DNA from: Nitrospinota bacterium
GTDB taxonomy: Bacteria; Nitrospinota; Nitrospinia; JACRGO01
Reading direction: 5' to 3'
Length of the DNA: 37,367 nt
Assembly: GCA_016212295.1 (NCBI GenBank)
Contig: JACRGO010000199.1
Span: 1 to 37,367 of the forward strand
A program made the translations under genes and the position numbers. This document shows, one piece after another, positions 1 to 37,367 of the stretch. The notes below the pieces were generated by a model. That model saw only the letters and a list, made by a program, of their open reading frames with translations, was not told where the DNA came from and did no database searches. Numbering within the stretch: the first letter of the stretch is position 1; every line of letters starts with the position of its first letter.

Positions 1-164
1 CATTTGTCAAGATAATGGACGGTATTAGAACAAAAAAGACACAGAAAGGGCTAAACTTTTACCTTGAAGAAGTGAAATGCCTGGGGTCAAACCTTGAATA
101 GTGAATTAGCTGAAGAAAAGGGATAGCGGATTTGGGAATTGACAATTGTCATCGGAATTTCCGG

Positions 165-193
165 TTGACACCCCTCGCTATTCCGGTTAAAAT
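165..193 (+). promoter_or_regulatory. Sigma-70-type promoter of a predicted leaderless mRNA
   Basis: TTGACA at 165-170, a 17-nt spacer and TAAAAT at 188-193. Exactly six nucleotides follow before the ATG at 200, so the predicted transcription start is the A of the start codon. There is no Shine-Dalgarno sequence upstream of the ATG. The same geometry recurs at three other genes in this window. Confidence 0.7.
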
Positions 194-199
194 TGATCC

Positions 200-730
200 A
201 TGAGAAAGGCACTTCCTTTTTTTTTCCTTCTTTTCGTTGTCCTCTGCCATGCCTCCGTCTTTGCCGTGGAAACCGCTCCCCGCATATCCGACAGGGAGAT
301 AATAGAAAGCCTTGCGGAATTAAAGGCCGGGCAGAAGGCCCTTGGGCAGCGGTTAGACGACATGAATAATTCCGTCAACGGACGGTTTGACGATGTCAAC
401 AAACGGTTTGATGACATGAATAATTCCGTCAACAAACGGTTTGACGATGTCAATAAACGGTTTGATGATCTTCAGGAGTCAACCAATAAACGATTCGATG
501 ATATCAACGGACGGTTCGATATCCTCCAATGGATGTTCGGGCTTTTCATTACCGTTGCCCTTTCATTAATGGGGATAATGGGGCGGATACTCTGGAATCA
601 ACAGAAGAAACTAACCCAGATAGAAACCTCCCTTGAGGCGCAAAAGGAGGAGCTTTCATTTCTGAAATCCCTCATCGAGAAACTCCAGTCCCTCATTGAA
701 AAACTCCTCCCCCCGAGAGGGGTTTTGTAG
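200..730 (+). CDS. Small membrane-anchored coiled-coil protein with heptad repeats
   Basis: A 176-aa protein. Residues 1-22 look like a signal peptide or N-terminal anchor, ending near VFA. Then come several near-identical seven-residue units of the type NKRFDDV (roughly residues 55-105), predicted to form a coiled coil. One transmembrane helix (about 110-132) and a second, C-terminal coiled-coil segment ending LLPPRGVL follow. The overall plan resembles DUF1640/CCDC90-like proteins, but I assign no function. The gene at 23419-24030 is a close paralogue with the same N-terminal, membrane and C-terminal parts and a different number of heptads. The start is fixed by the signal-like N-terminus and by a promoter whose +1 coincides with the ATG. 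A GC-rich inverted repeat followed by TTTT overlaps the stop codon and could act as a weak terminator. Confidence 0.75.
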   Translation: MRKALPFFFLLFVVLCHASVFAVETAPRISDREIIESLAELKAGQKALGQRLDDMNNSVNGRFDDVNKRFDDMNNSVNKRFDDVNKRFDDLQESTNKRFDDINGRFDILQWMFGLFITVALSLMGIMGRILWNQQKKLTQIETSLEAQKEELSFLKSLIEKLQSLIEKLLPPRGVL

Positions 731-790
731 CCACTCATCGTCAACTTTCGGCGGCTTGAACAGTCCGGCCTTTCTTGCCCCCAAAAACCC

Positions 791-928
791 GGCCGGAAAG
801 GGGTCTGCTTTTGACTTAAGTTTCCGCTTGTCGCGGATTTGCAATCCGCGATGCTACACCTTCGGGATTTATAATCCCCGTATTTCAAATCCGGATGGAT
901 CGGCGTTACAGGTTGCAAACCTGTAACG
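791..928. repeat. Cluster of palindromic hairpin repeats
   Basis: Three palindromes in a row, each centred on a TTTGCAA, TTATAA or TTGCAAA-like core: CGCGGATTTGCAATCCGCG (about 832-850), an imperfect one at 863-880, and a 25-bp perfect palindrome at 904-928. The lead-in CTTTTGACTTAAGTTTCCGC is repeated at about 2434, again just before a palindrome of the same type. This is a dispersed structured repeat of unknown mobility. Confidence 0.7.
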
Positions 929-1020
929 AGCAGTAATATAAAGGCGGGCATCAGTTGTCAGGGAAGGGCAAAAGGCGAGGGACGGAAGGCGGAGGCAATT
1001 GACGATTTACAATTGTAAGT

Positions 1021-1073
1021 AAAAATGGGGCCGCGTCTTGAATTGTGAATTGGCTCAAGCAAAAAGACCGCGG
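1021..1073 (+). repeat. Dispersed repeat family A, copy 2
   Basis: The block beginning AAAAATGGGGCCGCGTCTTG is repeated almost base for base at 3199-3251, about 50 nt with one clear mismatch. Shorter or degenerate relatives lie at about 73-108, 1665-1694, 2396-2420 and 4077-4107. All copies I see are in the first 4.2 kb, around the toxin-antitoxin genes. Confidence 0.75.
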
Positions 1074-1087
1074 GTTTTGGTAAGTAG

Positions 1088-1149
1088 CGCAGGCGGGACG
1101 CCTGCGTTTTTAAAAATTTATTCAGGACAATGCAGGCGGGACGCCTGCG
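1088..1149. repeat. Two copies of a GC-rich hairpin
   Basis: CGCAGGCGGGACGCCTGCG at 1088-1106 and nearly the same sequence at 1132-1149. Each forms an 8-bp stem with a GGA loop. The first is followed by TTTTT and could terminate transcription on the plus strand. The second abuts the FISUMP relic and is in its reading frame, which suggests insertion into the old gene. Confidence 0.65.
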
Positions 1150-1150
1150 G

Positions 1151-1237
1151 TACTTCTTTAATAACGCCTGCGCTAACGCACGCCGTTTCACCCTCGCTAA
1201 GTACTACGGGTTCAGCGTTCGCTGTGTCGGGGATTGA
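1151..1237 (+). pseudogene. Relic 3' end of a FISUMP-domain gene
   Basis: Read in the frame ending at TGA 1235-1237, the DNA encodes ...YYGFSVRCVGD, matching the exact C-terminus of the intact FISUMP protein at 12861-13814. The last 27 nt differ from that gene by one base. Aligning 19 codons upstream, Tyr, Arg and Lys positions coincide while the codons between differ, mostly as NNC or NNT. No start or upstream part of the gene survives; a hairpin repeat lies directly before it. The repeat blocks after it follow the same order as those after the intact gene. Recognition rests on a short match, but the invariant tail is distinctive. Confidence 0.6.
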
Positions 1238-1660
1238 AGAAAAAAGCACAGTTGACGGTTATCCGTTGACGGTTGACAGGGAAAGGCGGAGGACGGAAGG
1301 CGGAAGGCGGAAGGCGGAGGACGGAAAACAGAAGGCGGAAGACAGAGGACGGAAGACTTTCAATTGTCGATTGTCAATTGAAGCGAAAGGCAGAGGACAT
1401 TCCGCTCGTTACAGATTTGCAATCCTCCTGATGAAATTTGGGATTGCGGAAGGCGGATTTGGGATTTAAAATCCGAAATCTAAAATCTAAAATCCGAAAT
1501 TTAAAAGGCGGTTGACAGGGAAAGGCGGAGGGCGGAAAATAGAAGGCGGAGGACAGAGGACGGAGGACATTTTCAATTGTAAATTGTCGATTGTAAATTG
1601 TAAATTGAAGCTGAAGCCAGCGGCGCATGGCTCATGACGTGCGGCCCGTGACGCATAAAA
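1238..1660. repeat. Short-period degenerate repeat array
   Basis: Successive blocks of TTGACGGTTGACAGG-like repeats, GGCGGAGGACGGAAG-like purine repeats, AAATCCGAAATCTAAAATC 7-nt repeats and TTGTAAATTGTCGATTG repeats. They end in GCGCATGGCTCATGACG (1624). Blocks of the same kinds and order follow the FISUMP gene at 13815-13955. A segment at 1399-1449 is repeated at 3252-3304. Confidence 0.6.
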
Positions 1661-1715
1661 AAAATGGGGACGCGACTTGAATTGGAATTAATTTGATTCT
1701 CCAGCGTCTCCTCTC

Positions 1716-1724
1716 TGATATAAT
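1716..1724 (+). promoter_or_regulatory. Extended -10 promoter of the first PIN gene
   Basis: TGATATAAT is a perfect extended -10 element (TGnTATAAT). It is followed by six nucleotides and then ATG at 1731, so this mRNA too may be leaderless. A weak TTGATT lies 20 nt upstream of the hexamer, farther than usual, as can occur with extended -10 promoters. Confidence 0.55.
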
Positions 1725-1730
1725 TTGAAT

Positions 1731-2207
1731 ATGAGAAAGCTTAAACTATATCTTGATACCTCTGTCTGGAATTTCTACTATGCGGACGATTCACCGGAGA
1801 AGATGGAGGTGACAAAGAAGTTTTTTGAGGAGATCAAAAGTGGAAAATATGAAATTTATATTTCAGAATTGGTATTTGCGGAAATAAACAGGTCAGTGGA
1901 GGAAAAACAAAATAGATTAGAGGGTCTTATTAAAGAATATCAACCATTTGAGCTTAAAAGCGATAGTGACGCGGAAGAATTATCGGAGAAATATATAAAA
2001 GCAAATATTGTCCCGATTAAATATAAAGCGGATGTAATCCATGTTGCTTTTGCGGTGGCAAACGATTTGGATGTGGTTGTAAGCTGGAATCTTAGACATA
2101 TAGTGAAATTAAAGACAAGGTTAGAGGTAAATGGAATTAACAAGATTGAAGGATACAAGGAAATTGAGATATGCACGCCAGAGGAGGTGATAGAGTATGA
2201 CAAATGA
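1731..2207 (+). CDS. PIN-domain toxin, VapC-like
   Basis: A 158-aa PIN-domain protein, expected to be a metal-dependent ribonuclease and the toxin of a type II toxin-antitoxin pair. Acidic residues typical of the fold are visible: D9 in YLDTS, E51 in FAEINR, D101 in DVIHVAFA and D112/D114 in NDLDVV. The WNLRHIV segment is typical of this VapC subgroup. The ORF track starts at TTG 1725, but ATG 1731 is preferred because it follows an extended -10 element at the leaderless distance. The last 11 nt overlap the next gene, the likely antitoxin, so the order is toxin first. It is bounded upstream by a family A repeat at 1665. Confidence 0.8.
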   Translation: MRKLKLYLDTSVWNFYYADDSPEKMEVTKKFFEEIKSGKYEIYISELVFAEINRSVEEKQNRLEGLIKEYQPFELKSDSDAEELSEKYIKANIVPIKYKADVIHVAFAVANDLDVVVSWNLRHIVKLKTRLEVNGINKIEGYKEIEICTPEEVIEYDK

Positions 2208-2385
2208 AGAACCAAAGGCTATGGAGGAAATTCATAAAATCAGGGAGAAAATTTACTCTGAGACTAATGGGATGACTATACATGAACTTATGGAATTTAT
2301 CAGCAAAGAGGCTGAATCCTTCAAGCTACGATTCAATCTTAAATCAAAAACTCCTAAAAGAAAAACTGATTTGGTTAGTATATAA
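2197..2385 (+). CDS. Small antitoxin-like partner of PIN toxin
   Basis: A 62-aa hydrophilic protein overlapping the end of the PIN gene by 11 nt. It has a strong ribosome-binding site (AGGAGGTGA) inside the toxin coding sequence. The segment KAMEEIHKIREKIY followed by a helical region resembles the short uncharacterised antitoxins found immediately downstream of this PIN subgroup. The tight overlap and small size support an antitoxin role by context. I see no recognisable DNA-binding fold, so autoregulation cannot be inferred. Confidence 0.65.
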   Translation: MTNEEPKAMEEIHKIREKIYSETNGMTIHELMEFISKEAESFKLRFNLKSKTPKRKTDLVSI

Positions 2386-2395
2386 TTTTTGCGCG

Positions 2396-2520
2396 AAAAA
2401 TTGGGGCTGCGCCTTAGGAAAGGGGTCAAGTCTGCTTTTGACTTAAGTTTCCGCTCGTTACAGATTTGTAATCTGTAACGCGGCTCTTCGGGATTTTCAA
2501 TCCCTGCCTGCCGCGCTCCG
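2396..2520. repeat. Family A repeat plus hairpins between TA modules
   Basis: A degenerate family A start (TTGGGGCTGCGCCTTAGG) is followed by the CTTTTGACTTAAGTTTCCGC block seen at about 807. A 25-bp perfect palindrome at 2456-2480 and a GGGATTTTCAATCCC palindrome at 2490-2504 follow. A GCCTGCC/GGCAGGC hairpin continues past 2520. Confidence 0.65.
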
Positions 2521-2630
2521 CTTGGCGCAGGCAGGCTTTAAACTTTAGCCACTTTAGGCACTCGCAATCTCGTTGATTTTTAAAGAAAACCTTTGAAATT
2601 CCGATACAGTTTTACAGGAGGTGAAGCAGC

Positions 2631-2879
2631 ATGAAAGATGAACGGTTACTTGAACGGATTGCCATTAATACCAAAATAATGGTTGGAAAACCTGTTATAC
2701 GGGGAACGCGACTGGCCGTGGAGTATATTTTGAATCTGCTCGCGCGTGGTGAAACAGTGGAAGAAATCATCAAGGAGTATAAAGGACTTACGTCTGAAGA
2801 TATTCAAGCTTGTATTCTATTCGCGGCCAAATCACTTGAGGACGCTGCCTTCATGCCGTTAATAGTGGAGACAGCGTAA
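2631..2879 (+). CDS. DUF433 antitoxin
   Basis: An 82-aa DUF433 protein. The hallmark GKPVIRGTRL occurs at about residues 19-28, followed by a helix-turn-helix-like stretch (GETVEEIIKEY...LTSEDIQACILFAA). DUF433 proteins commonly pair with DUF5615 PIN-like toxins as a VapBC-type module, and the remains of such a toxin start one base after this stop codon. The ribosome-binding site AGGAGGTGA is strong. The reading frame is complete, unlike that of the partner. The sequence TTGAAATTCCGATAC upstream (2593-2607) recurs just before rlmB. Confidence 0.8.
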   Translation: MKDERLLERIAINTKIMVGKPVIRGTRLAVEYILNLLARGETVEEIIKEYKGLTSEDIQACILFAAKSLEDAAFMPLIVETA

Positions 2880-3219
2880 ATGCGTTTTCTCGTGGATGAA
2901 TGCGCGGGTCCTTCTGTTGCCGAGTGGCTGCGAGGACAAAGGCATGAAGTATTCTCAGTGTATGGCGAAGCACGCGGCATGGATGATGATAACAAACGAT
3001 AAAGATTTTGGAAAGAAAATTTATCTGGAGCGGCATCCTCATCATGGCGTAATTCTCCTGCGACTTGAAGATGAACGGACTGTTATCAAGATTGAGACGC
3101 TCACACGATTACTTAGGAATTATTCTGAACAGTTGGCAGGACAGTTTGTAGTAGTGACCGAGTCAAAGGCACGATTTGCCGGTAATATCAAAAAAATGAA
3201 AAATGGGGCCGCGTCTTGA
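2880..3219 (+). pseudogene. DUF5615 PIN-like toxin, broken by internal deletion
   Basis: The gene opens at ATG 2880, abutting the DUF433 stop, with MRFLVDECAGPSVAEWL typical of DUF5615. The frame stops at TAA 3000 after 40 residues (GMDDDNKR). The rest of the family (ITNDKDFGKKIY, HHGVILLRL, QFVVVTES) continues in the +1 frame from about 2989 to the stop at 3219. From the usual family sequence about 13-15 codons are missing between GMDDD and ITNDKDFG. The frame change requires a deletion of 3n+2 nt, for example 41 or 44. The toxin is thus very likely inactive while its antitoxin is intact. The 3' end runs into a family A repeat that supplies the stop. Confidence 0.8.
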
Positions 3220-3304
3220 ATTGTGGATTGGCTCAAGCAAAAAGACCGCGGATTCCGCTCGTTACAGATTTGCAATCCTCCTAATGAAATTTGGGATCGC
3301 GGAA
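3199..3304 (+). repeat. Compound repeat, family A plus TCCGCTCGTTACAG block
   Basis: 3199-3251 matches 1021-1073, and the adjoining 3252-3304 matches 1399-1449 (ATTCCGCTCGTTACAGATTT onwards, including GCAATCCTCCTRATGAAAT). The two parts are separate at the first locus and fused here. Confidence 0.75.
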
Positions 3305-3411
3305 TGCGGATTGAAAGATAGTCATTGAGTCATTAAGCCATTGAGCGAAGAGACACTCAGGTTTAAAATCCGAAATCGAGAATTATAAAATACAACTTTC
3401 AGGAGACAGCT

Positions 3412-3648
3412 ATGACCATACAGCAGCAATTAATAAAGGAAATAGAGGGCTTGCCGCTCGAGGCACAAAAAAAGGTTTTAAAGCTAATGCATTTCGTAAA
3501 AGAAGAATTCTTCCCTCCGCAAGAGAAAAGGGCTATGGCGAAGGGTGCAAACGCCCTTGCCGACATCGATAAGTTTGCTATTGAAACCGGTATACCTGAC
3601 CTCTCGGTTCAGCATGACCATTACCTATACGGGGCTCCAAAGAGATGA
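3412..3648 (+). CDS. DUF2281-like antitoxin of PIN toxin
   Basis: A 78-aa protein starting TIQQQLIKEIEGLPLEAQKK, a pattern typical of short VapB-type antitoxins of the DUF2281 kind (LP..aQ..vL.fi.FlK). Its stop overlaps the toxin start in ATGA, so translation is probably coupled. AGGAG lies at a normal distance before ATG 3412. The C-terminal part (AETGIPDLS, HDHYLYG) is typical of antitoxins next to PIN proteins and probably wraps the toxin. This is the only one of the first three modules with an antitoxin-first order and two intact genes. Confidence 0.75.
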   Translation: MTIQQQLIKEIEGLPLEAQKKVLKLMHFVKEEFFPPQEKRAMAKGANALADIDKFAIETGIPDLSVQHDHYLYGAPKR

Positions 3649-4061
3649 AAAAGGCCGTTTTTGTGGATACCGCCGCATGGCTGGCTCTTATAAACAAATC
3701 AGACACCCTGCACAAAACTGCAAAAAAAATACGTAATAGCCTGTTAAACCAGAATGCCAAATTCATCATCACCGATTACATTATTGTCGAGATAGCCAAT
3801 TCCTTAAACCGTATTCCAGCCAGGGAATCCGCCATCCATCTTATAAACTCCATAATGGCATCCAGAAATATAGAAGTTGTGGTGGTTGATAAAGAGGTAT
3901 TCAGAGAGGCATGGGAACTGTATTCGAGTCGTACCGATAAGGAATGGAGCATGACCGACTGCACCACCTTTGTTATTATGAACCGCAGGCAAATAACAGA
4001 GGCATTCACATCCGACCGTCATTTTGAACAGGCGGGTTTTACTATACTTTTGAAAGAGTAG
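3645..4061 (+). CDS. PIN-domain toxin, VapC family
   Basis: A 138-aa classical VapC-like PIN ribonuclease. The expected catalytic acidic residues are D8 (FVDTAAW), E49 (IIVEIANSL), D105 (WSMTDCTTF) and D124 (FTSDRHF). Length and motif spacing are normal and the frame is intact. It overlaps the antitoxin gene by 4 nt (ATGA). Another family A repeat begins 15 nt after the stop codon. Confidence 0.85.
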   Translation: MKKAVFVDTAAWLALINKSDTLHKTAKKIRNSLLNQNAKFIITDYIIVEIANSLNRIPARESAIHLINSIMASRNIEVVVVDKEVFREAWELYSSRTDKEWSMTDCTTFVIMNRRQITEAFTSDRHFEQAGFTILLKE

Positions 4062-4484
4062 TGAATGAAAATGGTGAAAATGGGGCCGCACCTTAAATAG
4101 TGAATTAATTTCCGCTCGCCGCGGATTTGCAAGTTCCCCGGTTGCCAGAGTCAATTGACTATTGATAATTGGAAAGCCGCTGGAGACTGAGGGATTAAGG
4201 ACTTGGGTTTAAAATTCCAAATCTAAAATCTGAAATTTTAAAGGCGGTTGACAGTTATCAGTTGGCAGGGGACAGGGAAGGGGATTACAAATTACAAATT
4301 TGAGATTTGAAATTAAAAAAAGTCATTAGTCATTGGGCGAGAGGCAAAGGGGGCGCTTGTTACTCGCCACTTGTTACTCGTCACCGTGCTTTGGCGGGTC
4401 CCGGCACAGGTTTAAAATCCGAAATCCGAAATCCGAAATTTGAAATCCTCAATCTCAAATCTCAAATCATAAAGGAGGCCGGCC
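4062..4484. other. Intergenic repeat region
   Basis: No gene seen. A family A repeat (4077-4107) and a CGCGGATTTGCAAG partial palindrome come first. They are followed by degenerate AAATCTAAAATCTG-like 7-nt repeats, a TGACAGTTATCAGTTGGCAGG block, TTACTCG repeats (4360-4382) and AAATCCGAAATCC repeats ending at the ribosome-binding site of the next gene. Confidence 0.6.
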
Positions 4485-6761
4485 ATGTTTAATTTTCGTG
4501 AAAAAACCGTGTTTTTTTCAGTCTGCTTCGCAATAACCGTTTTCCCTGTCTTTTCTTCCTCTCTTTTCGCCTCGCCGGCCGTGAAATTCAACGGCGTGCC
4601 CGCGGAGGTCCTTTCCAGTTCAGCCACTGAAATACAGGCCAAGGTGCCGCTCGGCGCCACGACCGGACCTGTCATAGTGGAGACCGAAAACTCCGTTGTG
4701 TTCAGCGACACTGATTTCGAGATCAATGTCCGCCCCTCGCCTTACGGCGTTTCCGCCAGGGCGTCCGTCGGGAACGTCGAAATCTCCTGGCTTCCACCAA
4801 TCGCGGAATCGCTTCAAGGCTACAATGTCCACAGGAGCGCAAGCGCGCAGGGGCCGTTCAAGCAGATTGCCTCCAAAGTGTCGGACGCCTTTTATCTGGA
4901 TGAATCACCGGACCTCATCATCGGAAACACTTATTACTATAAGGTGAGCGCGGTTTATTCAGACAACAAGGAAAGCGATAAATCCTTGCCTGCCTCTACG
5001 GTGTTTGGGAACATAACCTTGTGGATTCCCAACGTGAACGGCGCCAGGGAAAGCGCCGCCGGCAAGGCGCTCAGCGGCGGCGGGGCGGCCTTGCAGGTCC
5101 CGGTTAACATCGAAAACGCCGACAAACTCACCATAGGCGAAGCGGCCATATATATAGATTATAACGCCGCCATCCTGCAGCCCCTGGACGTAGAGAAGAC
5201 CATCCTTTCCAGCGATTTTGAATGGGAGATGTCCACTCCAGTTGACGGGGTAGTGAAAATTTCATCGGCCAAGGCCGGAAACGAGCCGCTTCGCGGGCTG
5301 GGGACCCTCTTCAATGTTGTTTTCATGGTAATCGACGCGGCGGCGGAAGGCCAGACAGCGGAATTCAGATTTCATGGGCCAGGCCACGCCGACTCTCCAT
5401 CCTACATAAACTCCCCGGCCGGGGAAGCCATTCCCTTGAAACTGGGCGATGGGGCGATGCAGGTGCAGCTTGCCTTTCGCAAGGGGGACGTGAACGGGGA
5501 CACGAGTATTTATGCCGTTGACTCAAGCCTGGCGCTGAGTTACGCCATGGGGATACAGGAGCCTGGAAAAGGGCCGCTTTCCGGAGGGGACATTGACGGG
5601 GACAGCGTTATCATGACAAATGACGCCGGGCTTATCCTCTATCATATAGTGAATCAAATGTGGCCCAGCCTGGATGACATATCAGTGTTTAATAAAAACA
5701 GGACCTTGGATTTTGGAGGCAAGGAACTGAGGAATTCAAAATATCTTGAGGTCCCGGTTTACATAAGCAGCCTGAATGACGTTAATTATTCGACCTTCGG
5801 AATTGTGTTCCCTTATAAGGTCCTCAACCCGGTTGACTTCACGCTCGACCCTAAACTCAAGAAGAAATTTGACGCCAAGGCGGAATTCCGCAAGAAGGGC
5901 CTGGCGGAAATATCCCTTCTTTATAAGGAAAAAGGCCGGGCCGAGACTTCATCATTCCAGAAGACAAGGATAGGGGTTTTAAAGTTTGACGTATTGGCGG
6001 CGGGGGAATCCAAGGGGGAGATTTCCTTTTCCAGGATAAACCTGTATGACAGGTTTGGCCGCGATTTCGTCCGGTCCGATTTAAAGATGAAGATCAGCGC
6101 GTCAAAGGCGTCCTTCAGGGCCAAGGGGAAAGGAAAAAAGTCCATAGCGGATACGAACAGGACCGTCATGAAAAAATATTTAAGCGACGGCTATTCTGTT
6201 GTGGGCATAAAAGGCATTGCGCCGCAAAAGGGAAAGCCAGGGGACGTGGTCACCATAACCCTTATAGCTGAAGGGACGGTCGAGGCCGGCATGGCCAGCA
6301 TCATGTCCTCTAACTTTAACTTTGAAATCGACAAATATGAATACCCGAATTTTCCCGGCGAAGCGCCCACGGTCAACGTCTCCTGGCAGGACGCCATGTC
6401 CTTGTGCGAGGCCGCCGGGAAGAGGCTGTGTTCAAGGGACGAGTGGGCGGCCGCGTGCAAGGGAACCCGGAACTTTACCTATCCCTATGGAAATGCCTAT
6501 CAATCCACCAGTTGCAACGGCGCGGGATCGGCCTTCGGGACCATAGTCCCGGTGGGGGTCATGTCTGATTGCGCAAGCAGCTACGGGGCTTATGATTTGA
6601 GCGGAAACGTGTATGAATGGACCGGGTTAATCGACTCGGACGCGGCTTACGCTGGTGGAGATGCGGGCGACAGCGGCTCTGCGCTGAGCTGCTCCAACAT
6701 TATTCCCGACGCTGATTTTGCCTCGTCCGGGCCGACGATAGGGTTCCGTTGCTGCAGATAA
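4485..6761 (+). CDS. Secreted IPT/FN3/cohesin-like/dockerin/SUMF1 protein
   Basis: A 758-aa predicted exported protein. In order: a signal peptide (1-29), an IPT/TIG-like domain (about 31-80), a fibronectin type III domain (about 85-170), a cohesin-like beta domain (about 200-325), and a dockerin-like pair of calcium loops (GDVNGDTS at 334 and GDIDGDSV at 368). Next is a second cohesin-like domain (about 418-545) with the motif LYDRFGRDFVRSDLKMK. The start of another IPT domain (574-595) then runs directly into a SUMF1/FGE-sulfatase domain (about 612-758, ending GFRCCR). That SUMF1 domain lacks its usual N-terminal part, so the junction near 600 looks like a fusion or in-frame deletion. AAAGGAGG precedes ATG 4485. 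The role is probably cell-surface adhesion or scaffold; no catalytic activity is evident. The gene at 24437 shares the FN3 and second cohesin-like domains. Confidence 0.8.
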   Translation: MFNFREKTVFFSVCFAITVFPVFSSSLFASPAVKFNGVPAEVLSSSATEIQAKVPLGATTGPVIVETENSVVFSDTDFEINVRPSPYGVSARASVGNVEISWLPPIAESLQGYNVHRSASAQGPFKQIASKVSDAFYLDESPDLIIGNTYYYKVSAVYSDNKESDKSLPASTVFGNITLWIPNVNGARESAAGKALSGGGAALQVPVNIENADKLTIGEAAIYIDYNAAILQPLDVEKTILSSDFEWEMSTPVDGVVKISSAKAGNEPLRGLGTLFNVVFMVIDAAAEGQTAEFRFHGPGHADSPSYINSPAGEAIPLKLGDGAMQVQLAFRKGDVNGDTSIYAVDSSLALSYAMGIQEPGKGPLSGGDIDGDSVIMTNDAGLILYHIVNQMWPSLDDISVFNKNRTLDFGGKELRNSKYLEVPVYISSLNDVNYSTFGIVFPYKVLNPVDFTLDPKLKKKFDAKAEFRKKGLAEISLLYKEKGRAETSSFQKTRIGVLKFDVLAAGESKGEISFSRINLYDRFGRDFVRSDLKMKISASKASFRAKGKGKKSIADTNRTVMKKYLSDGYSVVGIKGIAPQKGKPGDVVTITLIAEGTVEAGMASIMSSNFNFEIDKYEYPNFPGEAPTVNVSWQDAMSLCEAAGKRLCSRDEWAAACKGTRNFTYPYGNAYQSTSCNGAGSAFGTIVPVGVMSDCASSYGAYDLSGNVYEWTGLIDSDAAYAGGDAGDSGSALSCSNIIPDADFASSGPTIGFRCCR

Positions 6762-6769
6762 TTCAAGGT

Positions 6770-7549
6770 TTATTTGGCATCCAGGACACATCTGAAGCCG
6801 TAAATTTCCAGCTTGGCTTCCGGGTAATTGCGGATTCTGTTAAAGATTCTTGCGCTTTCTATCGTATTGGCCCAACTCCCCCCTTTCAGAGTCCTCCATT
6901 TCCCGGAGGTTGGCCCTTGGGGATTGATATCCGGGGTATTCCAGTAATAGTCCTTATCATACCAGTCCAGGCACCATTCCCAAACATTGCCGGCCATATT
7001 GTATACGCCAAAAGGGCTTGCCCCGTCCTTGTGGTAATCCACCGGCGCTGTAAACTCGAAATTATCGGCTTTGCCGAATATGTTTAAATATGGCTCCAAT
7101 TTATTTCCCCATGGCCATTTACGGCCTTCTGTTCCTCCCCCAGCCGCCTTTTCCCATTCACTTTCTGTAGGGAGCCTCTTTCCCGCCCACTTTGCGTAAG
7201 CCGTGGCGTCGTGCCATGAAACCCCCACGACAGGTTGGTCTGGGCTGTTGAATCGTTTATCATTTATTGACCTTGGAGGTTCATGTCCCGTGGCATTCAC
7301 GAACTTCATGTATTCCTCGTTGCTGACTTCAAAGCGGTCGATGTAAAAGGAATCTATGTAAATTGGTTGGGTGCGGCGCTTGTTTTCAGGTCCATTTCCC
7401 TCCAACGTTCTCTCAAAATATCCAGAAGGGATTTTCACCATGCCTGCCGGCGTTTCTGTTTGGATGGTTCCTGTTTCCGCTATCAGGGTGAGTGGAAAGA
7501 AAAAAATAGATAGGAAAGAAAGAAGAGAAAAAAGTTTAATAAATCTCAT
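6770..7549 (-). CDS. SUMF1/FGE-sulfatase-domain exported protein
   Basis: A 259-aa protein from the internal ATG at 7549. The open frame extends to 7606 and another ATG lies at 7558; the shorter start gives a clean signal peptide (RFIKLFSLLSFLSIFFF). The mature part is a complete SUMF1 domain: GMVKIPSGYF, YIDRFEVSNEEY, VVGVSWHDA, GKRLPTESEWEKAA, YNMAGNVWEWCLDWY, LKGGSW and IYGFRC. Cysteines expected at the active site of true formylglycine-generating enzymes are absent, so this is more likely a ligand-binding or otherwise specialised C-type-lectin-like fold. It converges with the secreted protein at 4485, with only 8 bp between stops. A TATAAT lies about 37 nt upstream of the chosen start. 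Confidence 0.8.
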   Translation of the reverse strand: MRFIKLFSLLSFLSIFFFPLTLIAETGTIQTETPAGMVKIPSGYFERTLEGNGPENKRRTQPIYIDSFYIDRFEVSNEEYMKFVNATGHEPPRSINDKRFNSPDQPVVGVSWHDATAYAKWAGKRLPTESEWEKAAGGGTEGRKWPWGNKLEPYLNIFGKADNFEFTAPVDYHKDGASPFGVYNMAGNVWEWCLDWYDKDYYWNTPDINPQGPTSGKWRTLKGGSWANTIESARIFNRIRNYPEAKLEIYGFRCVLDAK

Positions 7550-7586
7550 AGTGTGCATGGCAGGGCCAAAAATCTCAATAAATAAA

Positions 7587-7592
7587 ATTATA
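7587..7592 (-). promoter_or_regulatory. -10 element upstream of SUMF1 gene
   Basis: On the minus strand TATAAT lies 37 nt upstream of ATG 7549. No good -35 box is seen at 16-18 nt, so the assignment is tentative. Confidence 0.3.
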
Positions 7593-7611
7593 CAGGGAAC
7601 AAACAAGGAAA

Positions 7612-7697
7612 TTGGATTGTTTTGGGCATTTGGTAATTGTAATTTATTTGTTATTTGGGATTTGAATTTTTTTCCCTTTTTGTTGCGGCTATAACAT
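7612..7697 (-). repeat. Dispersed repeat family B, reverse copy
   Basis: In reverse complement this reads as a GCCGCAAC...AAAT(C/G)CCAAAT...AAATTACAATTACC block, similar to the plus-strand copies at 27389-27490 and 32751-32850. It sits between the SUMF1 gene and the MshEN gene. Confidence 0.6.
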
Positions 7698-7699
7698 AT

Positions 7700-8176
7700 T
7701 CATCTTCCCTGGACTTCCTGGAAGTATTCTTCCATGGATATAATGCCTTTCTTGATCAATAATTGCACAAGGGCCAGATGCCCCTTGGACTCCCTTGCCT
7801 GCTGAGCCGCTGGTTGTGGTTGGGGCTGCTGGTAACCTGACGGAAAAGACTGCTGTTGGAATTGAGGGACGGCCTGCGGGAGCCGTGGTGATGGGGCGGC
7901 CCCACCTCCATAAAATGATTGCGCTGGGGATGGACGGGAGGAGGCTGTGGAAGGCGCTATTCCGGGTCTCCCCATGCCGCCCATGCGGATGGCCGATTCC
8001 TGCTGTTTTTTCAGGGCCGCCTCAAGCTTCTCCTGTGTGAGCAGTCCCATTTCTATCAATATATCGCCCATTCGCTTGGCCCCGCCGCTGGATTTTTGCC
8101 GGATCAGCGCCTCGCTCAGTTGCATATTGGTGATAAAGCCGCTTTCCACCAGAACTTTTCCCAATGGTTTGATCAA
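7700..8176 (-). CDS. Stand-alone MshEN (T2SSE N-terminal)-type protein
   Basis: A 158-aa protein. Its N-terminal 60 residues match the MshEN/GspE N-terminal domain: LGKVLVESGFI, then RMGDILIEMGLLTQEKLEAA, which fits the RLGxxL...G...L..L pattern known to bind cyclic di-GMP in MshE-like proteins. A Pro/Gln/Ser-rich linker (about 65-130) and a short C-terminal helix pair (ALVQLLIKKGIISMEEY) follow. No ATPase domain is present. The start appears to be TTG (8176) with AAAGG about 9 nt upstream. By inference it could be a small cyclic-di-GMP-responsive adaptor for motility or secretion. Confidence 0.6.
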   Translation of the reverse strand: MIKPLGKVLVESGFITNMQLSEALIRQKSSGGAKRMGDILIEMGLLTQEKLEAALKKQQESAIRMGGMGRPGIAPSTASSRPSPAQSFYGGGAAPSPRLPQAVPQFQQQSFPSGYQQPQPQPAAQQARESKGHLALVQLLIKKGIISMEEYFQEVQGR

Positions 8177-8288
8177 TGTCCCGTACCTTTTAAAAAGCGT
8201 TGACTATAAATTTATACCTTAAAAACGCTGTTCATGTAAAGGCATGAATGCTTCTTGACATAGGATTAATATAGTTTTAGTCTTTAAA

Positions 8289-8497
8289 TAAAGCGCGACA
8301 TGGCCGCAACCAAAATAAATTTTCCGTGCATCAAGACGTTTGATGCTATTATTACGTTCAGAAATTTGCCTTTTCCGCTTGAAATAAAATCGGCGTTGAG
8401 CGTTTAAAGGAAAATTTTTTTGTTGCGGCCATGTCGCGCTATGCGACTGGCTCAAAAAAATTGCGCGGACAACGCAAATTTCTGAACGTAATAACAT
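8289..8497. repeat. Composite inverted repeat upstream of miaB
   Basis: Two nested inverted pairs. GCGCGACATGGCCGCAAC (about 8292) pairs with GTTGCGGCCATGTCGCGC (about 8422). TTACGTTCAGAAATTTGC (about 8347) pairs with GCAAATTTCTGAACGTAA (about 8475). Related blocks occur at 16345-16375, 16755-16785 and 28970-29003, each just upstream of a gene. The interval 8177-8511 contains no gene; the ORF at 8219-8497 on the minus strand is this repeat. Confidence 0.7.
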
Positions 8498-8511
8498 TGG
8501 AGAAAATTTTC

Positions 8512-9858
8512 ATGCAAGCCCGGAATTTTAGTATCCTTACCTATGGCTGCCAAATGAATAAATACGACTCCGAGCAGATAGCCGGGATACTCAGTAAACA
8601 GAGTTATTCCAAAACGGACGATCTTTCAGAGGCGGACTTGATTTTGCTGAACACCTGCACCGTAAGGGAAAAGGCCGACCATAAGGTATTGAGCAAATTG
8701 GGCCGATTGAGGGAATTAAAGGAGAAGAACCCGAACCTGATCATAGGCGTTTGCGGATGCATTCCGCAAGTCCAGGGGGAAGCCTTTTTGGATAGAAGCC
8801 GGGTGGTGGATTTTGTTTTCGGGACTCAAAACATTCATCAGCTATCGGAAATGATCAGCGAGGTGAAGAAAGGCAAGCGGGTGGCCAGGATTGAAAAGGA
8901 GCCATCGGAGGCCCTTGATTTTTCCGGGGACGCCTTGCTGCGGGAGAGCGGCTATCAAGCATGGGTTTCCATAATGACTGGATGCGATAATTTTTGCACC
9001 TACTGCATAGTTCCCTACACCAGGGGCAGGGAACGCAGCAGGGAGCCGGATGAAATCATAAATGAAATTAAAATTCTTGCCGGAAAGGGATACGTTGAGG
9101 TTACGCTGTTGGGCCAAAACGTGAATTCCTACGGAAGTGACCTTTCCAGTCCCGTGCATTTTCCGGATTTATTGGAAAGGATAAACGAAATCAGCGGCAT
9201 CGAAAGAATTCGCTTTGTCACATCCCATCCCAAGGATCTTTCGGATGGTCTTATAGAAGTAATGAAGGACGCGAAAAAGGTGTGTGAGTATCTCCATCTC
9301 CCCTTGCAGAGCGGCGCGGATAAAGTCCTGGGAAGAATGAACAGGGGGTATACCAGGGAATTATATCTGGAAAAAGTGGAAAAATTGAAGTCGGCCGTAC
9401 CCGGCATATCATTGACCACGGATGTGATAGTGGGTTTTCCAGGGGAAAGCGAGGAGGATTTCAATGAGACCGAAAAGGTCATGCGGGAAGTGGGGTTTCA
9501 TTTCAGTTTTATTTTTAAATATTCCCCCAGGCCCGGCACCTCCGCCATGTCCTTCACGGACACGGTCGCGGAAGCAGCGATAGCCGAAAGGTTTAATCGA
9601 TTGGACGCCCTCCAAAAGGAAATGACCTTGAGGCATAACGAAGCCCTGGTGGGAAAAAGCGTGGAGGTCCTTGTGGAAGGAAAAAGCAAAACCAATCCTG
9701 AAATGCTGATGGGTAGGACCAGAACCAACAAGATAATAATCTTTCCTGGATCGGAAAATTCAAAAGGGGCTCTATTGAAAGTTGAAATTACACAAGCGGG
9801 GTTGTATAGTCTTTATGGACGAGCATTGACTACTAAGGAGAGTAACCATGCTGGATAA
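8512..9858 (+). CDS. miaB: tRNA-2-methylthio-N6-dimethylallyladenosine synthase
   Basis: A 448-aa radical-SAM methylthiotransferase that adds a methylthio group to i6A37 of tRNAs. The N-terminal UPF0004 domain carries cluster cysteines C13 (TYGCQMN), C49 (LNTCTV) and C83 (CGC). The radical-SAM motif C158-x3-C162-x2-C165 is in [26 protein letters not shown] and a C-terminal TRAM domain follow. The ORF track begins at 8431 inside a repeat; ATG 8512 is chosen because GGAG lies 9 nt upstream and the protein starts as the family does. It overlaps the DUF151 gene by 11 nt, so the two are probably one transcript. Confidence 0.93.
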
Positions 9859-10348
9859 AGAGAGAATCATAGAGGTAAAAATTGAAGGATTGATACTGGA
9901 CCCCATGACTAACATGCCTATTGTTCTTTTAAAAAATCTGGAAGGGAACAAGGCCCTGCCTATATGGGTAGGGGTCTACGAAGCAAACGCGATAGCCTCC
10001 GTGCTCGAGGACATTTCCACGCCCAGGCCCTTGACCCACGAACTCATTAACAATATTTTGAGCGGTATGCGGGTGAACGTTGAGAGAGTGGTGGTAAATG
10101 ATTTGCGTGAAAATACTTTTTATGCCCTTATCTTCCTGATGCAGAACGGGAGCCTGGTAAAGATAGATTCCCGTCCCAGTGACGCGATTGCCATTGCCCT
10201 CAGGCACAAGGCCCCAATATTTGTTTCTGAAAAGGTCTTTGAGGACGCCAAGGTAGTTGATCTTGAAGACCAGGAATCCTTGAAAAACATGGAAAAAAAG
10301 AACCTGAAGGATTGGTTGGATAACCTCAGCCCAAAGGATTTTGTATAG
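9848..10348 (+). CDS. Bifunctional nuclease family protein (DUF151)
   Basis: A 166-aa DUF151 protein. Typical features are the N-terminal beta segment with [35 protein letters not shown] and [12 protein letters not shown], followed by an acidic tail with DLED. Family members have been described as DNase/RNase or stress-related proteins, but the precise substrate here is unknown. The start overlaps the end of miaB and has GGAGAG at a normal distance. miaB-DUF151 linkage is frequent in deltaproteobacteria-like genomes. Confidence 0.85.
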
Positions 10349-10423
10349 GGTAGTATATTTAATTTTCTTTTTAAGTTCCTATCCACGAAGTTTAAGTGCC
10401 CTTTCCCCGGTTTTTCTCCGCAG

Positions 10424-12127
10424 GTGAAAAAACATCGCACCTTTTTTGAAGGCATGAATAAAATGAAAGAACCATCCGCGCTGCAGCCAGGTGAAAGGCT
10501 TTCCCTGGCCCTCAAATCTTCCCAGCCATATAAAATTTTCCGCTCCCTTCCCTCGGAAGATCTTTACCTGATGGTCCTTGACGCTGAACCGGAGGACCTG
10601 GAACTCGCCATAAAATACGCGAGCGCGGAGCAGCACCGCGATATCATTGATCTCTATATTTGGGAAAAGGATGAAATGCATCCAGAGCTTGTCATGGACT
10701 GGTTAAGGCGGCTTTTGGAGTGCGACGAGGCGAAATTGATCAAGGTGATGGCGAAACTTGATCCTGAGATTCTCATTTATGCCTTTAAAAAATACATTTT
10801 GGTAATGCTCCATGAAGATACGGACGAACCTTTCCCGGAATTAGCAGGCATTGACTCAGCTCCGAAAAGCCTGGACAGCCAGTTTTTTTATTTTTATCTG
10901 GAAAAGGAATTCGCGGAAACCATTGACGCCATCCTTATTCTTGTTTTTAACCATAATTACCAGGCCTATTGGAATTTGATGCAAGGCTGCCGGCATGAAC
11001 TCCCGCTCGAACTCATTGAAAATGCGTATTATTGGCGGACGAACCGCATGGAGGAGAAGGGCTTTTTTAACTATCTTGATTCCCAGTCCATTTTCGTGGA
11101 ATTCGGGATGGAGGAGATCGAAAGGATGAAAAAATCTCCCAAGGAAATGCCGCTCATTTCCACAATCGCGGAAACCGGAAAAATCGCCGCCCATTCCTAT
11201 TTTTTCGGATTTTCCGGTTCTTCCTTTTTGGAGAAGGCCATGGAAAAGGCCGGGGACCGGCAGGATATGGGCGAACTGAAATTTCAAACCATCCTGATAA
11301 TGAATAAGTTGATTTCCGCCAGCCTGCCGTCAATGACTGATATAAAGGAAATAAAAAATTGCATAAGGAGGGGAATGGACACCTTGAGCCTGGCCCTTGA
11401 TTATCTTTCTGACGGAAGGCCTGATCATGCGGCGGAATTTCTTTCCGGCGCGAGAATGGAAACCCTTTTCCGGTCTGGGTTTAGTCTGATCAATAATCTT
11501 GCCAGGAAATTAAAGGAGTTTTTTCGTGAATCCGGCATTGTTAACCAGGAGACGCTCTTCCTGCTTGGCCACCCCTGCGTGGAGATTTTGAATGGCATTT
11601 TGAAGTCACCCCCTCTTTTCTTTAACATTGAAACCGGGGAATTAATCAATTTCGATAAAAAGGAACAAATAGAATCGGCGGCCAGGGGGATTGATGAGGC
11701 CCATTGCCTTGACCGCCTCTTTTGCGGGAAATTTAAATTACAGTTCAGGAGCTTGGAGGAGATAGGAAATTCCAAACTATACCAAGCTGGCTTGAGCTTT
11801 TCCAATCTCTTTATTTCAGGGCTTTGCAATATTATTCTGAACAGGCATTTTGAGTTCCAGCCGGTTCCAGCGGCCCGGTTGTCCGAAATCCGGGAAAAGG
11901 CCTTCCAACTGGAAAATGGCGCATTCACTCTCCGCCAGGAATATAGGAAAGAATTTTATGAGTGGATAGAGGAACTGGCTTCTGGAGAAAAGGAAAAAGA
12001 GCGTCGCTTGGCCGCTGATCTCTTAAAAACCTGGATAGAAGAGTTCGCTGTCGAAATCGGTTCCATCCATCCAGCCAGGGACATAGATCCAAGGTTTATA
12101 AAGACCTTTCTTATTAAAGCAGCATAA
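10424..12127 (+). CDS. DUF6178-like protein
   Basis: A cytoplasmic protein of up to 567 aa, without signal peptide or membrane segments. The N-terminal portion (LPSEDLYLMVLDAEPEDLEL, HRDIIDLYIWEKDEMHPELV) resembles the DUF6178 family of deltaproteobacteria, which is mostly helical and uncharacterised. The extreme start is uncertain. The GTG at 10424 has no ribosome-binding site, whereas ATG 10463 has GAAGG 10 nt upstream and would shorten the protein by 13 residues. Family assignment is from memory of sequence character and is moderate. It is followed, tail to tail, by the DUF1640 gene. Confidence 0.65.
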   Translation: MKKHRTFFEGMNKMKEPSALQPGERLSLALKSSQPYKIFRSLPSEDLYLMVLDAEPEDLELAIKYASAEQHRDIIDLYIWEKDEMHPELVMDWLRRLLECDEAKLIKVMAKLDPEILIYAFKKYILVMLHEDTDEPFPELAGIDSAPKSLDSQFFYFYLEKEFAETIDAILILVFNHNYQAYWNLMQGCRHELPLELIENAYYWRTNRMEEKGFFNYLDSQSIFVEFGMEEIERMKKSPKEMPLISTIAETGKIAAHSYFFGFSGSSFLEKAMEKAGDRQDMGELKFQTILIMNKLISASLPSMTDIKEIKNCIRRGMDTLSLALDYLSDGRPDHAAEFLSGARMETLFRSGFSLINNLARKLKEFFRESGIVNQETLFLLGHPCVEILNGILKSPPLFFNIETGELINFDKKEQIESAARGIDEAHCLDRLFCGKFKLQFRSLEEIGNSKLYQAGLSFSNLFISGLCNIILNRHFEFQPVPAARLSEIREKAFQLENGAFTLRQEYRKEFYEWIEELASGEKEKERRLAADLLKTWIEEFAVEIGSIHPARDIDPRFIKTFLIKAA

Positions 12128-12150
12128 CGAGGCATGGCTGGATAATAAGG

Positions 12151-12447
12151 CTACAGCAATTTGACCAGGGCCGCCATGATGGCTATGGAGGCGGCCATCA
12201 TGCCGCCCAAGCGGAGGGTGAGATCGTATTTCAGCCGGATTTCCAGTTCCTGCATGTCGCGCTTTAGGCCTGTTTCCAGTTCCTTTATATCGCGCTGTAT
12301 TGCCGCGATATCCAGCTTGGTGGCCAGATTCCCTTCCAGCAGGCTGGTTTGGGCGGAGGATAGGACCTCAGCCTGTTTTTCAGTAAAACCGGCCTCCTGG
12401 AGTTTTTTGACAAAAATGTGGGTATCAAAGATGATGGCGTTTCCCAT
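12151..12447 (-). CDS. DUF1640-like coiled-coil membrane protein
   Basis: A 98-aa protein with the DUF1640 (CCDC90-like) plan: IIFDTHIFVKKLQEAGFTEK at the N-terminus, a coiled coil (KLDIAAIQRDIKELETGLKR) and one C-terminal transmembrane helix (about 78-98). Bacterial members have no established function. The start ATG 12447 lacks a Shine-Dalgarno sequence but sits exactly six nucleotides after a -10 box. The same arrangement occurs at the genes starting at 200, 14567 and 24030. It diverges from the small-RNA promoter at 12508. Confidence 0.8.
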   Translation of the reverse strand: MGNAIIFDTHIFVKKLQEAGFTEKQAEVLSSAQTSLLEGNLATKLDIAAIQRDIKELETGLKRDMQELEIRLKYDLTLRLGGMMAASIAIMAALVKLL

Positions 12448-12453
12448 GGGAAC

Positions 12454-12482
12454 AATGTAGCACGACGGATAGGGGACTTCAA
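12454..12482 (-). promoter_or_regulatory. Promoter of predicted leaderless DUF1640 mRNA
   Basis: Minus strand: TTGAAG (12482-12477), a 17-nt spacer, TACATT (12459-12454), six nucleotides, then ATG at 12447. The predicted +1 is the A of the start codon. Confidence 0.65.
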
Positions 12483-12507
12483 GGGCTGGGGAATTACAAA
12501 AAAAAAT

Positions 12508-12536
12508 TTGACAATCAAATTGTAGTTTTGTAATAT
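12508..12536 (+). promoter_or_regulatory. Consensus promoter of a small transcript
   Basis: TTGACA (12508-12513), a 17-nt spacer and TAATAT (12531-12536). Predicted transcription starts at about 12543. It is followed 130-170 nt later by a strong intrinsic terminator, with no large gene between. Confidence 0.65.
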
Positions 12537-12543
12537 GCGCAGC

Positions 12544-12712
12544 ATGTTTATATCTGCTCCCATTTTTTGCTCCACTGATATGCTTATTTCCTGGGCCCCC
12601 CCTTCAACCAACCAACATCTTCCTCTTCTTTTTTATAATTTTTTTTCGAGGCTTGAAAAATTTCAAGGCCCGCTCAAAAGGCTGTTATAGCCTGAAGAGC
12701 GGGCTTTTTTTT
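12544..12712 (+). ncRNA. Candidate small RNA (or 47-aa leaderless ORF)
   Basis: A consensus promoter and an intrinsic terminator frame a transcript of about 170 nt. It is pyrimidine-rich, with unpaired-looking CTTCCTCTTC and GGGCCCCCC stretches; CTTCCTCTTC could pair with Shine-Dalgarno-like sequences. An ATG lies at 12544, close to the predicted +1, and opens 47 codons to a TAG inside the terminator hairpin. That peptide (MFISAPIFCSTDM...) resembles nothing I know and ends in the hairpin, so a non-coding RNA is favoured. I do not recognise it as 6S RNA, SRP RNA or tmRNA. Confidence 0.45.
12668..12712 (+). terminator. Intrinsic terminator
   Basis: GCCCGCTC (12668-12675) pairs perfectly with GAGCGGGC (12697-12704). 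A nested GGCT/AGCC stem lies inside, and eight T residues follow (12705-12712). It ends the candidate small RNA; no other plus-strand gene lies closely upstream. Confidence 0.85.
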
Positions 12713-12860
12713 GTCTTTTTTGCTCACACGAAGGCACAAAGGCACAGAGGGGCGAAAGGCTAAGGGCGAAGGGCAGGATGAAACAGTATAACTGCCCCCT
12801 TTGAATTATCACGATTCTTTGTGTCTTAGTGGCTAAAAATAAAAAGAAAGGAGAAACAGC

Positions 12861-13814
12861 ATGAAAAAAAGCATTTGGAAAGTATTGATTCTCACGCTTA
12901 GTTTTGGGCTTTTTGCGTCCGCCCTTGTTCCATGTTCCGCCCTTGCCGCTGAGACCGGGACACTTGTGCTTACCACGCAGGACACATCTAAACAGCAGGT
13001 AGCCGCTTCAATCTCCGTGGATGGCGCGCTTAAGGGGACCGGGAAGGTGACCGTGGTGAAGATTACGGCAGGGACACATGAGGTAAAATTCGGAGATTTG
13101 GCTGGATATTCCATTGTGTCTCCAAGAAGTGGAAAGAAAAATGTCACGGTAAAGGCCGGAAAAAAAACCTCAGTGGCGGCGACTTATAAGAAATCCTCTT
13201 CAGGCGGCGGGGTAGCCGGTCCGCAGGTAACCGACATTGACGGCAATGTATACAATTCGGTAGTAATAGGCGCCCAGACATGGATGAAAGAGAATCTTAA
13301 GGTAACCAGATACCGTAACGGCGACGCCATAGGCACAACCACACCGGCAGACCTTCAGGTTTCAGCCTGGACCTCGCTGAAATACCAGTGGGCATATAAT
13401 GGTAACGAAAGCAATGCGGCTGTCTATGGCCGGTTATATACCGGGTATGCCGCGGCCGACAGCAGAGGCGTATGCCCTGCGGGATGGCATTTGCCTACCG
13501 ATGCCGAATGGACAACGCTTACGGATTATCTGGGAGGCAGCAGCGTAGCCGGTGGTAAGATGAAAGAAAGCAGCGGTTTCACAGCGCTTCCGGGTGGTTG
13601 GCGTAACGGCAGAGGTTCGTACCGCCACGGTAGATTGGTCGATACATTCGACGCCATCGGCCGGTACGGTGAGTGGTGGTCGGCTACGGAGTACCACACG
13701 ACGAACGCGTGGACCCGTATGCTGTACTACGATAGCTACTACGATTACAACGATGTGCACCGTGAGTCTCACGGTAAAAGCATCGGTTTTAGCGTTCGCT
13801 GTGTCGGGGATTGA
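12861..13814 (+). CDS. Secreted FISUMP-domain protein
   Basis: A 317-aa protein. A signal peptide (about 1-30, ending ALAAE) is followed by a PEGA-like beta domain (about 33-112) and a Ser/Gly linker. The FISUMP (Fibrobacter succinogenes major paralogous) domain occupies about 122-317: DIDGNVYNSVVIGAQTWMKE, CPAGWHLPTDAEWTTL, LPGGWRNGRG, EWWSATEY and GFSVRCVGD. The fold is C-type-lectin-like and surface binding is plausible. The last 60 codons are dominated by NNC and NNT codons (Tyr, Asp, His, Ser, Asn), as in targets of diversity-generating retroelements, but no reverse transcriptase or template repeat is in this window. The ribosome-binding site AAAGGAG is strong. A relic of the same 3' end lies at 1151-1237. 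Confidence 0.85.
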   Translation: MKKSIWKVLILTLSFGLFASALVPCSALAAETGTLVLTTQDTSKQQVAASISVDGALKGTGKVTVVKITAGTHEVKFGDLAGYSIVSPRSGKKNVTVKAGKKTSVAATYKKSSSGGGVAGPQVTDIDGNVYNSVVIGAQTWMKENLKVTRYRNGDAIGTTTPADLQVSAWTSLKYQWAYNGNESNAAVYGRLYTGYAAADSRGVCPAGWHLPTDAEWTTLTDYLGGSSVAGGKMKESSGFTALPGGWRNGRGSYRHGRLVDTFDAIGRYGEWWSATEYHTTNAWTRMLYYDSYYDYNDVHRESHGKSIGFSVRCVGD

Positions 13815-14271
13815 CTATTTGTCTATTTGACTATTAAAGGCAGTTATCAGGTGTCAGGTATCAGTAGTCAGGGAAGGCAAAAGACAGAGAATTGAAGACA
13901 GAGGACGGAAGACAGAGGACAGAGGCGCATGACTCATGACCCATGACGCATAATGGAGGGCTTTTGCCGCCCATCATGGAAGATTGTGGCCGCGGAGGAC
14001 GGTGGCCGGTTTGCTGTCAGACTGTGACATGTCTTTAAGAGTGGATACGATGGCCCGCCTGTCCCAAAGGGCGAATCCGATGGCGATGGAGCCTTACAGA
14101 AGGCTATCCTGATTTTCATGCTCTCACCGTGGTTGCCGGCGCTTATTGGACGGTAATACCAGAGGAAATCAAGTCCAGCCCGCGCCTGAATTAATGCTGG
14201 CGGATTGGGGGCGGCTGATTGAAAATGCGGCAAAAGGCAGGCCATATTTATGGTTTTAATTCTCATGGATA
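13815..14271. other. Repeat array and unassigned DNA after FISUMP gene
   Basis: 13815-13955 carries TATTTGACTATT, CAGTTATCAGGTGTCAGG, GAAGACAGAGGACGG and GCGCATGACTCATGACCC blocks, in the order also seen after the FISUMP relic at 1237. 13956-14271 has some coding-like texture, but I recognise no product on either strand; it may be decayed coding DNA. The 110-aa minus-strand ORF here has no family signature. Confidence 0.5.
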
Positions 14272-14364
14272 TTATACCTTTTTGGAATGGTCTTCTCTGT
14301 AAGAAACTATAAGCCCGAATAAAGCTATAATCAGCACAGCGGCCAAAATAATGTAAAAAACCAT
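14272..14364 (-). CDS. 30-residue single-pass membrane peptide
   Basis: Too short for the ORF track. ATG 14364 opens 30 codons encoding a single hydrophobic helix (VFYIILAAVLIIALFGLIV) and a charged tail (SYREDHSKKV). It starts 5 nt after the stop of the 65-aa membrane protein, and a G-rich stretch (AGGGGGG) at about 8 nt could serve as ribosome-binding site. The compact hydrophobic/charged design and the tight spacing suggest a real small membrane protein co-transcribed with its neighbour. It also resembles small stress or type I toxin-like peptides, but I cannot assign a family. Confidence 0.5.
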   Translation of the reverse strand: MVFYIILAAVLIIALFGLIVSYREDHSKKV

Positions 14365-14369
14365 GGTAC

Positions 14370-14567
14370 TTACCCCCCTGTATCTTTAGGTGGAATAATG
14401 TAAAAAGCTGTAATAACTAAAATTAAAATGGAACCGAAAATACTAATGCCAGTGTATAAATTTAATTTATCCGTAAGCAAGCTGCCAATAAATCCCACAG
14501 TGGTAAGATACTTCGCAACATCCATCAGCATTTTGCCCAATTCTTTACGCCTGTCCTCATGCCGCAT
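14370..14567 (-). CDS. 65-residue two-helix membrane protein
   Basis: A 65-aa protein with a charged N-terminus (MRHEDRRKELGKML) and two predicted transmembrane helices (about residues 22-34 and 40-57), ending PPKDTGG. I recognise no family. There is no Shine-Dalgarno sequence before ATG 14567, but a consensus promoter places +1 at the start codon, as for three other genes in this window. A 30-residue membrane peptide follows 5 nt downstream. The promoter strongly supports expression of this otherwise easily overlooked ORF. Confidence 0.65.
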   Translation of the reverse strand: MRHEDRRKELGKMLMDVAKYLTTVGFIGSLLTDKLNLYTGISIFGSILILVITAFYIIPPKDTGG

Positions 14568-14573
14568 ATATTT

Positions 14574-14602
14574 ATCATAATCCGAACGTAAATCGATGTC
14601 AA
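14574..14602 (-). promoter_or_regulatory. Promoter of predicted leaderless small-membrane-protein mRNA
   Basis: Minus strand: TTGACA (14602-14597), a 17-nt spacer, TATGAT (14579-14574), six nucleotides, then ATG at 14567. Confidence 0.7.
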
Positions 14603-14724
14603 AGAAAAGTCGTCCAAAATCGTGGTAAATAAAAAAGGCGATGCGTTCGTCGCGGATTTGTAATCTGTCATTGGATATTGGTTAACGGTAAATAAAATTT
14701 TCAAAAAACTTTTTCTTGACAGCT

Positions 14725-16251
14725 TTATTCCTCCAGCCTGAAACGCCGGAGAAGCGCCCCGGCCCTCCCGGCTTTTTCCATTATCTCCCTGTCCTCTTTC
14801 TCAAAGGGCCGTGTTTTATAGCATAGAAGAAAATAAAACGCCGCGCCGAGGACTGCCGTGGCCGCCACTGAGGCGGTCTCTTGGACAAAGGGAAGGAGGC
14901 CCTTGATTAGAAGGCCCATCAGCAGGCTGCAAAGGAGCGACTTGCCAAGGCTTTTCCAAGGCATCAGCAGAGGAACGTGGCTTCGGGTCAAGAGAAATTC
15001 CATAAGATAGACCGTGGAAATGGAGGCGATGCCCACCTTTATGACAGCCGTTACCCCAAAGCCTTCATGCAGCAGCCAGGCATTAACAGCCGTTGAGAAC
15101 AGGAAAATCAATTTAGAATAAAACCCGAACTCAGGTTTTTGGATGGTATTGTAGATCGGGACCAGGGCAAAGCGAAAACTATAAATAGTAAAATACCACG
15201 AAGCAAGAACGTAGACCTCAAGGGAGGTGAGATATTCCGGATTGAACGCAAGCCGTATGGCCGGCTCCGCAAGGAGGACCATTCCGAAGAGCAAAGGGAC
15301 CGCGAGAAAGCCGGTCAAGCGGGTGTAAAAGGAAAAAAATAAACCAAGGCTTTCTTTTTTTCGCGTCTGAGTATAGAGCCTGACTATATAGGGAAAAACC
15401 ACGGCCGCGCCCAAAACCGACGGGGAATTTGTGATGATCGTCTGGGGAATCTTGATGCCGAAGGTATATTCTCCCACCGCCTGGGAACCCATCCAATAGC
15501 TTATAAGATACACGTCAATGGTGAGGGAGGTAAAGAGATCTCCCACAAGGCCTAAGTGGGCGAAGGCGCAATAACGAAGTATGGTTTTTTTTTCAAATTT
15601 CTGTTCCCCGTGGTCAGGGAGGTCCAAAAGCGAGGTCTTCACTTTCCATAGAGTCGGCAGGAATAACATGAACAATGCGGCAGCCTGCGCCCAAAGCGCG
15701 CCTTTCAGGCCGAGTCCGGAATGCAGGGAGAGGGCGGTAAGGACAAGGGAAAGAAGCGTATAGAAAAAACGGCAAAAGACGCGGTACTTTACCTCTATCT
15801 GGGCTATCAGGGTAATGTCCAGGACCTCCGATAAAAGGGAAAAAAATATTATCCACGAAAACACATGCAGGAGGGGCGGCGAAAACGCCCTGTCGCGGCT
15901 TATATAATTAGCTGTGTCTTGGAATAGAAAAAAAAACGCCGCTACGGCTGCGCTGACTATCAAGGCATAGGCCAATGAAAAACGCACCAGTTTCTTGGCG
16001 AGTAAAAAGTTTTGGCTTGCGACATAGCCGGGAACAAAGCGGGCGATTGAGAACAACGAAATCGAACTGATGAAACCCAGGAGGGTGATGGTAGTGAACA
16101 CGAAGGAGTAAATCCCGTAATCACGCACTGTCAGATACCGGGCCAGGAGTATGACTGTAAGGAATTGCAGGAGCAATTGCAGGTTGGCGGCAACCGAGGT
16201 TATTACCATCCCTTCGGCGGTTTTTTTATGAATGCTTTGAGTGTCAATCAT
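14725..16251 (-). CDS. Polysaccharide flippase, Wzx/MOP superfamily
   Basis: A 508-aa integral membrane protein with about 12-14 predicted helices. It has the polysaccharide-biosynthesis (MOP exporter) pattern: an N-terminal LLQFLTVILLARYLTVRDYG segment and AVGEYTFGIKIP in the middle. Such proteins flip lipid-linked oligosaccharides across the inner membrane for O-antigen, capsule or exopolysaccharide. No glycosyltransferases or polymerase are adjacent, so the substrate is unknown. ATG 16251 has no clear Shine-Dalgarno sequence. Confidence 0.85.
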   Translation of the reverse strand: MIDTQSIHKKTAEGMVITSVAANLQLLLQFLTVILLARYLTVRDYGIYSFVFTTITLLGFISSISLFSIARFVPGYVASQNFLLAKKLVRFSLAYALIVSAAVAAFFFLFQDTANYISRDRAFSPPLLHVFSWIIFFSLLSEVLDITLIAQIEVKYRVFCRFFYTLLSLVLTALSLHSGLGLKGALWAQAAALFMLFLPTLWKVKTSLLDLPDHGEQKFEKKTILRYCAFAHLGLVGDLFTSLTIDVYLISYWMGSQAVGEYTFGIKIPQTIITNSPSVLGAAVVFPYIVRLYTQTRKKESLGLFFSFYTRLTGFLAVPLLFGMVLLAEPAIRLAFNPEYLTSLEVYVLASWYFTIYSFRFALVPIYNTIQKPEFGFYSKLIFLFSTAVNAWLLHEGFGVTAVIKVGIASISTVYLMEFLLTRSHVPLLMPWKSLGKSLLCSLLMGLLIKGLLPFVQETASVAATAVLGAAFYFLLCYKTRPFEKEDREIMEKAGRAGALLRRFRLEE

Positions 16252-16344
16252 GCTGGCATGAAAGGCGGAACTGCTTGAACGGTATTTTACATTTGACGTT
16301 TAAATATGCTAACTTAATATGCCTTTATTATCAATGCGTTATAT

Positions 16345-16412
16345 TATCACGTTCAGAAATTTGCGTTTTCCGCCTGCCTGTGCGTCGCACGCAGACAGGC
16401 GCAATTTTTTTA
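16345..16412 (+). repeat. Hairpin repeat, inverted copy of the one at 28938
   Basis: CACGTTCAGAAATTTGCG is followed by a stem-loop, CGCCTGCCTGTGCGTCGCACGCAGACAGGCG. The reverse complement appears at 28938-29003, where it ends in the start codon of the DUF2232 gene. A shorter version is at 8345-8375. Confidence 0.75.
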
Positions 16413-16421
16413 AGTTAGAAA

Positions 16422-16727
16422 CTGTCTTGAAAAAATATTAAGGCTTGCTTGCAAATTGCCGGAGAAATCCTTAACACACCCCGGCCTTCGGCCACCCCTC
16501 TCAAGAGGGGAATCTATAGATGATGGCGCCTTTTTAGCAGGCAACTATGGGATTAACTAACTATGAATCGTGGCAAGCCGCTGGAAATCATGCTGGCGGT
16601 GACTAAAAAATTTATTCCTTTAAAAATTCCCCTCTTGAGAGGGGTGGCCGAAGGCCGGGGTGTGTTAAGGGGCTTCTTATTCAGGCCTCATATTCTCGCT
16701 TCAGTATAAACATTTTTTTCAAGACAG
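16422..16727. mobile_element. MITE-like element with perfect 45-bp inner inverted repeats
   Basis: 16469-16513 and 16626-16670 are perfect 45-bp inverted repeats around a 112-bp centre. Each arm itself contains two hairpins (CCGGCCTTCGGCC and CCCCTCTCAAGAGGGG). Further out, CTGTCTTGAAAAAA (16422-16435) is inverted at 16727-16713, giving terminal repeats of a roughly 306-bp element. No transposase is encoded. It interrupts the composite repeat that is continuous at 8340-8450, consistent with insertion. Mobility is inference. Confidence 0.6.
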
Positions 16728-16754
16728 CTCCTTAGTCGTCTTAATACATCGAAA

Positions 16755-16785
16755 TTTATTTTGATTGCGGCCATGTCGCGCTAGG
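16755..16785 (+). repeat. GCGGCCATGTCGCGC dispersed repeat
   Basis: TTTGATTGCGGCCATGTCGC matches the element at about 8413-8441 upstream of miaB. Here it ends at the likely -10 or ribosome-binding region of the response regulator gene. Confidence 0.7.
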
Positions 16786-16793
16786 ATATCTCC

Positions 16794-17576
16794 ATGGAAA
16801 AGAGAGTTTTGATAGTTGATGACGACGAGGACACCCAAATGCTGTTGGACGCCGTTCTCAAGAAAGAAGGGTGGATAACCTCTCAGGCCTGGAACGGCGA
16901 GCAGTGCCTGTCCATGCTGGAAGAGGTTTCCCCTGATGTGATTCTTCTTGATTATAGCATGCCGGGCATGGATGGAAGGGAAGTCCTCTTTAAAATAAAA
17001 GAGAAAGGCTGCAATATTCCTGTCATCGCCATTACGGCGTTTACCATTGAAAAACTTCCCAGGGATTTTTTGGAATTGGGGGCCTTTGATTTTCTTTCCA
17101 AGCCGCTGAAAAAATCCGATCTTGTTTTTTCAACCACCAAGGCATTCAACTATAAGACCCTTTGGGACCAGTTGGCGAAATACAAGGAAAAGGATTACGA
17201 CTTTACCCACCTGGAAGAAAATTTAGCCAAGATAGCCAGCGGAGACCCCAGCCTGGAAATGGGGAGATATATGCTGCTGGAAAGGCAAAAATCCTATGGG
17301 CTTGAACAATTTTTTTCTTTTTTTGTTGGCAGAAGGCGGGAACTGCAAAACAATGTCTTGAAACTTGAGCAATTTGTTGATTCCCTGGATTCCGGGGAAT
17401 CGGAGGAGGCCAAGGCCGCCTGCGGTTCCATTTCCGAGATTCTTGACGCCTACTATATTGCTGTTGAAAAGACCGCTGCCCTTTTGGACGAATTGAAATC
17501 GCGCGAGGAGCGGTTCAAGAAGGAAGACGAGGACAGGAAAATTTCAAGTCAATATAAACCGGAAGAGGACCAGTAG
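16794..17576 (+). CDS. Response regulator with helical output region
   Basis: A 260-aa protein. An N-terminal receiver domain (1-120) has acidic D10-D11, phosphoacceptor D53 (VILLDYSMPG), T81 and K103 (LSKPL). The C-terminal 140 residues are helical and charged, with no DNA-binding or enzymatic signature; a conserved-looking FFSFFVGRRRELQNNVLKLE segment is present. The output is probably protein-protein interaction. The ATG has a weak AGGA 7 nt upstream; alternatively TAGGAT six nucleotides before the ATG could be a -10 box of a leaderless mRNA. Confidence 0.8.
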   Translation: MEKRVLIVDDDEDTQMLLDAVLKKEGWITSQAWNGEQCLSMLEEVSPDVILLDYSMPGMDGREVLFKIKEKGCNIPVIAITAFTIEKLPRDFLELGAFDFLSKPLKKSDLVFSTTKAFNYKTLWDQLAKYKEKDYDFTHLEENLAKIASGDPSLEMGRYMLLERQKSYGLEQFFSFFVGRRRELQNNVLKLEQFVDSLDSGESEEAKAACGSISEILDAYYIAVEKTAALLDELKSREERFKKEDEDRKISSQYKPEEDQ

Positions 17577-17711
17577 CCGCGAAGCGCGCGAAGGCCGCGA
17601 AGAAAAAAATCCGTTTCAAGATTACCTAAGCTTACCTCATTATTTTTAATTGCGTTTTTTCTCGAAGTATTCATTAAGAACATGGCTTCTCAAATTGATT
17701 AATGAAAAGGC

Positions 17712-17790
17712 CGGAACCACGAATTAACACTAATATTTAATGAAAACATACTTTAACAATTAGTGTTCATTCGTGTCCATTAGTGGTTCC
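17712..17790. repeat. Imperfect inverted repeat
   Basis: GGAACCACGAATTAACACTAA (17712) pairs with TTAGTGTTCATTCGTG...TTAGTGGTTCC (to 17790), with a bulge in the right arm. It lies in the 257-nt gap between the response regulator and rlmB and may act as a transcript-end structure. Confidence 0.55.
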
Positions 17791-17833
17791 TAAGCTTTTG
17801 TTTTGTAAAGAAACACCTTGAAATTCCGATACG

Positions 17834-18592
17834 ATGAAGCCAACTGACGAGCATTCGTTCTTGTACGGGATTCAACCCGTTTCGGAGGCGTTGAACTCCG
17901 ACCCTTGCCTTGTAAAAAAAATCCTTGTTTGCGGCGGAAAGAACAATCCCAAGCTCGCGTGGATATTGGAAGAGTCGCGGAAGAAAGGCATAGCGGTTTC
18001 GGAGATGGAAAAAAAAAACCTTGAAAAAGACTTCGGAATTTTGTATCATCAAGGGGTCATCGGCCTCATATCGGCTTTCCAATATATTTCCATAGAAGAT
18101 TTAGTTCAACAGGCATTTCAAAAAACACCGGCGCCGGCCATAGCTTTATTGGATGGCATAACTGATCCAGGCAACTTGGGCGGGGTTATTCGTTCCGCGG
18201 AAGCATTAGGGCTGCAAGGCATCGTTATTCCTAAAAACAGGTCCGCCTCCATCTCTCCGGCGGTTTACAAAAGGTCCGCTGGTTCGGTTTATCATATTCC
18301 AATTTCACGAGTCACCAATTTATCTCAAACCATTGAGTATCTGAAGAAGGAAGGATTTTGGATTATCGGCGCTGACGCCGGGACAGGCGCTCCGGCTTGG
18401 GACCGCGATATGAAAGGTCCAGTGGCCGTTATTCTGGGCTCCGAGGACAAGGGACTGAGAAGGTTGACTTCAAAATCATGTGATTTTTCCATTTCCATAC
18501 CAATGGAAGGGAAAACAAAATCATTGAACGTCGCCTCCGCGGCGGCGATTATTTTTTATGAAATCAACCGCCAACGAAAACGGCTTCGCTGA
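17834..18592 (+). CDS. rlmB: 23S rRNA 2'-O-ribose methyltransferase, RlmB/TrmH family
   Basis: A 252-aa SPOUT methyltransferase. The N-terminal substrate-binding domain (FLYGIQPVSEAL, HQGVIGLIS) is of the L30e-like type. The C-terminal SpoU domain has motif 1 (DPGNLGGVIRSAEALG), motif 2 (AVILGSEDKGL) and motif 3 (IPMEGKTKSLNVASAAAIIF). The pattern fits RlmB (Gm2251 of 23S rRNA) or a close TrmH homologue; the exact target nucleotide is inferred. There is no Shine-Dalgarno sequence. The start codon follows a TTGAAATTCCGATAC block also seen upstream of the DUF433 gene. Confidence 0.88.
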   Translation: MKPTDEHSFLYGIQPVSEALNSDPCLVKKILVCGGKNNPKLAWILEESRKKGIAVSEMEKKNLEKDFGILYHQGVIGLISAFQYISIEDLVQQAFQKTPAPAIALLDGITDPGNLGGVIRSAEALGLQGIVIPKNRSASISPAVYKRSAGSVYHIPISRVTNLSQTIEYLKKEGFWIIGADAGTGAPAWDRDMKGPVAVILGSEDKGLRRLTSKSCDFSISIPMEGKTKSLNVASAAAIIFYEINRQRKRLR

Positions 18593-18669
18593 ATATTTTT
18601 TCCTGGTTTTTTTTCTCCGCTGTTCTTTGTTCTATATTCATTAATCGATTTATTAAAGGAGGGTGAAAT

Positions 18670-19347
18670 ATGTTTTACCATAGAAGCAAGCGGGCCAAAT
18701 ATTTTTTTTCTTCCTTTCTAGCAATATGCCTGCTCTTTTCCCATTTTTCCTTTCTGATTCTGGAGGAGGCGGTCTACTATCAAAGAACGTCCTACCTGCG
18801 GAAAGTCTACTTTGAAAGAGCGGCCCAGAGGAAGTCGGATCAGCAAAAACTCCAAAAAATAGAGGAAAGGGACAGGATACTGAAGGCAATCAAAAGTTAC
18901 AAGCCTGATTTGAGAAGCGAAAAAGTTTCCGAATTGACTGATATCATTTGCGAGGTGGGAGGCGATTATAATTATGATCCCATCTTTCTCCTGGCGGTCA
19001 TCTTCACGGAAAGCTCCATGAGGCGCACAGCGGTTTCCAGCGCCGGCGCCATGGGGTTGATGCAGATTCGCCCTTTCGTTGGCAAGGACCTTGCCCACGA
19101 GACCAAGGTATCGTGGAACGGAAGCGATACCCTGTTGGATCCAGGTGTGAATATCAAACTTGGCGCCCATTATCTAGGAAAAATGTTTCAAAGATTCAAC
19201 GGAGACCAGAGGCTGGCCCTCGAGGCATATAATAACGGCCCGACTCTTGTAAAGGAGAGAGTAGCGGCTTACGGGGATTTTTCGTCCCCCTATTCCCAAA
19301 GAGTTTTCAGGACTTATGAAAAATTGAAAATGAACGCGAAAATTTAG
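18670..19347 (+). CDS. Lytic transglycosylase, SLT domain
   Basis: A 225-aa exported or membrane-anchored protein with one N-terminal hydrophobic helix (about 11-32). A coiled-coil stretch (KSDQQKLQKIEERDRILK) comes next. The SLT domain has the catalytic Glu in FTESSM, followed by SAGAMGLMQI and EAYNNGP. It cleaves peptidoglycan glycan strands, releasing 1,6-anhydro muropeptides. AAAGGAGG gives a clear start. It ends 14 nt before prfB. Confidence 0.88.
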   Translation: MFYHRSKRAKYFFSSFLAICLLFSHFSFLILEEAVYYQRTSYLRKVYFERAAQRKSDQQKLQKIEERDRILKAIKSYKPDLRSEKVSELTDIICEVGGDYNYDPIFLLAVIFTESSMRRTAVSSAGAMGLMQIRPFVGKDLAHETKVSWNGSDTLLDPGVNIKLGAHYLGKMFQRFNGDQRLALEAYNNGPTLVKERVAAYGDFSSPYSQRVFRTYEKLKMNAKI

Positions 19348-19361
19348 GAGAGAAAAGAAAA

Positions 19362-20465
19362 ATGTTTGAAGACCAGAAAAACACATTGAAAGAACTTCAA
19401 AACAGGCTGGCCCGCCTAAGGGGCCGTCTTTGACATCGCTGAAAAAGAAGAGAATGTAGCGGAATTCGACGCCATTATTTCATCTCCCGGTTTTTGGGAC
19501 AACAAGGACAAGGCCCAGGGAATTCTGACTCAAAGGGGACAGCTCAGCAAGGCCCTCGATTCCTGGAGAGCGCTGGAAAGTTCCATGGCCGATCTGGAAA
19601 CCTTCCTTGAGATGGGAGAAGAGGAAGGCGACGAGCAGTCAGTGCTCCCCGAAATCATGCAAGGGATCAGTTCCCTCCAGGAAAAAATCCGTAAAGCGGA
19701 ACTGGCTGAAATGCTTTCCGGGGAAATGGACCCGAATAACGCCATTGTCACCATACACCCTGGCGCGGGCGGGACCGAGTCCCAGGACTGGGCCCAAATG
19801 CTCCTCAGAATGTATCTAAGGTGGGCGGAAAAAAACGGTTTTAAAACAGAGATCATCGATTACCAGCCCGGAGAAGAGGCCGGGATAAAAAGCGTTACCT
19901 TTCTTGTTAGTGGAGAGTGCGCTTACGGCTACATAAAGGCAGAAGCCGGCATACACCGGCTGGTCAGGATTTCCCCCTTTGACGCCAACAAAAGGCGCCA
20001 TACTTCCTTCGCGGCTCTTGCCGCCCTTCCAGAAATAGACGAAAATATAGAAGTGGATATAGATGAGGGTGACTTGAGAATCGACACCTTCCGCTCCAGC
20101 GGGTCCGGAGGGCAGCACGTCAACGTCACCGATTCAGCGGTCAGGATCACCCACATCCCCACCGGCATTGTCGTCCAGTGCCAGAACGAACGCTCCCAGC
20201 ACAAGAATAAAGCCTCCGCGATGAAGGTCCTTCGCGCGCGACTTTATGAACTGGAGAAGGAAAAATTATTGAACAAGAGAGAGGACATTGCCGGGGAAAA
20301 GAAGGAAATAGCCTGGGGAAGCCAGATCAGGTCCTACGTGCTCCACCCCTATCGCATGGCAAAAGACACGCGCACAGGCATGGAATCCGGAAACGTGGAC
20401 GCGGTCCTGGATGGTGACCTTAATTCCTTTATCGAGGCATTTTTGCTTAAGGGGAAAGGAGAAAA

Positions 20466-20469
<4 letters not shown>
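19362..20469 (+). CDS. prfB: Peptide chain release factor 2, programmed +1 frameshift
   Basis: RF2 recognises UGA and UAA stop codons. The first 23 codons (MFEDQKNTLKEL...) run into an in-frame TGA at 19431. The site CTTTGAC, with an AAGGGG Shine-Dalgarno-like stimulator just upstream, is the classical autoregulatory frameshift. After the +1 shift translation continues from GAC (19432) to TGA 20467-20469, giving 368 aa. The codon-recognition SPF motif (RISPFDANKRR) and the peptidyl-transferase GGQ motif (SGSGGQHVN) are intact. AGGAG precedes ATG 19362. The ORF track shows only the part after 19585. The stop overlaps the next gene in ATGA. Confidence 0.95.
19421..19437 (+). promoter_or_regulatory. 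RF2 programmed frameshift site
   Basis: The slippery CTT followed by TGA C, preceded by AAGGGG at 19418-19423. At low RF2 the ribosome pauses at UGA and shifts +1. Confidence 0.92.
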
Positions 20470-21866
<1,397 letters not shown>

Positions 21867-21897
21867 AATTGAAGAGAGTATACAAAAGGAGACATCC

Positions 21898-22140
21898 ATG
21901 CAAATAAAAGTTCAGCAGTGGGGGCATAGTCTGGCTTTGCGAATTCCCAAAACATACGCAGCGGATATTAAGCTCCATAAAGGTTCTGTTGTGGATATGC
22001 TAGAAACAGAGGGAAAACTTGTAATTAAGCCGATTGAGGAGACCTTGTCTGCTCTTGAACAACTCCTCGCGAAGGTTACAAAAGAAAATATCCATCATGA
22101 GGTTGATACAGGTTTCTCCGTTGGAAACGAAATATGGTAG
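21898..22140 (+). CDS. MazE-like antitoxin, AbrB/SpoVT fold
   Basis: An 80-aa protein with the MazE pattern VQQWGHSLALRIPKTYAADI, a swapped-hairpin AbrB-type DNA-binding fold, and an acidic C-terminal toxin-binding tail. The ORF track starts at 21826, but ATG 21898 has AAAGGAG at a good distance and gives the family N-terminus (MQIKVQQWG). It overlaps the following mazF remnant. The antitoxin is intact although its toxin is not, so it may persist as a regulator or as protection against related MazF toxins. Confidence 0.85.
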   Translation: MQIKVQQWGHSLALRIPKTYAADIKLHKGSVVDMLETEGKLVIKPIEETLSALEQLLAKVTKENIHHEVDTGFSVGNEIW

Positions 22141-22326
22141 CTCGAAAGGCACATGTCCCGGATCGAGGTGATATTGATCCCTAAAGGAACAAAGGCTTCA
22201 GGAGCCATTCCAACAGACCATGTCAAAAATCTTGACTGGAAAATCAGAAACGCTGAGTTAATCTGCAAGCTCCCTGATGAAACCACAAACGAAGTCCTTA
22301 AAAGGCTCAATACCTTGTTGAGTTAG
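22134..22326 (+). pseudogene. MazF toxin with internal deletion
   Basis: The ATG at 22134 overlaps the mazE stop and opens with VARKAHVPDRGDI, the MazF N-terminus, but stops at TAA 22182 after 16 codons. The MazF C-terminus (ASGAIPTDHVKNLDW, ICKLPDETTNEVLKRLNTLL) continues in the +1 frame from about 22177 to TAG 22324. The central part of the SH3-like barrel, about 50 residues in normal homologues, is missing, and the deletion is out of frame. The toxin cannot be functional. Confidence 0.85.
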
Positions 22327-22377
22327 AAATACTTCGCGTCCTTGGCGGCTAATTTATCTCTTAATTTTTTTTTCAAT

Positions 22378-23358
22378 ATGAAAGAATCGCCATTCATAGC
22401 CGAATTTACCGAAGGCCAGACGGTCACCACTTTCCTGTATGTCCGGACCAGACAGGAAAAGACCACGAAAGCCGGGGAACCGTACCTGGATCTTACACTA
22501 CTGGATGCCACAGGCTCCGTATCGGCCAAGGTATGGGCAAATGTCCTGAAGGACATGGATAAAGCCGCCCTGGACGGGGCAGTCAAGGTCCAGGGCTTCG
22601 TGGAAAAATACCAGGACCGCATGCAGCTTAATATAAAGAAGATAAGGCCGGTCCAGGAGGAGGACCGGGAAAGCGGGTTCAAGGAGGAAAGACTTTTTAA
22701 GTCCACGGAATTTCCGCGCGAGGAGATGTTTTCCCGCCTTCTTGCATTTCTGGAACGGGTGGAAGATGCGCCTCTCAAGGAAATGATGAGTGTTGTGCTT
22801 CGCGATTTCAAGGACCATCTTCTTTTTCATCCAGCCTCCCGTTCTCTTCACCACGCCTTTGTCGGCGGCTTGCTGGAGCACACCCTTTCCGTGGTCCATA
22901 CCAGCGTTTATTTCGCGGAAAAATACGGACTGGACCTCGACATCATGATCTGCGGCGCCATGCTTCATGACCTGGCGAAGGTCTGGGAGATTTCAAACGA
23001 TCCCAAAAGGGATTATACAGTCAGGGGCAGGCTGCTAGGGCACGTGGTGATGGGAAGGGACCTCTTGCGCGGCTATGCCTCCAAGGTCGAGGGCCTGAAG
23101 CCTGAGACCCTGGTGCATCTGGAGCATATCATTCTGTCGCATCAGGGAGAAAGGGAATGGTCCGCGCCGGTTGTTCCCCAAACGCCGGAGGCCATGGCGG
23201 TCCACCTGGCCGACAACTCGGACGCCAAGATGGAGATGTTCAGAAAGACAGTTCTGGAAGGCGATGGCGAAGAGGACTTCCAGTACCACAAAATCCTGGA
23301 AAGATATATTTTTAAGAAGGGGACGGCGGAGTTAAAAGGCAAGTATCCGTTTTTTTGA
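22378..23358 (+). CDS. YhaM-like 3'-5' exoribonuclease, OB-fold plus HD domain
   Basis: A 326-aa protein. An N-terminal OB-fold nucleic-acid-binding domain (about 1-90; YLDLTLLDATGSVSAKVW) is followed by an HD phosphohydrolase domain. The metal ligands are visible in the segments LEHTLSV, GAMLHDLAKVWEI, HLEHIILSHQG and HLADNSDAKM. This resembles Bacillus YhaM and related HD-domain 3'-5' exonucleases. The ORF track uses TTG 22342, but ATG 22378 fits the family start. No ribosome-binding site is evident, and the upstream sequence is low-complexity (CTTCGCGTCCTTGGCGG). Confidence 0.82.
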   Translation: MKESPFIAEFTEGQTVTTFLYVRTRQEKTTKAGEPYLDLTLLDATGSVSAKVWANVLKDMDKAALDGAVKVQGFVEKYQDRMQLNIKKIRPVQEEDRESGFKEERLFKSTEFPREEMFSRLLAFLERVEDAPLKEMMSVVLRDFKDHLLFHPASRSLHHAFVGGLLEHTLSVVHTSVYFAEKYGLDLDIMICGAMLHDLAKVWEISNDPKRDYTVRGRLLGHVVMGRDLLRGYASKVEGLKPETLVHLEHIILSHQGEREWSAPVVPQTPEAMAVHLADNSDAKMEMFRKTVLEGDGEEDFQYHKILERYIFKKGTAELKGKYPFF

Positions 23359-23418
23359 TCAGCCGCCAAGGGTGCGGGATAAATTCCCGTAATAGGCGAG
23401 TAAGTATTACCGTGAATT

Positions 23419-24030
23419 CTACAGGACGCCTCTAGGCGGGAGGAGTTTTTCAATGAGGGCCTGGAGTTTTTCGATGAGGGATTTCAGGAATGAAAGCTCC
23501 TCCTTTTGCGCCTCAAGGGAGGTTTCTATCTGGGTCAGTTTCTTCTGTTGATTCCATAGGATTCGCCCCATGATCCCCATTAACGAAAGCGCAACGGTAA
23601 TGAAAAGGGCAAGCATCCACTGGAGGATATCGAATCGTCCGTTGACGGAATCATTCATGCCATCGAATCGTTTATTGACGTCATCGAACCGTTTATTGAC
23701 ATCATCGAACCGTCTATTGACGTCATCGAACCGTTTGTTCGTTGATTCCTTCAAATCATTGATCTGCTGCTGCATGGATTCCCTAAGGTCATTGATCTGT
23801 TTTTGCGTGGATTCCCTAAAATCGCTTATCTGCTGTTGAGTGGATGCCCTAAGATCGTTTACCTGCTGTTGAAGCCCAAGCTGGCCGGTTTTTAGTTCCT
23901 TGATATCGCCCCGCAAACCGGCCAGATTTTCGATGATCTCCTTGTCGCTGATCCTCGGAGCCGTTTCAACCGCGAAGGCCGGCGCGGCAAGCAGGAGCAT
24001 GAAAAATAAAATGGCGCATGGTTTTTTCAT
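23419..24030 (-). CDS. Membrane-anchored coiled-coil protein, second paralogue
   Basis: A 203-aa protein from ATG 24030. It has a signal peptide (KKPCAILFFMLLLAAPAFA), then VETAPRISD(K/R)EIIE as in the paralogue at 200. Two kinds of heptad repeats follow: ISDFREST/INDLREST units (about 70-105) and NKRFDDV units (about 106-140). One transmembrane helix and a C-terminus nearly identical to the first paralogue (QKKLTQIETSLEAQKEELSF) complete it. The ORF track starts 20 residues earlier, but the chosen ATG gives the signal peptide and follows a promoter with +1 at the A of ATG. The repeat number and type differ between paralogues, consistent with repeat expansion. Confidence 0.75.
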   Translation of the reverse strand: MKKPCAILFFMLLLAAPAFAVETAPRISDKEIIENLAGLRGDIKELKTGQLGLQQQVNDLRASTQQQISDFRESTQKQINDLRESMQQQINDLKESTNKRFDDVNRRFDDVNKRFDDVNKRFDGMNDSVNGRFDILQWMLALFITVALSLMGIMGRILWNQQKKLTQIETSLEAQKEELSFLKSLIEKLQALIEKLLPPRGVL

Positions 24031-24036
24031 ACCCCC

Positions 24037-24065
24037 ATTGTATTGGCCGGGATTGTCCATGTCAA
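24037..24065 (-). promoter_or_regulatory. Promoter of predicted leaderless coiled-coil gene
   Basis: Minus strand: TTGACA (24065-24060), a 17-nt spacer, TACAAT (24042-24037), six nucleotides, then ATG at 24030. The geometry is identical to that of the paralogue at 200. Confidence 0.7.
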
Positions 24066-24436
24066 GAACTATTCTTTTTGATTTTTGCACCCCTTTGGTG
24101 TATTTTAAAGCGGATTTATCATGCCAACGCCAGTATCAAAAAAATTTTGTAAGAAATATCCGCGCCATGTCTCTATCTTAATAAGAGTTCATAGGGTGCG
24201 GTTGTCAGAGGGCAGGAAGGGCGCGAAAGAAAAGTAAGTGTCTGTTCTGGGTTCCGGGTTGAAAGGGCGTGAAACTCCGCGTGATTAAAGGGTTTTCTAT
24301 AACCCAGAACCTTGGAACCCTGAACCCTGAACGGTTAAAAAAAATCTTTGTGGCTTTGTGTGAGACAAGTAATCTTTTTTGGATTTTAAATCTGAAATCA
24401 AAAATCTCAAATCCAAAATAAAAAAAGGGGGAGTTC
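24066..24436. other. Intergenic repeats upstream of the RCC1/cohesin-like pseudogene
   Basis: No gene seen. An imperfect inverted repeat of TGGGTTCCGGGTT (about 24249) and AACCCTGAACCCTGAAC (about 24316) is present. A GTGTGAGACAA...TTTTTTGGATTTTAAATC block and AAATC-type 7-nt repeats run up to the G-rich ribosome-binding site. The GTGTGAGACAA...GGATTTAAAATCC block recurs before the FapA gene at about 25645. Confidence 0.55.
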
Positions 24437-25514
24437 ATGAAAAAGAGGATACTGCCAGGATCAGGAGGTTTGATTGCTTCAACTCGTTTGATTAGTTTTA
24501 TCCGTTCTCTGTGCCTTTGCGCCTCTGTGCCTTTCTTCAATTGGGCTTTGGGCTGGATTGGCCCTGCCGCCTGGGGCGGCGAAGGCATCGGAAATAACCG
24601 CGATAGCCGCAGGGAGTTATCACAGCCTGGCTGTGAAGCAAGACGGTACGGTATGGGCATGGGGGGATAATTCGAGGGGTCAGTTGGGGGACGGATCAAC
24701 TGAAAATAAAAGCTCCCCAGTCCAGGTGGTCATGTTCTCCGCCCCCACGAATGTGAAGGCCAGTGCCTCGGTTGGGAGCGTTGAGGTATCCTGGACCCCG
24801 CCCACAATGGGAACAACATCCGAGTATAAGATTTACCGCGCCAGGGGCAAGGACGAAACCAGCAACTATTCATTGGTGCAATTCGGCGTGACCGGCGAAG
24901 GGCTAATGGCGGAGGACGGGATCAACTCGCAACGGTTTTACAGTAACTCGCAACTGCCTGATGGTCATCGGTCATTAGTCAATGGTCAATTGAGCAAGTC
25001 CAAGGAAAGCTATCTGGAGATTCCCATCTACCTCAGCGCTCTGAACGACGTGAACTCCGCCCAGTTCGACGTCGCGTATCCGTCGGACAGCCTGGCGCCG
25101 GACTCGTTCGTTCTGGACAAGAAGCTTAAAAAATACTTTGACGCCAAGACGGAGTTCAGGCAAAAGGGCCTGGCTGTTGTGTCCATTGCTTACAAACAGA
25201 AGGGCCGGGCCGCTATCGGGAGCACGCGGGCGCTTGTGGGGACGCTGAGATTCAAGGTCCCGGCCTCCGGGACCGCCGGCGGGGAGATCGGTTTTTCCAG
25301 GATACATCTCTATGACCGTTTTGGCCGCGACTTTGTCCGTTCCGATCTGAAGATGAAGGTTGAGGCCAAGGGCGTGAAATTCAGCGTGAAGGGGAACGGC
25401 AAGGCATTGGCGGCCCAGGCCGCCTCCTCCGCAACCGGAACACTGACCTTCTCCCCCAAGCAAGGGAAGGTGGGGGACGAGGTGATGATTTACGGCGACT
25501 TCGGGGGGAAGTAA
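24437..25514 (+). pseudogene. Secreted RCC1/FN3/cohesin-like protein, frameshifted
   Basis: ATG 24437, with GGGGGAG upstream, opens a signal-like N-terminus, but its frame ends at about 24670. The rest of the gene lies in another frame, open from 24492, where SVLCAFAPLCLSSIGLWAG continues the signal peptide. A single indel near 24490-24510 is therefore needed; this stretch is a degenerate CTGTGCCTTTGCGCC repeat. Downstream are one RCC1 repeat (GSYHSLAVKQDGTVWAWG), an FN3 domain (NVKASASVGSVEVSW) and a cohesin-like domain ending in LYDRFGRDFVRSDLKMK. A truncated IPT start ends at TAA 25512. An insertion of intergenic-type repeat (GGTCATCGGTCATTAGTCAA) separates FN3 and cohesin. A sequencing error is an alternative to true decay. 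Confidence 0.65.
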
Positions 25515-25739
25515 GGGATTTGAGATTTCAGATTTCAGATTTGAGATTTCAGATTTTAGATTGGGGATTTAAAATCCAAAATAACCATTCACCGCTAAGG
25601 ACGCGAAGAGCGCCAAGAAAAAAACTTTGTGCCTTTGTGCCTTCGTGTGAGACAATCCTTTTTGGATTTAAAATCCGAAATCCGCATTCCGAAATCTAAA
25701 ATAAAAAAGGCGTTCTTCGCGCCTGATAAGGAGCAGTTT
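25515..25739. repeat. Degenerate GATTTNAGATTT and related repeats
   Basis: 7-nt period repeats (GAGATTTCAGATTTCAGATT, about 25520) come first, then GACGCGAAGAGCGCCAAG and TTTGTGCCTTTGTGCC blocks. A GTGTGAGACAATCC...GGATTTAAAATCC block leads into the FapA ribosome-binding site. No gene. Confidence 0.6.
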
Positions 25740-27383
25740 ATGGGCGAAAGCAACATCAAGGACATTTTGCTGGAAGAGCAGGACGGCCGGATTTACATAA
25801 CAATTCCGGCGAATAAGGAAATCGGGTACAGCGAGGTAACGCGCTTGGTCAAATCCCTGGACGCCCAGGATGTGGACTATGCCTCCCTGAAACGGGCCTA
25901 TACCGCGGCACGCGGCGAAAGCGTCCGTATAGGTTCAATGGGGGGGGCGGCGTCCTTCCCCAAAAGGGAAATTTCCAGGGTGGAGGTGGAGATTTCGGCT
26001 GACGGCCGGGACGCGTATATTACCCTCAAGGCTGATAAGGGCGGCAAGCCCTTTACTTACCGCGAGATCATGCAGTCGCTTAAGTCCAGAGGGGTTATAA
26101 GGGGATACATAACGGAGAATATCAAAAAAGCTGCGGCGAAGCCCTCCACTGAAAGGGTAAAGGCCGCGGAGTGGCTGCCTCCCATCAACGGCATGGACGC
26201 GGAACTCACCTATCATTTTCCGGAATACAGGGATTTGCTTCCTTTTCTCCTGGAGGCCGGCAGGGAAACCCCTTTTGAAAAAATCAATTTCATACAGAGG
26301 GTCAAGGAGGGGGATTTGATTATTTCCAAGGCCCCGGTGGTCCGTGGAGTTCCAGGCTGCAAGGTGACTGGTGAAAAGGTCCTTTTTCAGGAGGGCAGGG
26401 ACGTGGTTTTGGAGGCCAACGAGCATTTAACAGTCTCGCCTGATGGAACCATGGCCTTTGCGGCCAGGGACGGCCAAGTGGTTATTGATAAGGAAGGGAA
26501 GGTTGCCATTAGGCCCTTGCTGGTTTTAAACAAGACCTCCAGCGACAAGGAGATTAAATTCAATGGATCGATTTTGATCGAAGGGGACCTTGGGTATTGT
26601 CCTGGCATCATAGCCTCCGGGGATGTGCAGATCAATGGGGGGAACCAGAATGTTCCAATACGCGCGGAAAACGTTTTAGTGAGGGGACCCTTCCTCATGT
26701 ATGGGAAGAACAAGGGGTTCGCGTCCAAGGACCTGGCCTGCGCCAACACCAACAGCACCCATATTGTCGCCAGGAGCATTTATGTGGATAAGAACGCCAA
26801 CCACGCGATCCTGGAAGCGGAGGAGGAAGTGCATACCAACGCCAGTGAGGGGATGGCAATAGGAGGAGAAATCCAGGCCGGTAGAAGGGTCGTTGTTGGC
26901 GAACTGGGCAACAAAAAGGAGACTGAGACCCTTGTCAAGGTAGCCACCGGTGAAATACAAAGGAAATACAATGACATCAGGAAGGAAAAGGCTGAAAAAA
27001 GGCTGGAAAAACTTAAGGAAAAATTGGAAGCAATGCAGGAGGATTACTTGAAGTTGGACAAGGAACGCATGGCCTTGGAGGGGAAAAAAATCCCGCCTGG
27101 ACTGGAGGAGAAGGTCAGGTCGGCCAAAGAAAAAAAGGAGTCATTTCAAGCGGAAATTAACAGCCTTAAGACAGAACTGGTCCGATGCAAGTCCTTTAAG
27201 CCTGATATTAATCTTGGGGAGGTTGTCTGCCAAAAGGTTTATCCCGGCGTGAGACTCGAGATGGGGGAATCCGTCAGGGAGATCAAGGTCCCGATAGAAT
27301 CATCAGTCCGGTTTTTGAAAAGGGCGGTGGGTATAGTAACGGAGATGAAGGAAATGGCGGAAAAGAAGGAGAAGAAGGAGTGA
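25740..27383 (+). CDS. FapA/DUF342 family protein
   Basis: A 547-aa DUF342 protein. The N-terminal half has repeated beta segments with the family's IQRVKEGDLIISKAPVVRG and GCKVTGEKV motifs. The central right-handed beta-helix-like region has IRAENVLVRGPF, ARSIYVDKNANHAILEAEEE and AIGGEIQAGRRVVVGELGN. A long charged coiled coil (about 430-500) and a short C-terminal beta part complete it. FapA-type proteins are linked to flagellar assembly or polymer-like scaffolds. The ORF track begins in repeats at 25629, but ATG 25740 has AAGGAG 6 nt upstream. No flagellar genes are adjacent, so the role is inferred from family only. Confidence 0.82.
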   Translation: MGESNIKDILLEEQDGRIYITIPANKEIGYSEVTRLVKSLDAQDVDYASLKRAYTAARGESVRIGSMGGAASFPKREISRVEVEISADGRDAYITLKADKGGKPFTYREIMQSLKSRGVIRGYITENIKKAAAKPSTERVKAAEWLPPINGMDAELTYHFPEYRDLLPFLLEAGRETPFEKINFIQRVKEGDLIISKAPVVRGVPGCKVTGEKVLFQEGRDVVLEANEHLTVSPDGTMAFAARDGQVVIDKEGKVAIRPLLVLNKTSSDKEIKFNGSILIEGDLGYCPGIIASGDVQINGGNQNVPIRAENVLVRGPFLMYGKNKGFASKDLACANTNSTHIVARSIYVDKNANHAILEAEEEVHTNASEGMAIGGEIQAGRRVVVGELGNKKETETLVKVATGEIQRKYNDIRKEKAEKRLEKLKEKLEAMQEDYLKLDKERMALEGKKIPPGLEEKVRSAKEKKESFQAEINSLKTELVRCKSFKPDINLGEVVCQKVYPGVRLEMGESVREIKVPIESSVRFLKRAVGIVTEMKEMAEKKEKKE

Positions 27384-27388
27384 TTGTT

Positions 27389-27490
27389 CATGGCGCGGCT
27401 TCGCCGCAACCAAAAGGAAAACAAAATCCCAAATGACAAATAGCAAATGACAAATAAATTACAAATTACAATTACCGAATGTACAAAACA
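27389..27490 (+). repeat. Dispersed repeat family B, copy at 27.4 kb
   Basis: It begins CATGGCGCGGCTTCGCCGCA (hairpin GCGGCTTCGCCGC), then CAACCAAAAG and a run of AAATGACAAATAGCAAATGA-type repeats. The same order is seen at 32751-32850 and, reversed, at 7612-7697. Each copy directly follows the end of a gene or separates two genes. Confidence 0.75.
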
Positions 27491-27560
27491 GTTCCTTTTC
27501 CTTGTTTTTTCTTTATAATTTTGGTTATTGAGATTTATTTGACAATTGTTATTTGTAGTA

Positions 27561-27685
27561 CAGGGATCAGGGGGCAGGAAAACCAAGAGGTATCGATTCC
27601 CTTATTTGTCCATTTGGCGGGCAACCTGCTGAGATTGACGGAATGGCTGGGGTTCATGGAGAAGAAAACCGCCCCCTGATCCCTG
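27561..27685. repeat. Element bounded by perfect 15-bp inverted repeats
   Basis: CAGGGATCAGGGGGC (27561-27575) is perfectly inverted at 27671-27685. The 95-bp centre has coding-like texture in one frame (LAGNLLRLTEWLGFMEKK) but no gene I can name. The rest of 27384-27835 is repeat family B and the rpsF promoter and leader. Confidence 0.6.
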
Positions 27686-27733
27686 ACGCCCGTTAACTAT
27701 AGCGGCTGATTTCAAGGATTGTTGCAAAAAGGA

Positions 27734-27739
27734 TATAAT
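27734..27739 (+). promoter_or_regulatory. -10 element of rpsF operon promoter
   Basis: A perfect TATAAT about 100 nt upstream of rpsF, with only a weak TTCAAG 17 nt before it. A TATACT further down (27753) is an alternative. Confidence 0.4.
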
Positions 27740-27781
27740 TAAGGCAAAATAGTATACTTTATTTTTATTAATTTATTCCTC

Positions 27782-27805
27782 GCCCCTTCCATTTAGAGAA
27801 GGGGC
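27782..27805 (+). promoter_or_regulatory. Leader hairpin before rpsF
   Basis: GCCCCTTC and GAAGGGGC form an 8-bp stem with an 8-nt loop, followed by TTTAT, immediately upstream of the rpsF ribosome-binding site. It may attenuate the operon or bind a regulator; the T-run is too short for a confident terminator. Confidence 0.5.
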
Positions 27806-27835
27806 TTTATCCATGAGGAGGTGAAAAGAGGGAAA

Positions 27836-28204
27836 ATGGTACATTACGAGTGCATGTTGATTCTTAAAGGCGATTTGGAAGAGCAGCAAGTCGATGATAT
27901 GGCGGGAACCATCAAGGGTTTGATAGAAAAGGACGGCGGCTCTGTATTGAGCCTGGAAAAATTAGGGAAGAAGCGTTTGGCATACCGGGTAAACAAGAAC
28001 AGGTATGGAAATTATATACTTACCTATTTTGAAGCTGATCCAGAAAAAATCAAGCAGCTTGATTGGAATTTCAAGTTGAACGAGAATATCGCTAAAAACA
28101 TGATTATTAAGATCACCAAGGAAGAACTTGACGACGCCCTGTCAGGTAAAACCTCGGTAGTCGCGAACGCCGTGGAAGCCCAGGAAGCGGCGGTGGCGAA
28201 ATAA
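27836..28204 (+). CDS. rpsF: 30S ribosomal protein S6
   Basis: 122 aa. The S6 fold pattern is clear: YECMLILKGDLEEQQV at the start, GGSVLSLEKLGKKRLAYRV, and GNYILTYFEADP. S6 binds the central domain of 16S rRNA with S18, encoded two genes downstream. The ORF track uses GTG 27821, which overlaps the AGGAGGTGA ribosome-binding site, so ATG 27836 is the likely start. It is the first gene of the rpsF-ssb-rpsR-DUF2232-rplI-dnaB cluster. Confidence 0.93.
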   Translation: MVHYECMLILKGDLEEQQVDDMAGTIKGLIEKDGGSVLSLEKLGKKRLAYRVNKNRYGNYILTYFEADPEKIKQLDWNFKLNENIAKNMIIKITKEELDDALSGKTSVVANAVEAQEAAVAK

Positions 28205-28226
28205 GAAGAGGAGGTATATCAATATC

Positions 28227-28643
28227 ATGGCGAATTTCAATAAAGTTTTTCTAATGGGAAACCTTACCCGCGATCCGGAACTTCGATACACGGCAAGCGG
28301 GGCTTCTGTAACCAGCTTTGGATTGGCCATAAACAGTAAATACAAGCATGGCGAAGAGATGAAGGAGGAAACCTGTTTCGTGGATATCACGGCATGGGGA
28401 AGGCTGGGCGAAACATGTTCGGAATATCTGAGCAAGGGAAAACCCGTTTTTATAGAAGGAAGGCTGAATTACCGTAGCTGGGAAACCGCTGAAGGACAAA
28501 AAAGGAGCAAGCTGGAGGTGGTGGCCTCCAATGTCCAATTCCTTGGACGCGCTGGAGACAACAGGACCTCGAACCGGATGGAAGAGAACCCACCACCACC
28601 AACATCGGGCGAGGAATCACCAATGGATGACATCCCATTTTAG
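28227..28643 (+). CDS. ssb: Single-stranded DNA-binding protein
   Basis: 138 aa. The N-terminal OB-fold (about 1-105) carries [50 protein letters not shown] and [15 protein letters not shown] short Pro/Ser-rich linker leads to the acidic tip DDIPF that recruits replication and repair partners. AGGAGG lies upstream. The rpsF-ssb-rpsR order is widely conserved. The stop codon overlaps the ribosome-binding site of rpsR. Confidence 0.95.
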
Positions 28644-28651
28644 GAGGCATG

Positions 28652-28903
28652 ATGGCGGCTGAAAAGAAAAAGATAATTAAAAAAAAGGTTTACACTATAA
28701 ATAAAATTTGCCGGTTCTGTTACGACAATAGACACAAGATCAATTACAAGGACATAAAAACCCTTCAAAACATGGTCACCGAGCGAGGCAAAATAATACC
28801 CAGGCGTATTTCCGGAAATTGCGCCTCCCACCAAAGGGAAGTGGTTACAGCCATAAAGAGAGCAAGGAACGTGGCGTTCCTGCCCTATACGGTCGGTAGG
28901 TAA
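28652..28903 (+). CDS. rpsR: 30S ribosomal protein S18
   Basis: 83 aa (84 if the adjacent ATG at 28649 is used). The core matches S18: [47 protein letters not shown] and [11 protein letters not shown]. The cysteines in CRFC and NCASHQ suggest the zinc-binding form. TAGGAGG overlaps the ssb stop codon, so translation is probably coupled. Confidence 0.95.
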
Positions 28904-28937
28904 TCCGCCAATTCGCGCTCCAGGAAACGTTTGAAAA

Positions 28938-29003
28938 ATTTGCGCCTGTCTGCGTGCGACGCACAGGCAGGCGGACAACGCAAATTTCTGAGCGTAATAA
29001 CAT
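28938..29003 (-). repeat. Hairpin repeat ending in the DUF2232 start codon
   Basis: An inverted copy of 16345-16412, with the stem-loop GCCTGTCTGCGTGCGACGCACAGGCAGGC-like core and CAACGCAAATTTCTGAGCGTAATAAC. The last bases run directly into ATG 29002. Confidence 0.75.
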
Positions 29004-29979
29004 GAGGCAACATCCAGGCACAATTGACTTAAAGGAGATCACCCTTCCGGTTTTGGCGGTCCTGTTTCTCTTCGCCTCCTCGCTTTATTTTCCAGTGCTT
29101 GGAATCGCTGTCGGCGTATTCACCCCTCTGCCGGTGATTTTCACTTATTTAAAGTGGGGCTGGGCCAATGCCTTGGCCGTTTTGGTGATAGTATCAGCCA
29201 TACTTTTCAGTCTGAGCGGCGGCTTGTTTACATCTGTTTTTTTCATAGAATACGGCATGATGGCCATGGTCATGGCTGGAATGATCCATAGATGTTTTTT
29301 GCGGGAAAAGGTCGTGTTTTTAAGCTCCGCGCTCCCGGCCTTTTGCGGGATCGCGGCCCTTATTGTTTTTTTCAGCGGACATGAAGCCGGTTTCATGGGC
29401 TACATGAAGGAGAAAATAGACTTGGCCCTTTTGGAAACCATCAAGGGTTATAAGGAAGCGGGTGTCGGCCAGGAGCACGTGCAGGCCCTGGAGATTTATT
29501 CCGCCCAACTGGCGGAATTGTTCGCCAAGCTCATTCCCGCCTGGCTTATCTCAGGCTCATTTATCACGGCCTCGCTTAATTATTCGGCTATAAAGAGGGT
29601 ATGGCTCAAATGGTCGGGAGCGGAAGGCCCTTATTTCAAGGACCCTTCCTTCGGGGAATGGGTGCTCCCGGACCACTTCGTGTGGGTGTTCATCGCCTCG
29701 GGCTTTTTTCTTCTTTTGCCCTTTGACGTTTTGAATTCCATAGGGGTGAATTCCTTGTTTCTTTCGCTCCTGGTTTACATCATCCACGGCATGGCCATTA
29801 TCTTTTTTTGGCTGGAGAGGAAAAAAAAGGGCCGGTTTTTGCTTTATATGGGGGTTTTCTTACTGATGATTCAGCCCCTGCTCCTTATCATGATCGCGGG
29901 CCTGGGTATCTTCGATATCTGGTTTGATTTCAGGAAATTGAGGGGAGCCCCGCCGCCCGGCATTAACGAGATTGTTTGA
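29002..29979 (+). CDS. DUF2232 membrane protein
   Basis: A 325-aa polytopic membrane protein with about 8 predicted helices. The DUF2232 (YybS-like) assignment rests on the N-terminal LPVLAVLFLFASSLYFPVLG, PVIFTYLKWGWANALAVLV, and its position between rpsR and rplI, where this family usually sits. The function is unknown. The ORF track begins at 28954 inside a repeat; ATG 29002 is preferred, although no Shine-Dalgarno sequence is visible because the repeat ends right at the start codon. Confidence 0.82.
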   Translation: MRQHPGTIDLKEITLPVLAVLFLFASSLYFPVLGIAVGVFTPLPVIFTYLKWGWANALAVLVIVSAILFSLSGGLFTSVFFIEYGMMAMVMAGMIHRCFLREKVVFLSSALPAFCGIAALIVFFSGHEAGFMGYMKEKIDLALLETIKGYKEAGVGQEHVQALEIYSAQLAELFAKLIPAWLISGSFITASLNYSAIKRVWLKWSGAEGPYFKDPSFGEWVLPDHFVWVFIASGFFLLLPFDVLNSIGVNSLFLSLLVYIIHGMAIIFFWLERKKKGRFLLYMGVFLLMIQPLLLIMIAGLGIFDIWFDFRKLRGAPPPGINEIV

Positions 29980-30032
29980 ATCATTGAAGCTCGATTATTT
30001 TTTATCCACGAATTTTTTGAAAGGAAAAATCC

Positions 30033-30476
30033 ATGAAGATTATCTTGAAGGAAGACGTAAAAAACGTTGGACAGAGGGGAGAAGAGGTCAACGTCGCTGA
30101 CGGCTACGGAAGGAATTTCCTGCTGCCCAGGGAACTGGCAGTGCTTGCCACCGTTAAAAATGTCAAGCAACTCAACCACCACCGGAAACTAATGGAGGAC
30201 AGGAACAAGAAAGAGTTGAAGGCGGCCAGGGATTTCGCGGAGAAACTCACCAAGATAAATTGCGCCTTGAAGAGAAAGTCAGGCGAGGAAGGAAAACTAT
30301 TCGGATCGGTCACTTCCCAGGACATCGCCGACCACCTGAAGGAAGTGGGCATAGATATAGACAGAAAAAAAATCCACTTGGAGGAACCCTTGAAGAGCCT
30401 TGGCACTTTCCGTGTCCCGCTCAAATTACATTCGGAAGTCACAGTGGATTTAAAGGTCACCGTGGAAAAAGAATAG
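30033..30476 (+). CDS. rplI: 50S ribosomal protein L9
   Basis: 147 aa. The N-terminal RNA-binding domain has the L9 signature MKIILKEDVKNVGQRGE and VADGYGRNFLLPRELA. A long connecting helix (residues about 42-75) and the C-terminal domain (GKLFGSVTSQDIADHLKE) follow. AAAGGAA lies upstream of the ATG. It lies 12 nt before dnaB. Confidence 0.95.
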   Translation: MKIILKEDVKNVGQRGEEVNVADGYGRNFLLPRELAVLATVKNVKQLNHHRKLMEDRNKKELKAARDFAEKLTKINCALKRKSGEEGKLFGSVTSQDIADHLKEVGIDIDRKKIHLEEPLKSLGTFRVPLKLHSEVTVDLKVTVEKE

Positions 30477-30488
30477 GAAAGACAAGAC

Positions 30489-31859
30489 ATGGCCCAGCAG
30501 ACGATGCCAATCAGGCCGGCTGACAAGGCCGCACCGGAGGGCCTCCCTCCGCAGAACCTGGACGCGGAATACGCCGTTTTAGGGGCCGTCTTTATTGACA
30601 ACGATTGCATCGCCAGGATATTGGAAGTCCTTACAGCCGAGGACTTCTACCGCGCCGCCCATCAAAAGATCTTCGCAGCGATGGTGGAGCTCTTCGAGAA
30701 GTCCGAGCCCATCGACCTCCTCACCGTTTCCGAAAGGCTAAGAAAGAAAAATCAGTTGGAGGAAGTGGGGGGGATTGATTATATATCCTCCCTGGAGGAA
30801 AACACGCCCACCTCGGCCCATGCGGGCCACCACTCGAAGATCATACGTGAAAAGAAAATACTTCGCGAGCTGATCAAGACCGCCACGCACATCGTCACTG
30901 AAAGCTATCAGGATTCCGGCGACGTGGATGAAATCCTGGATAACGCGGAAAAATCTATTTTTCTTATAGCGGAAAAGAAGATCAAGGGCGGCTTCATACC
31001 GATAAAGCAGATTCTCCACACCTCCTTCGGTGAAATCGAGAAGCTCTACGACCGCAAGCAGTTCATCACCGGCGTGCCCGCCGGGTTCAGCGACCTTGAC
31101 GCCAAGACAACCGGTTTCCAGCCGTCCGATTTGATCATTATCGCGGGCCGCCCCAGCATGGGAAAGACCGCCTTCTCCATGAACATCGCCAGAAACGCGG
31201 CGGTGGACGCCAATGTGCCGGTCGCCTTTTTCAGCCTGGAAATGTCCAAGGAACAACTTGGGATACGTCTCCTCTGTTCCGAGGCGCAAGTGGATTCCAA
31301 CAAGGCCAAGACCGGGTTTCTTGGCAAGGAAGACTGGGGAAGACTGACCAACGCCGGTGGACGTCTCACTGACGCGCCGCTCTACATCGACGATACCCCT
31401 GGTCTATCGGTCCTCGACATCCGGGCCAGATCAAGGCGGCTCATGGCGGAAAAGGGGCTTGGCCTCGTGGTCATTGATTACCTCCAACTTATGCGCTCCT
31501 CCGGCCACTCGGAGAGCCGCCAACTGGAGGTCTCGGAAATGACCCGTTCCCTCAAGGGCCTGGCAAAGGAGTTGAACATTCCCTTGATCGTCCTCTCCCA
31601 GCTAAGCAGAAAGCCGGAGGAGAGGACCGACAAACGGCCCATTCTCTCGGACCTGCGTGAATCCGGGGCCATTGAGCAGGACGCGGATGTGGTGATTTTC
31701 GTGCACAGGGAGGAGTTTTACAACAAGGAGTCGGAAAAGCCCGGCATCGCCGAGATCATTATCGGCAAGCAAAGGAACGGTCCCACCGGGTCGGTGGAAT
31801 TGGGTTTCCAGAAGGAATTCACCAGATTCAATAATCTTGCTAAATTATATGATGATTGA
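30489..31859 (+). CDS. dnaB: Replicative DNA helicase DnaB
   Basis: 456 aa, normal length. The N-terminal primase-interaction domain (about 20-125; LDAEYAVLGAVFIDNDCI) is followed by a linker helix and the RecA-like helicase domain. Visible motifs are Walker A GRPSMGKTAF, PVAFFSLEMSKEQL, Walker B VVIDYLQLM and VLSQLSRKPEERTDKRP with DLRESGAIEQDADVV. No intein is present. It unwinds DNA at the replication fork. It is the last gene of the ribosomal/replication cluster. Confidence 0.96.
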   Translation: MAQQTMPIRPADKAAPEGLPPQNLDAEYAVLGAVFIDNDCIARILEVLTAEDFYRAAHQKIFAAMVELFEKSEPIDLLTVSERLRKKNQLEEVGGIDYISSLEENTPTSAHAGHHSKIIREKKILRELIKTATHIVTESYQDSGDVDEILDNAEKSIFLIAEKKIKGGFIPIKQILHTSFGEIEKLYDRKQFITGVPAGFSDLDAKTTGFQPSDLIIIAGRPSMGKTAFSMNIARNAAVDANVPVAFFSLEMSKEQLGIRLLCSEAQVDSNKAKTGFLGKEDWGRLTNAGGRLTDAPLYIDDTPGLSVLDIRARSRRLMAEKGLGLVVIDYLQLMRSSGHSESRQLEVSEMTRSLKGLAKELNIPLIVLSQLSRKPEERTDKRPILSDLRESGAIEQDADVVIFVHREEFYNKESEKPGIAEIIIGKQRNGPTGSVELGFQKEFTRFNNLAKLYDD

Positions 31860-32013
31860 AGGAACTAAATTCCAAATTTCAAATCACAAATTTCAAATAA
31901 ACTCAAAATTCCAATAGCCAGAAAAGCTACTATAGCTTGGGATTTTGTTTTTGAAATTTATTTGTAATTTGCTGTTTGTTATTTGGCGCTTTAACTTTTA
32001 AAAGGAGTTTTTC
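31860..32013. repeat. Low-complexity intergenic repeats
   Basis: AATTTCAAATCACAAATTTC-type repeats, a short hairpin AAGCTACTATAGCTT, and TTTGTAATTTGCTGTTTG repeats lie between dnaB and the DnaJ/TerB gene. No gene. Confidence 0.55.
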
Positions 32014-32736
32014 ATGAGTTTTTTTTTCGGCGCGGGAATGGGGTTTTTGCTGGGCGGCCCGCTTGGGGCCGTGGTGGGCGGGGCAATCCAACATTTCTTG
32101 ACGGCGGACGACCGCGAGAGAATAGGCCGTGACCACTCCACCCCCAATCCGGAAGCGGTCTTTGTAACTAACCTTGCCGCCATCGCGACCAAGATTTGTC
32201 TTGCTGACGGCAGCATCAGCCCCAGGGAAAAAAAGGTCCTGCACGATTTTTTCAGCAGGAACCTGCATTTCCGCGGGGATGAGCTCCAGTTCATAGACGA
32301 GCTCATAGAAAAAACCAGGCTCTTCAATCCTGACCTGCGGGAAGTTTGTTATTCCTTTAAGCAGATTGCCGGGTACGAGCAAAGGCTTTTGCTTCTGGAC
32401 CTTGCCTACCAGATCGCCCTTGCTGACGAGGGCATTACTCAGGAGGAACAACAGGAGCTTGACCGCGTGGCTGAGTATATAGGGATAAGGCCCGATGAGA
32501 TTGAAAGGATACACAGGAAATACGCGGGGACCTCGAGAAAAGACCACTACACCTTGCTGGGCGTCGCCAAGGCCGCCTCAGCCGAGGAAATAAAAAAGGC
32601 ATACAAGCAATTGGCCTCGCAATACCACCCGGACAAGGTCTCGCACCTTGGGCCTGAGCTGATAGAGTTCGCGAGGAACAAGTTCAGGGAAATAAACGAG
32701 GCGTACAACGAGGTCAGGAAGGAAAAGGGGTTTTGA
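32014..32736 (+). CDS. DjlA-like co-chaperone, TerB plus J-domain
   Basis: A 240-aa protein. A Gly-rich hydrophobic N-terminus ([21 protein letters not shown]) may anchor it to the membrane. A TerB-like helical domain (about 45-165; [39 protein letters not shown]) follows. The C-terminal J-domain (about 175-240) has the essential HPD in YHPDKV. The order matches DjlA-type proteins that stimulate DnaK ATPase. AAAGGAG gives the start. No dnaK is nearby. Confidence 0.85.
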
Positions 32737-32750
32737 AAAGCCACAAGGAC

Positions 32751-32850
32751 CATGGCGCGGCTTCGCCGCAACCAAAAGTGAAACAAAATTCCAAATGACA
32801 AATAGCAAATTCCAAATAAATTACAATTACTGAATGGCCAAAACAATTCC
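32751..32850 (+). repeat. Dispersed repeat family B, copy at 32.75 kb
   Basis: CATGGCGCGGCTTCGCCGCA, CAACCAAAAG, then AAATGACAAATAGCAAATTC and AATTACAATTAC repeats and AATGGCCAAAACAATTCC. It matches 27389-27490 in order and sequence. Confidence 0.75.
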
Positions 32851-32938
32851 ATTTACCTCTTTATCCTTGAAGGACACAAGGAATCCACAAGTTACTAAAC
32901 CCTAAGCCTTAAACCCTGAGCCCTGCCACCTGAATCCA

Positions 32939-33883
32939 ATGCAAGACATCTCATTACCCCAATACTCCCCAGGACGGGAATTCTGGAAGGAGTTTAAAAA
33001 AAATAAATTGGCAGTGGCCGGACTGGCGGTCCTGTGCGTCCTGGCCGCGGCGGCGGCCCTGGGCAAGACCTTCACCGAATACATTGTTTTATTCAATCCG
33101 TCCACAGTGCGGCTGGCGGACAAATTCCTCCCTCCGCTCTCCCATGCCTCGGAGGGCATTATTTCCAACGGCGACGTTCCAATGTGGGGAATTTATCTTC
33201 TGGGGACGGACGAGTTGGGAAGGGACGTCTTCGCAAGGATGCTCCAGGGGACCTTTGTTTCCATCTCCATCGGATTCATAGCAGTGGGCCTGTCCGTTGT
33301 TGTGGGGATATTTCTTGGGGGGGTCGCCGGATTTTACGGACAACTCAGGATCGGCCTCACCACTGTGGATACCTTGATAATGCGCTTCGTGGACGTCATG
33401 CTGTGCTTCCCCACCTTCTTCCTGATCCTAACGGTTGTGGCCCTCCTCCCCCCAAGCATCTATACCATAATGGCGGTCATCGGACTCACCACGTGGATGG
33501 GAACCGCTCGATTCGTGAGGGCGGAGTTTCTGGCGTTGCGGGAAACCGATTTCGTTGTCGCGGCCAAGGCATTGGGAATACCGGAATACCGGCAGATATT
33601 TTTTCACATGGTCCCGAACGCCATTGCCCCGGTGCTGGTCTCCGCCACCATCGGAGTGGCCTCCGCCATCCTGACCGAATCAGGGCTTTCCTTTCTTGGA
33701 TTCGGAGTGCAGCCCCCTGACGCCAGTTGGGGGAATATCCTGTCTGACGGGAAAAACTTCATCTTTGACGCGCCCTGGCTGACCTTCATACCGGGCTTCA
33801 CTATACTGATTGTGGTCCTGGCCTTTAACCTTTGCGGGGAGGGCCTGCGCGAGGCCATCAATCCAAGGTTGAGGAAAAGATGA
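32939..33883 (+). CDS. Oligopeptide-type ABC transporter permease (OppC/DppC family)
   Basis: A 314-aa inner-membrane permease. The OppC N-terminal segment (WKEFKKNKLAVAGLAVL) is followed by a periplasmic stretch and GTDELGRDVFARMLQGTFVS. The BPD_transp domain contains the EAA-type loop (ALGIPEYRQIFFHMVPNAIA) that docks to the ATPase. It would import peptides or related solutes with OppB, OppD and OppF and a binding protein. The partner permease is not upstream and the ATPase gene downstream is 210 nt away, across an inverted repeat. There is no ribosome-binding site before ATG 32939. Confidence 0.88.
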   Translation: MQDISLPQYSPGREFWKEFKKNKLAVAGLAVLCVLAAAAALGKTFTEYIVLFNPSTVRLADKFLPPLSHASEGIISNGDVPMWGIYLLGTDELGRDVFARMLQGTFVSISIGFIAVGLSVVVGIFLGGVAGFYGQLRIGLTTVDTLIMRFVDVMLCFPTFFLILTVVALLPPSIYTIMAVIGLTTWMGTARFVRAEFLALRETDFVVAAKALGIPEYRQIFFHMVPNAIAPVLVSATIGVASAILTESGLSFLGFGVQPPDASWGNILSDGKNFIFDAPWLTFIPGFTILIVVLAFNLCGEGLREAINPRLRKR

Positions 33884-33901
33884 TGGGAACAACAGACCAC
33901 T

Positions 33902-34045
33902 GAACATCGAACATTGAACATTGAACATCGAACGTCCAACATCGAAGCAGGGAAGAGATTGCGCCATGGGCGCATGACTCACCACCTATTGCTCATGGAA
34001 TACTTCGACGTTCGATGTTCAGAGTTGGATGTTCGATGTTCATTC
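33902..34045. repeat. Inverted repeat of GAACATCGAACATTGAACAT units
   Basis: The left arm (33902-33945) is built of GAACATCGAACATTGAACAT-like 10-nt units. The right arm (about 34007-34042) carries the complementary TTCGATGTTCAGAGTTGGAT units. Between them is a GCGCATGACTCACC block like those after FISUMP ends. It lies between oppC and oppD and could fold into a long hairpin in the transcript. Confidence 0.65.
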
Positions 34046-34093
34046 TTTTTTTCTCTGCGCCCTTCGCGAACTCCGCGGTAAAAAAAATTGGAA

Positions 34094-35062
34094 ATGGAAA
34101 ACGGAAAACCTCTTCTGGAAATAAGTGATTTAAGAATCGCCTTCGACATGGAGGAAGGGACCATCGTGCCCGTGGACGGCGTCAGCCTGAAGTTCCGCAA
34201 GGGCGAGACCCTCTGCCTGGTCGGGGAATCGGGATGCGGCAAATCGCTTACCTCCCTCGCCATAATGGGCCTTATACCTTCTCCACCGGGCCGGATAAGC
34301 GGCGGGAGCATCCGGCTGAACGGGACCAATCTCCTTGGCCTCACGGAAAAGGAAATGGAATCCATGCGTGGAAACGAAATCGCCATGATCTTTCAGGAGC
34401 CCATGACCTCCCTGAATCCGGTGTTCACAGTGGGCGACCAGGTAACTGAGCCCATCCTGCAGCATAGGAAGGTAGGGCGCAAGGAGGCATGGAGCCAAGC
34501 GCTGGAGCTTCTCGTCAAGGTGGGCATCTCGTCGCCTGAGGACCGAATCCACCGGTATCCCCATGAACTCTCCGGCGGGATGAAGCAGAGGGTCATGATA
34601 GCAATGGCCCTCTCGTGCAATCCAAAATTCTTGATCGCGGACGAACCCACCACTGCCCTTGACGTGACAATCCAGGCGCAGATACTGGATCTTCTCCATA
34701 AACTGCAGGAGGACGCCCACATGGGGATATTGCTGGTCACGCATAATCTTGGCGTTGTGGCGGAGATAGGAGACCATGTGGCGGTTATGTACGCGGGAAA
34801 GATCGTGGAGGAGGCGGACGTCCGCTCCCTGCTGAAAAATCCCAAACACCCCTATACGATAGGGCTGCTGGAGTCGGTCCCCAAACCAGGAAGGAAGGAC
34901 AGGCTCACGCCCATAGAGGGGACGGTCCCGGACCCTTCCAACTTCCCCAAGGGCTGCCGCTTCTCCACTCGATGCAAACACGTCATGGACCATTGCCACT
35001 CCAGCGAGCCTCCCTTGAAGGAGGTGGAGAAGGGGCATGCAGCGGCGTGTTGGTTGTACTAA
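34094..35062 (+). CDS. Oligopeptide-type ABC transporter ATPase (OppD/DppD family)
   Basis: 322 aa from ATG 34094; the ORF track uses TTG 34088. Walker A is GESGCGKS, with Q-loop FQEPMTSLNP, signature LSGGMKQR, Walker B FLIADEPTTALD and the switch His in LLVTHNLG. The C-terminal oligo_HPY region (PSNFPKGCRFSTRCKHVMDHC) has the cysteine cluster seen in OppD/DppD. It energises peptide uptake with the upstream permease. No second ATPase (OppF) follows: the next gene is a kinase on the opposite strand. Confidence 0.88.
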   Translation: MENGKPLLEISDLRIAFDMEEGTIVPVDGVSLKFRKGETLCLVGESGCGKSLTSLAIMGLIPSPPGRISGGSIRLNGTNLLGLTEKEMESMRGNEIAMIFQEPMTSLNPVFTVGDQVTEPILQHRKVGRKEAWSQALELLVKVGISSPEDRIHRYPHELSGGMKQRVMIAMALSCNPKFLIADEPTTALDVTIQAQILDLLHKLQEDAHMGILLVTHNLGVVAEIGDHVAVMYAGKIVEEADVRSLLKNPKHPYTIGLLESVPKPGRKDRLTPIEGTVPDPSNFPKGCRFSTRCKHVMDHCHSSEPPLKEVEKGHAAACWLY

Positions 35063-35137
35063 TTAGGCTGAAGGCAATTTTAAATTGACGATTGGTGATT
35101 GACGAATCATCACGAACCACGAATCACGAACCACGAA

Positions 35138-37069
35138 TCACGAACCACGATTCTTTTCCCCATCCAATGCCCTTCTCACCGCCTCGGCAAGCTCCCTTAC
35201 AAGGAGCGGCTTCATGACGAATTCCCTTATCCCCATGGCCTTCGCCTTCTCCTCGTTGATCACATAGCTGAAGCCGGTGCAAAGGATTATGGGGAGGTCA
35301 GGTCGGATGCGGAGCATCTCGCCCGCCAGGGCTTCGCCGGTTATCTTGGGCATGGTCTGGTCGGTTATTACAAGGTCGAACCTGAACGGGTCGGCCCTGA
35401 ACAGTTCCAATGCCTCAAGTCCGCTGGTTGTCGCCTGCGTCCTGTAGCCCAGGCCGGCCAGTATCTTTTGTCCCATTTGGATTATCATTTCCTCGTCATC
35501 CACAATAAGAACGCGCTCCGTGCCTCGCGGGACCGGCCTGATCTCCATAGCGTCCATTTTTTCGTCCTTTTCTATCCTCGGAAGATATACGTGGAACACG
35601 CTGCCCTTGCCCGGCTCGCTGTAAGCGTTTATCGCGCCGCTGTGGCTTTGGACGATCCCGTAGACAGCGGCAAGGCCCATGCCGCTTCCCCCGTCCTTTT
35701 GCTTGGTTGTGAAAAAAGGCTCGAAGATACGCTCCAATATCGCCTTTTCCATGCCATGCCCGGTGTCGCTCACTGAAAGTCTCAGATGGCTTCCCGGCTT
35801 CAAATTCGCGTGGGACCGGGAAAACATGCCGTCCACCTCAAAGGGCTGGAGGATAACTTCCATCACTCCGCCTTTTTCGCGCATGGCATGGGCCGCGTTT
35901 GTGCAAAGGTTCACTATCACCTGGTGCATTTGAGTGGGGTCCGCCATTACAACGTCCGCTTCCTTGTCAATTTTCTCGCGGATTTCTATATTGGAGGGCA
36001 ATGACGCGCGGAGCAGCTTGAGGGCTTCCTTGAGTATCAAATGAAACTGAATCGGTTTCATTTCCTTTTCACTCTGGCGGCTGAAGGCCAGGATATGCGC
36101 CACAAGGTCCTTTGCCCGCTGCCCGGCCTTGAACACCTGCTCAAGGTCGCCGCGCGCCTGGCTTTCCTCCGGGAGCTCGTCCATGGCGATTTCGGTGTAG
36201 CCGATAATGCCGGTGAGGATGTTATTGAAGTCATGGGCTATGCCGCCCGCGAGGGCGCCTATGGCCTCCATTTTTTGCTTTTGGCGGATTTGCGATTCCA
36301 GCTTCTTTCGTTCCGTTATGTCTCGGATGGTCCCGACAGCGTGCCAGTTGTCCCCTATCCTGATGGAAGCGACGGAAAGCTCAAGAGGGAATTCCTCCCC
36401 GTTTTTTCTCAGGCCCGCAAGCTCCACCGTGGCCCCGATCAGCGGCCCGGCGCCGGTGCTTTTAAATTGCCGGAACCCTTTTAAATGGCCATCGTAAAAT
36501 CTGTCCGGAATAATGAATCCGCTCAATTCCCGCCCGATGATCTCAGCGGCTGAAAAGCCGAATATCCTTTCGGCCGCCGGGTTCCAATAGGACGCCTTCC
36601 CGTTTTCGTCGGCCATTATTATCGCGTCATTGGCCGTGGAGGCTATGATGCGGAACCGCTCCTCGCTTTCGTGGAGCCGTCTTTCCAGCAGCAATTGCCT
36701 GTAGGTCTTGGCTATTACTTCCGGAAGGGACTTCAGGTAATCAAGTCGGGCGTCCTTTACCACATAATCCCTGGCCCCAAGTTTAAGCGATTTAGTGGCA
36801 AGATTTTCATCGCCATGCCCGGTGACCATGATAACCGGCGTGTCATATTTTTTTTCAATCATCCTCTCCAGCACCTCGGTCCCGGCCATGTCCGGCAGCT
36901 CCTGGTCAAGCAAAACCAGATTGATGCCATTTTGTTCCAGGCGGTTGAGCGCGGCTTCCCCGGTCTCCGCCACGCTGGCCTCGTATCCCGCCCCTTCCAC
37001 CGCCTTCCGGCAGAGCAAGGCCATGCCCGGCGCGTCTTCCACTATGAGGATTTTTAATGGCGTTTCCAT
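35138..37069 (-). CDS. Hybrid sensor histidine kinase, REC-PAS-HK-REC
   Basis: A 643-aa cytoplasmic protein without membrane segments. The N-terminal receiver (1-125) has phosphoacceptor D55 (LVLLDQELPD). A PAS domain with PAC motif (about 135-255; YWNPAAERIFGFSAAEIIGR) comes next. The kinase core has H279 in GGIAHDFNNIL, N-box NLCTNAAHAM and G-boxes DTGHGM and GSGMGLA. The C-terminal receiver has D570 (LVITDQTMP). The family belongs to the BaeS/AtoS-like PAS-HK group. AGGTGA precedes ATG 37069. The stop codon lies in GTGGTTCGTGATTC repeats. Input and target are unknown. Confidence 0.9.
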   Translation of the reverse strand: METPLKILIVEDAPGMALLCRKAVEGAGYEASVAETGEAALNRLEQNGINLVLLDQELPDMAGTEVLERMIEKKYDTPVIMVTGHGDENLATKSLKLGARDYVVKDARLDYLKSLPEVIAKTYRQLLLERRLHESEERFRIIASTANDAIIMADENGKASYWNPAAERIFGFSAAEIIGRELSGFIIPDRFYDGHLKGFRQFKSTGAGPLIGATVELAGLRKNGEEFPLELSVASIRIGDNWHAVGTIRDITERKKLESQIRQKQKMEAIGALAGGIAHDFNNILTGIIGYTEIAMDELPEESQARGDLEQVFKAGQRAKDLVAHILAFSRQSEKEMKPIQFHLILKEALKLLRASLPSNIEIREKIDKEADVVMADPTQMHQVIVNLCTNAAHAMREKGGVMEVILQPFEVDGMFSRSHANLKPGSHLRLSVSDTGHGMEKAILERIFEPFFTTKQKDGGSGMGLAAVYGIVQSHSGAINAYSEPGKGSVFHVYLPRIEKDEKMDAMEIRPVPRGTERVLIVDDEEMIIQMGQKILAGLGYRTQATTSGLEALELFRADPFRFDLVITDQTMPKITGEALAGEMLRIRPDLPIILCTGFSYVINEEKAKAMGIREFVMKPLLVRELAEAVRRALDGEKNRGS

Positions 37070-37367
37070 TTTTCACCTGAAAATTCTTTTTTCACGCACC
37101 TTATTTCTTAGTGCCTTTGTGCCTTCGTGTGAGCTGCTTCTTTTTTGTTCTCACACAAAGGCACGAAGCCACAAAGGTTTGTTCTCGGCATTCCCTGGCA
37201 GAGCCTCACTGCCATTAAGTTAAGGAAAAAAGCCTTTGTTTTCAATTAGTTAGGCGGGCTAGATTTTATATTAACTATATGGTAATATGTGTCTATTATG
37301 CATTAATTATTAAATTTATAGTAAAAAAGGATGATATAATGGCTCAAAAAACTCCTTGAGCGAATAA
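37070..37367. other. Intergenic region at right edge
   Basis: An imperfect inverted repeat pairs CCTTTGTGCCTTCGTGTGAG (37114) with CTCACACAAAGGCACGAAGC (37150). An AT-rich segment follows, with an extended -10 TGATATAAT at 37332-37340, which may drive a gene beyond the window. A GCTCAA/TTGAGC hairpin lies at 37342-37361. No gene is complete here. Confidence 0.5.

What the first reader, a model, noticed from the sequence alone, without database searches (positions are those of the whole stretch)
12508..12712. Promoter-to-terminator small transcript with no large gene
TTGACA-N17-TAATAT is followed at about 170 nt by a strong intrinsic terminator (8-bp GC stem plus T8). The interior is pyrimidine-rich with anti-Shine-Dalgarno-like CTTCCTCTTC. 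A 47-codon ORF begins at the predicted +1 but ends in the terminator stem. It diverges from the leaderless DUF1640 gene. I recognise no known RNA family.
Basis: partly seen in the sequence, partly recalled or inferred. Interest (0 to 1): 0.65.

Follow-up and report, generated by a model that had tools for sequence, protein, structure and literature searches.

The report
Repeat-bearing attenuator leader of surface genes
The "small transcript" is one of about eleven copies, in this one bacterial genome, of a promoter, a short leader and a transcription stop signal placed just before genes for secreted proteins; several copies carry four-base repeats whose number could randomly switch those genes on or off.

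Summary
Promoter, ~125-nt G-poor leader and nested-hairpin terminator (12508-12712) recur about 11 times in this genome. They were not found in the one same-genus genome, in 75 other genomes of the class, or in Rfam. The -35 box is identical in 10 of 10 promoter-bearing copies, while upstream flanks have diverged. The outer terminator stem is 100% paired, with compensatory changes. Seven copies lie 16-160 nt upstream, same strand, of secreted-protein genes; an eighth is fused to a remnant. Identified C-terminal domains are Fib_succ_major, Lcl_C/DUF1566 and FGE-sulfatase. In one copy only 16 nt separate terminator and gene. Six leaders hold tetranucleotide tracts (up to 25 x CCAA, 11 x TCAA). 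Upstream ATGs keep one frame with a conserved leader motif. In silico, changing repeat number moves the leader ORF's stop from before the hairpin, to inside it, to past it. This is the architecture of the Streptococcus gallolyticus pil1 phase-variable attenuator. Cis attenuation is likely (~0.8); repeat-driven, translation-coupled switching is plausible (~0.5) and untested.

The parts
12508..12536 (+). Promoter of the leader: TTGACA (12508-12513), 17-nt spacer, TAATAT (12531-12536)
   Evidence: -35 hexamer identical in 10/10 promoter-bearing copies, -10 67% pairwise identity, 40 nt upstream only 33%;
12543..12712 (+). Predicted leader RNA, about 170 nt, G-poor and pyrimidine-rich
   Evidence: eleven related copies in the genome; interior 10% G, 69% pyrimidine
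12544..12690 (+). Candidate leader ORF, ATG at predicted +1, stop TAG in the terminator hairpin (48 codons)
   Evidence: translation inferred, not shown
12605..12616 (+). Short tetranucleotide tract CAACCAACCAAC, the site where other copies carry (CCAA)25, (TCAA)11, (CCTA)4
12668..12712 (+). Intrinsic terminator: nested hairpin 12668-12704 plus T8
   Evidence: -24.6 kcal/mol; outer stem 100% paired in nine copies with 4 of 8 pairs changed on both sides
12861..13814 (+). Probable regulated gene: secreted 317-aa protein with Fib_succ_major domain (PF09603)
   Evidence: no good promoter between 12713 and 12860
12454..12482 (-). Divergent promoter of the DUF1640/CCDC90-like gene (12151-12447); neighbour, not part of the leader
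   Evidence: TTGAAG-N17-TACATT box, 6 nt before ATG, shared by paralogues

Best explanation
It is one member of a lineage-specific, roughly 11-copy family of transcription-attenuator leaders in front of genes for secreted proteins, which where complete carry C-type-lectin-like C-terminal domains. Most likely readthrough depends on translation of a leader ORF through a tetranucleotide repeat. Depending on repeat number the ORF ends about 26-41 nt before the hairpin (terminator forms, gene low), inside the hairpin, or beyond it (ribosome blocks the hairpin, gene high). Slippage of the repeats would switch each surface gene at random. Shown here: the family, the conserved promoter and terminator, the gene association, the repeats and the three-phase arithmetic. 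Inferred: termination efficiency, translation of the leader, and repeat switching.
For: Eleven copies of the whole unit. Promoter conserved while upstream flank is not. Compensatory changes in the outer stem. Seven copies 16-160 nt upstream of same-strand secreted-protein genes, an eighth fused to a remnant; 16-nt gap in C112. A paralogous gene (C60) has a homologous 5' UTR without the leader. Tetranucleotide runs beyond chance in six leaders; all YCAA tracts of 5 or more units in the assembly lie in two of the leaders. ATGs in phase with a conserved motif in all six copies that have it. One repeat unit more or less cycles the stop through before / inside / beyond the hairpin. Experimentally proven precedent with this layout: PMC3894217.
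Against: No Shine-Dalgarno before most leader ATGs (AGGGGG in C81 only); the window's ATG would be leaderless. Open-frame length is not significant in any single copy. C9, C32 and C168 have no workable version, C9 and C32 have no secreted gene nearby, and the window's own repeat is only 12 nt. Other secreted Fib_succ_major genes lack the leader. One MAG only; no expression or population data.
Confidence: 0.5

Rival explanations
1. Cis attenuator, but readthrough is controlled by something other than leader translation: Rho loading on the C-rich, G-poor leader, a specialised NusG-type factor, or a protein that binds the CCAA/TCAA tract. Repeats tune spacing or binding.
For: Leaders are G-poor, pyrimidine-rich and weakly folded; start signals for translation are weak; same gene association.
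Against: ATG frame is kept with the leader motif; stop codon at the same place in the hairpin in nine copies. No candidate factor was sought.
Confidence: 0.22
2. Unregulated or decaying dispersed unit: promoter and leaky terminator copied together with secreted-protein genes by duplication, with no switching role.
For: Confined to one genome; degenerate copies C32 and C168; related 5' UTRs among copies; inner hairpin inverted in C108.
Against: Promoter and outer stem are kept under divergence, and the three kinds of gene downstream are not all close paralogues.
Confidence: 0.16
3. Trans-acting small RNA, about 170 nt, multi-copy, whose C-rich unstructured region pairs with other mRNAs.
For: Promoter-to-terminator unit with unpaired CU-rich interior; C9 and C109 have no secreted gene shown next to them.
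Against: Eight of eleven copies precede, or are fused to, secreted-protein genes on the same strand; interior poorly conserved and expanded by repeats. A by-product role in trans is not excluded.
Confidence: 0.1
4. A functional small protein of 48 aa encoded from ATG 12544.
For: ATG at +1; comparable frames in C112 and C133.
Against: No amino-acid conservation across copies; frames disrupted by tetranucleotide and other indels; no Pfam match.
Confidence: 0.02

Closest known systems
Streptococcus gallolyticus pil1/pil3 phase-variable attenuator (PMC3894217)
   Same: Promoter, leader ORF containing short tandem repeats, premature stem-loop terminator, surface-protein gene downstream; repeat number sets whether the ORF stops before, at/in or beyond the hairpin.
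   Different: Tetranucleotide CCAA/TCAA/CCTA instead of GCAGA; about 11 dispersed copies instead of two loci; weak or no Shine-Dalgarno; no sequence relation; targets are secreted C-type-lectin-like proteins; no experimental proof here.
Moraxella catarrhalis uspA2 5'-UTR AGAT repeats (Attia and Hansen 2006, as cited in PMC4679880)
   Same: Tetranucleotide repeat of variable number in the 5' untranslated region of a surface-protein gene.
   Different: No premature terminator or leader ORF is described for it in the passage read; here both are present.
Ribosome-mediated amino-acid operon attenuators (trp/his/Phe leader type)
   Same: Leader ORF next to an intrinsic terminator.
   Different: No run of regulatory codons and no alternative antiterminator pairing; Rfam leader hits are far below their gathering scores.
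Diversity-generating retroelement (DGR) target proteins (PMC4159848)
   Same: The downstream genes carry domain families known among DGR variable proteins: Fib_succ_major, DUF1566, FGE-sulfatase.
   Different: The only RVT_1 hit in this assembly is a group II intron-type ORF; no DGR found.

Membership tests
SSR leader-peptide attenuator (pil1 type) | Premature intrinsic terminator between promoter and surface-protein gene | tested here: met
SSR leader-peptide attenuator (pil1 type) | Short tandem repeats inside the leader ORF, unit not a multiple of three | tested here: met
   tetranucleotide tracts in six leaders, long in C109 and C125, only 12 nt in the window
SSR leader-peptide attenuator (pil1 type) | Repeat number moves the leader stop codon before / into / beyond the hairpin | tested here: met
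   in-silico change of repeat number, (C112 lacks the beyond state)
SSR leader-peptide attenuator (pil1 type) | Leader ORF with translation start signals | tested here: inconclusive
   ATG in phase with the motif, but no Shine-Dalgarno in most copies and the ATG is lost or shifted in some
SSR leader-peptide attenuator (pil1 type) | Repeat number varies in the population and sets expression | not testable with these tools
   needs reads, isolates or reporters
Known Rfam RNA family | Score at or above the gathering threshold | tested here: not met
   window 0 hits; other copies' loci none on the element
Stand-alone trans-acting sRNA | Independent transcription unit not linked to a downstream gene | tested here: not met
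   8 of 11 copies precede, or are fused to, secreted-protein genes; action in trans itself was not testable
Small functional protein | Conserved amino-acid sequence in one frame | tested here: not met

The most novel reading that the evidence does not exclude
An uncultured bacterium runs a multi-locus, repeat-driven switch: about eleven dispersed attenuator leaders with variable tetranucleotide tracts independently and reversibly turn on secreted proteins with C-type-lectin-like domains by letting ribosomes run into, or stop short of, a terminator. It would have arisen independently of the S. gallolyticus pil1 system.
Probability: 0.4. Interest if true: 0.78.

Novelty: new variant of a known kind. 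Interest (0 to 1): 0.62.

Why it matters
In the papers searched, phase variation through repeat-length change in a leader-peptide attenuator turned up only for two pilus loci of one Streptococcus. A many-copy version in an unrelated, uncultured lineage would mean that the mechanism arose more than once and can serve as a regulon-wide switch. It would also show that surface proteins with domains typical of diversity-generating retroelement targets can be varied by switching rather than by mutation. The prediction is directly testable from metagenome reads across the repeat tracts.

Tried and rejected
Known RNA family: rejected. Functional small protein: rejected, no peptide conservation. Simple shared terminator or dispersed hairpin: the first BLAST saw only about 60 nt in two other places, but covariance models found whole promoter-leader-terminator copies. 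DGR accessory RNA: the only reverse transcriptase found is group II intron-like. Riboswitch-type alternative fold: the leader has no more than a 5-nt complement to the 5' terminator arm. Synteny with the sister species: its contig ends at DUF6178. Homologues elsewhere: none in 76 other genomes of the class, in exact-pattern scans of genome contigs and viral contigs, or in 43 loci with Fib_succ_major relatives (best E 0.5). C108 was first read on the wrong strand in model R2; corrected in R3. ORF openness alone as evidence of coding: not significant.

Full report
What was claimed and what is there. The ORF from the predicted +1 (ATG 12544) is 48 codons and stops at TAG 12688-12690 inside the hairpin. 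Consensus scans alone would not make this remarkable, and Rfam has nothing.

A family in one genome. BLAST of the region against its own genome found only the terminator in two more places, at 91-92% identity. A covariance model of those three copies found more, and a wider model brought the total to eleven: C156 (the window), C112, C133, C81, C109, C9, C108, C147, C125, C32 and C168. Aligned, they show the same unit: TTGACA, a TA..AT -10 box, a leader with a GAYATG-ATTATTTCC-like motif, a pyrimidine-rich stretch TCTCTTCCTGACTCTTTCTTTTG, and a nested hairpin with a T run. C32 lacks a recognisable promoter; C168 has lost most of the leader. Apart from C32, the -35 hexamer is identical in all copies while the 40 nt upstream are at 33% identity, so the unit begins at the promoter. 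The outer stem pairs in every one of nine aligned copies, with four of eight base pairs changed on both sides somewhere. Two hairpin types (GCCCGCTC.. and GCCCGTTT..) and one variant (GTCCGCCC..) keep the stem; in C108 the inner segment appears inverted. The family was not found in the single same-genus genome, in the other 75 genomes of the class that are held (strict filters), or in exact-pattern scans of two public collections.

Association with secreted-protein genes. Downstream, on the same strand and 16-160 nt away, lie signal-peptide-like proteins in the window, C112, C133, C81, C108, C147 and C125; C168 is fused to a Fib_succ_major gene remnant. Signal peptides were judged by eye. Their C-terminal domains, where the contig does not cut them, are Fib_succ_major (window; C133, whose gene is frameshifted), Lcl_C/DUF1566 (C112) and FGE-sulfatase (C147). 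These are families known among variable proteins of diversity-generating retroelements (PMC4159848), though no such element was found here. C109 runs into a contig end, and C9 and C32 have no such gene close by. In C112 only 16 nt separate the T run from the start codon, so that gene must be read through the terminator. The gaps of other copies contain no good promoter; the best, in C133, matches 9 of 12. Another Fib_succ_major gene, on C60, has a TTGACA promoter and a recognisably homologous 5' UTR but no leader or terminator, so the unit is optional and acts in cis if it acts.

The leader. It is G-poor (5-17% G) and mostly weakly structured, and it cannot make an extended alternative pairing with the 5' terminator arm (no more than 5 nt). 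This argues against a riboswitch-like or trp-like fold. Six of eleven leaders contain tetranucleotide-periodic runs longer than shuffles give: 12 nt in the window, 13 in C133, 17 in C81, 12 in C108, 47 in C125 and 103 in C109. In the whole assembly, tracts of five or more YCAA units occur only in the C109 and C125 leaders. Other repeat units were not counted genome-wide.

Is it translated? Peptide sequence is not conserved, and open-frame length is not significant in any copy. However, in the six copies with the TTATTTCC motif, every ATG in the predicted RNA upstream of it is in the same frame with it, at first-ATG distances 6, 21, 21, 30 and 39 nt. With three independent length differences this has a chance of roughly 1 in 27 (my estimate), so it is suggestive only. 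Downstream of the repeats, one frame usually stops at a conserved TGA before the hairpin, one stops inside the hairpin (TAG, TGA or TAA at the same place in nine copies), and one reads past it. Adding or removing one repeat unit in silico cycles the leader ORF through these three outcomes in the window, C109, C125, C133 and C81. As assembled, the window, C112 and C133 stop in the hairpin; C109, C147 and C168 read past it (C147 continuously into its protein); C81, C108 and C125 stop before it. A Shine-Dalgarno-like sequence is seen only in C81; in the window the ATG would be leaderless, as the divergent DUF1640 gene also appears to be.

Comparison. This layout is that of the pil1 and pil3 loci of Streptococcus gallolyticus, where GCAGA repeat number sets leader-peptide length and thereby ribosome-mediated opening of a premature terminator; that was shown by mutants, qRT-PCR and flow cytometry (PMC3894217). 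It was the only such primary paper that my searches returned. The present units differ in repeat unit, copy number, start signals and targets. It works like that system on paper; membership by mechanism is plausible but unproven, because the features that need reads or experiments could not be tested.

Verdict. The finding is real and more interesting than a single orphan sRNA: a lineage-specific family of attenuator leaders. Cis attenuation is likely (about 0.8); the repeat-driven, translation-coupled switch is about an even bet. Limits: one genome assembly of 237 contigs, several copies at contig ends, repeat counts as assembled, organism not named by the tools.

Noticed in passing
window 12151-12482 (-) and paralogues L016, L019, L022, L028: DUF1640/CCDC90-like genes form a multi-copy family here (13 matches in the genome); several share a TTGAAC-N17-TACATT promoter about 6 nt before the ATG, i.e. 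apparently leaderless mRNAs.
   Followed up: partly
window 12722-12752 and 12817-12840; also L002 and L055 (C60): Dispersed CACGAAGGCACAAAGGCAC / CTTTGTGTCTTAGTGGC inverted pair in the 5' UTR of Fib_succ_major genes and elsewhere in the genome.
   Followed up: no
L106 (C108) terminator, 876-935 (-): The inner part of the terminator hairpin is inverted relative to the other copies, as if flipped between the outer arms.
   Followed up: no
L104 (C147), leader from 24703 down to 24438 (-) and into the gene: The leader ATG frame is open through the terminator and continuous with the downstream FGE-sulfatase-domain protein.
   Followed up: partly
L053 (C142) 2463-3839 (+): Only RVT_1 reverse transcriptase found in the genome; looks like a group II intron ORF.
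   Followed up: partly
L108 (C9) 2331-2375 (-): Borderline Acido-Lenti-1 RNA hit (37.2 bits, threshold 37) just downstream of the C9 terminator.
   Followed up: no
window 4485-6761 (+) and 6770-7606 (-): Two more FGE-sulfatase-domain proteins in the window, one with a cohesin domain; neither has the leader.
   Followed up: partly
window 200-730 (+) and L010 158-613 (+): Similar secreted coiled-coil proteins with varying numbers of an internal KRFDDMNNSVN-type repeat (54-nt unit in the window).
   Followed up: no
L019, L030, L031 upstream regions: Intergenic stretches rich in TTGGTT/AACCAA-type near-repeats upstream of DUF1640 paralogues.
   Followed up: no
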